Source: Granulosicoccus sp.
GTDB taxonomy: Bacteria; Pseudomonadota; Gammaproteobacteria; Granulosicoccales; Granulosicoccaceae
DNA: 64,000 nt
Direction: 5' to 3'
NCBI GenBank assembly: GCA_023300375.1
Contig: JALZWO010000072.1
Location: forward strand, 1 to 64,000
Shown here: piece by piece, positions 1-64,000 of the stretch
How positions within the stretch are numbered: position 1 is the stretch's first letter
How the letters are laid out: each line of letters starts with the position of its first letter
Translations under genes and position numbers: made by a program
The notes under the pieces: model-generated
The model's input: the letters and a program-made list of their open reading frames with translations, nothing else
The model's database searches: none
What the model was told of the DNA's origin: nothing

Positions 1-99
1 CCCTGCAATCCCTGCAATCCCTGCAATCCCTGCAATCCCTGCAATCCCTGCAATCCCTGCAATCCCTGCAATCCCTGCAATCCCTGCAATCCCTGCAAT
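1..99. repeat. Perfect 9-bp tandem repeat (CCCTGCAAT) x 11, truncated by window start
   Basis: Direct reading: 11 consecutive identical CCCTGCAAT units over 1-99. The array begins at the window edge and may extend upstream. Confidence 0.97.
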
Positions 100-112
100 T
101 ATCATGTTGAGG

Positions 113-139
113 TATTTTGCACTCATATAGTGCAAAATA
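113..139. promoter_or_regulatory. Perfect 11-bp-arm palindrome with NtrC-box core TGCACT-N5-AGTGCA, upstream of ntrBC
   Basis: TATTTTGCACT-CATAT-AGTGCAAAATA. The inner 17 bp fit the NtrC consensus TGCACC-N5-GGTGCA apart from one symmetric substitution per half-site. The downstream genes are ntrB and ntrC. Confidence 0.7.
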
Positions 140-308
140 ATCTGTAAAATGCCCTATAAAAGAGCAAATAAGTGATGGACGTATATGTAGAAATGTTCTT
201 ATCACATTGTTTTTTAACGACTTTCTAATTATATTCTACAAAAAATCATCTTGCGCTAACGCGGAGCGCTATTTGCAGCTCCACACTGCAACATCAACAT
301 GTAACCCC

Positions 309-1364
309 ATGAACCCAAGCACCAACACCCTACTGGATTCCATGGCCACAGCTGTTCTGGCCTTGGATGAGCGAATGCGGATCACGTACCTGAACGGCGC
401 TGCTGAGCAGCTGCTAGGCATTAGTGCGCGCAAGGCTCTGGACCAGCAGCTGCCGCGCATGCTAACCATTCCTGACACCCTGTTCGCTCGCCTGCGAGAA
501 GCACTAAACAACGGCCAGCCTTTTACTGAACGTCAAATCACAGTAGAGCCACACGGGCAAGATCCTCAACTTGTTGACATGTCGCTGTCGCCGTTTCGAG
601 CCCACGATAACAGCACAGCGCTGGCACTCGAAATCAACACGATCAATCGGCCACTGCGCATTGCACGCGATGAGGCCATGGTAGCCCAACAAGAACACGC
701 CAGCTCTCTACTACGTGGGCTTGCTCACGAGATTAAAAACCCGCTAGGTGGCTTGCGTGGGGCTGCGCAATTGCTAGACAGGCAACTGCCCAATAGGGAA
801 CTTAGCGAATACACCGCTATTATCATCCGTGAGGCAGACAGACTACAAAACCTTATAGACAGGATGTTAGGCCCCACTACCAGACCACAACGAACTCCTA
901 TCAATTTGCACGAAGTTCTCGAGCATGTGCGCAAAATCATTATCGCTAGCGCACCTGATGGAGTAAAGGTCAGGTTTGATTACGACCCCAGCATTCCTGA
1001 ATGCCTGAGCGATAGAGACAGACTGGTGCAGGTCGTTCTCAACATTGCCGGCAATGCCGTGCAAGCCGTTGGTGAAGCGGGAACCATTGTGTTTAGTTCA
1101 CGAGTGATTAGTAACTTCACCATAGCGGCAAAACGACACCCACTGGTTGCCAAGCTATCGATACATGACAACGGCTTGGGCGTACCAGAACATCTCATTG
1201 ATCAGATTTTCTACCCTATGGTCACAGGCTTTGATAGCGGCACCGGGCTTGGCTTATCAATAGCACAGTCAATGATGAACCAGCTAGGCGGAATGATCGA
1301 ATGCCAAAGCACACCTGGCGATACAACGTTTACCATACTCATACCTTTGGAAATAGCACAATGA
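309..1364 (+). CDS. glnL: Nitrogen regulation sensor histidine kinase NtrB/GlnL
   Basis: PAS-like N-terminus (LDSMATAVLALDERMRITYLNGAAEQLLG), H-box GLAHEIKNPLGGLRGAAQLL, and ATPase motifs NAVQAV / DNGLGVP / GTGLGLSIAQ. ORF 207..1364; ATG at 309 is the likely start. Confidence 0.93.
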   Translation: MNPSTNTLLDSMATAVLALDERMRITYLNGAAEQLLGISARKALDQQLPRMLTIPDTLFARLREALNNGQPFTERQITVEPHGQDPQLVDMSLSPFRAHDNSTALALEINTINRPLRIARDEAMVAQQEHASSLLRGLAHEIKNPLGGLRGAAQLLDRQLPNRELSEYTAIIIREADRLQNLIDRMLGPTTRPQRTPINLHEVLEHVRKIIIASAPDGVKVRFDYDPSIPECLSDRDRLVQVVLNIAGNAVQAVGEAGTIVFSSRVISNFTIAAKRHPLVAKLSIHDNGLGVPEHLIDQIFYPMVTGFDSGTGLGLSIAQSMMNQLGGMIECQSTPGDTTFTILIPLEIAQ

Positions 1365-2782
1365 GTGACGAATATGTATGGGTTATTGATGATGACCAGT
1401 CGATACGTTGGGTATTGGAAAAAACACTCAAACAAGCAGGTATGCAGGTCAGTGTTTTTGAGTCAGCAGATGAAGTACTTCAAGCTATGCGCGACAATGC
1501 CATTGCGCCAGACGCCATCATCAGCGACATCCGCATGCCAGGCTCAGATGGCTTGAGCTTACTGAAAACATTCAAAACAGACCATCCAGATACACCGGTA
1601 CTAATCATGACGGCGTATTCGGATCTGGACAGCACAGTATCAGCTTACGAGGGAGGCGCTTTTGAATACATTCCAAAACCGTTTGATGTAGATACTGTTC
1701 TGGAACAAGTCAAGCGCGCCTGCAATGTGCAAAAAGATGAACGGGCAGCTTCACGTGCTGTACATAAAGTAAGCAACAATCAAGTACGTCAAGAGGATCC
1801 AGCCGAACTGATTGGAGATGCACCTGCCATGCAGAATGTATTTAAAGCTATTGGGCGTTTGTCACGTTCAAAAATTACAGTTCTTATCAATGGTGAAAGT
1901 GGCACTGGCAAAGAGCTTATTGCACATGCACTACATCGGCACAGCCCACGAGCCACCAAGCCATTTGTAGCGTTGAACATGGCAGCCATTCCGCACGACC
2001 TTATGGAGTCTGAACTTTTTGGCCACGAAAAAGGCTCATTTACCGGAGCACAAAACACACGCATCGGTCGCTTCGAACAATCCGATGGGGGCACACTGTT
2101 TCTCGATGAAATTGGTGATATGCCAGCCACACTACAAACACGATTGCTCAGAGTATTAGCTGACGGACAATTCTATCGTGTTGGCGGGCATGTACCTATT
2201 GAAGTCGACGTCAGAATCATTGCAGCAACCCATCAAGACTTAAACGCACTAGTGGAAGAGAAACGTTTTAGAGAGGATCTATACCATCGCTTGAATGTGA
2301 TTAGAATCGAAGCACCACCACTACGAGAACGCCGTGAGGACATTCCACGTCTGTTAAAACACTTCTTGGCAAAAGCTGCAAAAGAACTCGGCGAAGAGCC
2401 CAAGCTTATGTCCACTGACTTTGAAGCACATGTGTCATCGCTTGATTGGCCAGGCAATGTACGTCAACTACAAAACACGGCTAACTGGCTAACGGTGATG
2501 GCCAACAGTAACGATCTCACTGTTGACGATATGCCCGAGCCAGATACTAAAACTGCCAGAAAACGTGAAAACAATTGGGAAAGCGGCTTTCGTCAATGGG
2601 CCAACCAGCAGCTCTTGGAAGGCAACACTGACTTGCTCGGTAGCGCACAGCCTACGATGGAAAAAATCCTTATACAGTGTGCATTAAATAAAACAAAAGA
2701 CCGACGCCAGGAAGCGGCAAAACTCATTGGCTGGGGTAGAAACACACTGACCCGGAAAATAAAAGAACTCGATATGGAGTAA
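1361..2782 (+). CDS. glnG: Nitrogen regulation response regulator NtrC/GlnG (sigma54-dependent)
   Basis: REC domain (VIDDDQS, ISDIRMPGSDG), AAA+ Walker A GESGTGKELIAHALHRHS, sigma54-contact loop GSFTGA, WPGNVRQLQN, C-terminal Fis-type HTH. ATG at 1361 overlaps the glnL stop by 4 bp (ATGA). Confidence 0.95.
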   Translation: MSDEYVWVIDDDQSIRWVLEKTLKQAGMQVSVFESADEVLQAMRDNAIAPDAIISDIRMPGSDGLSLLKTFKTDHPDTPVLIMTAYSDLDSTVSAYEGGAFEYIPKPFDVDTVLEQVKRACNVQKDERAASRAVHKVSNNQVRQEDPAELIGDAPAMQNVFKAIGRLSRSKITVLINGESGTGKELIAHALHRHSPRATKPFVALNMAAIPHDLMESELFGHEKGSFTGAQNTRIGRFEQSDGGTLFLDEIGDMPATLQTRLLRVLADGQFYRVGGHVPIEVDVRIIAATHQDLNALVEEKRFREDLYHRLNVIRIEAPPLRERREDIPRLLKHFLAKAAKELGEEPKLMSTDFEAHVSSLDWPGNVRQLQNTANWLTVMANSNDLTVDDMPEPDTKTARKRENNWESGFRQWANQQLLEGNTDLLGSAQPTMEKILIQCALNKTKDRRQEAAKLIGWGRNTLTRKIKELDME

Positions 2783-2803
2783 GGGAGTTGTCGCGTTAAT
2801 TCC

Positions 2804-3400
2804 TCAGCGGGCTAAGGGCTGATCGACAAAGCCAATTCGTAGTGCAAGCGCTGCCGTCCAGAAAAGCAGCACCGCGCCAACAGAGCGCTGATACGCACCT
2901 ATCCAGTCTGGATCAAGAGCGAAGAAGATCGGTGCGAGTAAGCTCCAGAGTAGCAAGCAGATCAGCGTCAGGAAAGCCGTTGAGTGATGGCTTCGCCAAA
3001 GCACAACCGCCACGCAAGTCATGGCAAAACCAACACTACCGCCAAGAAGCCAAAGCGGACCGCCAGAATCGGCCATCGACTGCGTCGTTTGAGATACCGA
3101 AGCAAAATGCAAAGGCAACCAGACGATCAACGCTGCGTTGAGTAGCAGAAAGAATTGCGCGCTTCGCACAAAACGACCAGCCCCGGGCCTGTTCAGCAAT
3201 AAAACCAGCCCGAGATGTCCTAGAGCGAACAGCCACAAGCCATAACGAAACCAGACGGCCTCCTCGCTCAAGGCTAGCTCACCTATAGAGCTGGAAACCG
3301 GATTTAGGCCACTGGCGTGCAGCGCTACAAAATGTGTCGTGATAGCAGCCGCGCAACCGAACAATACCAGCGTTACAGACAAGGTTCGAGATGCAGTCAT
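2804..3400 (-). CDS. DUF998-like multi-pass membrane protein
   Basis: 198 aa with about 6 hydrophobic segments and an SSIGELAL motif after TM1, typical of DUF998-like proteins. Confidence 0.6.
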   Translation of the reverse strand: MTASRTLSVTLVLFGCAAAITTHFVALHASGLNPVSSSIGELALSEEAVWFRYGLWLFALGHLGLVLLLNRPGAGRFVRSAQFFLLLNAALIVWLPLHFASVSQTTQSMADSGGPLWLLGGSVGFAMTCVAVVLWRSHHSTAFLTLICLLLWSLLAPIFFALDPDWIGAYQRSVGAVLLFWTAALALRIGFVDQPLAR

Positions 3401-3538
3401 ACAGTCCTCTATTTCACAGATAAGAACGAAAAAAACTCAATGCGGCCACTAAACACACTAAAAACGCAAAGGTTACAAGAAACATGCATTAGTCATCCAA
3501 TTCCAGTTGAGTTCGTAAACTAAATCATCGAGCGCATT

Positions 3539-3595
3539 ATGAACCAAATGGAACAACACCTGTCCCAATATGTGCAAGATGAATTAAAGAAGTAA
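3539..3595 (+). CDS. Putative 18-aa micro-ORF (MNQMEQHLSQYVQDELKK)
   Basis: ATG...TAA in the intergenic region 28 bp upstream of the 33-aa ORF; charged, helix-prone. Weak evidence. Confidence 0.2.
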   Translation: MNQMEQHLSQYVQDELKK

Positions 3596-3623
3596 AACCC
3601 ATTCATCATATGGAGATAATCAG

Positions 3624-3725
3624 ATGCATAACGAACAACTAACAGCTAGTTTTTACTTTATGAGTTTTGGCATTTTTTGCGTAGTAGTTGCCTTTACAAC
3701 TATCGGTATTGTTTCTGCCATTTAA
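3624..3725 (+). CDS. Putative 33-aa single-TM small membrane protein (MHNEQLTASFYFMSFGIFCVVVAFTTIGIVSAI)
   Basis: Not in the ORF track. ATG preceded by GGAG at 7-8 nt, one hydrophobic helix, followed immediately by a GC-rich hairpin. Confidence 0.5.
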   Translation: MHNEQLTASFYFMSFGIFCVVVAFTTIGIVSAI

Positions 3726-3728
3726 TCA

Positions 3729-3757
3729 GCGAGCGAACGGCCCTTTTCGGGCTGTTC
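3729..3757 (+). terminator. Hairpin AGCGAACgGCCCttttcGGGCtGTTCGCT
   Basis: Near-perfect inverted repeat just after the 33-aa ORF stop and between convergent genes. No strong U-tract. Confidence 0.5.
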
Positions 3758-3761
3758 GCTG

Positions 3762-4490
3762 CTAGTCGCGTAAAACAGCAGCACAATTAACTGTGTCGCT
3801 CGACACGTTCCAGTCACCATTGAGCGTGCAAATTGAAGCATATTCACGATGTACGCGAAATTTCCCTTTACTAGCGTCGCCATCATCGAGTCTGGCGTCG
3901 AGCTGCGACAGGATATTAACCGGCACTTTGTCGCCCGTGAAAATTTCATTAGCAGCAGCATCACTATTGGCAGCTTGGGAACCGTAGCTGATTTTGTAAT
4001 ACCCACTAAAAGGGTTTTGCGGACAGGTTGTGGGCCCGCACTCCACATCAGTAGCTGTGCCAGTGGCAGCTTGGGAGCCATCGTAGCCACCGCTAATGAA
4101 CCCTGCGAGCGCTAGTTGATGCCATACTCCCGCACGCTCTGCAGATGCGTCGATTCGCCCATTGCCATTACCAGGAACAGCTGCGCTGTCTATTTGTGAA
4201 GCAGCCTTGGAAAAGTCCCCTGCAATAGCCCTGTAGCGTTCCTGAAACGAAAGCATCGCGGTTTGAATGCCACTTATCTCTGTAGTCATTGCCCGAACTC
4301 TTGCACTATCTACCAGCGCTTGCCCCTGAAATACACCACCCAAAACCAAACCGACGATCGCCAGTACGATTGCCATTTCGACCAAGGTAAATCCACGCAG
4401 CTGACCCAGTGTGGGCCTCACCCCATTAAACCTGCTGACCGTTCCGACTGGCTTCATACCTGTGTGCTTGCCTCTCAATAGAATTTTCAT
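3762..4490 (-). CDS. Type IV pilin / type II secretion pseudopilin-like protein
   Basis: Prepilin cleavage/methylation motif G|FTLVEMAIVLAIVGLVLGGVFQGQAL. AAGGAG RBS upstream of the 4490 start. Confidence 0.85.
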   Translation of the reverse strand: MKILLRGKHTGMKPVGTVSRFNGVRPTLGQLRGFTLVEMAIVLAIVGLVLGGVFQGQALVDSARVRAMTTEISGIQTAMLSFQERYRAIAGDFSKAASQIDSAAVPGNGNGRIDASAERAGVWHQLALAGFISGGYDGSQAATGTATDVECGPTTCPQNPFSGYYKISYGSQAANSDAAANEIFTGDKVPVNILSQLDARLDDGDASKGKFRVHREYASICTLNGDWNVSSDTVNCAAVLRD

Positions 4491-4649
4491 TAACCGCGCT
4501 CCTTCGCTAGCTGTTGAATTATTAGCCTACCACTGAACCCACTTTGCAATCACGGCAATTAGAATCAAATACACATTCGCTGTATATATCATCGGCTACC
4601 TAGTGGGCCTCTGTATTGGCAGTCACTTTACGGACATCATTTCAAATGA

Positions 4650-4692
4650 CGTAGTCTTCGTGGGAATGACGTGGCTTTCGTGGCAATGAGGC
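4650..4692. repeat. Degenerate ~20-bp tandem repeat containing TCGTGGGAATGACG
   Basis: GACGTAGTCTTCGTGGGAAT / GACGTGGCTTTCGTGGCAAT, about 20-bp period. Core also found at 9430-9443 (TCGTGGGGATGACG). Confidence 0.5.
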
Positions 4693-4727
4693 GTTCCTTC
4701 AGGACGAAGATAAGTGCAAAACACCCC

Positions 4728-6122
4728 CTAAAAAGGCGCACTACGTGGCACTCGTGGAAATGGTATGGCGTCGCGTATATTTTCCATACCGGTAACATAG
4801 TTGAGCACACGCTCAAAACCCATACCAAAACCTGCATGTGGCGCGGAACCATATCGTCGTAAATCGCGGTACCAATCTAATTCGTCTGCAAGGCCCAGCG
4901 CATCGAGTTTGGCATCAAGCACTGACAAACGTTCTTCACGTTGGCTGCCACCAATAATTTCTCCAATACCCGGAGCCAACACATCCATCGCAGCAACCGT
5001 TTTACCGTCATCGTTTTCACGCATGTAAAACGCTTTAATCTCTTTAGGATAATTTTGCAAAATGACTGGACGCCCAACATGCTCTTCAGCCAACCAGCGC
5101 TCATGCTCTGACTGTAGGTCCACTCCCCAGTTAACCGGATAGTCAAACTTCTTGCTTGATTTTTCAAGAAGCACAATAGCGTCGCTGTAGTCCATACGTT
5201 CAAAGCTGGCCTTTGCCACATGTTGCAGCCGTGTCAATGCATCCTTATCAATGCGTTGTGCAAAAAATGCCATGTCGTCTTCACGCTCTTCCAGCACGGC
5301 GTTAAACAGATACCGCAGAAAATCTTCAGCCAGTGCTGCGTTGTCATCAAGATTAGCAAATGCCATCTCAGGTTCTACCATCCAGAACTCAGCCAGATGA
5401 CGGCTGGTGTTTGAATTTTCAGCGCGAAAAGTGGGGCCAAAGGTGTACACCTTACTCAATGCCAAGGCATAGCTTTCGGCATTGAGCTGACCACTCACAG
5501 TTAAAAAAGCTTCTCTGGCAAAAAAATCTTTGTCAAAATCTACTTTTCCAGTATCAGTTTTTGATGGGCTCATAGCGTCAAGTGTACTGACCCGAAACAA
5601 CTCGCCTGCTCCCTCACAATCACTGGTGGTAATAATAGGTGTGTTCACCCACTGAAAATTGCGTTCTTTGAAATATCGATGAATAGAGCTGGATAGAGTG
5701 GAGCGCACACGGCTGATAGCACCAAAAGCATTGGTGCGTGGTCGCAAATGAGCCACTTGCCGAAGGTACTCAAAGGTGTGACGTTTTTTGGCGACGGGGT
5801 ATTGTTCTGGATCGTCCACATCACCCACAATCGTTAACGCCGTTGCCTGAAGCTCCACACTTTGGCCTTTACCTTGTGATTCAACCAAGGTACCTGTGAC
5901 TTCGATGGCAAATCCTGCAGATACACGCATAACATCTTGCTGGTAGTTGCTCAGCGATGCGTCAACAATCACCTGCAATGCATCGAAGCACGTGCCGTCG
6001 TACAACGCTATAAAAGACAAACCTGCCTTAGAGTCACGCCGACTTCGAGCCCAGCCTTGCACGGTGATAGCTTGCTCGGAAGGCTTAGTGGCCAGAAGTT
6101 CTACAATATCGAGTTTATTCAT
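4728..6122 (-). CDS. asnS: Asparagine--tRNA ligase
   Basis: Class II aaRS: N-terminal OB fold [51 protein letters not shown]-terminal [27 protein letters not shown]. Confidence 0.97.
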
Positions 6123-6144
6123 GGATCTTTGCTGTCATCCAACC

Positions 6145-7188
6145 TTATAAGGGAATAGCCGGGTGTTGAGGGATTAGTGGTTTACCACGCTCGGCCAGTT
6201 GTACCACCAGTGATTCAAACGAGTCCCAGACAGAGCCTGCTGCCTGACCTTTTATCTGGCGGTCAATGGTAGTGCATGTGGATAGCATGTTCAGCCAACT
6301 TGCCGCATTGTGACGTTCCATGGCTTTTTTCAGCGGCGGCATGCGATTCTGCCAAACACCGGCCGATTTGAGCGCAGAATCTATCGAGACACCCGCTTCA
6401 CAAGCCTCCGCAGCTCTTGCACCTGCACGCACTTCACTACTCAATGACCACAGCACCAGCACTTCTGCCACCGCCTCATCGTGCAAACCCGCAAGCACTC
6501 GCAAGGCTCTACGTCCCTGCCCTTGCAAGGCCGCAAGCACCAGATCGGCAATCGAGTATCGGGCGCTGTCGGCAACCGCATCGAGTACATTTTGGTGACT
6601 GAGAATACCCTCCGGATAGAGCAATGCCAGACGTTCAATCTCTTGCTGCGCAGCCAGAAGATTACCCTCGACTCGCTCCGCAATGAGATTCAGGGCATCG
6701 TTGTCCGCCTGTAGGCCACGGGTTAACAGCCGATTTTTTAGCCATCCACCCAGTTGATGCACGGGTATTGGCCCAGCGGGCATCGTGACACCGATTTTAT
6801 CAATGCTTTTGAACCATGCGCTGTTGCTGCCTGATCTGTCGAGTTTTCCCGAACTGATTAACAACAGCACGTCTTGCGCTGGGTTAGAACAATACTGTTT
6901 CAGTGCCTCACCTCCGGTCCTGCCTGGTTTGCCGGTAGGCAGTCGCACATCGATGATGCGCCGCTCCGAGAACAAAGACAGGCTATCTACGGCCTCTCGA
7001 AAGCTCATCCAGTCCGAATCATCCACCGGCTGCAGCACCGTGCGCTCATCAAATCCATTTTTACCCGCATGCGCACGCAACTGGTCACCTGCCTCCATGA
7101 TCTGCAAGGGCTCGTCGCCATAGAGCAAATACACAGGGGCTAGGTTTTTCTTCAGATGTGCGTCAAGTTTGTCGGGGTAAAGTCGCAT
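6145..7188 (-). CDS. holA: DNA polymerase III subunit delta
   Basis: MRLYPDKLDAHLKKNLAPVYLLYGDEPLQIMEAGDQLRAHA matches the HolA N-terminus. The track ORF extends to 7350, but the start is most likely ATG at 7188. Confidence 0.9.
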   Translation of the reverse strand: MRLYPDKLDAHLKKNLAPVYLLYGDEPLQIMEAGDQLRAHAGKNGFDERTVLQPVDDSDWMSFREAVDSLSLFSERRIIDVRLPTGKPGRTGGEALKQYCSNPAQDVLLLISSGKLDRSGSNSAWFKSIDKIGVTMPAGPIPVHQLGGWLKNRLLTRGLQADNDALNLIAERVEGNLLAAQQEIERLALLYPEGILSHQNVLDAVADSARYSIADLVLAALQGQGRRALRVLAGLHDEAVAEVLVLWSLSSEVRAGARAAEACEAGVSIDSALKSAGVWQNRMPPLKKAMERHNAASWLNMLSTCTTIDRQIKGQAAGSVWDSFESLVVQLAERGKPLIPQHPAIPL

Positions 7189-7257
7189 AACAGCAATGCC
7201 GAAATTAGACGTGTAGCATACCGCGAACCGAGCCAATTCTTGAAGCACCAATACGCA

Positions 7258-8316
7258 ATGAGCCCAACCTCTTTTATTAATCCACCCTCCGACGCCCTGT
7301 TTGCCATCGGCCGCGCCATTTTGTTCGAAATGGACCCTGAAAGAGCGCACGACCTAGCGCTGTCGTTACTGAGCAAAACCGCCGTCAAGTCATGGGTGGG
7401 TTCTCGCTACCAGAGCCCGCCGTGCCAAACAGCGGTCTTCGGTCAGCATTTCGACAATCACATCGGACTGGCTGCGGGTCTTGATAAAAACGCCGATTAC
7501 ATTGACGCACTAGGTGCCATGGGATTCGGTCACATCGAGGTAGGCACAGTCACCCCCAAACCACAAGATGGCAACGCCAAGCCCAGACTATTTCGTCTGG
7601 TACAGCATCAAGGCCTGATAAACCGAATGGGCTTTAACAACAAAGGGGTTGATCATCTGGTCGAACAAGTTCAAAAGCGCCAATACCAGGGTCGCTTGGG
7701 CATCAATATTGGTAAAAACGCAACCACGCCACTCGACAAAGCATTGGACGATTACCTGTTCTGCCTGCAACGTGTTTATGCATTTGCCGATTACATCACC
7801 GTCAATATTTCTTCCCCAAACACAAAAGGCCTTCGTGATCTACAACACGGTGAGCGCTTGCAAACGTTACTCGAAGGAATAAAGAATGAACAAAGCACGC
7901 TAGCCACTCAACACGGGCGCTACGTACCCATTGCGGTAAAAATTGCCCCAGACATGAGTAACGACGAACTGGATTCATTCTGCGAAGAGCTGGTGAGGTT
8001 TGAAATTGATGCCATCATCTCGGGTAATACAACCAACACGCGAGATACCGTGGCAGGTAATCTGTACGCTCCAGAAACAGGCGGGCTTAGTGGCCGCCCT
8101 TTAATATCCCTAGCTAATGATCGCCTGGCAGCTGTAATCGAACGAGTCAATGGCAAAGTGGTTGTGATTGGCGCTGGCGGCATTAGCTGCGGGCAAGATG
8201 CGCTAAACAAATTAGACGCAGGTGCCAATCTTGTTCAGCTCTACTCTGGTCTTATATTCCACGGACCAGCGTTAGTTCGAGATTGTATTAACGCTTGTCG
8301 AAAATTGCCCAGCTAA
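7258..8316 (+). CDS. pyrD: Dihydroorotate dehydrogenase (quinone), class 2
   Basis: MDPERAHDLALSLL; GLAAGLDKNADYIDALGAMGFGHIEVGTVTPKPQDGNAKPRLFRL; NISSPNTKGLRDLQ; GAGGISCGQDA. The track ORF starts at 7156 but a start at 7258 is likely. Confidence 0.95.
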   Translation: MSPTSFINPPSDALFAIGRAILFEMDPERAHDLALSLLSKTAVKSWVGSRYQSPPCQTAVFGQHFDNHIGLAAGLDKNADYIDALGAMGFGHIEVGTVTPKPQDGNAKPRLFRLVQHQGLINRMGFNNKGVDHLVEQVQKRQYQGRLGINIGKNATTPLDKALDDYLFCLQRVYAFADYITVNISSPNTKGLRDLQHGERLQTLLEGIKNEQSTLATQHGRYVPIAVKIAPDMSNDELDSFCEELVRFEIDAIISGNTTNTRDTVAGNLYAPETGGLSGRPLISLANDRLAAVIERVNGKVVVIGAGGISCGQDALNKLDAGANLVQLYSGLIFHGPALVRDCINACRKLPS

Positions 8317-8348
8317 GCAGCGCTGTACTTCAAACAAATAAACAATAC

Positions 8349-8366
8349 TACTCTGACACCAGAGTA
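8349..8366. terminator. Hairpin TACTCTG-ACAC-CAGAGTA downstream of pyrD
   Basis: Perfect 7-bp stem and 4-nt loop, followed by an AT-rich palindrome CTTTAAAATTTAAAG. Confidence 0.4.
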
Positions 8367-8407
8367 TAAAGCCTTTAAAATTTAAAGACAAAAAGACAAA
8401 TAGAACT

Positions 8408-9364
8408 ATGACCTATATCGACGTATTCAATGGCGACGCTGACGGTATCTGTGCACTGCATCAACTGCGCCTTGCTGACCCTCAAACCAGTCAGCTTATT
8501 ACCGGCGTAAAACGCGATATCGCGTTAGTAAAGCAGATCCATGCAAAGCAAGACGACATTGTCACTGTATTGGATATCTCACTAGACAAAAATCGCGATG
8601 CACTGAATAAAGTGTTGGATATAGGAGCTAAAGTCACTTACATGGATCATCACTTTGCTGGCAACATTCCCGAACACAGCAATCTGACAGCACATATTGA
8701 TACCTCTGCAGAAACTTGCACAGGACTTATTGCCAACAAGATTCTTGAAGGTAAGCATTTGCCATGGGCGGTGGTTGCAGCGTTTGGCGACAATCTGCTA
8801 AGTGCGGCGCGAACGGCAGCTGAGCCTTTGTCACTGAGCGATGCGCAATTACAACAGCTTCAAACTCTAGGCACACTCCTAAATTACAACGGGTATGGTG
8901 CATCTCTCAGCGATCTGTATTTTGAACCTGCTGATCTTTATCAACGTGTTCAACCACATGCCAGTCCATTTAGCTTTATTGAAGAAGACAAAGCGTATGT
9001 CACTTTGAACGATGGCTTCAACGATGACCATGCACGTGCCACATCAATAGAGGCTCATACCAGCGATGCAAAAATAGCCATCTATCTGTTTCCTAATGAG
9101 CCATTCGCCAGACGTATCAGTGGTGTTTATGCCAATGAACTGGCTCAACAGTTTCCCGATCGTGCGCATGCTCTACTTAGCGAATCCGCCGATGGAAGTT
9201 ATCTGGTCAGTTGCCGCGCACCAGTTAATAATCGCGAAGGGGCTGATGAATTGTGCCGCCAGTTTGAGACCGGTGGTGGCCGTAAAGCTGCAGCAGGTAT
9301 CAATAGCCTACCTGCCAAAGAGCTAGAGCGATTTTCTCAAGCAATGCAACAGCAGTTCGGCTAA
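8408..9364 (+). CDS. DHH family phosphoesterase
   Basis: N-terminal FNGDADG, MDHHFAG (DHH motif), C-terminal DHHA1-type FETGGGRKAAAGI. Confidence 0.85.
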   Translation: MTYIDVFNGDADGICALHQLRLADPQTSQLITGVKRDIALVKQIHAKQDDIVTVLDISLDKNRDALNKVLDIGAKVTYMDHHFAGNIPEHSNLTAHIDTSAETCTGLIANKILEGKHLPWAVVAAFGDNLLSAARTAAEPLSLSDAQLQQLQTLGTLLNYNGYGASLSDLYFEPADLYQRVQPHASPFSFIEEDKAYVTLNDGFNDDHARATSIEAHTSDAKIAIYLFPNEPFARRISGVYANELAQQFPDRAHALLSESADGSYLVSCRAPVNNREGADELCRQFETGGGRKAAAGINSLPAKELERFSQAMQQQFG

Positions 9365-9376
9365 ACACAGAGGCAG

Positions 9377-9443
9377 CGTCATTCTCACGAAGAAAACGTA
9401 ACTCCCGCGAAGAATAGGAGACGTCACTCTCGTGGGGATGACG
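9377..9443. repeat. Degenerate inverted repeat element (CGTCATTCTCACGA ... TCGTGGGGATGACG)
   Basis: Arms 9377-9390 and 9430-9443 are reverse complements at 12/14 positions. Core shared with 4658-4671. Confidence 0.5.
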
Positions 9444-9497
9444 AGTTCACGTTAGCGCTATTCGACTGAATACATACGTTTTAAGTAGTAGGCCTAA

Positions 9498-10421
9498 CTA
9501 GATATTCATTAGCTCACGCACATGAGCTGCTGCACAGCGGCTTAGCGCAGGCAATGCGTATCCGCCTTCAAGCATCGACACCACCCGGCCATCAGCGTGC
9601 TGATCAGCAACCTGCATGATTTGCTGCGTAATCCATACAAAATCATCGTCCACGAGAGAGATATTGGCCAGCGGGTCCTCAATGTGTGCATCAAAGCCTG
9701 CACTTACGAATACCATTTGCGGCTTGAATCGCTCTAGCGCTGGCAACCAGGTACCTGTAATAGCGTTCCTGAAATCAGCGCTTTTACTTCCCGACACCAG
9801 CGGCACATTCATTCTTTGATCTTTCACATTTGGCCGATAACCACCAGGATAAAACGGTGACTGAAATGATGAACAGAAAAGGATAGAGGAGTCGCCATCC
9901 ACAATATCCTCAGTACCGTTTCCATGATGAACGTCAAAATCCAAGATAGCAACGCGCTCAAGCCCATGTTCCTTGGCAGCATGGCGCGCGGCAATGGCAA
10001 TGTTGCCAAAAAAACAAAACCCCATTGCCTGATCATGTTCGGCATGATGCCCCGGTGGACGTGTCAGGCAAAATGCATTTTTGACCTCGCCATTACACAC
10101 CATATCTACAGCCAGAATGCCTGAACCTGCCGCACGTAAGCTCGCCTCTAACGTGTAGGGGTTCATTGACGTATCAGGGTCGAGCTGGACGTACCCTGTC
10201 TCTGGCGCACTGCGGTGAATGTGATCAACGTGGCTCTCGGTATGCGCTAATAACAATTGTTCACGCAAGGCTACCGGTGCTTCACGATGTTGCAGATAAT
10301 CGAAAAGACCCTGCTGCATCAACTGATCATTGATGGCATCGATGCGCTGCGGACATTCAGGGTGCCCTTCGCTGATTTCGTGCTTGACACAATCGCGATG
10401 GGAAATCAGGGCCGTGTTCAT
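9498..10421 (-). CDS. Histone deacetylase family protein (class II-like lysine deacetylase)
   Basis: GHPECPQRI, TRPPGHHAEHDQAMGFCFFGNIAIAARHA, LDFDVHHGNGTEDI, SAGFDAHIEDPLANISL: classic HDAC/acetylpolyamine hydrolase active-site motifs. Confidence 0.92.
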   Translation of the reverse strand: MNTALISHRDCVKHEISEGHPECPQRIDAINDQLMQQGLFDYLQHREAPVALREQLLLAHTESHVDHIHRSAPETGYVQLDPDTSMNPYTLEASLRAAGSGILAVDMVCNGEVKNAFCLTRPPGHHAEHDQAMGFCFFGNIAIAARHAAKEHGLERVAILDFDVHHGNGTEDIVDGDSSILFCSSFQSPFYPGGYRPNVKDQRMNVPLVSGSKSADFRNAITGTWLPALERFKPQMVFVSAGFDAHIEDPLANISLVDDDFVWITQQIMQVADQHADGRVVSMLEGGYALPALSRCAAAHVRELMNI

Positions 10422-10554
10422 CGTTTGCTCCGCAGTGAATATCGTTCAGACCTTGCCAGTGGACATAGTCGGCTAGGGGTAGATCCTACCCCCAATAGCT
10501 ATGCTCGCGCAAACAGTTCCATTGCTCAGTCACCCCATCCTGTAACATTCAGGC

Positions 10555-13368
10555 ATGTCTACCTTGCTGCTCGACAAGCTTCTTGAACCCGCATCTATTG
10601 TGGTCATTGGTGCGAGCGCCAGAGAAAGCTCACCAGGATTAATGCTCACAAAGAATCTGTTGCAAGGTGGTTACAGTGGCAAGCTGTTTCTGGTTAATCC
10701 GCGCTACGACAACATTCTTGGTCAAACGTGCTTCAAATCTGTCAAAGCGATTGGTCAGGTTCCAGATCTGGCACTGATCATTACGCCCTCCAGCCTCTTA
10801 CGAAAAACCCTAGTGCAGTGTTCAAGGGTAGGCATACAGGTGGCAGTCGTTTATTCGGGTACAGAAAAATCACAAGCTCTGCATCGCTATGCCCAACGGC
10901 TAAAGATGAGACTCATGGGCCCCTACTGTGCTGGTTTTATTCGCCCACATATGAACCTCAATGCCACTTATAGCGCCAACAAGATACATAAAGGAAATCT
11001 TGCCATCATCAGCCAGAGCGCATCTCTGGGTGCTGCTATGGTTGATTGGGCGGAGAGCAGTCATGTGGGCTTTTCTGCATTGTTATCCACAGGTTCAGAC
11101 ACTGATATCAGCCTGCCCGATTTACTCGACTTACTCGCCAAAGACTGGCAAACAAAAGCAATCATCGTTTATGTAGAACACATAAACGCTTCACGTGAAT
11201 TTATCAGCGCTCTGAGTGCCACGGCTCGCATCAAGCCAGTGGTCTTAATGCGCTCAAGCAGCGAAGGTGTTCAATTTTGTGATGCTTTGAGCCGTACTGG
11301 AAAAATCTACAATTCAGACAATGTCTTCCAAGCTGCATTGAACCGAGCAGGTGTGGTGCGTATCAGGACATTTTCAAATCTGTACGCTGCGGCCAGAATT
11401 CTTTCAACCGGTATACGAGTGAAAGGACATCGCCTAGCCATCATCAGCAATGCTAATGCGCCAGCAATGATGGCTATGGAACATATTAGCGATAAGCGAT
11501 TAGCTGCACCCACCATCAGTCACGATATTCTGAATTCACTACAAAGGAACACAGAGCTCAGCATAGTGGGTGAAAACCCATTGTTGATTCGTAACCCTGA
11601 AGACCTTTCAAGTCATTATAAAACATGCATCGAGGCCCTACAAAGCGTCACGAACATCGACGCCCTGTTAGTCATCTTTACACCGGACGCACGCAACGAT
11701 CCAGACGAAATTGCGCGTGTCGTGAGCCTGTGTAAATCTACAAAAAAACCGTTGCTTGCCTGCTGGATGGGTGATGCCAGTGTCGTCAGCGCACGCGAGA
11801 TACTATCAACGGCAGGCATTCCTAATTTCAGAACTCCCGAAGCTGCAACCGATGGATTCGATTTTCTTCACCGCTATCACGTTAGCCAACAACAGTTACT
11901 CCAGTTTCCCAACCCGACCTCCAGAACCACACCGGTAGACACCAACAGCGCCAAATCAATGGTGAAACGCGAACTCCTTGCACAGCAGCGCGTGCTTGGA
12001 CCACTACGCACCAAGGCACTCATGGAGCTATTCAGCATTCCCGTGCTCAAAGGCCAACGTGCAACCAATGCCAATGATGCGCTCGATATGGCAAAAAAGC
12101 TTGGCTACCCAGTGGCAATGAAACTGGTCTCTCCCAACATCAGCTACAAAGCCTCTGTCATCACCACTCAACTCAACATCAGTAGCGATGAACAGGTAAT
12201 TGATGCGTGGGAGCGAATCGCCGCAGCACTGCACAACAAACGCCCCAGTGCTGTTTTTTCAGGCGTTCTTATTGAGCCCATGCACACACCGCAGAATCCG
12301 CGATTCATGGCATTATCCATTACTCGCGATTCTGTATTCGGCCCTATAATATCCGTCAGTATCGGGGGCGAATTAACCGCATTAATGCACGAGCGACGGG
12401 TACAACTGCCTCCACTGAATCGTTTTCTTATTGACGACATAATCAACACTGCCCAATTCAACATCTATCTGGGTAAATTCAGGCATACACCGGCACTAGA
12501 CAGTAAACCGTTGGCTGAAGTTCTCAGGCGAGTATCCGAGCTGGCGTGTGAACTGCCCGAAGTGTTTTCACTGGATATTAATCCGCTGGTTATCAGTGAA
12601 GCAGGCGCTATGGCCATGGATGTACAGGTCGTACTTGAAAAACCTGAACACACACAACGTTACCGACATCTGGCCATACATCCATTTCCATGGCAATGGA
12701 TACGTGATGTCACTCTAAAAGATAACTCACATGCACAGTTACGCCCTATTCGTCCGGAGGATGCGCGCGCACTGCAAGAGATGATCAAAAACATGTCGGC
12801 AGAGTCTCGCTACTTCAGATTCATGCACACCATCAACGAGCTGTCGCCGCGAATGATGGCGCAGTTTACAAAACTAGACTATGACCGGCAGATGTGTTTT
12901 GTTGCCACCACCGACAAGCTCGATACACCACGAGATGCAGGAGAGTTGCAAACCGTTATAGGCTCATGCCGCTACATAACAGATAGCAATGCTCAAACCG
13001 GCGAGTTCGCTGTCGCCGTGAGTGACGATTCAGCAGGCAAAGGCTTAGCAACGCAATTACTAACGCTGCTCATGAAACATGCGCAGTCACAAGGCTTAAT
13101 ATCAATTCACGGTGATGTACTTCGGGCTAACACCGGCATGCAAGCATTAATGCGATCGCTTAAATTCAAAGCCACTCGAAGTGGCAGCGATCACGATATT
13201 ATTGTCTATTCGATGGCACTTAGCTCTATTGAAAAACGCACCACAGACAAGGGTTCTATCGAAAATCGTTCTATCGACAATGAGGGCAATAAAATTCGCT
13301 CTACCGATAACGATTCTATTGACACGTACACTGTAGATAAAGATTCTACAGACAACATGTCATCTTAA
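10555..13368 (+). CDS. Bifunctional NDP-forming acyl-CoA synthetase-like / GNAT acetyltransferase (Pat/PatZ-like)
   Basis: CoA-binding N-terminus (VVIGASARESSPG), ligase-CoA and ATP-grasp regions (KALMELFSIPVLKGQRATNANDALDMAKKLGYPVAMKLVSP), C-terminal GNAT (AVAVSDDSAGKGLATQLLTLLMKHA). Confidence 0.88.
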   Translation: MSTLLLDKLLEPASIVVIGASARESSPGLMLTKNLLQGGYSGKLFLVNPRYDNILGQTCFKSVKAIGQVPDLALIITPSSLLRKTLVQCSRVGIQVAVVYSGTEKSQALHRYAQRLKMRLMGPYCAGFIRPHMNLNATYSANKIHKGNLAIISQSASLGAAMVDWAESSHVGFSALLSTGSDTDISLPDLLDLLAKDWQTKAIIVYVEHINASREFISALSATARIKPVVLMRSSSEGVQFCDALSRTGKIYNSDNVFQAALNRAGVVRIRTFSNLYAAARILSTGIRVKGHRLAIISNANAPAMMAMEHISDKRLAAPTISHDILNSLQRNTELSIVGENPLLIRNPEDLSSHYKTCIEALQSVTNIDALLVIFTPDARNDPDEIARVVSLCKSTKKPLLACWMGDASVVSAREILSTAGIPNFRTPEAATDGFDFLHRYHVSQQQLLQFPNPTSRTTPVDTNSAKSMVKRELLAQQRVLGPLRTKALMELFSIPVLKGQRATNANDALDMAKKLGYPVAMKLVSPNISYKASVITTQLNISSDEQVIDAWERIAAALHNKRPSAVFSGVLIEPMHTPQNPRFMALSITRDSVFGPIISVSIGGELTALMHERRVQLPPLNRFLIDDIINTAQFNIYLGKFRHTPALDSKPLAEVLRRVSELACELPEVFSLDINPLVISEAGAMAMDVQVVLEKPEHTQRYRHLAIHPFPWQWIRDVTLKDNSHAQLRPIRPEDARALQEMIKNMSAESRYFRFMHTINELSPRMMAQFTKLDYDRQMCFVATTDKLDTPRDAGELQTVIGSCRYITDSNAQTGEFAVAVSDDSAGKGLATQLLTLLMKHAQSQGLISIHGDVLRANTGMQALMRSLKFKATRSGSDHDIIVYSMALSSIEKRTTDKGSIENRSIDNEGNKIRSTDNDSIDTYTVDKDSTDNMSS

Positions 13369-13402
13369 AATTCTCCAACCCACCTAATTCGCAGCAATTT
13401 AA

Positions 13403-14275
13403 ATGAGTCTCTCTCTTGAAAGCCTGACGCTCAATGTCAACAACGCCACCATTGCCGCTATTCGTCAACGAGATGCTTCCGTAAACGAGCAAACTCGCAT
13501 GCTATGCATCCATGGTTGGCTAGACAACGCCAATAGTTTTGTACCGCTGATGCCTTACCTGCCCGCATTCGACTTGGTCGCCATCGACCTTCCTGGTCAT
13601 GGGCACAGTGACGCATCCGTAGGCGGTTACTCGCTCCATGATCTCAGTTTCCTGATATACGGTGTCATGCAAGCGCTTAACTGGGAGTCATGTCATCTTG
13701 TTGGTCATTCTCTCGGCGGCGGCCTCGTGCCTCTTCTGGCAGTGTCACATCCGGACTGTGTTCAAAGCCTTACCATGATCGAATCTGTGGGCACACTGAG
13801 TGAACCCGCCGACCAGCTACCACAACGAATGAAAAAGGCGTTCCAAGACAAACTTAACCCGCAACACTTCGAATCGCGCGTGTTCACCGATAAGCAAGGG
13901 GCGATAGATGCACGCCTTAAAGCTGCACAAATGCATCCAAGCTCTGCCAAATTGATTATTGATCGACAAGTGCAAAAAGATGAGAGTGGCGTTCGCTGGC
14001 GTTTCGACAAACGTTGGCGCTTTGCCTCGCCTCAATATTTCACGGAGGAGCAGGTGCATGCAGTGTTGAGGTCGGTCAGCTGCCCTGTATTAACCATTTT
14101 GGCCGACCAAGGCTTTCTAACGTCACGCCCAGAAACGGAACCTCGTTTATCATGCCTAGCTAATCATCAGACGATAACACTATCGGGAAATCATCACGTG
14201 CACATGGACACTCCAGAGCCTGTGTCAGCCGCTATAAACCAGTTTTTAAAGGCTTGCCCAGCGTTGGGCGGTTAG
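13403..14275 (+). CDS. Alpha/beta hydrolase
   Basis: CIHGWLDNANSF, DLPGHGHSD, nucleophile elbow GHSLGGG, C-terminal SGNHHVHMD. Confidence 0.9.
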   Translation: MSLSLESLTLNVNNATIAAIRQRDASVNEQTRMLCIHGWLDNANSFVPLMPYLPAFDLVAIDLPGHGHSDASVGGYSLHDLSFLIYGVMQALNWESCHLVGHSLGGGLVPLLAVSHPDCVQSLTMIESVGTLSEPADQLPQRMKKAFQDKLNPQHFESRVFTDKQGAIDARLKAAQMHPSSAKLIIDRQVQKDESGVRWRFDKRWRFASPQYFTEEQVHAVLRSVSCPVLTILADQGFLTSRPETEPRLSCLANHQTITLSGNHHVHMDTPEPVSAAINQFLKACPALGG

Positions 14276-14338
14276 CATAGAAGGCTGTCAGGGTAATATT
14301 TTATAAAGACTAAATCTCTACATACAATTTATGATTGC

Positions 14339-15163
14339 TTAACCTTCTTCATTCTTCGACACTTGCATATTGTCATCTGGAAAAAGGACTTCCACACGGC
14401 GATTTGCTTGCTTGCCGATCATGCTTGCATTGTTAGCTACTGGTCGCTTTGCTCCAAACCCTATAAACGTTAAACGACTCGCATCGATATTGGCATCAAT
14501 TAATGCATCTCGAACTGCTTCAGCACGCAAACACGAAAGCTCCATATTGTGATCATCCTCACCCGAAGCATCTGTATGTCCTTCAATCACTGCATTTCGT
14601 GTTGGATTTTTTCTCATAAAATTTGCTATTTGAGCAATATTTCTCGCAGCAGATGGTGCCAGAGTGGCTTTATCAACATCAAAAAATACGTCACCCAACG
14701 TCCACAGCATTCCACGGTCAGTTTCGTCGACTTGCACCACACTCTCTTCGCGCTTTGACTCGTCAGCTTTTCTGAGTACTTGAACCAGTTGAATATCACG
14801 TAACCTTTGATTTAACGCTTCGCGCTCAAAAGACATCTCCTTGATTTCAATTTCAGCCTCTTCTCTTTTAACAATCAATCTTGCTATTTCAATACGCTGA
14901 GCTGTGAGATAAACGTAGTGTTCAATATCATCAGCACTATCTTTTTTCTCCCAATGTATATCAGCTTTTTGCAAGGCATTACGAGCGCCGTCAAGCTCTT
15001 CCGCGGCGTACTTAACCATGTTGAAATCTTGCGATGCTTCTAGATAGGCGGCTCGAGCATCTTCAAGCGACTGCACTTTATTGGGCGCGCTATTGCAAGC
15101 AACCAAACTAACAATCGACATGACAGCGAGTGCGTTTTTTGTCCATGTATTGTGATGCATCAT
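14339..15163 (-). CDS. OmpA-family lipoprotein with DUF4398-like helical N-terminus
   Basis: Lipobox LVAC; C-terminal OmpA domain (VIEGHTDASGEDDHNMELSCLRAEAVRDALI ... GFGAKRPVANN...NRRVEV). Confidence 0.85.
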   Translation of the reverse strand: MMHHNTWTKNALAVMSIVSLVACNSAPNKVQSLEDARAAYLEASQDFNMVKYAAEELDGARNALQKADIHWEKKDSADDIEHYVYLTAQRIEIARLIVKREEAEIEIKEMSFEREALNQRLRDIQLVQVLRKADESKREESVVQVDETDRGMLWTLGDVFFDVDKATLAPSAARNIAQIANFMRKNPTRNAVIEGHTDASGEDDHNMELSCLRAEAVRDALIDANIDASRLTFIGFGAKRPVANNASMIGKQANRRVEVLFPDDNMQVSKNEEG

Positions 15164-15573
15164 GGCTGTTCCTCACCCATCAATGACTCTTTGACGGGCA
15201 CCAGCACAACTGGCTGTAGCACCTCAATCTTATCTTGTTCTTGAGCTAGTTTTTGTTGGGCTTTCGCCACTTCAGTGGCCGCTTGGGCCAATCTTGCATC
15301 TGCATGCGCCTCAGCCCCTAGGAGTTGCGCTTGTCTATACTTGCTCGCATAAATTGCCTTATCGGCTGCAGTCTTTTTCTCATGAGCTGTACGAAGCTGC
15401 ACAGGCGCATATTCCCTTGCACCAGAAAGTTCTGCAATTTCGAGTGCTGAGTCCGCTAGAGCAATGCTGGCAATAGCCCTTTCAGCTAAAGGTCTGGACG
15501 CTTGGGATGCACATGCAGTGACCGTAGCGCCCAGAAATAGACAGAGTGAAAACTGTATTACCTTTGTATTCAT
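15160..15573 (-). CDS. DUF4398-like lipoprotein
   Basis: Lipobox VTAC; helical A-rich repeat; overlaps the next gene by 4 bp. Confidence 0.7.
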   Translation of the reverse strand: MNTKVIQFSLCLFLGATVTACASQASRPLAERAIASIALADSALEIAELSGAREYAPVQLRTAHEKKTAADKAIYASKYRQAQLLGAEAHADARLAQAATEVAKAQQKLAQEQDKIEVLQPVVLVPVKESLMGEEQP

Positions 15574-15750
15574 CGATATCTTCTAGCGGATAACTTGATG
15601 AATTTAGCGGCGTTGCCAGAAATAGTTGAGCCAAAGTGGGTAACTAAATGCCCAAGATTCATGTGGTTTGAAACTTGTTCACACTAACGGCGCCCATAAC
15701 GTGCACCAGCACACTAAGAAAGCGTGCATACACCCATTTTTTTTTATGCG

Positions 15751-16947
15751 CTAACGACCACTGAGGGCTGCACATAAATCTTGCGCTTGAATGACACCGC
15801 ACAAATCCCCTCTTTCATCAACAACCAGTGTACTCAACACTGTGGTGGCAGCGCGTGCCATTAGCGCTTTGACGGGCGTGTCTTGACTCACGACCACCAT
15901 TGAATTGGCTAGAGCACCTAACTGCTCTATTGCTTCATTAGCTACAAGTTCGCAGGGATTACCGGCAACCTGACAAGCAACGGGCTTACCCAGCTCAAGC
16001 TTAACCGTTGTGTTACCAATAGCCACCTCACTAGCATCACCTGTTGGCAAAGCGTGCATGACATGTCGCGCACGTAGTACTGACAAAGGATTGATATTAG
16101 CGACAAAGCGACGAACGTAATCATTGGCAGGATTAAACACGATGTCGTCGACAGTTCCTGTCTGCACGATTCGACCTTCATCCATAATGCTTACCTGGTT
16201 ACCCAACTTTAAGGCTTCATCCAGATCATGACTAACAAATAGTATGGTTTTCTTGAGCTTCTCTTGTAATGCGAGCAGTTCGTCTTGCAAGCGCTCCCGT
16301 ATTAACGGATCCAGTGCAGAGAATGGTTCATCCATCAGTAAAATATCAGCATTAGTGGCAAATGCTCGAGCTAACCCTACACGCTGCTGCATTCCACCAG
16401 ACAATTCATCGATACGCTTATCAGCCCAGGCAGTAAGGCCTACTAGGGTTAACTGTTCCTGTACACGTTCAGCAATTATCGATCGGCTTTCACCACGGAC
16501 CGACAACCCAAAGCCTATATTTTCACGAACCGTAGCCCAGGGAAGAAGACCAAATTGCTGAAACACCATGGCTAGATGATGACGTCGTAGATTCTTTAGC
16601 TGCTTGTTCCCACAGCTAGCAACATCAACTGTCCCCTTATCAGTTTGAACATGCAATGAGCCACGGGTTACCTGGTTCAGTCCATTCACACATCGTAGCA
16701 GTGACGACTTTCCAGAGCCAGACAGTCCCATCAGCACAGATATGGATCCGCTGGGCACGTCCAATGAAGCCCCCGCAACGCCTAGAACAACACCCGTTTG
16801 TTCAAGCACCTGTTCTCTGTTAACACCCGCATCCAGAAGTGCCAATGCATCGGTTAGAGCCACTTTTTTTCCAAACAATACATCAACGTCGGTTATTCGC
16901 ACAGCGATGTTTGTGTCTGCTTGTACTTGCGATGGCGAATCATTCAT
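15751..16947 (-). CDS. Choline/glycine betaine ABC transporter ATP-binding protein
   Basis: Walker A GLSGSGKSSL, signature LSGGMQQRVGLARAFA, LLMDEPFSALDPL; ProV/ChoV-like N-terminal insert and C-terminal CBS-like region. Confidence 0.9.
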   Translation of the reverse strand: MNDSPSQVQADTNIAVRITDVDVLFGKKVALTDALALLDAGVNREQVLEQTGVVLGVAGASLDVPSGSISVLMGLSGSGKSSLLRCVNGLNQVTRGSLHVQTDKGTVDVASCGNKQLKNLRRHHLAMVFQQFGLLPWATVRENIGFGLSVRGESRSIIAERVQEQLTLVGLTAWADKRIDELSGGMQQRVGLARAFATNADILLMDEPFSALDPLIRERLQDELLALQEKLKKTILFVSHDLDEALKLGNQVSIMDEGRIVQTGTVDDIVFNPANDYVRRFVANINPLSVLRARHVMHALPTGDASEVAIGNTTVKLELGKPVACQVAGNPCELVANEAIEQLGALANSMVVVSQDTPVKALMARAATTVLSTLVVDERGDLCGVIQAQDLCAALSGR

Positions 16948-17012
16948 CGTTCAGATTTCCCGCAGCCTTGTCTGATAACAGTTTGGATGTATTAGCAAGT
17001 TATGCGTTGAAT

Positions 17013-17852
17013 TCATACCGCTACCCGACGACCTCGGCAGAGCCTGTCCAGTAAAATAGCAACAATGACAATAGCCAAACCAGCTTCAAAGCCTTTTTCG
17101 ATATTCACCGTATTCAAAGCACGAACCACTGGAGCACCCAGCCCGTTAGCACCCACTAAGGCGGCTATAACCACCATAGATAGAGACAACATGATGCACT
17201 GGGTAAGCCCTGCCAGAATCGTCGGCATGGCATGCGGCAACTCAATACGAAACAAGCGTTGTAATGGCGTACAACCAAATGCATCCCCAGCTTCTAGCAA
17301 ACTCTTGGGGACTTCAGACACACCAAGAGCTGTTAACCGGACTGGCGCTGCCAGTGCGAAAACCACAGTGGAGATCAGTCCGGGAACAACGCCTAGCCCA
17401 AACAAAATAAGCGCGGGAATAAGATACACAAACGTGGGGATGGTTTGCATCAAGTCGAGAATAGGTCTGAGCATAGCGTTCAGCCGAGGGCTATGCGCTG
17501 CCCGAATACCCAGTGGCACACCAATGAGCATGCAGATAAGTGTTGCATACAACACCATAACCAATGTCTGTATCGTCTCTTCCCACAGATCAAGATTAAT
17601 GATTAGCAGCAACGACAATAGCGTAAATATGCTAAACCCTTTACGGCGCTGCAAGACCCAAGACAGCAAGACAATACCACCCACTAAAAGCCATGCTGGA
17701 ATATCCAGCAGTGCGTCGCTTGAGGATTCAATGAGCCACTCCAGGGGGTCGGCAATAGCGTCAAAGATCCACGCAGCGTCATCTTTGAGATAGTCAAAAA
17801 ACTTCTCAATAAGTTTGCCGATGGGGATCTTCGACTCGGTAAGCCAATCCAT
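17013..17852 (-). CDS. Choline/glycine betaine ABC transporter permease
   Basis: ProW/ChoW-like: LMQTIPTFVYLIPALILFGLGVVPGLISTVVFALAAPVRLTALG; EAGDAFGCTPLQRLFRIELPHAMPTI. Confidence 0.92.
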   Translation of the reverse strand: MDWLTESKIPIGKLIEKFFDYLKDDAAWIFDAIADPLEWLIESSSDALLDIPAWLLVGGIVLLSWVLQRRKGFSIFTLLSLLLIINLDLWEETIQTLVMVLYATLICMLIGVPLGIRAAHSPRLNAMLRPILDLMQTIPTFVYLIPALILFGLGVVPGLISTVVFALAAPVRLTALGVSEVPKSLLEAGDAFGCTPLQRLFRIELPHAMPTILAGLTQCIMLSLSMVVIAALVGANGLGAPVVRALNTVNIEKGFEAGLAIVIVAILLDRLCRGRRVAV

Positions 17853-17996
17853 ACAAATGCTAGCCTGGTCTATTCATGAACCGCCCAATCCTTGCACTAA
17901 TGGATCAGGCTGGGTTTTTAAATTGCCGCTAGCTATCATCGCTAAAGATGACTGCTATCGGAAGTTGCTGAAGGTAATCGTTAGCGCAAGTTGCGC

Positions 17997-18956
17997 CTAC
18001 AACCCCAGACTGGATTTAACAGCATCCAGCGCAGGCTCGCCATCAATCGTAGTGACACCTTCAAGCCAAGCATCCAGTACAGCAGGGTTAGCACTTAACC
18101 AACTTACCGCGGCTGCTTCAGGTTCCATATCGGCATCAAGAATTGAGGCCATGACTTCGTTTTCCATAGCCAATGAAAATTCAAGATTAGTCAACAGTGT
18201 TCCTACATTGCTGCATTCTTCAAGATAGCCAGCTCGCACATTGGTTGCAACCGTAGCACCACCCAGATCAGGACCGAAGTGGTCGTCACCACCTTCAAGG
18301 TAGGTTAGCTCGAAGTTAGCATTCATCGGATGTGGCTCCCAACCGAGGAATACAACAGGCTCAGAACGCTTGTCAGCTCTTGCTACCTGCGACAACATGC
18401 CGGGCTCACTGGATTCGACCAATGTGAAATCTTCAAGGCCGAAGGCATTGCTGTCAATCATGTCTTGAATGAGGCGATTCCCGTCGTTTCCTGCTTCAAT
18501 ACCGTAGATGCTCTCGTCTAAGGCATCAGCATGCGTTGCGATATCTGCAAAATTCTTTATACCAAGCTCAGCCGCAGCAGCATTTACTGCCAAGGTGTAC
18601 TTCGCACCAGTGAGATTGGTGCGTACGGTTTCTACCGATCCGTCTTCTCTGTAAGAGGCAATATCAGCCTCCATTGTAGGCATCCAATTGCCTAGAAATA
18701 CATCGATATCTGCATTTTTCAGTGATACATAGGTTACCGGCACACTCAATAATTGCGCGGAAGTCTCGTATCCCATGCCATTAAGCACGGCTGATGTGAG
18801 TGCGGTGGTGGCGGTGATGTCAGTCCAGCCCACATCGGAGAAGCGCACTGCTTGGCAACTTTCCGGCTCGGCTGCGGCTACATCAGCGACTGATAGACAG
18901 GCGTAAATGGCTGAAGCTAGTAGCAGCCCACTGGTTTTACTTGGTACATTTTTCAT
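17997..18956 (-). CDS. Choline/glycine betaine ABC transporter substrate-binding protein
   Basis: ProX/ChoX-like: VRFSDVGWTDITATTALTSAVLNGMGYE; signal peptide from MKNVPSKTSGLLLASAIYACLSVADVAAA. Track start 19025; ATG at 18956 likely. Confidence 0.9.
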   Translation of the reverse strand: MKNVPSKTSGLLLASAIYACLSVADVAAAEPESCQAVRFSDVGWTDITATTALTSAVLNGMGYETSAQLLSVPVTYVSLKNADIDVFLGNWMPTMEADIASYREDGSVETVRTNLTGAKYTLAVNAAAAELGIKNFADIATHADALDESIYGIEAGNDGNRLIQDMIDSNAFGLEDFTLVESSEPGMLSQVARADKRSEPVVFLGWEPHPMNANFELTYLEGGDDHFGPDLGGATVATNVRAGYLEECSNVGTLLTNLEFSLAMENEVMASILDADMEPEAAAVSWLSANPAVLDAWLEGVTTIDGEPALDAVKSSLGL

Positions 18957-19122
18957 TGCGAATCGCTCCAAAAGGTTCGCAACTAGCATAAACCAATCGC
19001 CAGCAACTTCAAACTTATTTGCCAACCCTCTCTGTAAATCCTATTTGCCAACTCTGATCGTCAACACAGCGTAATCTGGCTTTGGCGCCACTTTGCAGCT
19101 AAACCCCGTGTACCAAAGAGGG

Positions 19123-19150
19123 TGCCTGACCGGGGTGATTCGGTCAGGCA
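19123..19150 (-). terminator. Perfect 10-bp stem hairpin TGCCTGACCG-N8-CGGTCAGGCA downstream of the porin gene
   Basis: Direct inverted repeat between the porin 3' end and choX-like 5' end, both on the minus strand. Confidence 0.6.
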
Positions 19151-19205
19151 ACTCTTTGCCACAGGTGCGCCTGTTCAGGCACTGTTACTGAATAGTGGCT
19201 TATTC

Positions 19206-20183
19206 TTAGCTAGCTGATTTGAATACGTCAAAGTTGTATACGAAGACACCTCTACCGAACACGTTAGTGTCGTCTCCATCGATTCCACTATCTGAAATAC
19301 CAGCTTCAAAATAGATGAACGCAACATCTTCAACAATAGGCAGGATGTATCCGCCTTCTATTCCAAAAGCGACATCATTCACGTCCGCAATAGTAGCCCT
19401 TGCATAGATATTATCTTCTTCGTAGGCAGCGATGATTCCGAAAACGTTGTCGGTTACGAACACAGCGTTTCCTGCATTATCTGGAAAGCCACCCGATTGG
19501 TTGGCAAAATCTTCGCTAGCAAACTGAACCACTGCGCTAGCGGTGCCAGCGGCGTAAGGCATTGAAGCACTAAACCCGAAACCCGCGCCAGTGTCGTCTT
19601 CCAAGTTAAGTGCAACCGCCGCACCTAGTTTCAGATCACCGCGCTGAATGATTGCAGCGAGATCCAAACCGTCTATGAAGTCATCGCTACCATCAATACC
19701 GATGGTTCCCAAGTTGGCAGACGCCATGTACTGCAGATCGCCTCTCACAGGACTGGTGTATTTCAAAATCGACGCCTGTCTGTCACACGCAATCCCAAGC
19801 TCGCAGCCATCTTGCACATCAATATCAGTGACGGAATCTATTGCGTCGTAAAATGCTCGATACTGCGTACCACCGGTGACTGTTCCAAACTCGCCTTGAA
19901 CACCTACCCAAGCCTGTCGAGTTTCATTTACGCCCGCGGCTTGATCAAAACCAAGTTCAAGATAACTAAGCGCTTTAAAACTGTCATTTAACTGGGCGCC
20001 ACCTGTCCAACGAATGCGCGAGTCATAATCTTCCCAGACGAGTTCAGCATCTGGTTCAGTACGTAGTTCCAAACCTAACCGAAGGCTAGCGTCTAAGTTA
20101 CTTTCGATGTTAGCTTGCGCGTGCACCGCACCAGTACCAACCACGAATGAAGCCATTAAGGCTGTTGAAATCAGGTATTTCAT
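19206..20183 (-). CDS. Gram-negative porin (beta-barrel)
   Basis: Signal peptide MKYLISTALMASFVVGTGAVHAQ; WVGVQGEFGTVTGGTQYRAFYD; C-terminal beta strands ending FVYNFDVFKSAS. Confidence 0.8.
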   Translation of the reverse strand: MKYLISTALMASFVVGTGAVHAQANIESNLDASLRLGLELRTEPDAELVWEDYDSRIRWTGGAQLNDSFKALSYLELGFDQAAGVNETRQAWVGVQGEFGTVTGGTQYRAFYDAIDSVTDIDVQDGCELGIACDRQASILKYTSPVRGDLQYMASANLGTIGIDGSDDFIDGLDLAAIIQRGDLKLGAAVALNLEDDTGAGFGFSASMPYAAGTASAVVQFASEDFANQSGGFPDNAGNAVFVTDNVFGIIAAYEEDNIYARATIADVNDVAFGIEGGYILPIVEDVAFIYFEAGISDSGIDGDDTNVFGRGVFVYNFDVFKSAS

Positions 20184-20553
20184 GTGTTCTCGTCCTTACT
20201 AAGGAAATCAGACGCATATTGTAGGACACAATCTGACAAAGAGAACGTGTTCTTCCAATCTTACGCAAAAACCAACACAGACTCATGCGCTATCGGTATC
20301 ATTGCCCGCTGGACTCTGCAACGAGCTCGGAAGCATCAACCCATGTCTCACGAACCCTGAGCTGCCAGCGCTTATCATATTCTTTTTGCGAGGCGCACAA
20401 AACGGAATGATAGTTGCCGAGGATTTCACTATGAATCCAAGTCGTATCAGGACGTGCAGCTATTGGGTATTGTCTAAAGCTCGGCGCCTATTTCTTAAAA
20501 GCTCATGAAAATTATTCCGCAAGTCAGCCGATTAGTGACAGGTAATTAGTCGA

Positions 20554-23500
20554 GTGGACAGTCAGCCACGTGTACTCAATTTCGACGATGTTATCGATCT
20601 GTGTGGCACAGTAGCCACCTCTCGGGGGCAGATATTCAAGACCAGTGGCTCTGTTAAAGAGCTCAACTGGACATCTGAGGGCAATGTGCTGTCCGCGGAA
20701 ATCCAAGATACCGAGGCTGAGCCGCATCATGCGCGTATTACCATCGCTCCGCATCGATTTGACGGAGAATGCTCTTGCTCAGTGCGCTACAACTGCAAGC
20801 ATGTTGCAGCTTCACTGTTGTGTTGGATAGAACAGCAAACAGCCACAGCTACGCCCGACGACCAAGCGTTGCGCAAAGTCAATCGCTGGCTACAAAAAAT
20901 GGTGGAGCATGGACGCAAACAAGTCTCCTCCCATGAACATCATGAGCCGGGCGAACCGCTATTATTTTATCAGCTGGACAACACGGCGCTAACGCAAAGC
21001 CAGCAAGGTATCACTTTGCAAATATTGCAAAGCCGATTACTCAAGCGTGGCGGGTACGGCAAGGAGACACCCTACCGCTATAACGGCCATTATCATCACC
21101 CTGACTGGGTACTACCCTCTGACAGAGCTATTCTGGAACTTGCAGTGGGCAAGCAAAACGAACTAGCCTATCGTGAACTGACTATCACCGGTGATATTGG
21201 ACATCTACTCCTCAATAAGCTGCTGGAGTGTGGTCGATGTTACTGGGGCGCAGAAAGAGAACAAGCGCTGCAGATTGGCGACAACCTCTCACTTGAATTC
21301 AACTGGATGAAAAATGAAGCTGAAGCCTTCATTTTGCAAACAACACTTCCAGGCGCCGAGAAATGGCAACTGATCCCCAGTGATCCACCGTGGTACGTCG
21401 ATACCAACAACAAAATGGCAGGACAGTTAGAAAACACACCGTCAGTGGCCTTACTCGATCAGTTCATACAGGCCCCTCCGTTGCCTGCTGCACATGCGCA
21501 AGCTGTGAGTAATTATCTTGCGTCGCGCCTACCAGACAACGCCCTGCCTTTGCCAGAGCCGCCGAATTTTGTTCGTATTGAAGAAACTCCCAAACCTGTT
21601 TTGGTTTTGCAGTCTCGCGACGAAAGCCCTGATATCAAAAACTTCTTTGCCTCAATTAAATTTCGCTACGCCGACTACCTACTGCCGTTTGACGGTATGG
21701 AAGCGGATGCCACCCTGGAAGGAAAAACCAGCGAGGGTAGCCCATTAGTTCTCAAGCGCGATTTAAGCGCCGAAATTCACCACTCAGTAGAATTTGGCAA
21801 ACAGTTTCCCGAATTTGAATCAGCACATAACAACGACGCCGACTATTACTCCAAGGCAGATCGCCAACCCCGAACCAATGATGTGCAACGCATGGCGAGG
21901 CAATGGCGCGAGCTCATTGACTCACAAGATGAATTGAAAAACATGGGCTGGAGTGTACAAATCCGTGAGCCATTTGATCTTAGCTTTGAGTCAGTAACGC
22001 ATGTACAGGCCACTGTTAGTGAGACCACATCAAACTGGTTTGACATGGCGCTCAAGTTACAACACGGGGAGCAACAATTTGACTTGCTACCTCTGGTTAT
22101 TGATTGGCTTCAAGGCGATTCGCGTGACAGCTCTATCTTGCTTCAAGCCGATGACGGACAGTGGCTCGAAGTGGCACCTGAATTATTTAAACCCGTAGCA
22201 GATACCTTATTAGAGCTCTACGACGATCCATCCTCGGCAGAAAAGCTGCGTGTACCTAGGCAACGAGCAGCGACGCTTGAATCACTTGAAGATCATTGGC
22301 AACGACAAGGTGTCGATGTTGCCTGGCACGATGCGGGAAACATCTTTGATTTGGCTGAGAAGTTACGTAACTTTGAAGGCATTGAAACCATTGCAGCGCC
22401 TGATAGCGTTAAGGCCAGCCTGCGACAGTATCAGCTTGAAGGCATGGCATGGCTAGGCTTTCTTGCAGAATACGGCTTCAACGGCATTTTGGCTGATGAC
22501 ATGGGTTTGGGCAAAACCTTACAAACGCTAGGGCATATTCAGGTTGAACGTGAGAGCGGGCGCCTAACAGCTCCCACCCTCATTGTGGCACCCACCAGCT
22601 TGCTAACCAACTGGCAAAGAGAGGCTGCGAAGTTTACGCCAGGCTTAAGCACATTGATCTGGCATGGTACTCAGCGCAAGATACGTGACCTGACCGAGCA
22701 CCCTGTGGACATCGTCATCACCAGTTACGCATTGGTTACTCGCGATATCGCCTTGCTCTCAGAACAACAATTTGGTTGTGTGGTTCTCGATGAAGCGCAG
22801 GCAATAAAAAACCCGAGCGCTAAAGTCACTCAAGCTTTAAAAACTCTGGAAGTACAAAGGCGCATCTGCCTCACCGGTACACCTTTAGAGAATCATCTAG
22901 GGGAGCTGTGGTCGCAATTCGATTTTCTGATGCCGGGCTTTCTGGGAACACGCAAACATTTCAATCGCTACTTTCGAACACCGATTGAGAATCACGGCAG
23001 TACCGATCGGCAACAGCGACTATCCGCACTGATACGTCCATTTTTGCTTAGACGGCGCAAGGAAGAGGTGGCTAAAGAGCTGCCGCCTAAAACCGAAATT
23101 GTCAGAGAGGTGCCTCTTGAGCCAGAACAGGCGCGCCTCTATGAGAGCATTCGGATCAGCATGGAGCAGCGCGTTCGATCGTTACTCGCAGAGCGCGGCT
23201 TGGCTCGCAGTCATATAGAAATGCTCGATGCACTGCTCAAGCTACGTCAAACCTGCTGTCACCCTGCACTCGTGAAACTCGACACCGCTAGAGGTGTCAC
23301 TGAGTCAGCAAAAACCGACCTACTAATGTCGATGCTGGATGAACTGATCGCTGAAGGCAAAAAAATTCTGTTGTTTTCACAGTTCACCGAAATGCTCGGC
23401 CTCATAGAAGTCGAACTGCTCAAACGTGACATCAAATACGTAAAGCTCACCGGCCGAACGCGCAAGCGTGACGAAGTCATTGATGCTTTTCAACATGGTG

Positions 23501-23835
23501 AAGTACCCTTGTTTCTAATCAGTCTTAAAGCCGGTGGCACTGGCCTTAACCTGACAGCAGCCGATACCGTCATTCATTATGACCCTTGGTGGAATCCAGC
23601 TGTTGAGAATCAAGCCAGTGATCGTGCTCATAGAATCGGACAAAACAAGCCTGTTTTTATCTACAAACTGGTAGCTAGCAACACAGTAGAAGAGAAAATC
23701 ATGGCTATGCAAGCGCAGAAACAACAACTGGCTGATCAAACAGTCAATCGAACGGAAGGTGCTGCGATGCAAAGTCTGAGTGCAGATGACATCATGGATC
23801 TGTTTGCAGCGAGCGACCCAACCGACTCCAACTAA
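20554..23835 (+). CDS. SNF2-family helicase with N-terminal SWIM zinc finger
   Basis: SWIM CSCSVRYNCKH; ILADDMGLGKTLQTL; DEAQAIKNP; LTGTPLENHLGELWSQFDFLMPG; SLKAGGTGLNLTAADTVIHYDPWWNPAVENQASDRAHRIGQ. Confidence 0.95.
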   Translation: MDSQPRVLNFDDVIDLCGTVATSRGQIFKTSGSVKELNWTSEGNVLSAEIQDTEAEPHHARITIAPHRFDGECSCSVRYNCKHVAASLLCWIEQQTATATPDDQALRKVNRWLQKMVEHGRKQVSSHEHHEPGEPLLFYQLDNTALTQSQQGITLQILQSRLLKRGGYGKETPYRYNGHYHHPDWVLPSDRAILELAVGKQNELAYRELTITGDIGHLLLNKLLECGRCYWGAEREQALQIGDNLSLEFNWMKNEAEAFILQTTLPGAEKWQLIPSDPPWYVDTNNKMAGQLENTPSVALLDQFIQAPPLPAAHAQAVSNYLASRLPDNALPLPEPPNFVRIEETPKPVLVLQSRDESPDIKNFFASIKFRYADYLLPFDGMEADATLEGKTSEGSPLVLKRDLSAEIHHSVEFGKQFPEFESAHNNDADYYSKADRQPRTNDVQRMARQWRELIDSQDELKNMGWSVQIREPFDLSFESVTHVQATVSETTSNWFDMALKLQHGEQQFDLLPLVIDWLQGDSRDSSILLQADDGQWLEVAPELFKPVADTLLELYDDPSSAEKLRVPRQRAATLESLEDHWQRQGVDVAWHDAGNIFDLAEKLRNFEGIETIAAPDSVKASLRQYQLEGMAWLGFLAEYGFNGILADDMGLGKTLQTLGHIQVERESGRLTAPTLIVAPTSLLTNWQREAAKFTPGLSTLIWHGTQRKIRDLTEHPVDIVITSYALVTRDIALLSEQQFGCVVLDEAQAIKNPSAKVTQALKTLEVQRRICLTGTPLENHLGELWSQFDFLMPGFLGTRKHFNRYFRTPIENHGSTDRQQRLSALIRPFLLRRRKEEVAKELPPKTEIVREVPLEPEQARLYESIRISMEQRVRSLLAERGLARSHIEMLDALLKLRQTCCHPALVKLDTARGVTESAKTDLLMSMLDELIAEGKKILLFSQFTEMLGLIEVELLKRDIKYVKLTGRTRKRDEVIDAFQHGEVPLFLISLKAGGTGLNLTAADTVIHYDPWWNPAVENQASDRAHRIGQNKPVFIYKLVASNTVEEKIMAMQAQKQQLADQTVNRTEGAAMQSLSADDIMDLFAASDPTDSN

Positions 23836-23913
23836 GTGATCAGATGATTTGTATCGCAAAAAATTTATTTGATCGTAGACGAACCGCACTGACTTAAGCG
23901 AAGATAGTGAACG

Positions 23914-23981
23914 CGTCGTTCCCACTAAGGTGGGAAGCCAGCCTCCTTAGTAGCATGGATCCCCGCATACAAGGGGATGAC
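23914..23981. repeat. Two-hairpin intergenic repeat (CGTCGTTCCCACTAAGGTGGGAA ... GGATCCCCGCATACAAGGGGATGAC)
   Basis: Hairpin 1 TTCCCAC-TAAG-GTGGGAA (23919-23936); hairpin 2 ATCCCC-N8-GGGGAT (23959-23978). Confidence 0.65.
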
Positions 23982-24022
23982 AAATTAAAGTACGTGTCAC
24001 TCGATCGCAGAACAACAAAACC

Positions 24023-24997
24023 ATGAACGGCATCCTTGTTTCGGCTGGGAATAACTTACTCTCACCCATAATTCTATCGTTTGCTCTGGGCTTCTTTGCG
24101 GCTATTGTGCGCTCAGATCTCACTATCCCAGAAGCCATGGCGAAAGCCTTGTCGATCTACCTTCTGTTCGCCATTGGATTCAAAGGTGGCGTCAGCGTAT
24201 CGAGCAATGAGTTCGACAGTGGCGTGCTCATGGCCCTGATCGCAGGCACATTGCTTTCGCTACTCCTGCCAATATTGGCGTTTGCACTTCTCAATGTATT
24301 GACCAGCCTTGATCAACTGAACAAGGCTGCAGTTGCTGGCCACTATGGTTCTATATCAATTGTGACATTCGTTGCAGCAACATCAGCACTAGAGCTCTAC
24401 AACATCGATGCTGAAGGCTATATGGTCGCGGTTGCAGCGGCTATGGAGGCACCCGCTATTGTTACCGCACTCTGGCTAGCATCGCGCGGCAGTAAAGACT
24501 CACGCATGGGGTCAGATATGTGGCGTGAAATTCTTCTCAACGGTTCTATTGTTCTGTTGATTGGCGCATTCGTCATTGGCCTACTCACTGGCAGTGAGGG
24601 CATGAACGAAATCGAAAGCTTTATCGTCACACCATTTAAAGGTGTACTGTGCTTATTTTTGCTCGACATAGGGTTAGTGGCTGGCAGAAGCTTGTTACAA
24701 AGCTACAAGCACATTACCCGTGGGTTAGTGGCATTTGGAGTACTCATGCCATTGATAGGGTCTATCACAGGGCTCGCCATAGCCATACTGCTGAACTTAT
24801 CTGAAGGTGGTGCCGTGTTACTGATGGTGCTTTGCGCATCGGCCTCCTACATTGCTGTGCCTGCGGCAATGCGTGTGGCGCTGCCTGAAGCCAATGCTGG
24901 TATTTATTTAACGTTATCACTGGGCATCACATTCCCGTTCAATCTTACCCTGGGCATACCGCTGTATCTGGCTGCCGCCAGTGCCCTTTATTCATAG
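24023..24997 (+). CDS. sbtA: SbtA-family sodium-dependent bicarbonate transporter
   Basis: MNGILVSAGNNLLSPIILSFALGFFAAIVRSDLTIPEAMAKALSIYLLFAIGFKGG matches the SbtA/DUF897 N-terminus; about 10 TMs; followed by a PII-like gene. Confidence 0.87.
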   Translation: MNGILVSAGNNLLSPIILSFALGFFAAIVRSDLTIPEAMAKALSIYLLFAIGFKGGVSVSSNEFDSGVLMALIAGTLLSLLLPILAFALLNVLTSLDQLNKAAVAGHYGSISIVTFVAATSALELYNIDAEGYMVAVAAAMEAPAIVTALWLASRGSKDSRMGSDMWREILLNGSIVLLIGAFVIGLLTGSEGMNEIESFIVTPFKGVLCLFLLDIGLVAGRSLLQSYKHITRGLVAFGVLMPLIGSITGLAIAILLNLSEGGAVLLMVLCASASYIAVPAAMRVALPEANAGIYLTLSLGITFPFNLTLGIPLYLAAASALYS

Positions 24998-25006
24998 GCG
25001 AAAATC

Positions 25007-25318
25007 ATGAATGTTCACAAGGCCAAGCGTGTAGAAATCATTATTGAGGCACCTATGCAATCTCGCCTTACCCGTGCCTTAGATGAGGGTGGCGTAACGG
25101 GTTACACACTGCTCCCCGTGAGAGGAGGATCTGGTAGAAGCGGGCCTTGGACTGTTGATGGTCAAATTTCGACAGCCGGCGGCATGATTCACGTGCTCTG
25201 CATTGTCAAACCTGACATGGTAGACCCCATCCTCACTATTGCTTTCGACATTGTTGAAAAGCACTTAGGAATTGTCTCCGTGTCCGACTGTGACGTCGTT
25301 CGTGCAGAGCGCTTCTAG
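25007..25318 (+). CDS. PII-like signalling protein (SbtB-like)
   Basis: 103 aa; VEIIIEAPMQSRLTRALDEGGVTGYTLLPVRGGSGRSGPW with the PII core fold pattern; starts 9 bp after sbtA. Confidence 0.78.
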   Translation: MNVHKAKRVEIIIEAPMQSRLTRALDEGGVTGYTLLPVRGGSGRSGPWTVDGQISTAGGMIHVLCIVKPDMVDPILTIAFDIVEKHLGIVSVSDCDVVRAERF

Positions 25319-25370
25319 CAAACTACCCGGAAAACATTCATCAAACCGCGTGTAATCCTAACGGGATGTT

Positions 25371-26750
25371 TTATGTTCCGTCACGCATGGCAAGCTCTTG
25401 ACGCATAGCAGAGTGCGCCTTTTCAGTGATGGGATAACGACGCATACTCCAGACAGCTGCTAGTTTGAACACTACGCAAGGCGCGCCATATAAGACGGCT
25501 AGCCATAAGATGCTGGAGTCACTGTTGGACTCGGTAGCACTAAAACCCACCAAATCCAACAATGGGAACGCTATTCCTACAGCCAATGCATAGGACAATT
25601 TAGACGCAGTGCCCCACAGCGCGAAGAACAAACCGGGACGCTGGTAGCCATTGGTCAATGCATCCCACTCGATAACATCAGCGTTAATGGCACTGGGCAA
25701 CGCAAGATCAGCACCTGTAGCAAAACCCGTGGCTATAACAATCACATAGAACCACGCCACTGAATCTGCTCCCAGTAAAGGCGTCCAAACAAAGAAGGCA
25801 CATGCCATGATCATAGCCACAGACCACGTTTGATGCTTACCAAAACGCTTAGCAAAGGCCACCCAAACAGGGACAGCCACAGCCGCTGCAACAAAATAGA
25901 GAAACAGAAATACACCGACAAGATCTGCAACGCCAAGTACATGCGTGACGTACAGTAAAAACAAGGTTGCAGGGATCGCGTTGCCTACCGCATTCAACAA
26001 AAAGCTCACCAACAACTGCCGAAACGGATTGGGCGTTCTCACCAAGGACCAAGCGGACTCAAGCGAGTTGCTCGGCAGCTTGGTCTGCGAACTATCAGGT
26101 ACAGCAAAGGCTGCCCATACCGTGCTTATCAGCAAAGTAAGCAGTACCAACCAAGTTATTGCCGTAAGCGTTGCCGCCAGTCCATCATCAGTATCTCCCA
26201 CAAAAACCGCCGACACTAGTAACGCCACTAGGGTTCCAGTTAGCCCAAAAGCCACTCGAAAACCGGTAATACGACTGCGCTGATTGTAATCGGGCGACAA
26301 CTCAGCCGCCCATGCACTTGCCGGCACTATCGATAGTGTGCCGCCCACATAGATTGCGATGGTCCACCATAACAAATAGCTAGCAGCAGCCGTTGCCGGT
26401 GGGTTGAATAGAAACAACACCGACATGCCTATTAATGGAGCCGCGACTACGACGAACAGCTTGCGCCGCCCAAAGCGATTCCGGCTCTGGTCCGACCAGT
26501 ACCCCACCAACGGGTCAGTAATCATATCGAACAATCTGGCGACAAGGAGAATGCCGCCAATGGCCGTCAGGCTTAAGCCAGTGCTTTGCGCATAGAACGT
26601 TGGCACAATGACCTGCAAGGCAATAAACGCAGCAGCCAGCGGGAACGCTAGAGAGCCATACGCCAACAGTGTGGGCATCGGCACAATAGCCGTGGATGCA
26701 GTAACGGGCTTAGCGCTCTCTGACAAGCTTTCCACGGTATGGGAATTCAT
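25371..26750 (-). CDS. MFS transporter, GPH (glycoside-pentoside-hexuronide) type
   Basis: LLVARLFDMITDPLVGYWSDQSRNRFGRRKLFVV: GPH cation symporter signature; 12 TM pattern. Confidence 0.88.
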   Translation of the reverse strand: MNSHTVESLSESAKPVTASTAIVPMPTLLAYGSLAFPLAAAFIALQVIVPTFYAQSTGLSLTAIGGILLVARLFDMITDPLVGYWSDQSRNRFGRRKLFVVVAAPLIGMSVLFLFNPPATAAASYLLWWTIAIYVGGTLSIVPASAWAAELSPDYNQRSRITGFRVAFGLTGTLVALLVSAVFVGDTDDGLAATLTAITWLVLLTLLISTVWAAFAVPDSSQTKLPSNSLESAWSLVRTPNPFRQLLVSFLLNAVGNAIPATLFLLYVTHVLGVADLVGVFLFLYFVAAAVAVPVWVAFAKRFGKHQTWSVAMIMACAFFVWTPLLGADSVAWFYVIVIATGFATGADLALPSAINADVIEWDALTNGYQRPGLFFALWGTASKLSYALAVGIAFPLLDLVGFSATESNSDSSILWLAVLYGAPCVVFKLAAVWSMRRYPITEKAHSAMRQELAMRDGT

Positions 26751-26928
26751 TAATGCTCAGCTGATATTGACGTTGACGGTTATCGTACGCTTTTCAAACA
26801 AAGTCGTAGCACAAAACGCAAATCGGTAAAACACTGAAACATCAGGCTCACTCGACCAGCACTGCAAGCCACCAGAGTCAGGAATTGTTACCATCAGCAC
26901 CATCTACATTAAAGATGCTGGATCCGTA

Positions 26929-27528
26929 ATGAACAAGTACAGACGCTATATCCCCATTATTGCTCTCGTCCTAGTCGGCTTGGGAGTCAATCTTGATCAG
27001 TTCGGCATTGATCTGCGAGCCCTGAGTGGCGGAGGCGGTTCCAATTCATCACTGTCAAGCAGCAATAGTGGCCAGCTCTCAAGCAACAAAGACTCAGGAT
27101 CGCACAGCAAGCCTTCATACGCGCAATGGTCTGACACCAATCCAGCCATCAATCTTTGGCATGTATTCGAAGGGGAAATCAACAGGAGTGGCAAACCCGT
27201 CGGATTTCATTCAAGACCCAACGGCCAGGATCCAGCCAATTCCAGGGTTGTTTCTGTGCGTGACAAGCCCAACAGAGCGGGTGTGTATACCGCCACTATT
27301 GAAATTCGTGACGGCAATCAATGGAAAAACAAATTTTCCAGCTTCTTCCCAGATTCTATGTCGAAGGATGACGTCACCAAGGCGGTGCTGAATGCCTATA
27401 ACGATAGCCGCGATAAAAACGCTCAGCCGTTTGAAGGGCCTTCTGGTCTAGGATTTACTATCCAAGGCTACACATCAAACCGAGGCGGAATAAATACCGC
27501 TTTTCCCGTCTACGTTCGAGGTCAATAG
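26929..27528 (+). CDS. Membrane-tethered or secreted protein with C-terminal EndoU-like ribonuclease domain
   Basis: N-terminal signal/TM RYIPIIALVLVGLGV, Ser/Gly/Asn linker, then HVFEGEINRSGKPVGFHSRPNG ... NRAGVYTATIEI ... SSFFPDSMSKDDVTKAVLNAYND ... GFTIQGYTSNRGGINTAFPVY, resembling the bacterial EndoU toxin domain (PF14436 as I recall it). Confidence 0.7.
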   Translation: MNKYRRYIPIIALVLVGLGVNLDQFGIDLRALSGGGGSNSSLSSSNSGQLSSNKDSGSHSKPSYAQWSDTNPAINLWHVFEGEINRSGKPVGFHSRPNGQDPANSRVVSVRDKPNRAGVYTATIEIRDGNQWKNKFSSFFPDSMSKDDVTKAVLNAYNDSRDKNAQPFEGPSGLGFTIQGYTSNRGGINTAFPVYVRGQ

Positions 27529-27691
27529 CCTGTAGTTTTAACGTCGCTTGCTTGTTACAGTGTTCGCCCGCCATTACGGGCCTCTATCATGCTAGAGATC
27601 ATAGCACCGACGTTCAGTACTCAATCTGGCCTAATCTACAAGCGCATTCTCTGATTAAGCGCGTGGAAACGATTGAAAGCCATAATTCGAC

Positions 27692-27730
27692 TGTTACATT
27701 GATGTTACATCCTTGCTAACGCTAGGATGT
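27692..27730. promoter_or_regulatory. Direct repeat TGTTACAT-N3-TGTTACAT overlapping inverted repeat ACATCCT-N10-AGGATGT
   Basis: Direct reading; candidate operator upstream of the LacI/LuxR-type regulator. Confidence 0.4.
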
Positions 27731-27838
27731 CTAACCGTTAGAGGCGAATATTGAGGCTGAAAGTCCTTAACATGAAATGTTAGCTCATTTTGATTGTGGG
27801 CTACCAGCAAACCACTAGCCACAGAGAAAGCGCTTCGC

Positions 27839-28948
27839 ATGCCATCAGATTTTTCTGACACCCAGACAGTTTCCTCAAACGAGGCATCCAACGGGCATAT
27901 CGGAATTTTCACTAATAGCTTTGAGTCGGCGTATTACAGCTGCATCGTTGAATCTGTATCGAATTTCCTGACAGCACATAACTTTCATTTGTCCGTGCTG
28001 CCTAAGCAGCAATCCATATCCAGCGAGAGAGAGGCATTCAAATCACTGGATAACGGCACGTGTGACGGACTCATCATCCACGCAGACAGGCTCGATGACA
28101 ATGAGCTTAATGGGCTGATGAAACAATATCCCACGGCTGTGATGCTTGATCGCTACTTACCTCTTTTTGCTGACAAGTGCGTCTATGCGGATAACAAGCA
28201 AGGAGGTGAAATAGGTGCCCAGTTTCTCCTTGCGCAAGGTCATACCAAAATTGCGATGGTTCGTGGCCCCGACTCCTACATCGAAGTTGCTGATCGTTCA
28301 GCAGGTTTCAAAAGCGTTCTCGCCAGTAAAAACATTGAACTACAAGCCGAATTGTGTGGAGATTTTCTACATGCGGGTGGAGAATATTGTCTCGAACAGA
28401 TACACTTGGAACATCCCGATGTCACAGCTGTGTTTTGTCAAAACGACGTCATGGCTTTTGGTGCGCTAAAAGCTTGCCGACGGCTAGGGATCCAAGTTCC
28501 CGAGGACCTATCGATCCTTGGACTTGATGGTGTCCCCATGTGTGAGTACGTATCGCCAAGACTCACCAGTGTGCAAAAACCCCTACGTAGACTCGGTGAA
28601 CATGCCGCACAAATAGTCTCCGACCTTGTATCTAATGTCGATATAAACCAACGTACAAAGGGCACCATTTACACACCCGTGCTAGCAGAACGCGAAACGG
28701 TAGCCCAGCCTACAGGCTATAAAATTGAGCGTGTGTCACTAACTAAACGAGAGACTGAATGCCTGAGCTGGACAGCGGCTGGAAAGACCTCTTGGGAGAT
28801 TTCAGTAATTTTAGGGATATCTGAAAGTACAGCCACCTTTCATTTGCGCAACGCTAGCGCTAAGCTGAAGGCGAGCAACAGAACTCATTCAGTGGCTAAA
28901 GCGCTGCATTTCGGCCTGATTCCCTTCATCGATGACAGCTTTAAATGA
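27839..28948 (+). CDS. Transcriptional regulator: LacI/PBP-type sensor domain with C-terminal LuxR-type HTH
   Basis: LacI-type sensor motifs (GLIIHADRL; DNKQGGEIGAQFLLAQGHTKIAMVRGP; DVTAVFCQNDVMAFGALKACRRLGIQVPEDLSILGLDG) then LuxR HTH LTKRETECLSWTAAGKTSWEISVILGISESTATFHLRNASAKLKASNRTHSVAKALHFGLI. No N-terminal LacI HTH. Track start is TTG 27794. Confidence 0.85.
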   Translation: MPSDFSDTQTVSSNEASNGHIGIFTNSFESAYYSCIVESVSNFLTAHNFHLSVLPKQQSISSEREAFKSLDNGTCDGLIIHADRLDDNELNGLMKQYPTAVMLDRYLPLFADKCVYADNKQGGEIGAQFLLAQGHTKIAMVRGPDSYIEVADRSAGFKSVLASKNIELQAELCGDFLHAGGEYCLEQIHLEHPDVTAVFCQNDVMAFGALKACRRLGIQVPEDLSILGLDGVPMCEYVSPRLTSVQKPLRRLGEHAAQIVSDLVSNVDINQRTKGTIYTPVLAERETVAQPTGYKIERVSLTKRETECLSWTAAGKTSWEISVILGISESTATFHLRNASAKLKASNRTHSVAKALHFGLIPFIDDSFK

Positions 28949-28971
28949 GCGCTTACTACTTGGCAATATAA

Positions 28972-29649
28972 TTAGCACATCGCTAAGCGAGAACGCATAT
29001 CATCAATAACGGCTTTGTAGTCAGGCTGATCAAATATTGCACTACCCGCAACAAAAGTATCAGCACCTGCATTGGCTACCAAGGCTATGTTTGAAGGCTT
29101 TATACCACCATCGACTTCTAATCGAATATCACGGCCAGAATCTTCAATTAGACGTTTGGCCTTTTCAATTTTTCTATAGGTGGAGTCGATGAACGATTGA
29201 CCACCAAAACCTGGGTTTACGCTCATCAGCAGGATAATGTCGATTTTATCCAATACCCATTCGAGCCCATCCAGAGGCACAGCAGGGTTAAACACCAGCC
29301 CAGCCTTACAGCCTTGATCCTTTATCACCTGTAAAGTGCGATCAACATGACGCTCGGCGTCTGGGTGGAATGTGATCAGGTCGGCACCGGCTTTGGCAAA
29401 TGCGACAGCCAGCTCGTCGACAGGCTGGACCATGAGATGCACATCAAGAGGAACTGAGGAGCCGTTGGTTGTTACGCAATACGGCTTAATCGCCTTGGCT
29501 ATGGCGGGCCCCATGGTTAGGTTAGGGACATAGTGATTGTCCATAACATCAAAATGTATCCAGTCGGCACCAGCACCTATTACGCTCGTTACTTCCGCCC
29601 CAAGATTGGCGAAGTCTGCTGATAAAACCGAAGGTGCGATAGTAAACAT
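28972..29649 (-). CDS. rpe: Ribulose-phosphate 3-epimerase
   Basis: [56 protein letters not shown]. Confidence 0.96.
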
Positions 29650-29680
29650 GCGAATTCGCCAAGTTAACGGGAAAATTAGC

Positions 29681-30856
29681 TCAGTTTACGCTGACAATAG
29701 CCTCATCGAACACATCACTGTAACTATCAATCATAGTTTTTTTGTCAAAGTGCTCTAGCGCATAGCCTGAAGCAAAGCTGCTCATTCTCTCAAGCCGTTC
29801 TTTATCTAGCACAAGTGCTTTCAGAGCTTGAGCAAGTGCATCAGGCGACTGATCAACGAGCAACCCACCATACTCATCACCCGAACTCGATATCGCATCA
29901 GCGCTACCACCTGCATCAGTCAAGACAATTGGCGTACCCGCTGCTTGTGCCTCAAGAGCCGACAGAGGATGTCCTTCACGATCACTAGACAACACAAACA
30001 CATCCAGAGCAGAGAGCAAATCGGGAATGTCCGAACGTTCTCCGAGCAAAGTGACGTAGTCAGCTACGTCGTTTTCGACAATAGCCTCTTCAATACGCTG
30101 GCGCTCTGGACCGTCTCCAGCAATCACAACGTTCACGGGCAGATCCCATGATTTCAACATAGCGGCAGTCTCAACTAGTCTGACATGATTTTTCTGCTCA
30201 GCCAATCGTCCCACAGTGCCGACAAGAAATTTTCCGTTAGGGGCAAGCAGAGCACGAATGGACGTGCCGTCTCCCTTGGAGTAGCGCAAAGTATCAACGC
30301 CATTATTGATAACAGTGATCAGATCCTCCGCCACACCTACGTCCTTTTTGTAAAAGTTTGCCGTATCGTTAGAGACCGCAACCAACCGAGCGGTAACTTT
30401 GCTCAACACTCTATCGATAACTCGGTTATGGATCTGCTTCCACACATCTCGGTTGTGTTCGGTCACAACGACAGGAACAGAGCTTCGCACCAGCGCCAAG
30501 CGACTCCACAAATTAGCAGTCCACAAGTGACTATTAACAACGTCAGCTTTTTGGCTAAGGATCGTTCGCCTGAGTCGTTTGATAATGCTTGGATCGAAAC
30601 CCGGCTTCTTGTTCAAGGTAATTATGCCAATGTCGCCAGAGAGGGAGGTTGCAAGCTCACCCATGCTGCTGAGGCAAATGACGTTGACATGGTCGCCACG
30701 GCTAGATAGCTCATTGGCAATATCTACAACCATTCGCTCGGCACCGCCCACAGTGAGCGCTTCGATGACAAAAGTGATACGACGAGCTTGCTCGGTGTTA
30801 TCAGTAACCATATCCGAGGATGCCTTGTTGGGTCGGGTGAAATCTGTTGTTGTCAT
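29681..30856 (-). CDS. Glycosyltransferase family 4 (GT-B)
   Basis: [74 protein letters not shown]. Confidence 0.9.
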
Positions 30857-31234
30857 AAGACAAAAAGGACCGTGTCAGAAATGAAAATTTAAGCGGGTAG
30901 TTCGTACTTTTTGCAACCTGTCTTATCTTGTAGCCCTTATCTTTTTTAATGCTCATTGATTCATGAACGGCCTTGACAGTTTTCGCATATGAGAAGTGCT
31001 TCCAAGACTGCAGTTTACCACCGTGCAAGCATAGCTATACGTATTAAAAGTTCCTTGTTTTGAATTTACAGAGCTAAATCACAGACTGGTAAAACAGTGT
31101 GCTGTTGCGCCTTTGCGAAGTACTGCACATGTGTGTCAACAGAAAGGAACGAGAAACTGAAAGCACCATTCACAGACAATAAATGTGACTTTCATTAGAG
31201 TTTTGTCACTGAATTTAACGTTTCCGGTACAACA

Positions 31235-33301
31235 ATGCAGCAATCGACGTCGATAGAAGTACCTGGTTACACCATAAGGGAGGTGCTTGGAACAGGCGGT
31301 TCTGCCACTGTCTTTCTTGCTCGGCATCATGCATTGCAGCGTGATATCGCACTCAAAATTTTAAACAAAGAACTAGTTGACAATCCTGTTATCCGTCAAC
31401 GTTTTGTCCGCGAAGCACTTGATACGGCGTCTATCAGCGAACATCCCAATATAATGACAATTTATGACGCGGGATATCACAACAATGTCTACTTCATTGC
31501 CTTGCAGTATCTACCCGGACTAAGCCTCAAAGATCAGATCGAGGCCGGACGTTCAATTGCAAATCCATGGAATATTATGTACCAGCTGGCTGGCGCACTA
31601 GCTCACGTGCATAGCAAAGGCTTTTTACATCGCGACATCAAGCCAGCCAATGTACTATTTACGCTATCCGGGCACCCAATACTTGCTGACTTTGGTGTTG
31701 CTCAGCGAGCATCAATACTGCAAAAAAATGCAGATAAAAAATGCAACTCAGGCACAACAAAATACATGAGCCCGGAGCAATTTCAAGGCACAGTGCACAT
31801 TGATGCTCGCTCCGATTTATATGGTCTGGGACTCGTTTTTCACGAAATGCTGACCGGTGAGTTGCCGTTTTTATTAAAACCCTCACTCACCAGCCATTTA
31901 TTGAGCAGCTGTACGCTGGGCTATCACAACAGACAAACACCAACGCGTCTACCCACTCCATTCGCCCACTTCCAAGAGTTAATAGACCAGCTCATACAAC
32001 AAAAACCAGAACACAGACTGCAGAGCGCTGACGAGTTACTAGCAGCGCTTTCACTATTGAAAAATAGCTCCAACCACGCTGCAGGCTTCACAGCTCCCAC
32101 AAACCACGATGAGGCTTTGATAAAGCGAAGAAAAACGAAACAAAACCGCTATGGAACCGTCCGGATAGCGACCGCAATACTGACATTGGCCACATTGACG
32201 GCCAGTAGCTCACATATCGAGAACTTAATTCAGGCACGAACAACCGCCACTGAGTGTCCAGTTACCGACGAAGTACAAACACAAGACTTAAACAAACTAC
32301 TAAGACTTGCCAAGATGCACTATCAGGTTGGCAGACTTTCGTATCCACCCGGCGCAAACGCAGTAGAAGCTTATTCTAAAGCTCTGGACATTGATCCTTG
32401 CAATCGTTTCATTGATGAAACACTACAACAAATACACGACACTGTAGTGGAATTGAGCTCGAACAAAAAAATCAGCAAACAATATTCGTCCCCATCACCA
32501 TTTCACCTCAAGAACTCAAACACAGACTCTTCAGACTACGAATCCCTAGATTTCGGCCGCTATCACGCACTTATCATTGGCAATCAGGTGTACGACAATC
32601 TAGTAAACCTGCCACATGTGAAACACGATACGGCAGCCATTGAACGAATGCTTGCACAGCACTTTGGATTCGATACAACACTGCTGCAAAATGCGACACA
32701 AAAACAGACCTTGATCGCACTTGAACAATTACGTGCAACGCTCAGTTCAGAAGACAATTTGTTGATTTTCTATGTAGGTCATGGCGACATAGATAGTCAG
32801 GCGTCACGCGGGTATTGGTTGCCATCAGACGCAACCTTAAGTGACATAGCAAGCTGGATTCCTAATCAGACCGTGAAATCCATCATCGATAGCATGTTAG
32901 CAAAACACGTACTGATCATTGCTAATAATTGCTATTCAGGTGCAGCCTCAACCTCCAATAAAACTGACACTTTACCCGAATTAAAAGTCGCAGCCCACGT
33001 TGACTGGTTAAGAGCAAACTTGCCACTAAAGGTTAGGGCTACCTTATGCATGAATGAACGTATCGATTATTTGTCCTCCACTGACAACGCTAAGAAATCT
33101 CTATTTTCCAAAGTATTTTTAGACACACTTGCCCATAGCCATCAGCCAATTAGCACTTATCAGTTGCTACAAAAAATGCAAGAGTATCTGGATGCATTTT
33201 CCAGGAAACACGGTGCTCAAGCTTCTTTGGAATACGCGCCAATGAACAATTCGAGCCATCAATCAGGTGAATTTATTTTTTTCCCAAAAACACAAAAATA
33301 A
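31235..33301 (+). CDS. Ser/Thr protein kinase fused to caspase-like (peptidase C14) domain
   Basis: Kinase: GTGGSATVFLA, ALKIL, HRDIKPANVL, ADFGVA, GTTKYMSPEQ, DARSDLYGLGLVFHEML. Middle TM-like TVRIATAILTLATLTA. Caspase-like: YHALIIGNQVYDNLVNLPHVKHDTAAIERML, catalytic-His FYVGHGD, catalytic-Cys IIANNCYSGA. Confidence 0.88.
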   Translation: MQQSTSIEVPGYTIREVLGTGGSATVFLARHHALQRDIALKILNKELVDNPVIRQRFVREALDTASISEHPNIMTIYDAGYHNNVYFIALQYLPGLSLKDQIEAGRSIANPWNIMYQLAGALAHVHSKGFLHRDIKPANVLFTLSGHPILADFGVAQRASILQKNADKKCNSGTTKYMSPEQFQGTVHIDARSDLYGLGLVFHEMLTGELPFLLKPSLTSHLLSSCTLGYHNRQTPTRLPTPFAHFQELIDQLIQQKPEHRLQSADELLAALSLLKNSSNHAAGFTAPTNHDEALIKRRKTKQNRYGTVRIATAILTLATLTASSSHIENLIQARTTATECPVTDEVQTQDLNKLLRLAKMHYQVGRLSYPPGANAVEAYSKALDIDPCNRFIDETLQQIHDTVVELSSNKKISKQYSSPSPFHLKNSNTDSSDYESLDFGRYHALIIGNQVYDNLVNLPHVKHDTAAIERMLAQHFGFDTTLLQNATQKQTLIALEQLRATLSSEDNLLIFYVGHGDIDSQASRGYWLPSDATLSDIASWIPNQTVKSIIDSMLAKHVLIIANNCYSGAASTSNKTDTLPELKVAAHVDWLRANLPLKVRATLCMNERIDYLSSTDNAKKSLFSKVFLDTLAHSHQPISTYQLLQKMQEYLDAFSRKHGAQASLEYAPMNNSSHQSGEFIFFPKTQK

Positions 33302-33324
33302 CTCCAACCTATGCCACGTTGGAG
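33302..33324. terminator. Hairpin CTCCAAC-N9-GTTGGAG after the kinase-caspase gene
   Basis: Perfect 7-bp stem directly after the stop codon, between convergent genes. Confidence 0.45.
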
Positions 33325-33384
33325 GTCATCACGTAAACAAATTATGAAGTCCTTAGACTGCGATCTGGGCGATAAGCGATCAGC

Positions 33385-34749
33385 TTAACTGCCCGCCATT
33401 GACTTGCTCATTGAGTTCAGTTTCCAGCTTAAACGATAGGCAAGCAAAATAGATGCGGTGGTTAAACCCACGATTAAACCTATCCATAAACCGTAGGCTC
33501 CATAACCTAATATTTCACCAGACCACCAACCGAAACCAAAAGCGACTACCCAATACGAAAACGCGTTAATCAACATCGGTACACGAGTGTCATGTAGCCC
33601 CCTTAAAACGCCAATTAACATCACCTGCACACCATCAGAGAGTTGGAAAATAGCACCAAACACCAGCAGCGCAGCGGCAAATTCAATCAGTACCGGATCA
33701 CTAGTGTATACGCCAGCAATTGAAAACCGAAAAATCACTAGCAACAACACGGTCAACACCGCCATAAAGGTTGTCAATATAGCCCCACTGACAATTCTTA
33801 AGCGAACCGCCGACAAGGAACCTCGGCCCATCGCGCGCCCAACACGTGAAGTCAGAGCAAACGACATTCCCAGTGGCAGCATGTAACAAAAAGCAGATGC
33901 ACCGATGGCGATCTGGTGCGCCGCAGATTCGACAACACCTATTCGTCCCATAAGAACAGCGGTAGCCACAAAAAGGCCAGCTTCAAACAACAATCCCAGA
34001 AAAATTGGTACAGAAAAGGTCAGCATGGGTAAGAGGACAGACCAATCAGGGCGCTCAATACTTGCGAATAAATGAAAGCGAGAGAAACGCTGACCACGCA
34101 GTAAAGAGAAGAGCGCCAAAACCATAATCAGATTGACCAGAGAGGTCGCCAAACCAATGCCAAATAAACCCAATGCTGGCATCCCCAAAAGACCAAATCC
34201 AAGCACTGAACTTGCAGCGATATTAACCAATAAACCCAGTGCCGTTACTACAAGCACTGGACGAGTTAAGCCAGTAGCTTCACACACGTTACGAGCCGCC
34301 ATCACTAAAGCGAAAAACGGTAGGCTCCAAATTGCCCCCACTAAGTAGTGCTTAATGAGTGGAGGTAGCTCTTCAGCCAGACCAAGTCGATGAATATTGA
34401 AAGTAATCAACAAGACGAGGAATAGAGCAAGCACACCAGTTGTTAACGCTAACCAAAGGCCTTGACGGAATATCTGCCCCACAAAGGCGCGCCGGCTCTG
34501 CCCAATCAGGCGCGACAAGGTGGGCGACAGACCTGCCATCAGGCCTATGCATAACAGAGATGTCACAAACCATAAGCTGGCTCCAATGCCACCCGCTGCT
34601 AACTCACTGCCACCGAGCCTACCGGCAATAATTGCATCGACCAAGCCATTGCCCATCTGAAGCAATTGAGCGCCTATTAACGGAAGCCCCATGCGCAGAG
34701 TACGCTTCATGTCTGCTTTGATAGCAGAGCTATGCACAATAGACTTCAT
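33385..34749 (-). CDS. MATE family efflux transporter
   Basis: LGLPLIGAQLLQMGNGLVDAIIAGRLGGSELAAGGIGASLW; 12 TM pattern typical of NorM-like MATE. Confidence 0.92.
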   Translation of the reverse strand: MKSIVHSSAIKADMKRTLRMGLPLIGAQLLQMGNGLVDAIIAGRLGGSELAAGGIGASLWFVTSLLCIGLMAGLSPTLSRLIGQSRRAFVGQIFRQGLWLALTTGVLALFLVLLITFNIHRLGLAEELPPLIKHYLVGAIWSLPFFALVMAARNVCEATGLTRPVLVVTALGLLVNIAASSVLGFGLLGMPALGLFGIGLATSLVNLIMVLALFSLLRGQRFSRFHLFASIERPDWSVLLPMLTFSVPIFLGLLFEAGLFVATAVLMGRIGVVESAAHQIAIGASAFCYMLPLGMSFALTSRVGRAMGRGSLSAVRLRIVSGAILTTFMAVLTVLLLVIFRFSIAGVYTSDPVLIEFAAALLVFGAIFQLSDGVQVMLIGVLRGLHDTRVPMLINAFSYWVVAFGFGWWSGEILGYGAYGLWIGLIVGLTTASILLAYRLSWKLNSMSKSMAGS

Positions 34750-34771
34750 GGGTTACTCAAGTGGCCTTGAT

Positions 34772-35494
34772 TTAAAAGCCGTAGACAAAGCTAATTTCAA
34801 CGTCGTCATCTGTTTGTGAAGACGCGTCTCCATCTGCCTTCAGGTAACGACTGCGATAACCCACACGCACCGCACCGCCACCCACTCGCGTGGACAATCC
34901 AGTATCTATATTTGCCTCAGTGACGTCTTCACTAGAGGAACTGCCACTGACATCAATGTCGAATTTAAACAAATCCAGGAACTCTCGATAATAGCCAACT
35001 CTGACCATGCCTAAAGTCTGTGTGACGGCATCGTCGTCAAAGTCAAATTCCAACGATCGCCCGCCAACACCAATCTGCGCGTAAAGACCTTGCGTGCTGG
35101 AAGCCAGAAACTGCCCTCCAACGCCAACCAAAACCTGAATATCTCTATCAATATTTAATGGTTCATCGACGCCAACACTTGACTCCCCAAAAAGATAAAA
35201 GATGTCGTCAAGCCAGTAGCGTGGATTGTAACCAATCGCGTAGCTATTATCGTCTGTTCCGCCATTGAGCCACTCGGCATAAACCAACTGATTAAGCGGC
35301 CTGTTGTCGTTGCGCAATACCAACCGCAAGCGCGTTGCAGTTCCTGAGTCTCGGACTACACTTCCACCTTCTAGACCGCCACTCCAGTCAGCATGGGCGG
35401 ATTGCCAGGAGCACATGAAGAAAAACAGGCTTACCAACAGTGTTGTCAGACAGCACCGTTTAAGACTCACAATATGAAATGGGCTATTTAGCAT
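34772..35494 (-). CDS. Outer membrane beta-barrel-like protein (DUF481-like)
   Basis: Signal peptide MLNSPFHIVSLKRCCLTTLLVSLFFFMCSWQSAHA; alternating strands GYNPRYWLDDIFYLFGESSVGVDE; terminal aromatic F. Track start 35638; ATG at 35494 likely. Confidence 0.6.
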   Translation of the reverse strand: MLNSPFHIVSLKRCCLTTLLVSLFFFMCSWQSAHADWSGGLEGGSVVRDSGTATRLRLVLRNDNRPLNQLVYAEWLNGGTDDNSYAIGYNPRYWLDDIFYLFGESSVGVDEPLNIDRDIQVLVGVGGQFLASSTQGLYAQIGVGGRSLEFDFDDDAVTQTLGMVRVGYYREFLDLFKFDIDVSGSSSSEDVTEANIDTGLSTRVGGGAVRVGYRSRYLKADGDASSQTDDDVEISFVYGF

Positions 35495-35510
35495 TACGTT
35501 TGCCGGGTAG

Positions 35511-36404
35511 TTAGGGGCTTGATGGCACTTTTTCAAAGTACCGCCTCTGTTGATGATACTCCCTGAACGCCACATAGACACCACTTCCAACAACGATGAT
35601 TGATCCAAGCAAGCTCCAGACATCAAGAGTTTCACCAAACAAGAAGTAGCCCAGTAACAGCGCCCAGGGAAGAATAAAGTATTGAAAGGGTTGAAGCACG
35701 ACGGCTTCAGTCAGCTGCAGAGCTTTCATAAGCATCATATGAGCAACAACCGATACCACGCTGAGCAGTGTGAGTTTAAAAGCGGCAGACGTGCTGATTT
35801 CCTGCCACTGGCCGATGGCAAACACACCTGACGCCAAAGCACCCACCACACCAAAATACACCAGCGATGTGGCGTAAGCATCCTTTTTCGACACCTTTCT
35901 AGTCAGCAGGTTATAAACCGCATACAGAGCCGCACCCAACAAAGGTAGCAACGCAAGAGGATTGAACACAGCGGTTCCGGGGCGCAAAATGATAAAAGTG
36001 CCTGCAAATCCGATAATGACGGCAAGCCATCGCCTCCAACCAACCCTCTCACCCAACACAGGCACTGAGAGCGCCGCGACAAACAGCGGAAAACAGGCAA
36101 AAAGCGCGTGCATTTGAGCTAATCCGAGAAACCTGAGCACATAGGCAAACAGCGCAATTTCTGCACACATCAGCAAGCAGCGAGATATCTGCAGCCCAGG
36201 CACCACTGATGCAAACGCTGCTCGCAGCCCTATCTGCCGGTGCGCCACATACAGCGCCATCAGTGCAAAGGCTGAAAAACGCACAAACAGTATTTGCGAC
36301 ACAGGCAATTCTGCGGTCAGAGTCTTAGTAATGGCGTCTTGCAATGCAAACACAAACGTTGCAAGCACCATCAACGTAATGCCAGCCAACTGAGTTTCTT
36401 TCAC
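35511..36404 (-). CDS. EamA/DMT family transporter
   Basis: 10 TM; MHALFACFPLFVAALSVPVLGERVGWRRWLAVIIGFAGTFIILRPG. Confidence 0.92.
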   Translation of the reverse strand: MKETQLAGITLMVLATFVFALQDAITKTLTAELPVSQILFVRFSAFALMALYVAHRQIGLRAAFASVVPGLQISRCLLMCAEIALFAYVLRFLGLAQMHALFACFPLFVAALSVPVLGERVGWRRWLAVIIGFAGTFIILRPGTAVFNPLALLPLLGAALYAVYNLLTRKVSKKDAYATSLVYFGVVGALASGVFAIGQWQEISTSAAFKLTLLSVVSVVAHMMLMKALQLTEAVVLQPFQYFILPWALLLGYFLFGETLDVWSLLGSIIVVGSGVYVAFREYHQQRRYFEKVPSSP

Positions 36405-36462
36405 GAAAACCTATTTTGCGGTATTCAAACAGACTGGCATTGGTTGCCAGTATGGTTCACTT

Positions 36463-36708
36463 TTAATCAGCAAGTGTACGGTGAGTGCCATCACACAGAG
36501 GCTTGTTTTTTGATTGCCGACATCCACAGAACGCCACCGTACCAGTACTCGTGGCTTCATAAACCACAGGGCTGAATTCTGAGTCCTTATGACTACCATC
36601 GCAGAATGGTTGAGATGCACTCAGACCACATGAGCACCAGAAGTATTTTTTGCCTTCCTCAACCTCAACTCGATAAGGTGCATTTTGTGTTGATTTACCA
36701 TCACTCAT
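36463..36708 (-). CDS. Tandem CDGSH iron-sulfur domain protein
   Basis: Two motifs: CSCGLSASQPFCDGSH and CGCRQSKNKPLCDGTH. Confidence 0.93.
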   Translation of the reverse strand: MSDGKSTQNAPYRVEVEEGKKYFWCSCGLSASQPFCDGSHKDSEFSPVVYEATSTGTVAFCGCRQSKNKPLCDGTHRTLAD

Positions 36709-36797
36709 AACTACGACTTCCTTAGCTTATTGTTGTCTCGGAAAACTGGGGTTAGGCCCCCAATGGCAGAAGTGTAACGCATGTCGCCTTCGACAGA

Positions 36798-37364
36798 TCA
36801 GCTGGATAGTTTCTCAGACAGCTGTTGGCTCACCAGCTCGTCATCTACTTCTAATAAGAGTGCATCACGTTCCTGATTCCATTCAGCTCTGTCCAACAAC
36901 AAGATCAACGGTTGTAAAGCGCTGGCACGGAAAAAAGGATCTGAAATATTGCGGGCAGTATTTTTACAACTGTTTACGATGCGCTGAAACTGATCGCGCT
37001 CATAGTCATCGTCCAATTGCTCTAAATAAAATTCAGCGTATCGGCACCGGGCCATCACGAGCTGCACTCGCTTGGCCTCTTCAATATTGCCCTCAGGATC
37101 TACGCCTTCCATACCCAAAGGGTCTTCATCGTCCTCTGGGCTAATAGCCATGGCAACACCTTGCGTCGCTTTGGCAGCTGCAGATGGCAAAGCTGTTTCA
37201 GCTGAAGTGCCAATCGGTTGATCAGTCTGGCTAGAGGAGCCGGGAGCAGCGTCGCGATTGTTTAGCATCTGCTCAAGCTTGGCGTACTGCTTAAGTTTAC
37301 TTGCCTGCCAGACAATAATGATCAATCCGATTATGACGATAAATACTAATGTCCCGTAACTCAT
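36798..37364 (-). CDS. Hypothetical protein with single N-terminal TM anchor
   Basis: MSYGTLVFIVIIGLIIIVWQASKLKQYAKLEQMLNNRD followed by an acidic cytoplasmic helical domain. Track ORF to 37388. Confidence 0.6.
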   Translation of the reverse strand: MSYGTLVFIVIIGLIIIVWQASKLKQYAKLEQMLNNRDAAPGSSSQTDQPIGTSAETALPSAAAKATQGVAMAISPEDDEDPLGMEGVDPEGNIEEAKRVQLVMARCRYAEFYLEQLDDDYERDQFQRIVNSCKNTARNISDPFFRASALQPLILLLDRAEWNQERDALLLEVDDELVSQQLSEKLSS

Positions 37365-37409
37365 AAAATCTTCACTGCAGGTTGCCAAGTTCTGCCCATT
37401 ATAAGTACT

Positions 37410-38726
37410 TCATTGAGCTATTAGGTTGATTTCCACTCGTCGATTGTTCTGCCGACCTAAAGCTGTAGAGTTAGTCTCAATGGGACGAAGCTCACCAAAC
37501 GCACGCGCCTCCAAACGCTCCTTGGGAATACCGCTTTCAACCAAAAATTTGGCCACCTCAAAAGCCCGCCGCTTGGATAAAAGCATATTTGCATCAGCAT
37601 CTCCCAAGCTATCAGTGTGAGCTACCACACGCGCTCTTGCGTTTGGGCTCTCCAGTAGAGAATTTGCAACAGCTTGAAGCACCACGCGAGCGCTCGCACT
37701 GAGTTCCGCCGAGTCTGCAGCAAAAGTGAGTCCGTCGATGACACCGTTGAATAGCGCACAACCATTGTCTCCGACAGCAACTGTTACAGGCGTATCAGGG
37801 CAGCTATCGCTAGCTTCCAATACTCCGTCACCATCTGTGTCATTCGCGCTGAAAATGCGCTCAACAGTAGTTGACTTTCGATCTCTAGATTGCCGTTTAT
37901 CGGCGGCGCCACGGCCCATAAAAGGCACATTGGGAACCCAAGATGGAAATCCGCCAAATCGATAGAGCACACCTAACTGCAGATAATTAGCGTGCCGACC
38001 ATAAGCGACGCCTTCAGCCCGAAAAGCCAAACCAGGCCGGAATGAATATTCCAGACCAGCGCCAAGCAAGGCGTGCAAGCCTGCAGTGTTATTCGCATCT
38101 GGTCTATTGCTACTACGTGTAGACAAATGCCCAAGACCTGCTCGACCAAAAAAGCCCAGACCTTGCCGATTGTAGGCCGCTCTGTTTTGAGTGAGGTACC
38201 AAAGAGCGCTTAAGCCGTAGTCCGTAAAACTAATATCGCTGTTGTCAACAAGCTTTGCATCGCCCAAGTCAGTGGCGTGCAGCTCGGCAGACAGCCAACG
38301 ATTTATATCTATACCCAGTGTCACTTGGTAGCCAATCTGACTGTCGTCTTCAACATCTGAACTTGGCACATCACGAGAGTCTGGATCAAGGAAACTTCTA
38401 CCGATGCCTACACCTATGTAGGGAGCTCGTGTCAGTGTGCTTGGACGATCGTCGACTATCTGAGCTAAGCCTTGCGCACTTGCATCAGACAAAAGCTCTT
38501 GGTCAGAACGAGTAGCGAAGCCAATGCCGCGCACCCCGGATACAGTTCGCGCATTTTCATTGTCTAGCAAACTTTTCTCAACCGTTGAGGTGTCAGCTAG
38601 TGGGGCCTGATTTGACACTGAGACTTGCGCCACTGCACAGGGTATAAAAAACACGCTCATCACTGCTAGTGCAAGAGAAAAGCACCGCGTAGGCGTGCAT
38701 TCCTTGTGAATTTTTTGACAATTCAA
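37410..38726 (-). CDS. OmpA family outer membrane protein with TSP3-like Ca-binding linker
   Basis: N-terminal beta-barrel (ITLGIDINRWLSAELHATDLGDA), NDTDGDGVLEASDSCPDTP, C-terminal OmpA domain (VVAHTDSLGDADANMLLSKRRAFEVAKFLVESGIPKERLEARAFGELRPIETN...NRRVEI). Confidence 0.92.
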   Translation of the reverse strand: MNCQKIHKECTPTRCFSLALAVMSVFFIPCAVAQVSVSNQAPLADTSTVEKSLLDNENARTVSGVRGIGFATRSDQELLSDASAQGLAQIVDDRPSTLTRAPYIGVGIGRSFLDPDSRDVPSSDVEDDSQIGYQVTLGIDINRWLSAELHATDLGDAKLVDNSDISFTDYGLSALWYLTQNRAAYNRQGLGFFGRAGLGHLSTRSSNRPDANNTAGLHALLGAGLEYSFRPGLAFRAEGVAYGRHANYLQLGVLYRFGGFPSWVPNVPFMGRGAADKRQSRDRKSTTVERIFSANDTDGDGVLEASDSCPDTPVTVAVGDNGCALFNGVIDGLTFAADSAELSASARVVLQAVANSLLESPNARARVVAHTDSLGDADANMLLSKRRAFEVAKFLVESGIPKERLEARAFGELRPIETNSTALGRQNNRRVEINLIAQ

Positions 38727-38930
38727 CGGTAGAGATATTCCTGTATGGAAAAGCTACGCCTATTCTGCCACGCAGCTTCTTCAATTGGAAATACAGACTA
38801 AGCAGATACTCTTATCAAATGTAAAACTCGGCGCCAATCGTCACAAAAAACGTGTTTAGCAACACACACAAGGGAACCGGTTGTTATAAGGTCAGACAAC
38901 ACAGGATCACAACAATACTGTTCATCGCAC

Positions 38931-39440
38931 TCAGGTGGCCTTTGAGCCCTGTGGAATTATTGATTTGGCAAGCTCCATAAACGCCTGATCAACGCCATCA
39001 CCACTTAATGAACTGGTCTGAACAACAAAACACGAACCAGCCTCCAGCCCAACGCTATCGCATCGAGTTTGCGGGTCTTCTGGTAGGTCACATTTACTGT
39101 AAACCAATACGTAGGGCATTGGGCCAAAATTTTCCTGCACACGGTCTCTCAAGGCTGTAGCAACCTGAACCGTATGCGGTTGAGTGCTGTCAACCACCAA
39201 GATGTACCCAGCAATTCCCTTGAGAAACGATATTAGCACTTTGTCATAGCGATCTTCCCCCTGTATATCCCACACAACAAGACCTACTGCCTGTTGGCCC
39301 ACCTGAAGGGTTTTCTTATGTACTTTCACACCAATAGTTGACTGATATTCCCCAGAAAAGCAGCTGTGGATATATCGCTGAGCCAAACTCGTTTTACCGA
39401 CACAAACGCCGCCTAGTAAACATATTTTTCTAGAAATCAC
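38931..39440 (-). CDS. Ras/Rab-like small GTPase
   Basis: P-loop GGVCVGKTSL, switch-I-like STIGVKVHKKTL, G3 WDIQGEDRYDKV, G4-like YSKCDL, G5-like TSSLSGDGV. Confidence 0.85.
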   Translation of the reverse strand: MISRKICLLGGVCVGKTSLAQRYIHSCFSGEYQSTIGVKVHKKTLQVGQQAVGLVVWDIQGEDRYDKVLISFLKGIAGYILVVDSTQPHTVQVATALRDRVQENFGPMPYVLVYSKCDLPEDPQTRCDSVGLEAGSCFVVQTSSLSGDGVDQAFMELAKSIIPQGSKAT

Positions 39441-40696
39441 TTCTCACTCTCGCTTGCTACTAAAGCCTGTCCCACTTTGCCCGAGGCTTCAGTATTTACA
39501 GCATTAAACGTTGACCTCCCCTTACCAAAATCACCAGTTAGCGTCGGATCTTGTGATTGAAACAAGTACCACTTAACCGATGTGTCCTCCAAGTTGATCT
39601 TTGCTCGTTCCAGTATCGAGGCCGCAGATGCTGACCGAGGGTCACGAAGCAGTAATAATCGAGACTTGAAAAACAACGCCGCATCAGCGTTTATGACCAC
39701 TACACCAGGCTCTCTGCTAAGCATAGATAATGATCTGCCCCACAGACGATGATGCGAGACATAGTGCTCTGTAAAAAAAATGCCTAAAGCCACAATACAA
39801 AGTACTCTCGTCATTGTGAAAAAAGGTTTAGCAGGTTTCGAAACTTGCGATTCCACCTTGCAATTTCGGCTAATTTCACCAATGTCTAATGCGCTAAATG
39901 CATCGTCAGAGCCCATGCAATCTCTTAATTCTTCTGCATATTGAATGTGGACTTGTCGCAAGGTTTCTGCGTAGTGGAACTTGGCTGCACTATCTGGAAA
40001 TCCTCGAACCACTACAGCAAGAATAGCTTTTGGTCCCCACTCAACCAAAATGGTTAGATCACCTAATTCAAGACTGTTCATGCCATCAAATTCGTCTAAA
40101 GCAAACGCTTCCTCCACAAACGAGCGAATTGCACTGAGCATGCCTGACACCAAATCAGGATCTCGTTCAGCGCCCTCATGCAGAATTGAATGTGACAAGA
40201 CAAGGCTGGTCTCTCTGTGAATCAGAAACAGCTGCTCCACATCGAAAGGTTTGACCTCATCCCCTTCACTGCGCTTGAACAAGCCAGCAACCATCTTGCG
40301 CAGTGCTGGCCCAAGAACTGGGTATAGCGCTTCAGCCATTTTCTCAGGTTGTTCTTTGAAGCATTTATGCACACCCGCTGAAATTTCAGGTTCAAGTTCA
40401 ACTGTTAGCGTTCTATTGTCATCATGCAATTTATTGATAGATGCAGGCAGTATCTGGCTACAGTCTTGTGAGCTCATATACAACTCGTTGAGCTGTCCCT
40501 GAACCTCGCTCAATTGCGCTTCCAACTGAGCCTGTCGCTTCAACGCAGGTCCAAGCACTAACTGGCGAAACTTGGCCAGTTCATCCACCGACTCATTTTC
40601 GGATTCGTTAGTTGGCTCTTTGATTGATTCGTCTGCAGTCTCAGTAGACGAGCGTAGCTCAAGTACGTTACCAGTCTGAACATATTTATTATTCAA
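39437..40696 (-). CDS. Membrane protein partner of small GTPase (N-terminal coiled coil, central cytoplasmic domain, one TM, C-terminal BON-like domain)
   Basis: Overlaps the GTPase gene by 4 bp (ATGA). FDVEQLFLIHRETSLVLSHSILHEG central domain; TM MTRVLCIVALGIFF; REPGVVVINADAALFFKSRLLLLRDPRS after the TM. Confidence 0.65.
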   Translation of the reverse strand: MNNKYVQTGNVLELRSSTETADESIKEPTNESENESVDELAKFRQLVLGPALKRQAQLEAQLSEVQGQLNELYMSSQDCSQILPASINKLHDDNRTLTVELEPEISAGVHKCFKEQPEKMAEALYPVLGPALRKMVAGLFKRSEGDEVKPFDVEQLFLIHRETSLVLSHSILHEGAERDPDLVSGMLSAIRSFVEEAFALDEFDGMNSLELGDLTILVEWGPKAILAVVVRGFPDSAAKFHYAETLRQVHIQYAEELRDCMGSDDAFSALDIGEISRNCKVESQVSKPAKPFFTMTRVLCIVALGIFFTEHYVSHHRLWGRSLSMLSREPGVVVINADAALFFKSRLLLLRDPRSASAASILERAKINLEDTSVKWYLFQSQDPTLTGDFGKGRSTFNAVNTEASGKVGQALVASESEK

Positions 40697-40949
40697 CGAC
40701 TACCCCCGATCATCAGCGCCACACCATGCAAAATCTGATTGGTAGCGATAGTCATGCCATGCCAAAGAGCCAATTGAAAACTAGGGCATTAGTTAGTTGA
40801 GGATGAGAAGCCAGTCACAGCTTGATCTTGGCCCACTTTTCGCTAGGTAACTTATAACTGATTTTGACCCAGCAAGCACATGTAGAGGCAATGGATAGAA
40901 TCCACAACGCTGACCTTTTATATTGTTAATTCCGTAGATACAACAATTT

Positions 40950-42107
40950 ATGAAAAAAAATGTTTCGAAAGTATTGATAGTCGATGACGATATCGACTAC
41001 TCAGTGCTGCTTGGCATGTTTCTATCTCGTGATAGAGACACCGAATACGAAACAATGCTGTGTCACAGTGGCGCGGATGCAGTTGCCAATTGCAAATTGC
41101 AAACATTTGACTGCCTGTTAGTGGATTACAACTTAAATGACATGACAGGCGTCGAGGTCATTGAGGAATTACGCAAATGCTTGGATGAAAAAATGCCGCC
41201 GGTGATCATTGTGACATCCGGTGGTTTAGAGGATGCGGCTATAAATTCATTGCGCGCTCGCGCAACCGATTTTTTATTGAAAGACAACGCTAACCGTGTC
41301 AGCGTGGGACGTGCCGTAAAAAATGCCATCGAGCAGGGCCGACTGAACCGTGGTGTTCACGAGAGTCGACGAGAACTCATTGTGGCAAATCTTGAACTTG
41401 AGCGGCAAAAATCCGAGATTCAGCGTTTTTATCATGTGGTATCTCATGAAATGAAAACGCCATTGACTGCTACGAGGGAATTCTTGTCTATCGTGATCGA
41501 TGGACTTTTAGGGCCTGTCAATGATGCCCAGCTCGAAGTCCTTCAAGATGCACTCATCTGCTGTGATCAAATCAGCATGCAATTCAACGACCTTACAGAC
41601 TTGACCCGATTAGAAACCGGCAAGCTGTCGCTAAACATTAAAAGCACATGCCCAGAAGCCATGCTTAAAAGGGTTCTGGCTATAGGCAAAGAGAGAGCAA
41701 ATGAAAAAGGTATTTCTTTAGAATACAAGGCACGCGGCGAGATACTGCCAGTGAACATGGATGAGTCTCGAGTCACACAGGTCCTGAATAATTTAATTGG
41801 CAATGCGATTAAATTCACCAGCAAAGATGGAATAGTGCGCTTATCTGTTCTGGGAGCTAAAGACCAAGCTTTACGAATTCGCATTATCGATACAGGTTAC
41901 GGCATAGCAAAAGCCTATAAAGAGGATATTTTCGAGAGGTTGTATCAAATTCACACCCACAGTGCTAGCCACGCTCAAGAGGGCTTAGGCCTGGGACTGA
42001 GCATTGCTCGAGAAATAATCAGAGGCCATGACCATGAGCTTAATGTTAGAAGCAAGCTGGGTGTTGGTAGCTGCTTTTATTTTGAACTCAGCACCTGCAA
42101 CTCTTGA
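40950..42107 (+). CDS. Response regulator-histidine kinase (REC-HisKA-HATPase)
   Basis: REC VLIVDDDIDYSVLL / CLLVDYNLNDMTGVEVI; H-box VVSHEMKTPLTATREFLSIV; N-box NNLIGNAIKFTS; DTGYGIA; GLGLGLSIAREII. Confidence 0.93.
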   Translation: MKKNVSKVLIVDDDIDYSVLLGMFLSRDRDTEYETMLCHSGADAVANCKLQTFDCLLVDYNLNDMTGVEVIEELRKCLDEKMPPVIIVTSGGLEDAAINSLRARATDFLLKDNANRVSVGRAVKNAIEQGRLNRGVHESRRELIVANLELERQKSEIQRFYHVVSHEMKTPLTATREFLSIVIDGLLGPVNDAQLEVLQDALICCDQISMQFNDLTDLTRLETGKLSLNIKSTCPEAMLKRVLAIGKERANEKGISLEYKARGEILPVNMDESRVTQVLNNLIGNAIKFTSKDGIVRLSVLGAKDQALRIRIIDTGYGIAKAYKEDIFERLYQIHTHSASHAQEGLGLGLSIAREIIRGHDHELNVRSKLGVGSCFYFELSTCNS

Positions 42108-42340
42108 GAGTTGTTAACTCATAGCCAATAGCGCCCTGCTTTAGTTTCTATCGCCTAACCTCATAACAAAAAAATAGATTTTTCTAACAAAACCTAGTGA
42201 CTAGGCTATCAGATTCTTGTGCCTTTTATGACTCGTTCAGGCTCGACAAAACTCTCTCATCCAAGACTCGATGTTAAAGAATGTATCCCTTAAGTTGATC
42301 AAATGTTTTTCTGCGAAGATGCTGTTTTTTCTACATCAAC

Positions 42341-43210
42341 ATGCGCTCTACACAGATGATCAAAACAACTTCAAAAAAAGCAGCACTAGCTTTTCTTACA
42401 TCCAGCGTCATAGCATTTTCACCTGGCGCCTCTGCTCAAGACCAAGACGAGTCTATTACCTCAAATTTGTCCAGTGCCCTAAATGGTTGGAGTGGAAGCG
42501 CAATTATAGGCGCCACTACCTCATCAGGTAACTCTGACACCAGTAACATTAATGGCTCTATCAGACTGACTAAAACAGTAAACAGGTGGGACCATCTCGT
42601 CTTTGGAACAATTTTCAAAGGCTCGTCTGCTATTGTTGTCGACGTGATAGATCCCAACACCAATGATACCGTTGTTGACGAAAGCGGTAACCCACAGCGT
42701 ACTATCGTTAGAGGAGACAACTCTGACCGCCTTGCACTGGGTTACCAACCAAAGTATTTCGTGAACGAAAAAACCTATGGCTTTGGCATTCTCGATTGGG
42801 AACAAGACGAACCCAGCAACATTGACTCAGCGTTCAGACAAGTTATCGGTGTTGGCCATCGATTTTATAAAGACGACTCAGGCTTTCTTTCGGTTGAAAT
42901 TGGAATTGGTAACAAAAGCACAAGTTTAGTCTCGGGCGACGACATAGACGGCGGCATTGGCTATCTGGGTTTGAATTTCTTAAACAACATCACCGAGAAC
43001 GTCACATTCAACGCGGATATGCGTAGCGACTTTGGCAGTGACAATACGTTTGTGGAGCTGGGCTTGGGTGTCTCTTTCAAACTGTCAGAGAAACTAGCAC
43101 TTAAGATCACTCACTTTACTCGCAGCAATAGTGACCTAACTTCATCGGATGATTTGTTGAATTCGAGCAGCGATAGCGTCAGCAGTCTGAACCTAGTTAT
43201 CGACATCTAA
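42341..43210 (+). CDS. DUF481-like outer membrane protein (YdiY-like)
   Basis: Signal peptide; WSGSAIIGATTSSGNSDTSNINGSIRLTKTVNRWDHLVFG; terminal beta strand LNLVIDI. Confidence 0.85.
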   Translation: MRSTQMIKTTSKKAALAFLTSSVIAFSPGASAQDQDESITSNLSSALNGWSGSAIIGATTSSGNSDTSNINGSIRLTKTVNRWDHLVFGTIFKGSSAIVVDVIDPNTNDTVVDESGNPQRTIVRGDNSDRLALGYQPKYFVNEKTYGFGILDWEQDEPSNIDSAFRQVIGVGHRFYKDDSGFLSVEIGIGNKSTSLVSGDDIDGGIGYLGLNFLNNITENVTFNADMRSDFGSDNTFVELGLGVSFKLSEKLALKITHFTRSNSDLTSSDDLLNSSSDSVSSLNLVIDI

Positions 43211-43351
43211 GGGCAAAAGCCAAAGAATTACCCGAGCCAGGGAAGAGGGCCTGAGGTAATGCCCCTATGGCAACATAGAGGCCAACGATAAGCTGGCATC
43301 GTATTATCTGATGTCTTGTACAATTTAGCTTATTTTTGGCCTTTACAATCC

Positions 43352-44050
43352 ATGACCAATATCATTGAATTAAACGAGCTTTGCAAGCTCTACGCAATGT
43401 CCACTAGCCAAGTGAAGGTGTTACATAATCTTAACCTGCACGTAAAGCCAAAAGAAAAAGTTGCCATCATTGGCCCCTCAGGATCTGGCAAGACCACACT
43501 TCTGCTCACACTCACTGGGCTTGAAACACCCACCAGTGGCGATGTCATCATTAGCGGTAAATCGTTAACGGGTAGAGATGGTGATGCCAGAGCCGATCTT
43601 CGAAAGCAACACATCGGCATTGTATTCCAGTCTTTTCACCTAATACCCAGTCTTACCGCCAGAGAGAATGTGGCTTTGCCTGTGGAGATATCAGGAGGCA
43701 AAAATAGTCGCCAGTTAGCCACGGCAATGCTGGACAAAGTTGGCCTTGGTGATCGACACGACCATTACCCAGCGCAATTATCCGGCGGCGAGCAACAACG
43801 TGTCGCCATTGCTCGCGCACTAATACATGGTCCAGAATTAATCGTAGCGGACGAGCCCACGGGTAATCTTGACGAAGCTACGGGCGAGCACATCATGCAA
43901 CTATTATTCGATTTGAACCGAGACAGCGGAACCACACTATTACTCGTTACACACGATAACGAATTAGCCAAGCGTTGCGATAGAACCCTGCGTTTGCACG
44001 ATGGACGCCTCGACCCATTAGCGTCGAATTCAACTGAGGCTGTGCAATGA
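43352..44050 (+). CDS. ABC transporter ATP-binding protein (YbbA/LolD-like)
   Basis: GPSGSGKTTLLLTLTGLETPTSGDV; LSGGEQQRVAIARALIHGPELIVADEPTGNLDEATG. Confidence 0.93.
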   Translation: MTNIIELNELCKLYAMSTSQVKVLHNLNLHVKPKEKVAIIGPSGSGKTTLLLTLTGLETPTSGDVIISGKSLTGRDGDARADLRKQHIGIVFQSFHLIPSLTARENVALPVEISGGKNSRQLATAMLDKVGLGDRHDHYPAQLSGGEQQRVAIARALIHGPELIVADEPTGNLDEATGEHIMQLLFDLNRDSGTTLLLVTHDNELAKRCDRTLRLHDGRLDPLASNSTEAVQ

Positions 44051-46566
44051 TTGCCTTACCAGGATTCATGTTACGAGACCTACGTGGTGCAAGCAAGGTG
44101 GGTTCTTTGTGGGTATTTGGCGCTTGTTTATTGCTGGGTATAGCGTTAATTGCCACTTGCGGAAGCCTGCTTCAATTGGTTCGCGATGGCTTCGAGCAAC
44201 AAGAACGTAACTTGTTTGGAGGTGACGTACAGATAAGCCAGCGCGAGGCCATCACCCAAGAGCAGGCCCTATGGCTGAACGCAAATGCAGATACTTCACT
44301 TCTACTTGAGCTGCGTACCATGATGGGCACTGAGGCTGGTGACTTTTCAGTAGTGGAACTGCAAAGTGTTGACGAATCCTACCCCCTGTATGGAGAGATA
44401 ATACTCGCTCCCGATACCAGCTTGAGAGAGGCAGTTGCACAATCAAGCGATGGCGTTTGGGGAGCAGCGTTTGACCCAGCTCTGGTAGAGCAACTCGCAC
44501 TCAGTGTGGGACAGACAGTCAGCATTGGTGATATACAGGTAGAACTGCGCGCCCAGATTATCAAGCAACCCGATAGAAGCTTAAGAGCCGACTTTCGAGG
44601 CCCACCAGTCATTATTGATGAAGGTGCTTTGAAAGACAGTGGTTTATTGTCACCTACAAGTCTTATCGACTACGATTACAGGCTCCGAGTTAACGAGGAT
44701 CCGGTTGCATGGCGCGAACGTCTGCGCAACGAGTTTCCTGATGCACAGTGGGAAGTACAAACAGTAGAAGAGCGTGGTGAGCTTGTGGGTCGGCGATTAG
44801 ATCAAGTCGCCTCAGTACTGCTACTCATTGGCTTCAGCACATTACTCATTGGCGGTCTAGGCGTAGCAAACAGCGTAGGCGCATATTTACAAACCAAATT
44901 GAAAACGATTGCCACGTTGCAATCGCTGGGCTCTCGCGCTCACCAAGTGGCATCAGTCTACGTTGGACAAATTTTGCTATTAGCTACTGTTGCTAGTGCC
45001 GCAGGGGCACTGCTGGGTTCAGCGGTAGCGTGGATTGCCGCTCAAGCCCTTAGCGAACGACTCCCACTCGAACCCTCGCTGCAAGCACTGGTTGCGCCCA
45101 CACTGCTTGCCATCATTCTTGGTGTCTGTACAGCTCTTGGATTCACACTACCGATGCTCGGACGCACCTTGAACAACCCCACAGCCCTACTTATAAAAGG
45201 CATCACCGACGACTCCATAGCATTACCCTCAGGCTACCTGAAGGCCACTATCGCTGTAAGCTTTATCGGATTTTTTCTGCTGTTGCTATTTGTACCCGAA
45301 CCGCTTATCGCCGTCGGTTTTGTCATCAGCATAGCTATTCTGCTTCTCCTACTCAATGGCGCTGTGTGGTTGATCCGCAAAGGCGCCCGAAAACTGATAC
45401 ACGTTCGTACACTTGATGGTCACTTTGCACTGCGCTTAGCCATCGCTGGCCTATATCGACCTGGTGCCTCCTTACGCCCCATGTTGTTATCCCTAGGCAC
45501 TGCACTCACGTTGTTAGTCACCTCTGCACTGATCATTGCTGCAACGTTTCAGACCTTGAACTCAACGGTGCCACAACGTGCTCCCTCTATGGTGCTCTAT
45601 GACTTGCAAGAACCACAGTTAGCCGATTTTGATAAGACAGTTGCCGCACTAAAAGGCTATGAAGACCACAGCCTTGCACCACTGGTACTTGGCAGACTGA
45701 GCCGCGTGAATGGTGAAAATCTCAGTGATAGTGATACTGCCGATCGAGCCCTGGAAGCCAATGATGAACATAAGCTCAGCTATCGCTTAAACAATATCGA
45801 CAACACAACCGTTGATAGAGGTGAATGGTGGCCCACAGATTACACGGGACCTGCACTGGTTGCTATGGAAGATCGTGAAGCTGATCAACTAGGGCTTCAA
45901 GTGGGTGATGCTCTCGAATTCAGTATTTTGGGAGAGCGCGTAGAAGCTACATTATCAGCAATCTATTCTCAGGCACGATTCGAAACCAGTTTTTGGTTAG
46001 AGGCTGTGTTTACCGATGACGTCCTTGATCCCTACATTACTCGTTACATTGGCAGCATCATGCTTGAACCAGGCACAGACATCGCAGCTCAGTCAATACT
46101 GGGAAGCGAATTTCCAAACGTAGTTACTGTGCGTACAGCAAAAATACTCGAAGCATCGCGTTCTATTCTTGAAAGTGCCGGTTTAGCTATGATGCTTATC
46201 GCAGCGGTAAGCTTAAGTGCCAGTATTCTGGTAATGGCAAGTGTTGTAGCGGTGAACAGACAACGCCAAGTTTATGAAGCGTCGATCATGCACGCTATTG
46301 GAACTCGCATGAGTGTTGTCATGAAAAGCGTCATTATTGAGTACATGCTACTCGCATTTGTATTGTCGATATTTGCAATGATTACGGGTAGTGCACTTGC
46401 ACAGGGCTTATTAACGTTCTGGTTGAAGTTGGATAGTGAGGGCAGCGTGTGGGCGGGAGTTGCGGTTGCATTCGGTGCCTCAACACTGTGCCTGGCGGCA
46501 GGCGCACTGTGGCTCGTATCCACATTGCGCGTCTCCCCTGCACTATTGCTCAAGCGAGCAGCCTGA
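44047..46566 (+). CDS. FtsX-family ABC transporter permease (YbbP-like)
   Basis: 839 aa, ATG overlaps the upstream ATPase gene; FtsX-type LIGFSTLLIGGLGVANSVGAYLQTKLKTIATLQSLGSRAHQV. Confidence 0.9.
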   Translation: MIALPGFMLRDLRGASKVGSLWVFGACLLLGIALIATCGSLLQLVRDGFEQQERNLFGGDVQISQREAITQEQALWLNANADTSLLLELRTMMGTEAGDFSVVELQSVDESYPLYGEIILAPDTSLREAVAQSSDGVWGAAFDPALVEQLALSVGQTVSIGDIQVELRAQIIKQPDRSLRADFRGPPVIIDEGALKDSGLLSPTSLIDYDYRLRVNEDPVAWRERLRNEFPDAQWEVQTVEERGELVGRRLDQVASVLLLIGFSTLLIGGLGVANSVGAYLQTKLKTIATLQSLGSRAHQVASVYVGQILLLATVASAAGALLGSAVAWIAAQALSERLPLEPSLQALVAPTLLAIILGVCTALGFTLPMLGRTLNNPTALLIKGITDDSIALPSGYLKATIAVSFIGFFLLLLFVPEPLIAVGFVISIAILLLLLNGAVWLIRKGARKLIHVRTLDGHFALRLAIAGLYRPGASLRPMLLSLGTALTLLVTSALIIAATFQTLNSTVPQRAPSMVLYDLQEPQLADFDKTVAALKGYEDHSLAPLVLGRLSRVNGENLSDSDTADRALEANDEHKLSYRLNNIDNTTVDRGEWWPTDYTGPALVAMEDREADQLGLQVGDALEFSILGERVEATLSAIYSQARFETSFWLEAVFTDDVLDPYITRYIGSIMLEPGTDIAAQSILGSEFPNVVTVRTAKILEASRSILESAGLAMMLIAAVSLSASILVMASVVAVNRQRQVYEASIMHAIGTRMSVVMKSVIIEYMLLAFVLSIFAMITGSALAQGLLTFWLKLDSEGSVWAGVAVAFGASTLCLAAGALWLVSTLRVSPALLLKRAA

Positions 46567-46680
46567 TTAACGCGGCCCGCCTATCTGCACAGCCGAGCAC
46601 ACATGGCAAAGTCACTCTGGATAAGCTGAGTCAGTTACCATACGCTCACCGTTGAACCTACTACTGGCGTATACCTACGG

Positions 46681-47496
46681 ATGAATTCTGCAACAACACT
46701 GACACTTCTGGGCACCGGCTCCTCAGGCGGCGTGCCGCGAGTTGGCAATGTCTGGGGAGCGTGCGACCCTGACGAGCCAAAGAACCGACGTAGACGATGT
46801 AGTTTGTTGATAGAAAAAACAAAAACATCAATAACTGGTGCCTCTATAACTACCGCAGTCATCGATGCGGGAGCTGATCTTCGCGAGCAATTGTTAAGCG
46901 CGAAGGTGGACTCAATAGAAGGTCTCGTTATCACCCACTCACACGCAGACCATATATTTGGCCTAGATGATCTTCGCCAAATGGCTATCAACTTACAGCG
47001 TCCTATCGATGTCTGGGTCGATCAGTGGGCACGCAAACAAGTGATGGCGGCGTTTGAATACTGCTTCGTTCAAGCTCCGGGCTCTAGCTATCCCAGCTTT
47101 TGTACAGAACACCAAATAACACCGCACGAACCCTTTACTATTGGCGGACCAGGCGGCATGTTGACTATCAACACGCTGGTGGCAGAGCATGGTGACATCA
47201 ATGCACTAGGCATCCGTGTCGGTGACGCCGTGTATCTTCCAGATATGAAAAAAATCAGTAATACGGCATCTCTGCAACTACTCACGGGCGTGAAAGTGCT
47301 CATCGTTGATGCCTTGCGATACAAATCTCATCCGTCACACATGAACCTCGAAGAGTGTCTCGCTTTTATTCAATCGGTCTCCCCTGAGCGCGCCATACTC
47401 ACAAACATGCATGGTGATCTGGACTACCACACCTTACGCTCCACACTGCCCGCTGGAGTCGAACCCGGTTTCGATGGCATGCGTATCGAACTATGA
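46681..47496 (+). CDS. MBL-fold metallo-hydrolase (PhnP-like)
   Basis: LLGTGSSGGVPRVGNVWGACDP; VITHSHADHIFGLDDLRQ; VDALRYKSHPSHMNLEECL. Confidence 0.9.
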   Translation: MNSATTLTLLGTGSSGGVPRVGNVWGACDPDEPKNRRRRCSLLIEKTKTSITGASITTAVIDAGADLREQLLSAKVDSIEGLVITHSHADHIFGLDDLRQMAINLQRPIDVWVDQWARKQVMAAFEYCFVQAPGSSYPSFCTEHQITPHEPFTIGGPGGMLTINTLVAEHGDINALGIRVGDAVYLPDMKKISNTASLQLLTGVKVLIVDALRYKSHPSHMNLEECLAFIQSVSPERAILTNMHGDLDYHTLRSTLPAGVEPGFDGMRIEL

Positions 47497-48590
47497 ATAT
47501 TCCGTTTACACAGCATGTGCAATCACTGCCAGACACCGTACCGTTTGTAGGGCCAGAAACAATAGAACGCCAATTAGGCAAACATTTTATTGCCCGTATT
47601 GGAGCCAATGAAAGTGCATTTGGCATTAGTGAACAAGCTCGAGACGCCATCAAACTAGCAACCTGCGAGCGGGGTTGCAGCTGGTACGCAGATCCAGAAA
47701 ACCACGAACTCCGCACGCTTCTAGCCGATCAACACCAGGTAGCGATGAGCCATGTGTGCGTTGATGCAGGCATAGACTCCCTGATAGGGCTAACTATTCG
47801 TTTGTTCATTGAGCCAGGCATGTCAGTAATCAGTTCTCTAGGCGCATACCCAACGGTTAACTACCATGTGAATGGCTTTGGTGGCCAGATACATAGCGTG
47901 CCGTACAAAGACAACCACGAAGACCCTGTGGCTTTGGCTAAAAGCGCCCACACCAACAATGCTCGCTTGGTTTATCTGGCCAACCCTGACAATCCCATGG
48001 GAACTTGCCTTGCTCCAGAAGCTATCCAGCAACTACTCAATGACCTGCCAGACAATTGTCTACTCATGTTAGACGAAGCCTATATCGAGTTCATGGACAA
48101 GACGCCGTCTCTACCCATTGACATCACTGACCCTCGCCTACTACGTTTTCGAACGTTCTCGAAAGCCTATGGCATGGCAGGCATGCGCATTGGTTATGTC
48201 CTAGCACACCAAGATATTATTTCTGGTTTCAATAAAATTCGAAATCACTTTGGCGTAAATCGCTTGGCACAGCTAGCGGCAGCAGCGTCACTCAAAGACA
48301 CGAATTTCATCAGCAGAATAAAACAAGAAGTAGAAATTGGTAGGCGGCGCATATACGCGTTGGCCGATTCGCTTAGCCTGGAGTATGTGCCTTCAGCAAC
48401 CAATTTTGTCGCTGTCAATATTGGCAATGAACAGCAAGCCAACACTCTTATTGCAAGCTTGGCACAAAAAGGAATATTTATCAGAAAACCTGCAATTGCA
48501 CCACAAAGCCAATACATACGTGTCGGCGTTGGCACTCATGAAGAGCACGAACTATTGATAAAGACACTGCCAGCACTACTTGGAATATAA
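47493..48590 (+). CDS. Histidinol-phosphate aminotransferase-like PLP enzyme
   Basis: IGANESAFGIS; YLANPDNPMGTCL; LDEAYIEF; FRTFSKAYGMAGMRIGYVLA (PLP Lys). Confidence 0.9.
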   Translation: MNIPFTQHVQSLPDTVPFVGPETIERQLGKHFIARIGANESAFGISEQARDAIKLATCERGCSWYADPENHELRTLLADQHQVAMSHVCVDAGIDSLIGLTIRLFIEPGMSVISSLGAYPTVNYHVNGFGGQIHSVPYKDNHEDPVALAKSAHTNNARLVYLANPDNPMGTCLAPEAIQQLLNDLPDNCLLMLDEAYIEFMDKTPSLPIDITDPRLLRFRTFSKAYGMAGMRIGYVLAHQDIISGFNKIRNHFGVNRLAQLAAAASLKDTNFISRIKQEVEIGRRRIYALADSLSLEYVPSATNFVAVNIGNEQQANTLIASLAQKGIFIRKPAIAPQSQYIRVGVGTHEEHELLIKTLPALLGI

Positions 48591-48624
48591 AAATGTCGCT
48601 GGCGAGTCGCAGTATGCAGACGTA

Positions 48625-49539
48625 CTACTTTTGTAGTTTGGCTTCTCGGTAAAAAATATATAAACCACTGGAAATAATCAGCCCAGCACCCACCAATGTC
48701 CACCGATCAGGCCAGGTGCCAAAAACCAGAAAACCCAGAATAATTGCCCAGATAAGAGCGCTGTAGCTAAAGGGCACCACCAATGATGCCGGTGCATTCC
48801 GAAAGGCACGTATCAAGCAAAAATGGCTGACACAGCCAAAAAAACCAACAATTATCATCAACAGCCACTGGTTTGCCTCTGGTGGTATCCAGACTGAAGG
48901 AGCATACGCTGACATCACCACGATACCCACCACTGCTGAATACACCAAAGTGGTGGTGCCGTTATCCACTAAACGCAGTTGCCGCGTCAGTATTTGATAC
49001 ATCGCGTTTGAAGCAGCAGCACAAATTAGCAGAATATATCCGCGCTCAGGAATCCAACTACTGCTCTGGATAACAGATTCTCTGTGCTCAGGGCTGCCAG
49101 CTACTGATTGCGTTTGCACAATAATAAGTGCGCCGATAAACCCGATTAACACGCCAAGTAAACGCCTCACTCCAACCCGTTCACCCAACACGGGTATGGC
49201 CAGCAAGGTCACAAAAATTGGCGATAGAAACATGATGGCTGTGGCCGTGGACAAGTCGGTCGTTCGCAAACCTGAAAAAAATAACGACGTTGTCACCACT
49301 AACAATGCAGATCGTAGCAACTGAAGTTTCAAGGAGCCAGTCACAAAGCTGCTTAAGAATTTCTGGCGAAGAAACACCAGCATCCAACACATATGAAAGA
49401 AAAACCTGGCCCATACCACTTGAAATTGTGAGAAGTCTTGTACCAACACCTTAACCAACGTGTCCATAGATACAAAGAGACTCATGGTCAGCAGCATCCA
49501 CAAAATTCCAGCGGTAGGGTTTTCTTTATGCTCCATCAT
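48625..49539 (-). CDS. EamA/DMT family transporter
   Basis: 10 TM; ATAIMFLSPIFVTLLAIPVLGERVGVRRLLGVLIGFIGALIIV. Confidence 0.92.
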   Translation of the reverse strand: MMEHKENPTAGILWMLLTMSLFVSMDTLVKVLVQDFSQFQVVWARFFFHMCWMLVFLRQKFLSSFVTGSLKLQLLRSALLVVTTSLFFSGLRTTDLSTATAIMFLSPIFVTLLAIPVLGERVGVRRLLGVLIGFIGALIIVQTQSVAGSPEHRESVIQSSSWIPERGYILLICAAASNAMYQILTRQLRLVDNGTTTLVYSAVVGIVVMSAYAPSVWIPPEANQWLLMIIVGFFGCVSHFCLIRAFRNAPASLVVPFSYSALIWAIILGFLVFGTWPDRWTLVGAGLIISSGLYIFYREAKLQK

Positions 49540-49598
49540 TCACTACCGTATTAATCGAGGAAATCAGGATGCAGAGGAGATTTTGTAGACCTTAGCGC

Positions 49599-50828
49599 TT
49601 AGGTTCGTGTTGCGGTTGCAATGTATTTCATCGCAGCGTCTACACCGCCCTCACTATTTTTTATTCCCAAGGCATGTAGCCCTGTTTCTATACAAGCTAG
49701 CATTCCCAATAGCGCATGCGGGTCAAGATGTCCCATGTGTCCGATCCTAAAAAGATCATCAGTGGTCTTTGCACCATTGGGCTCAAGGTTCAATCCTATG
49801 CCAAGCGTTAGCCCTGTCTCACTCTCACACCAAGCACGCAATCGACTTGCCAATCCAGATTCAGTTTTGACACAGGTTACAACCCACGAACGATCCTCCG
49901 CATTGGGCACATTAAACGCTAAGCAACCACTGTTTGCCCAGCAATCCAACGCCGCCCAGACTGCTGTGGCTTGCACTCGGTGCCGTTGCCAAACATTCTC
50001 CATGCCTTCTTCTAACAGCATATCCAAAGCTTCTCGAAGTCCGAACAGATGATGAGTAGGGGGCGTGCCTGAGAAACGAGCTGCGAAGTACTCCGGATAC
50101 ACTCTTGATTTCCAATCCCAGTAGGGAGTGTTCAAGTTGGCTTCTTCATACAAGGGCCACACACCATCTCCAATAAAAACGATACCCAGACCCGGTGGAG
50201 TCATCAAACCTTTCTGACAACCAGTAAGCAAAATATCAACGCCCCAAGCATCCATTTTAAAGGGCTCACATCCAAATGAGGCAATGCTGTCGACCATCAA
50301 CAGAGCGGGATGAGAGCATGCTGTCATAGCCGACCGTATGCTCGGAATGTTGTTGCTCACCGAAGAGGAGGTTTCAGTTTGTACCGTAATAACGGCTTTT
50401 ATGGAGTGTTCAGTGTCACCACGAAGAGCCGCCTCAACACGTTCAACCTGTACTGATTGATCTGTGCCGAAATCAATAACCTCAACATTGATACCCAGGC
50501 TTTTGGCAGTTTGTGCCCAACCAGCACCAAACCGACCTGTTTGTAGCGACAGGATAGTATCGCCTTTGCTTAGCGTATTAACTAAGGCAGCTTCCCAGGT
50601 TGCATGCCCATTACCAATGTAAATTAGTGCATGACCACTGTTTCCAGCGATCGTGTTGAGATCGGCGTAGACAGTGTCGCTAACCTCAAGGAGTTCACCT
50701 TCGTAAATATTGGGTGCTGCGCGATGCATTGCACGCAGCACCCTATCTGGCACAACCGAAGGACCCGGCAACGCGTGATGTCCTCTGCCAGCTGCAAGCC
50801 GGACGGAGTTGCCGTTTGGTTTAGCCAT
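49599..50828 (-). CDS. Class V aminotransferase (alanine/serine--glyoxylate aminotransferase-like)
   Basis: GPSVVPDRVLRAMHRAAPNIYEGELLEV; VDSIASFGCEPFKMDAWGVDILLTGCQKGLMTPPGLGIV (PLP Lys). Confidence 0.9.
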   Translation of the reverse strand: MAKPNGNSVRLAAGRGHHALPGPSVVPDRVLRAMHRAAPNIYEGELLEVSDTVYADLNTIAGNSGHALIYIGNGHATWEAALVNTLSKGDTILSLQTGRFGAGWAQTAKSLGINVEVIDFGTDQSVQVERVEAALRGDTEHSIKAVITVQTETSSSVSNNIPSIRSAMTACSHPALLMVDSIASFGCEPFKMDAWGVDILLTGCQKGLMTPPGLGIVFIGDGVWPLYEEANLNTPYWDWKSRVYPEYFAARFSGTPPTHHLFGLREALDMLLEEGMENVWQRHRVQATAVWAALDCWANSGCLAFNVPNAEDRSWVVTCVKTESGLASRLRAWCESETGLTLGIGLNLEPNGAKTTDDLFRIGHMGHLDPHALLGMLACIETGLHALGIKNSEGGVDAAMKYIATATRT

Positions 50829-50839
50829 ACTTTTTACAA

Positions 50840-50981
50840 CCTATGAGAACAACAAGCCACCATTGCTATTAATGGTGGTACCTGTGATAAATGATGCTTC
50901 ACTGGATGCCAGATAGCTCATCAAATCGGCTACATCTTCCGAACGCCCTCCCTTTTCAATGGCGTGGCGTTCGCAACGTTT
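50840..50981 (-). pseudogene. C-terminal remnant of a short-chain dehydrogenase/reductase (SDR)
   Basis: Minus-strand reading ...KRCERHAIEKGGRSEDVADLMSYLASSEASFITGTTINSNGGLLFS* has the SDR C-terminal signature (GRSEDVA...FLAS..ASFITG..I..NGG). An in-frame stop lies just upstream (50982-50984). Confidence 0.8.
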
Positions 50982-51009
50982 TTACGGCTTTATTCTCTTA
51001 TGATAGCGT

Positions 51010-53238
51010 TTACGCGTCAACCAGCTTATTCAAGGTGCTGCTCGGACGCATGATCTGTTCGCGCAGCTCAGGGCTTGAGCAATAGTATCCACCGATGTCT
51101 GCAGGTTTACCCTGTACGGCATTGAGTTCAGAGACAATTTTTTCCTCACTAGCTAACAGCTCACTGTGAAACGCCTTAAACTGCGCCGCAAGTTCGGCAT
51201 CATCAGTTTGCTGTGCAATAGCTTCTGCCCAATACAAAGCCAGATAAAAATGGCTTCCACGATTATCAAGCTGGCCCACTTTGCGTGATGGCGACTTACC
51301 ATTGTCTAGCAGTTTTCCAGTAGCTTCATCGAGTGTTGTTGCCAGGATTTTTGCTTTCGGATTGCTGTGCTTTATGCCGCACTCTTCAATAGAGACAGCC
51401 AGAGCAAGGAACTCACCCAACGAATCCCAGCGCAAGTGATTCTCTTCGAGTAGCTGTTGCACATGCTTGGGAGCAGAACCACCTGCTCCAGTTTCAAACA
51501 AACCACCGCCTTCCATCAATGGCACTACTGACAGCATTTTTGCGCTTGTGCCCAATTCAAGAATCGGGAACAAATCAGTAAGGTAGTCACGAAGAATGTT
51601 CCCAGTGGCAGATATAGTGTCTAGCCCACGTGCAACCCGTTCTAGCGTGTAACGCATAGCCCGCACTTGAGACATGATCTGGATATCCAAGCCTTTAGTG
51701 TCATGCTCTTGCAGGTAGGTCTCAACTTTTTTGATTAACTCGTTCTCGTGAGGACGGTAAGGGTCGAGCCAGAAAACTACCGGCGTTGCAGATTCACGTG
51801 CACGTCGTACGGCCAACTTCACCCAATCGCGGATAGGCGCATCCTTGGTTTGACACATACGCCAGATATCACCCTCTTCCACTTCTTGCTCAAGGAGTAC
51901 CTCACCTGTCTCAGCATCTGTAATACGTGCAGTGCCGGCACTAGTGGCTTCAAACGTTTTATCGTGTGAACCGTACTCTTCTGCTTTTTGCGCCATCAGC
52001 CCCACATTAGGCACAGTACCCATCGTGGTGGGATCAAAATTACCATGCCACTTACAAAAGTTTATGACCTCTTGATAAATACGGGCAAAAGTTGACTCGG
52101 GAATAACCGCTTTACAATCATAAAGCTTGCCGTCGCCTCCCCACATCTGACCGCCAGAGCGAATCATGGCTGGCATGGATGCATCAACGATCACGTCACT
52201 AGGAGAGTGGAAATTGGTTATACCTTTCGCCGAATCAACCATGGCGAGTCGTGGACGACGGACCTGACAAGCATGCAAATCACGCTCAATCTCTTCGCGC
52301 TTAGACGCCGGTAATTCGGCAATTTTTTGATACAGCGTTGCCATACCATTGTTGACATTGATCCCTAATTCATCGAAGTAGGCACCGTGCTTATCAAACG
52401 CATCTTTGTAAAAAATCTTCACTGCATGACCAAACACAATAGGGTGCGACACCTTCATCATGGTGGCTTTTACATGCAATGAAAACAGAATGCCTGATTC
52501 GCGGCAATCTTCCATTTCACGCTCGTAAAACTCGCACAGCTCGGTCTTACTCATAAACATAAGATCAAGCACTTCATGAGCAAGCACTGGGATCTCGGCT
52601 TTGAGCACGTCGCTATTGCCGTCTTTAGTTATTAGCTCCATACGCACTTTACGCGCCTTATCCAGCGTCAACGATTGCTCACCAGCATAAAAATCGCCTT
52701 CATGCATGTGAGACACGTGAGTACGCGACCATTGCTTCCACTCGCCCATAGAATGAGGGTGCTTTTTTGCAAAATTCTTCACAGCATTTGGCGCACGTCG
52801 ATCAGAATTGCCTTCGCGCAGCACAGGATTTACGGCACTACCTAATGCTTTGCCGTAGCGTTTACGCAGTTCTTTCTCTTCCTCAGTTTGAGGATCGCTG
52901 GGAAAATCAGGCAGAGCATAGCCATTGTCCTGCAGCTCTTTGATACAGGCTTGCAGCTGTGGAACTGACGCACTGATATTGGGCAGTTTGATAATGTTGG
53001 TATTGGGTTCTTGGGTTAGTTCACCCAAGTGCGCCAAATTGTCTTCAACTTTTTGACCATCGTTCAGGTATTCGGGGAATTCTGCTAGCACCCTCGCTGC
53101 CACTGAAATATCACTGGTTTCTATATCGATGCCGGCAGCTGCCGTGAATTTGCGCACAATGGGCAGCAAAGAGGCTGTCGCCAGCAATGGGGCCTCATCG
53201 GTGAAGGTGTATATTATTTTTTGCTTATTGTCAGACAT
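51010..53238 (-). CDS. icd: Isocitrate dehydrogenase (NADP+), monomeric type
   Basis: 742 aa; [66 protein letters not shown]: monomeric IDH motifs. Confidence 0.96.
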
Positions 53239-53491
53239 AAAACTGCGACCCTTATTAGGCTAGAGATAGCTGGAAATATCGAATAGTGTCGGGCTTGAGA
53301 GAACAATCATAATCCGCATCTCAATGAGCAGACACCGCCTGACGGTTCATTATAAACGAGCTGGGCATACACTGCCGCCTCAACTCACCCCTGCGAACAA
53401 TACAGGCATTGCACTCATGAACGCTGGGCAAAAGCCACAACCAACCGAGGTCCGACAGCCGCTTACCCCATCTGTTCAACGTTAAGCCTGT

Positions 53492-56005
53492 TCAACGACC
53501 CGATGAGGGTTTTCTGGGCTTGGCTCGAGCGGTTGCCACTGCCGACAACGGATCTTCTGGCCAATGGTGCTTGGGGTAACGCCCGGCCATGTCTTTCTTT
53601 ACCGCTGAATAACTAGTCGTCCAGAAGTTAGCAAGATCTTCCGTCACTTGAACCACTCGCCCAGCTGGCGACAGTAAAAGCACTTTGAGCGGCAACCGAC
53701 CATAGGCAACAGAGGGATTTTCAGCACAACCAAACATGTCTTGTAGCCGAACTTGTAACCAGGGGTTACCCGCGTCAATATAAGACAATTGGATGTTAGA
53801 GCCACTGGGAACACGGTAGCGCAACGGTAGCCATTCCCCAAGCTGCACCTGTTGCTGATAATTGAGCAAGGAGCCTAAAATTTGCTGCAACTCCAGCCTC
53901 TGCAAAGACGCGAGAGTTGAAAAACCCGACAGATAAGGCGACAACCAGTGATCAAGGTTATTCAACAACGACTCATCATCAACCTCAGGCCAAGCCTCGT
54001 CGCTCAACTCACGCATTCGCTTCACACGGGCCTGCCATTGCCGCAGTTCATCCGTCCATGGTAAACAGGCAATACCAGCGATACGAATCCCTTCGAGCAT
54101 AGCTTGTATTCGCTCGTCGTCATCAATCATGCGAAGTGCCTTACTTGACACCACTAGCTTGCCTATCATCAAACGTCTCTCAGCTAGCACTCGCAACAGT
54201 TTTACATCCCACGCAACATGGTCAAGCTGCATTAGTAAGTGCGGTGCATGGCGTTCCAGCTCATCGATAGACAAGGTAGCCGCCTTGAATATGCGCGCCT
54301 GCTTACCGATTCCTCCCAATCGCGCCACCACCAACCACGATTGCTGCGCCAAAGCATCATCACGATCAATCACGGCTCCAGCACCACAAGCGAGTGTGTA
54401 GGCGCTATCGTCGCCAGAGCGCCGTTTCGCAATCCAGTCCGGGTAGGCTTGGGCCAGCAACACGCCTAAGGACATTTTGCCTTCATGTCGATCACTCGGC
54501 ACTGAGCCTGACAAAGAGTGTTCAGCACCTGCAAGCACCTTTGTAGCGAGCTGTTCTGCAAGCCGCTTTGACGGCTTTGACAACTCACGCTGCATGAGTA
54601 CGTCAAGATCAACGGTGTTGTCGCCACGAGATTGATCTTCAAGAACAACTGCAAGATGACAGGCTATGTCAAGACAGTGGTTGTTAGCAGCCCAGAGCAA
54701 CATACTGGCAAGCCTAGGGTGTACCGGCAGTGAGGCTGCCACTTTTCCAAAGGCACTTAATTGATTCTTCTCCCACAACCCTAACTGCGCCAGCAGATCC
54801 CGAGCACGCATTACAGATGCCTCTGCGGGCTCCGTTGTCCACGCCATGTCTTTGTAGTTGTGTACGCCCCACAGCGCTAAATCTATAATGACAGGCGCTA
54901 GATCAGCGCGCAGTATTTCTGGTTGCCAGAAAGGTGACCGACGAGCATGCCCCTGCTCACTCCAAAGTCTGTAGCAAATGCCCGAGGTGGTCCGTCCAGC
55001 ACGCCCAGCACGTTGTTTAGCACTGGCTTGACTTGCCGTCACTGTTTCAAGAAGCGAGGCACCCGTGCTGCTATCGATACGCCCACGTCGCTCGAGCCCA
55101 GAATCAATGACCACACGAACTCCATCAATGGTAATGGAGGTCTCGGCCAGACTGGTTGACAAAATAACGCGCCGGAAACCTTCAACCGCCTTGCAAGTGG
55201 CACGTTCTTGAAGTTCACGACTAACCCCACTGTGCAAGGCAAGCACCACCGTATTGTCTTTAACTACGCACGCGGATAACTGCTGTTGTACTCGAGTGAT
55301 TTCAAAAACGCCCGGCAAAAAAACCAGCACATCACCTTCGTGCTCATCTAGAGCGAGCATGACTGTACTAGCGATGCGCTGAAGGAAGGACACATTGGTC
55401 TCGCCCAGATAACGAATATCGACCGTGTGCTGCGCTACAGCACATGAGATCTCAACACTCTTACCCAAAGGCATGGATACATTTTGCATATCGAGAGTTG
55501 CCGACATTAATAAAAGACGTAATCGATCATTCAGGGCTTGTTGAATGTCGATACAAAGTGCGAGCCCAAGATCAGCATGCACACTGCGTTCATGAAATTC
55601 ATCGAAAATCACCAGGCCTACGCCTTCAAGCGCCGGGTCTGCCTGAATTAATCGTGTCAGTACGCCCTCAGTCACGACTGTGAGCTTGGTCTTGTTTGAT
55701 ACCCGCGTATCCTCGCGCATACGCAAGCCAATACGCTCGCCTACTTTTTCGTTCAAGTGAAACGCTAAGCGTGCAGCCACGGCTCTTGCTGCCAAACGAC
55801 GCGGCTCAAGCAGAATGATATTGCCACTCAACTGCTCGTCAAACAGCATGGCGAGAGGTAGGCCGGTACTTTTCCCAGCCCCCGGTTCCGCCTTGAGCAG
55901 CACATTGCCGCTCATTAATGAGTCAACAACCTGGTTGCTGATGCCCAAAACCGGCAAAGCACGGATAGCTTCAGGCAAAACAGCGGTATTCATAGAATGT
56001 GTCAA
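53492..56005 (-). CDS. hrpB: ATP-dependent helicase HrpB
   Basis: LLKAEPGAGKSTGLPLAML; DEFHERSVHADLGLAL; STSLAETSITIDGVRVVIDSGLERRGRID; QRAGRAGRT. Confidence 0.95.
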   Translation of the reverse strand: MTHSMNTAVLPEAIRALPVLGISNQVVDSLMSGNVLLKAEPGAGKSTGLPLAMLFDEQLSGNIILLEPRRLAARAVAARLAFHLNEKVGERIGLRMREDTRVSNKTKLTVVTEGVLTRLIQADPALEGVGLVIFDEFHERSVHADLGLALCIDIQQALNDRLRLLLMSATLDMQNVSMPLGKSVEISCAVAQHTVDIRYLGETNVSFLQRIASTVMLALDEHEGDVLVFLPGVFEITRVQQQLSACVVKDNTVVLALHSGVSRELQERATCKAVEGFRRVILSTSLAETSITIDGVRVVIDSGLERRGRIDSSTGASLLETVTASQASAKQRAGRAGRTTSGICYRLWSEQGHARRSPFWQPEILRADLAPVIIDLALWGVHNYKDMAWTTEPAEASVMRARDLLAQLGLWEKNQLSAFGKVAASLPVHPRLASMLLWAANNHCLDIACHLAVVLEDQSRGDNTVDLDVLMQRELSKPSKRLAEQLATKVLAGAEHSLSGSVPSDRHEGKMSLGVLLAQAYPDWIAKRRSGDDSAYTLACGAGAVIDRDDALAQQSWLVVARLGGIGKQARIFKAATLSIDELERHAPHLLMQLDHVAWDVKLLRVLAERRLMIGKLVVSSKALRMIDDDERIQAMLEGIRIAGIACLPWTDELRQWQARVKRMRELSDEAWPEVDDESLLNNLDHWLSPYLSGFSTLASLQRLELQQILGSLLNYQQQVQLGEWLPLRYRVPSGSNIQLSYIDAGNPWLQVRLQDMFGCAENPSVAYGRLPLKVLLLSPAGRVVQVTEDLANFWTTSYSAVKKDMAGRYPKHHWPEDPLSAVATARAKPRKPSSGR

Positions 56006-56383
56006 CTGGTCGGAAAACGAGGGAGCGCGACTCTACACTAGCCTGTACGGGCAAACGAGTAGCACCGTGAAAAATTGATCAGATTAGTGTTGCTCAATGA
56101 AAAAACTGACTCTGCAACATAGACAACGCCGACGTTACGCCCAACATCTTGAACTTTTATTAACAGAACTGTCGTAAATTTAGTAGACCGCCGGTGGACT
56201 TTATCGTATTTCCTAGTGTTTTAGCTGACCACTATCACGGTTTGATGCGCTTGCTTGCACAAGTCTGCGTTGACCACCTCTCCTCGGTGAGAGTTTACGG
56301 CTATTCGCAGTTAATAGCCCCCGCATAGCCTCAACAAATGTGATGATGAACGAAAAACAGATTTAGACAGACACCAGCAACAG

Positions 56384-56432
56384 ATTGGTGAAGCCGAAAT
56401 TGATCAGACAAATTAATTTCAGCTTCACCAAT
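56384..56432. promoter_or_regulatory. Long inverted repeat ATTGGTGAAGC-c-GAAATT ... AATTTC-a-GCTTCACCAAT upstream of the Amt-kinase gene
   Basis: 11-bp perfect arms, one mismatch, then a further 6-bp stem and 13-nt loop. No downstream U-run. Confidence 0.6.
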
Positions 56433-56581
56433 GTGCACTTAATCACTAGTTGATTGCTCAATTATTGGTACTCTTTGGCCAATGTTACGCAGCTTCGCCT
56501 CCCAAAAAGTGGCGTAGCTGCATTAATCTCTGCTGTTTGTTATTTTTACCCGCACAAAGAGCGATATCTGGAGTTCTTATT

Positions 56582-59500
56582 TTGATCGATCCGACACAAA
56601 TTGACACGAGTTGGGTACTGCTCAGCGCCTTTCTCGTCATGACCATGCAAATTGGCTTTTGCATGCTCGAAACTGGCTTGGTGCGTCAGAAAAACAGCAT
56701 CAATGTCGCCTATAAGAATTTGATGGACTTTGTTGTCGCTGGTCTTGTTTTTTGGCTTGTCGGTTTTGGCATTATGTTCGGCACAGGTCATGCCAGCGGT
56801 CTTTTCGGCACAGACATGTTTCTGAAAAGCCATTCTGACGGCGTTGTCGCGTTTTTCTTATTCCAGCTCGTCTTTTGTAGTGCGGCAGCCACGATTGTGG
56901 GCGGCGCAATGGCTGAGAGGACGCGACTTTCTTCGTATCTGATCATCAGTGCTCTAGTGGCAGCGGTATTCTATCCCCTGATGGGCCACTGGACGTGGGG
57001 CGGCGCTCTAGGCAACGGCACGCCAGGCTGGTTGGCTGAATTAGGCTTTATTGATTTTGCAGGCTCCACCGTGGTCCATGGAACTGGCGGCTGGCTAGCG
57101 CTAGCGGCCGTTATCATTGTCGGCCCACGCATAGGTCGATTCAACACTGACAAGCCCCTTCGTGGCAGCAACTACCCAGTGGCCACCGTTGGCGTTCTTG
57201 TCCTTTGGTTTGGCTGGTTTGGTTTTAATGGCGGTAGCGCTCTGGCATTCAATGAGTCGGTACCCATCATCCTGGTAAACACTTCTTTGGCGGCAGCAGC
57301 TGGTGGCTTTGCGCTGCTCTCTTGGGCTTGGATAAAAGAGAAACAGCCGAACATAGAAGCCTCTATAAACGGCACTATTGCAGGGCTTGTCGGTGTTACC
57401 GCAGGTGCGAACATTTACGAAACCACTGACGCTCTTCTAGTCGGTGTTGTAGCGGCCACAGCTTGCGGCTTAGCGACCAAATTGCTAGATCGCCTGAAAA
57501 TTGATGATGTGATCGGCGCTTGGCCTGCTCATGCCATTGCCGGCGCAGCTGGCACGCTAATGGTGGCCTTAGTCGGAGATAGTGGAGCGTTTGCTGAAGG
57601 CGTAGGCCGAGCCGAGCAATTGACCATTCAAGCCACAGGCGTTGCTACAGTTGCCATCTGGGCTTTCGGGGTTGGATTTGCAGCTCTGTACGTAGTTAAC
57701 AAGATTTTTCCATTACGCGTATCAGAGTCACATGAGCGCATTGGTCTGAACATCTCCGAACATAATGCCTCCACCGATCTGGTGGAATTAGTTGGTGAGA
57801 TGAATGATCACCGTCTCAATGCTGATTTTAATGCAGCTGTAAGCGTTGAGCCACACACCGAAGTGGGTCAGATAGCAACAGAATATAACCGCGTTCTTGA
57901 GCGAGTCAGATTAGAAATCGAAACACGCGAAGAGGCCTATCGCCAGCTTGAAGAAGCCAGCGAATTCCGCTTTATCTTTGAAAATGCCCACGAAGGTATC
58001 GTGCAGTTTGCGCGTAGCGGCATGATCACCAAGGCAAACCCTGCCGCCGTTGCACTGTTGGGCTTTCAATCAGAAGAAGAACTGATTGGTGGCGCTGGCA
58101 AATGGTTCTCAAAACTCGATGGTGTCGATAGAGAAACTCAACTCAAGCGCATGATTCGTTTGCTCAATGAGAAGGGTGTAGCCCGCGAAGTTGAGTTGGC
58201 ATTTATACGCAATGTTGATGGTCGTTCTGGAAATGTGCAGATTGATCTGCGCCGAATACTTGCCTCTGGCGATAATCCGACAACGGTGCTCGGCTCTATC
58301 ATTGATATCAGTGACAAGATGGCCAACGATCGTTTACGCATTGAGCGCGATAGTGCAAAAGCTGCCAGCCACGCCAAAAGCGAATTCCTGGCCAACATGA
58401 GTCACGAAATTCGTACACCGCTCAACGGCGTTACTGGCATGCTCGAGCTCCTTTCACGCACCGAGCTCGACACAAGGCAGTCGCGATTTTTAAATATTGC
58501 GGGCACATCAGCCGACGCCCTGTTGTCTGTCATCAACGACATTCTGGATGTATCAAAAATTGAAGCAGGTAAGCTCGAACTTGAAAAAGCCACGTTTTCT
58601 CTGCCTGAATTGCTATCCGATGTCGTGGATATGTTCGCACCGTCAGCGGCTAGCAAGAGTATTGAACTAGCAAGCCTCATCCCCACGAACACACCTGAAC
58701 GAGTGGTGGGTGATCCAGAGCGTCTCCGTCAAGTGTTCGTCAACTTACTGGGCAACGCTATCAAGTTCACCGAGACAGGTTCGGTCAAGCTGGTCTGTCG
58801 TGCTACACCTAAAGGTGATGGAAACACCAATTTACGCTTCGAAATAGAAGACAGTGGACCCGGTATTTCGTCGCTTGAGCGAGAACGGCTGTTTGAACCT
58901 TTTACTCAAGCCGATACCAGCACAACACGTAAGCATGGTGGCACCGGACTCGGACTCACCATTACGCGACAGCTGATCGAGCTTATGGGTGGCAGCATCA
59001 CTGTAGAGAGCGAGATGGGCCGTGGTACGACATTCACGATCGACATTACGCTTCAGGTTATAGAATCTGCTAAAACAACAACAAACGTAGATCAGCTGAT
59101 TGTTTCAGCCTCATCGAGTAAAAAATTGCGGGTACTTGCCGTTGACGATCACCCGATTAACCTGGAAATAGTAGACGGCTTACTAGAATCTGAAGGCTTC
59201 CTGGTAACCACCGTTGACGGCGCAGAAGCGGCAATGAAGCAATTGGAGCACGCGCACGACAGTGGTATGCCGTTCTCGCTCGCGTTAATTGATTTTCAGA
59301 TGCCTACTACTGATGGTCGAGAGCTTGCCATTCACATCCAGAATGATGGTCGCTACAATGATATGCACGTCATCATGCTGACGTCGATCGATCAGGCATT
59401 AAGCGCCGCCGAGCGTACCGATTTAAATATCGCTGCCAGTATTACCAAGCCACTGCGTCGCACGCGTCTATTTGATGCTATCAACGAGACACTCGGCAGA

Positions 59501-60028
59501 CCACTAAGCAAACCCTCACCCGCTGTGATGACTCCAGTGACTGATCTTGCGGCTGAGCGCGTCGCTGTTGCTCGAGGAGAGGATTCTGAAAAGGTAGAAA
59601 CATCCGTTTCAAGGGAAAACTTACCACCTCTACTTGGGCAGACTGATAACCCATTAGAGGTTCTAATTGTTGAAGACAATGCGGTTAATCAATTGGTCCT
59701 TGACGAACTACTGCGAGGTTTCGGTCATCACACGGTACTAGCAGAAAATGGTGAAGTCGCTCTTGAGCGTCTTAGCAATGGCAATATCGATCTGGTGTTA
59801 ATGGATTGCCAAATGCCAGTGATGGACGGCTTCGAGGCCACCCGTCGTATTCGTGCTCAAGAGGCGCAAAACGGGACGCCGCGGCTACCTATTGTTGCTG
59901 TCACTGCCAATGTCGTGAAGGGTGATCGCGAACGTTGCCTAGATGCGGGAATGGATGATTACGTCAGTAAACCAATAAACACCGCGAAACTAAACGCAGC
60001 GATTGCGCAGCATGTTAAAAAGGCGTGA
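56582..60028 (+). CDS. Ammonium transporter (Amt)-hybrid sensor histidine kinase fusion (Amt-PAS-HisKA-HATPase-REC-REC)
   Basis: Amt motifs (WVLLSAFLVMTMQIGFCMLETGLVRQKNSINVAYKNLMDF; GHWTWGGALGN; DFAGSTVVHGTGGWLALA; NGSINGTIAGLVGVTAG-type), PAS region, H-box ANMSHEIRTPLNGVTGMLELL, GTGLGLTI, two REC domains (LIDFQMPTTDG; LMDCQMPVMDG). Track ORF starts at TTG 56450; TTG 56582 with upstream GGAG is a plausible start. Confidence 0.93.
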   Translation: MIDPTQIDTSWVLLSAFLVMTMQIGFCMLETGLVRQKNSINVAYKNLMDFVVAGLVFWLVGFGIMFGTGHASGLFGTDMFLKSHSDGVVAFFLFQLVFCSAAATIVGGAMAERTRLSSYLIISALVAAVFYPLMGHWTWGGALGNGTPGWLAELGFIDFAGSTVVHGTGGWLALAAVIIVGPRIGRFNTDKPLRGSNYPVATVGVLVLWFGWFGFNGGSALAFNESVPIILVNTSLAAAAGGFALLSWAWIKEKQPNIEASINGTIAGLVGVTAGANIYETTDALLVGVVAATACGLATKLLDRLKIDDVIGAWPAHAIAGAAGTLMVALVGDSGAFAEGVGRAEQLTIQATGVATVAIWAFGVGFAALYVVNKIFPLRVSESHERIGLNISEHNASTDLVELVGEMNDHRLNADFNAAVSVEPHTEVGQIATEYNRVLERVRLEIETREEAYRQLEEASEFRFIFENAHEGIVQFARSGMITKANPAAVALLGFQSEEELIGGAGKWFSKLDGVDRETQLKRMIRLLNEKGVAREVELAFIRNVDGRSGNVQIDLRRILASGDNPTTVLGSIIDISDKMANDRLRIERDSAKAASHAKSEFLANMSHEIRTPLNGVTGMLELLSRTELDTRQSRFLNIAGTSADALLSVINDILDVSKIEAGKLELEKATFSLPELLSDVVDMFAPSAASKSIELASLIPTNTPERVVGDPERLRQVFVNLLGNAIKFTETGSVKLVCRATPKGDGNTNLRFEIEDSGPGISSLERERLFEPFTQADTSTTRKHGGTGLGLTITRQLIELMGGSITVESEMGRGTTFTIDITLQVIESAKTTTNVDQLIVSASSSKKLRVLAVDDHPINLEIVDGLLESEGFLVTTVDGAEAAMKQLEHAHDSGMPFSLALIDFQMPTTDGRELAIHIQNDGRYNDMHVIMLTSIDQALSAAERTDLNIAASITKPLRRTRLFDAINETLGRPLSKPSPAVMTPVTDLAAERVAVARGEDSEKVETSVSRENLPPLLGQTDNPLEVLIVEDNAVNQLVLDELLRGFGHHTVLAENGEVALERLSNGNIDLVLMDCQMPVMDGFEATRRIRAQEAQNGTPRLPIVAVTANVVKGDRERCLDAGMDDYVSKPINTAKLNAAIAQHVKKA

Positions 60029-60075
60029 GTAAACTGCATGCCTGAATCTGGGCTGTAGAAATACTAGCGATCAGT

Positions 60076-60098
60076 GTCTGGGGTGCAACGCTCCAGAC
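60076..60098 (+). terminator. Hairpin GTCTGG-N11-CCAGAC downstream of the Amt-kinase gene
   Basis: Inverted repeat in the intergenic region before the DEAD-box gene. Confidence 0.35.
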
Positions 60099-60170
60099 GC
60101 TGCATCTATCACGCTGAGCGACACACAAAATCGCTCACCTTAATCTGGCGCCCCCAGGCCAAACACCACC

Positions 60171-61565
60171 ATGCCATCAGATAACCCGACCAGTTTCACG
60201 ACTCTGCCGTTAAGACCTGAACTCTTGCAAGCGCTGCAAGCGGTGGAGTATGTCAACATGACACCCATCCAGGCAAAATCAGCTACGCCCATACTGGCAG
60301 GTAGCGATGTGCTTGCTCAAGCCGAGACTGGCAGTGGTAAAACAGCCGCTTTCGCACTTGGTGTGTTGAACAAACTGGATAATTCAGCACTGCGTACGCA
60401 GGCTCTCATTATTTGTCCAACAAGAGAATTATCAGATCAAGTAGCCGCCGAGATACGCCGCTTGGCTAGTGCCATGGCCAACACACGCATAATCACCTTG
60501 TGCGGTGGTAAGCCCATGCATGACCAACTCACAGCGCTCAAGCACGAGCCCCATATTGTTGTCGGCACACCCGGCCGCCTTAAATCGCATGTCATCAAAG
60601 GTACCCTGAGGCTAGAAAACATCCAGACGCTGGTGCTCGATGAAGCAGACCGGATGCTCGATATGGGCTTCTATGACGACATCATGTTTATTCTTGGAGC
60701 CACCGAACCTGACAAACAAACACTGCTGTTTTCAGCCACTTACACCAGCGAAATTGACTCTGTTAGTAAACGCATACAAAACCACCCGGAAATAGTCAAA
60801 ACCGAATCACCTAGTAATGGTGCACAAATCAATCAGGTTTTTGCCTTTGCAAGTGATGATCAAAAGACGGAGAGCTTGCTTCGTGCCTTAGATTCTTACG
60901 CACCAGAAAACGCCATTGTTTTTTGTAACCGTCGCGATCAAGTACAGAAACTGTGCGACGAACTGCACAGTGATGGCTTTCATGCCCGCGCAATACATGG
61001 AGACCTCGAGCAACGCGATAGAGACGAAGCGCTCATCCTGTTTGCCAACAAAAGTATATCGCTGCTGATTGCGACCGATGTGGCAGCGCGTGGTTTGGAC
61101 ATCGATGCGCTATCTGCGGTCATTAACTACGATTTTCCGCAAGACTCTGAAACCTATGTTCACCGCATTGGTCGGACCGGACGTGCAGGCCTCGAAGGCT
61201 TATCCATAACGCTGGTGGATCCTGAGCAGATGCATCGTATTCGTTCACTGGAAGAATTTCTTAAACTTGAAATCAATTTTTCAGAAATAAAAAAGATACC
61301 CGACAACCGTCGTAATCGAGTGACTCCACCCACTCAAACGCTATTGATCAGTGCAGGGAAAAAAGACAAACTCAGGCCTGGAGATATTGTGGGTACTCTG
61401 ACAGCAAACTCGGTACTCTCAAAAGACGACATCGGAAAAATCAAAGTTCTGGCGCGAAGCTCTTTTGTCGCAGTCAACCGAGACAAAGCCAGCACCGCGC
61501 TATCGATCCTCAATGAAAATCGAGTGAAGAAGTTAAAGGTTCGCGCACGGATCATTCACTCGTAA
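60171..61565 (+). CDS. dbpA: DEAD-box RNA helicase, DbpA-like
   Basis: AQAETGSGKTAAFALGVL; VLDEADRMLDMGF; FSATY; HRIGRTGRAG; C-terminal DbpA RNA-binding domain (LLISAGKKDKLRPGDIVGTLTANS...VKKLKVRAR). Confidence 0.92.
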   Translation: MPSDNPTSFTTLPLRPELLQALQAVEYVNMTPIQAKSATPILAGSDVLAQAETGSGKTAAFALGVLNKLDNSALRTQALIICPTRELSDQVAAEIRRLASAMANTRIITLCGGKPMHDQLTALKHEPHIVVGTPGRLKSHVIKGTLRLENIQTLVLDEADRMLDMGFYDDIMFILGATEPDKQTLLFSATYTSEIDSVSKRIQNHPEIVKTESPSNGAQINQVFAFASDDQKTESLLRALDSYAPENAIVFCNRRDQVQKLCDELHSDGFHARAIHGDLEQRDRDEALILFANKSISLLIATDVAARGLDIDALSAVINYDFPQDSETYVHRIGRTGRAGLEGLSITLVDPEQMHRIRSLEEFLKLEINFSEIKKIPDNRRNRVTPPTQTLLISAGKKDKLRPGDIVGTLTANSVLSKDDIGKIKVLARSSFVAVNRDKASTALSILNENRVKKLKVRARIIHS

Positions 61566-61673
61566 CCCAAACTGGGGTAATCATTAGCATTTTCAGCACG
61601 ATCTATTTTTTCAGAGACCCAACATCAAAAGCTATCATGATTTACCCCATGGAATTATCGACAAATCAAACTC

Positions 61674-62435
61674 ATGAGCAACCTAACCGCTAACCTTGGC
61701 CTCGTCCGATCACTGGTCATCTACTACGCGCAGCCATGGCGCAGGCTCGCTCTTGCTCGCTTCTACAAAGAATTGGTTCCAGAAGACACACTCGTGTTTG
61801 ATATTGGCGCACATGTAGGGAGTCGCACAAGGAGCCTGCTTGCCAATGGCGCACGCTGTGTTGCAGTAGAGCCACAGCCAAAATTCTCTCAACTACTCGC
61901 TCGCCTTTTTGCTAACAATGATCGGGTTTCACTGGTAAATAGCGCGGTAGGCAGCGCACCAGGCACAGCCGAGTTGCACGTTTCAAGTCGCCACCCAACC
62001 GTATCTACTCTGTCTGGCGACTGGATAAAACGTGTCGACAAAAGCCATGGCTTTGAAGCGGTAAATTGGGACCATAAAATATCAGTGCCTGTAACAACTC
62101 TTGACCAGTTGATAGAGCAATACGGTCTTCCAGAATTTTGCAAAATTGATGTAGAGGGCATGGAGGCTGAAATACTCCAGGGCTTAAGTGTTGCAATTCC
62201 CATCGTTGCCATCGAATATATTCCAGCCACTATTGATATTGCACTGGCTTGCGTAACTCGCCTTGAAGCACTGGGCATCTACGAATATAACCTCAGCTCT
62301 GGTGAATCGCATAGCATGAACTTGGCAAACTGGATCAGTGCAGACGCCATCAATAAAGAACTAGAACGTATCGCATCAACAGGTACTCAATCGGGTGATC
62401 TTTACGCGCGATTAGCAAGCGCATCAGGTGCTTAA
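61674..62435 (+). CDS. FkbM family methyltransferase
   Basis: DTLVFDIGAHVGSRTRSLLANGARCVAVEPQPKFSQLL; CKIDVEGMEAEILQGL. Confidence 0.88.
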   Translation: MSNLTANLGLVRSLVIYYAQPWRRLALARFYKELVPEDTLVFDIGAHVGSRTRSLLANGARCVAVEPQPKFSQLLARLFANNDRVSLVNSAVGSAPGTAELHVSSRHPTVSTLSGDWIKRVDKSHGFEAVNWDHKISVPVTTLDQLIEQYGLPEFCKIDVEGMEAEILQGLSVAIPIVAIEYIPATIDIALACVTRLEALGIYEYNLSSGESHSMNLANWISADAINKELERIASTGTQSGDLYARLASASGA

Positions 62436-62549
62436 TAAAATGCATCGACCAATCCTGTAGACTCCAACTAGCGTAACTGACAATCGTAACTCCAGAAACT
62501 TGGAAACGACCCAGACAACTGGAAAAACCATTTAACTGAAAAGAATCGT

Positions 62550-64000
62550 ATGCGAATTATCGTAGCGCTGGGAATTATCGCCTTACTCTTTTTTCTGTTG
62601 TTATTTCCAGCTCATCCCCAATCATTTACCGTCAGCTACTTTTTAAAACTACCTCTTGAATGGCCACTGCTGGTTCTAGCCCTGCTGCTGTTTAAAGGGG
62701 CGGCGCTGACGTTGTTACGGTATTTGATTGTGATAGTTCTGGCGCTCGCCTTCTTACTACGCACAGCAGACATCGGCTCACGATTGGCTTTCGACCGTCG
62801 CTTTAGTCCTCTGGTGGAATGGCATTTACTGGGGGATGGATGGAATCTGGCATCGCAGCAAATTGGCCTAGTAGAGGCAGGATTATTCGTTGCGCTAGTT
62901 TTAGTGATACTAGCAGTGTTGATTTACGCACTGTTTAAAGGCTTGGGCGCTCTTGGCCAGCTCGCTGGAAAATCAAAAACTATTGTTGGCAGTCTTGCTC
63001 TCATTACGCTTGCCGCGGGCTCGTTCGCATTCTGGCAGCAGAGCCCAGAAGAGAAAAATCCACTCGTGCAAGCCAACTTCATACCGGAGCTGATTGATCG
63101 CAGTCGTTCCATGCAACGCTCTGTGAAAGATCAACAAGCGTTCATCGTAGAGCTTGAACGTGATTCTGTAGCCAGCACTGATACCCTGCCCAATTTCGCC
63201 GCATTAGCGGGACGTGATGTTGGATTTGTGTTCATTGAATCCTACGGCCAGAGCTTTCTACTTGATGAAGACTTTGGCCCATTGGCAAAAGAGCGTTTAA
63301 GCAGCATTGAAAAAAACATCACTAGCGCAGGCCTCCACGTACGCAGTGGCTGGATGACTTCACCAGTGCGCGGTGGCCGCAGCTGGCTAACGCATGCTAG
63401 CTTTGCTTCTGGGCTGGCTGTGACCAATCAGGCAAGGTTTGACCGTCTGATTGCTTCTGATCGCGAGTCACTCTACGGCTTGTTTGCTAATGCAGGGTGG
63501 AACACGGTAGGGTTAGTGCCCGCCATCCGTGAAGCTTGGCCTGAGGGTGTTTGGTACGGTTTCGATACCATATACGACCTCCATAATCTGGATTACAAAG
63601 GTGAGCCGTTTGGCTGGGTCACTATGCCTGATCAATATACTTTGTCGCATTTCGAAAACACTATTCGCCAGCCTAATGAAACCCCTGTTATGGCAGAAAT
63701 TGCACTTATCAGTTCGCATGCGCCTTGGACACCATTGCCGACTATAGCTCCTTGGGAATCCGTTGGCGACGGTAGCATTTTTGATGGTAGCTATCGATTT
63801 GGAGAGCCCATGACATGGAACAATCGGGTTCGGGTTCGAGAAATGTACGCCAAGTCGCTAGATTATTCTTTAACCGTCGTGGGTGAATACCTTGAACGTC
63901 ACGGCAAGGGTGCACTGTTTGTTGTGCATGGTGATCATCAACCAGCCTCAATTATTGCCGGTTGGGGTAAAACTGCAGATGTACCCATCCACATATTCAG
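62550..64000 (+). CDS. Membrane-anchored sulfatase/phosphoethanolamine transferase-like protein (truncated by window end)
   Basis: Absent from the ORF track because no stop lies in the window. ATG 62550 opens MRIIVALGIIALLFFLLLFPAHPQSFTVSYFLKL..., several TMs, then GRDVGFVFIESYGQSFL ... SWLTHASFASGLAV ... LFVVHGDHQP, an alkaline phosphatase superfamily pattern. Confidence 0.8.
   Translation, partial: MRIIVALGIIALLFFLLLFPAHPQSFTVSYFLKLPLEWPLLVLALLLFKGAALTLLRYLIVIVLALAFLLRTADIGSRLAFDRRFSPLVEWHLLGDGWNLASQQIGLVEAGLFVALVLVILAVLIYALFKGLGALGQLAGKSKTIVGSLALITLAAGSFAFWQQSPEEKNPLVQANFIPELIDRSRSMQRSVKDQQAFIVELERDSVASTDTLPNFAALAGRDVGFVFIESYGQSFLLDEDFGPLAKERLSSIEKNITSAGLHVRSGWMTSPVRGGRSWLTHASFASGLAVTNQARFDRLIASDRESLYGLFANAGWNTVGLVPAIREAWPEGVWYGFDTIYDLHNLDYKGEPFGWVTMPDQYTLSHFENTIRQPNETPVMAEIALISSHAPWTPLPTIAPWESVGDGSIFDGSYRFGEPMTWNNRVRVREMYAKSLDYSLTVVGEYLERHGKGALFVVHGDHQPASIIAGWGKTADVPIHIF

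Follow-up and report, generated by a model that had tools for sequence, protein, structure and literature searches.

A reduced Group 1 Rup module in Granulosicoccus sp.: a Rab/Ras-like small GTPase paired with a membrane protein of predicted longin/roadblock fold

The 64,000-nucleotide stretch of Granulosicoccus sp. DNA analyzed here (the window) carries a reduced second copy of a Group 1 Rup module, in which the gene for a Rab/Ras-like small GTPase overlaps that for a membrane protein, referred to below as the platform; the copy is without the coiled-coil gene, the output gene and the OmpA domain of the module, and its GTPase has SKCD as G4 motif. The pairing of GTPase and platform is confirmed as real, being conserved across at least six phyla and far beyond chance. 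Group 1 Rup systems, a widespread family, were catalogued previously as having GTPases very similar to Rab, Ran, Ras and Rho; the central domain of the partner protein was left as of "unknown function," no MglB partner was predicted and there was no known regulator (Wuichet and Sogaard-Andersen, 2014; PMC4316618). The type of gene pair is therefore already described, and what is new is the prediction, for the central domain, of a longin/roadblock fold, the kind that governs such switches in eukaryotes and Myxococcus; neither a later study of the Rup family nor a link to longin or roadblock folds was found in the open-access papers searched. In the reading that we consider probable, the longin/roadblock platform docks the GTPase, controls its nucleotide state, more likely by exchange than as a GTPase-activating protein (GAP), and couples it to the envelope, with possible cross-talk to a complete system.

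The GTPase gene (38931–39440, minus strand; 169 aa, GTG start) matches Pfam Ras (E = 9.7e-26) and Roc (2.4e-20), and it shares 4 bp with the 3′ end of the platform gene (39437–40696, minus strand; 419 aa, TTG start), an open reading frame with homologs in other genomes whose product has no match in Pfam or NCBIfam. Open reading frame calls bear out the coordinates, protein lengths and overlap given in the initial annotation, and the intact Ras-fold P-loop that it reported is present as GGVCVGKT (G1; 39390–39413, minus strand). About 205 bp downstream of the GTPase gene lies the gene for an OmpA-type outer-membrane protein with a β-barrel and an OmpA domain (37410–38726, minus strand), which occupies the same place in the nearest relative (genome G008). 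Directly upstream of the platform gene, and divergent from it, is the gene for a receiver-HisKA-HATPase hybrid kinase (40950–42107, plus strand), with an 85% identical ortholog in the same place in G008. This kinase was considered as the missing output and rejected: it is encoded on the opposite strand, has an N-terminal receiver where Rup outputs have a conserved region of their own, and stays put in G008 despite the loss of the platform there.

The window GTPase has the switch-I Thr (TIGV), WDxxG and a G5 region (SSL); the position of Ras Thr35 is Thr or Ser in the 113 family GTPases compared. Like the rest of the family, its P-loop is without Gly at Ras position 12 (Phe in 101/113, Gly in 0/113). 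The G3 motif reads WDIQGED (39252–39272, minus strand), as annotated initially, but the Gln before Gly, for which a possible effect on intrinsic hydrolysis had been suggested, falls at Ras position 59, which is variable in the family (Tyr, Ala, His, Gln or Glu), while position 61 holds Glu. What matters for catalysis is the replacement of Gln61 by Glu, which is common to most of the family (Glu in 88/113, Gln in 0/113). The G4 motif, on which the initial annotation was silent, is SKCD (39087–39098, minus strand; Asn116 to Ser); SKxD occurs only in the window GTPase and its orthologs in G008 and G023 (loci L173 and L022), and NKxD in the remaining 110 of the 113. Neither SKCD nor Glu61 proves a dead enzyme: Rac-type GTPases, which have TKxD, are good nucleotide binders, and Ras with Q61E can still hydrolyze GTP.

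The window GTPase sits with the Rup GTPases in the phylogenetic tree, from which MglA is split off at 100/100 support, and the three SKCD GTPases form a supported clade (100/98) inside the Rup family. It is a Ras-superfamily protein shorter than 240 aa, has Asp in G3 (WDxxG) and Glu instead of Gln at the catalytic G3 position, and lies outside the MglA clade, all as in Group 1 Rup GTPases; both its G3 Asp and its grouping with Rup set it apart from the MglA clade. Among solved structures, the family profile comes closest to Rab23, Sec4 and Rab7. Loci L049 and L050 (genomes G073 and G204) form a deep side branch, with a divergent platform and a GTPase whose G3 motif is WDTDGNF.

The platform begins with a coiled-coil helix predicted by the structure model (residues 34–91; 40424–40597), followed by a conserved helix bearing a P..GPA.RK signature in the family alignment and the model (residues 117–139; 40280–40348), the predicted longin/roadblock core (residues 152–258; 39923–40243), a single transmembrane helix assigned from hydropathy and a model helix at 290–327 (residues ~291–313; 39758–39826), and what family comparison and the model indicate to be a short periplasmic BON-like remnant (residues ~330–385; 39542–39709), all encoded on the minus strand. 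The N-terminal coiled coil and one transmembrane segment proposed at the outset are thus both found, the latter as a weak segment (best 19-residue window 291–309, mean hydropathy 1.78). Unlike the wider family, the protein has no OmpA domain; it otherwise has the central domain and transmembrane segment of a Group 1 Rup partner, is homologous to the OmpA-bearing relatives and keeps nearly all family signature residues in its core. When the full-length family profile was compared with the PDB, its only matches (OmpA and BON-OmpA structures) concerned the periplasmic part. Residue 155, at the start of the first strand of the core, is Gln in 92 of 102 central domains and His or Glu in the other 10.

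Structure prediction supports a longin/roadblock fold for the central domain. AlphaFold models of the full-length platform (12 sequences; pLDDT 62.8) and of the central domain (residues 92–285, 102 sequences; pLDDT 80.2, pTM 0.64) both place the secondary structure in the order β-β-α-β-β-β-α, with a five-stranded sheet and flanking helices. In Foldseek searches of the PDB with both models, the best 50 matches were all in structures that we take to contain longin or roadblock folds, including AP chains (AP-sigma), zeta-COP, TRAPP subunits, Ego3, Rag C-terminal domains, Lamtor, Asgard roadblocks, MglB by itself and MglB in complex with MglA (3t12); the matches of the second model also include Mon1-Ccz1 with its Rab, Ypt7 (5ldd). 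E-values were modest (3e-4 to 5e-3) and target-normalized TM-scores reached ~0.6 at best; helices flank the central core on both sides, and both roadblock and longin structures are among the matches.

Profile searches of Pfam, NCBIfam and the PDB, the last including the central-domain profile against PDB chains, did not identify the domain. Among its 102 relatives, Robl_LC7 was matched below threshold by three (best E 0.014) and the Fuz/Mon1 longin family by three (best 0.055), and unrelated Pfam families matched as often as Robl_LC7 or more; the Robl_LC7 sequence signature of an MglB is accordingly confined to those three sub-threshold matches. Alignment of the central domain with 30 bacterial roadblocks by hhalign gave a sensible register with a marginal score, near noise (P 0.027; reached by 1 of 150 shuffles, with controls lower). 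Because independent sequence evidence is weak, the fold assignment rests on prediction. At that level, the co-occurrence described below and the Foldseek results support the initial idea of a roadblock/longin-type platform; its likening of the pair to MglB and MglA holds only as an analogy at the level of predicted fold, since the domain is barely linked to MglB-type roadblocks by sequence profiles.

A query with just the window platform yielded no relative in public genomes; a search with the family alignment returned at least 501 stretches with platform relatives, of which 80 named loci were kept. These come from cyanobacteria, Acidobacteria, Desulfobacteraceae and their kin, Nitrospirae, Verrucomicrobia, beta- and gammaproteobacteria, and others. 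Platform relatives were present in 17 of 39 related genomes and in 25 of 275 sampled gammaproteobacterial genomes; the GTPase was found in all 25 of the latter vs. 4 of the 250 genomes without a platform (Fisher 1.2e-31), and the matches in these four were weaker. In the named genomes, the GTPase gene lies near the platform gene at 78 of the 79 informative loci, which span at least six phyla, mostly at a distance of −4 to +40 bp; at two of them (L084 and L127) it is upstream and on the other strand. The exception is L085, with no GTPase close to the platform, and L080 is not informative since its contig ends 93 bp downstream. The conserved co-occurrence on which the initial annotation had made its proposal of a co-encoded pair depend is therefore present in other genomes, with the genes nearly always adjacent.

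A paralogous pair, not mentioned in the initial annotation, lies on contig C161 of the same genome (platform of 427 aa, ~30% identical; GTPase of 167 aa, 42% identical). There it belongs to a five-gene operon that encodes a coiled-coil protein, the platform, the GTPase, a 132-aa protein and a PAS/GAF histidine kinase (626 aa), which makes one complete system in the genome that also holds the window copy. Coiled-coil and output genes are absent at the window locus, so the window copy is a reduced Rup member by descent and not a complete system. The orthologous locus of G023 is complete and encodes a coiled-coil protein, a 395-aa platform that likewise has no OmpA domain, the GTPase and a PAS-histidine kinase. 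G008, which is syntenic with the window over 33–46 kb, has an intact GTPase gene (80% identity to the window; pN 0.12, pS 0.75), an internally deleted, frame-broken remnant of the platform gene (L173:7678-8709, G008:C14) and a complete paralogous operon (L008). The GTPase can thus be kept without its own platform, at least for a time, and its outliving the platform in G008 suggests either cross-talk with the complete system or recent loss.

Pfam scans of 20 downstream proteins from named genomes recognized seven histidine kinases (several of which also carry receiver or Hpt domains), four HD-GYP-type proteins (HD_5), three sigma-54 activators, two class III nucleotide cyclases and one SpoIIE phosphatase; three had no recognized catalytic domain. 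This catalytic range is wider than described in 2014, when GGDEF/EAL proteins and histidine kinases were given as typical outputs (PMC4316618), and, given such diversity, the GTPase–platform pair resembles a fixed front end to which exchangeable outputs are joined. Varied outputs lie 3′ of the GTPase at L056, L059, L073, L077, L094, L097, L100, L101, L105, L110, L114, L116, L121, L125 and other loci.

In the mechanism that we favor, the Rab-like GTPase would act as the switch and the platform as a bitopic inner-membrane protein whose cytoplasmic middle domain, of predicted longin/roadblock fold, docks the GTPase and sets its nucleotide state. The periplasmic tail, which is BON-like and in most relatives precedes an OmpA domain that binds peptidoglycan, would sense or anchor to the envelope and couple the platform to it; in complete systems, the GTP-bound switch and the coiled-coil protein would together control the variable output enzyme. 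The platform may anchor the GTPase and promote nucleotide exchange in the manner of longin guanine nucleotide exchange factors (GEFs), which is likelier than activity as an arginine-finger GAP because the GTPases are without both Gln61 and Gly12. Because the output and coiled-coil genes are missing at its locus, the window copy probably has as its target either the output of the complete system encoded elsewhere in the genome or an unlinked partner. The persistence of the G008 GTPase beside a remnant of its platform counts against this mechanism.

An MglB-like GAP, which would position Glu61 or supply a side chain of its own, such as the near-invariant Gln155, is an unlikely identity for the platform. 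For MglA, the roadblock homodimer MglB is known to act as GAP/GEF, most central domains do have Gln at position 155, and a Gln in trans has been proposed for Group 1 Rup GTPases, which are without the G3 Gln; the authors, however, placed that Gln in the output protein (PMC4316618). A catalytic role in trans for Gln155 is held unlikely because the residue is not invariant, being replaced by His or Glu in some members, and, from what Ras biochemistry would imply, the family-wide lack of Gly at position 12 speaks against an arginine finger. It is likewise improbable that the platform is an effector or anchor, binding the GTP-loaded GTPase and relaying its state outward to the envelope with the nucleotide unregulated. 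Longin folds do also serve as structural parts or effectors (AP-sigma and zeta-COP are among the top Foldseek matches), but the gene order and the almost strict one-to-one pairing are at least as compatible with a dedicated regulator, and the variable effector domains sit on the output gene, not on the platform.

We give still less credence to the window copy being a duplicate in decay that has no independent function. The truncated periplasmic part, the absence of coiled-coil and output genes at the locus, the G4 SKCD and G5 SSL motifs and the platform remnant in G008 would all fit decay; yet both window open reading frames are intact, the GTPase is strongly constrained relative to G008 (by the pN and pS values above), SKCD is kept in three species, among them the more distant G023 with its complete operon, and the platform core has retained nearly all of its signature.

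Among known systems, the window pair shares with Group 1 Rup a Ras-like GTPase with WDxxG and no G3 Gln and a partner with a conserved central domain and one transmembrane segment (usually with a C-terminal OmpA domain in Rup), whereas it keeps only GTPase and platform, where Group 1 Rup loci also have coiled-coil and signaling output genes, and differs in its OmpA-less platform and its G4 SKCD. As in MglA–MglB of Myxococcus and Thermus, a small Ras-like GTPase gene stands beside a gene for a roadblock-superfamily domain (here a predicted fold, with MglB among the Foldseek matches), but MglA has no Asp in G3 and branches off with full support as a clade of its own, and MglB is a free-standing cytoplasmic roadblock hardly related by sequence profiles. 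Actinobacterial conservons (CvnA-D) likewise are membrane signaling operons with a small GTPase, a roadblock-type protein and a kinase; in contrast, CvnB is a separate roadblock protein, the GTPase is of the MglA family and there is no OmpA-linked platform. The pairs of Rabs with longin GEFs (Mon1-Ccz1/Rab7, Inturned-Fuzzy/Rab23, TRAPP/Rab1) resemble the present one in that Rab23, Sec4 and Rab7 are the nearest solved GTPases, the platform model matches Mon1-Ccz1 longin domains in complex with a Rab, and there is a weak Fuz/Mon1 longin echo in Pfam; the likeness of the longin domains is one of predicted fold, and the window system differs in being bacterial, in having its platform fused to a transmembrane segment and a periplasmic domain, and in its GTPase without Gln61.

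A bolder extension, possible but doubtful, is that the partner of Group 1 Rup GTPases generally is a membrane-anchored longin exchange platform, the bacterial counterpart of the Rab–longin pairing of Mon1-Ccz1, Fuzzy-Inturned and TRAPP across many phyla, in which case longin/roadblock platforms would serve both the MglA and the Rup branches. The predicted longin/roadblock fold turns an orphan Group 1 Rup system into a testable one. If true, it would join MglA–MglB, Rag–Ragulator, Rab–longin GEFs and Rup in one scheme, and would show how an envelope-linked bacterial switch drives histidine kinases, HD-GYP proteins, nucleotide cyclases, phosphatases and sigma-54 activators.
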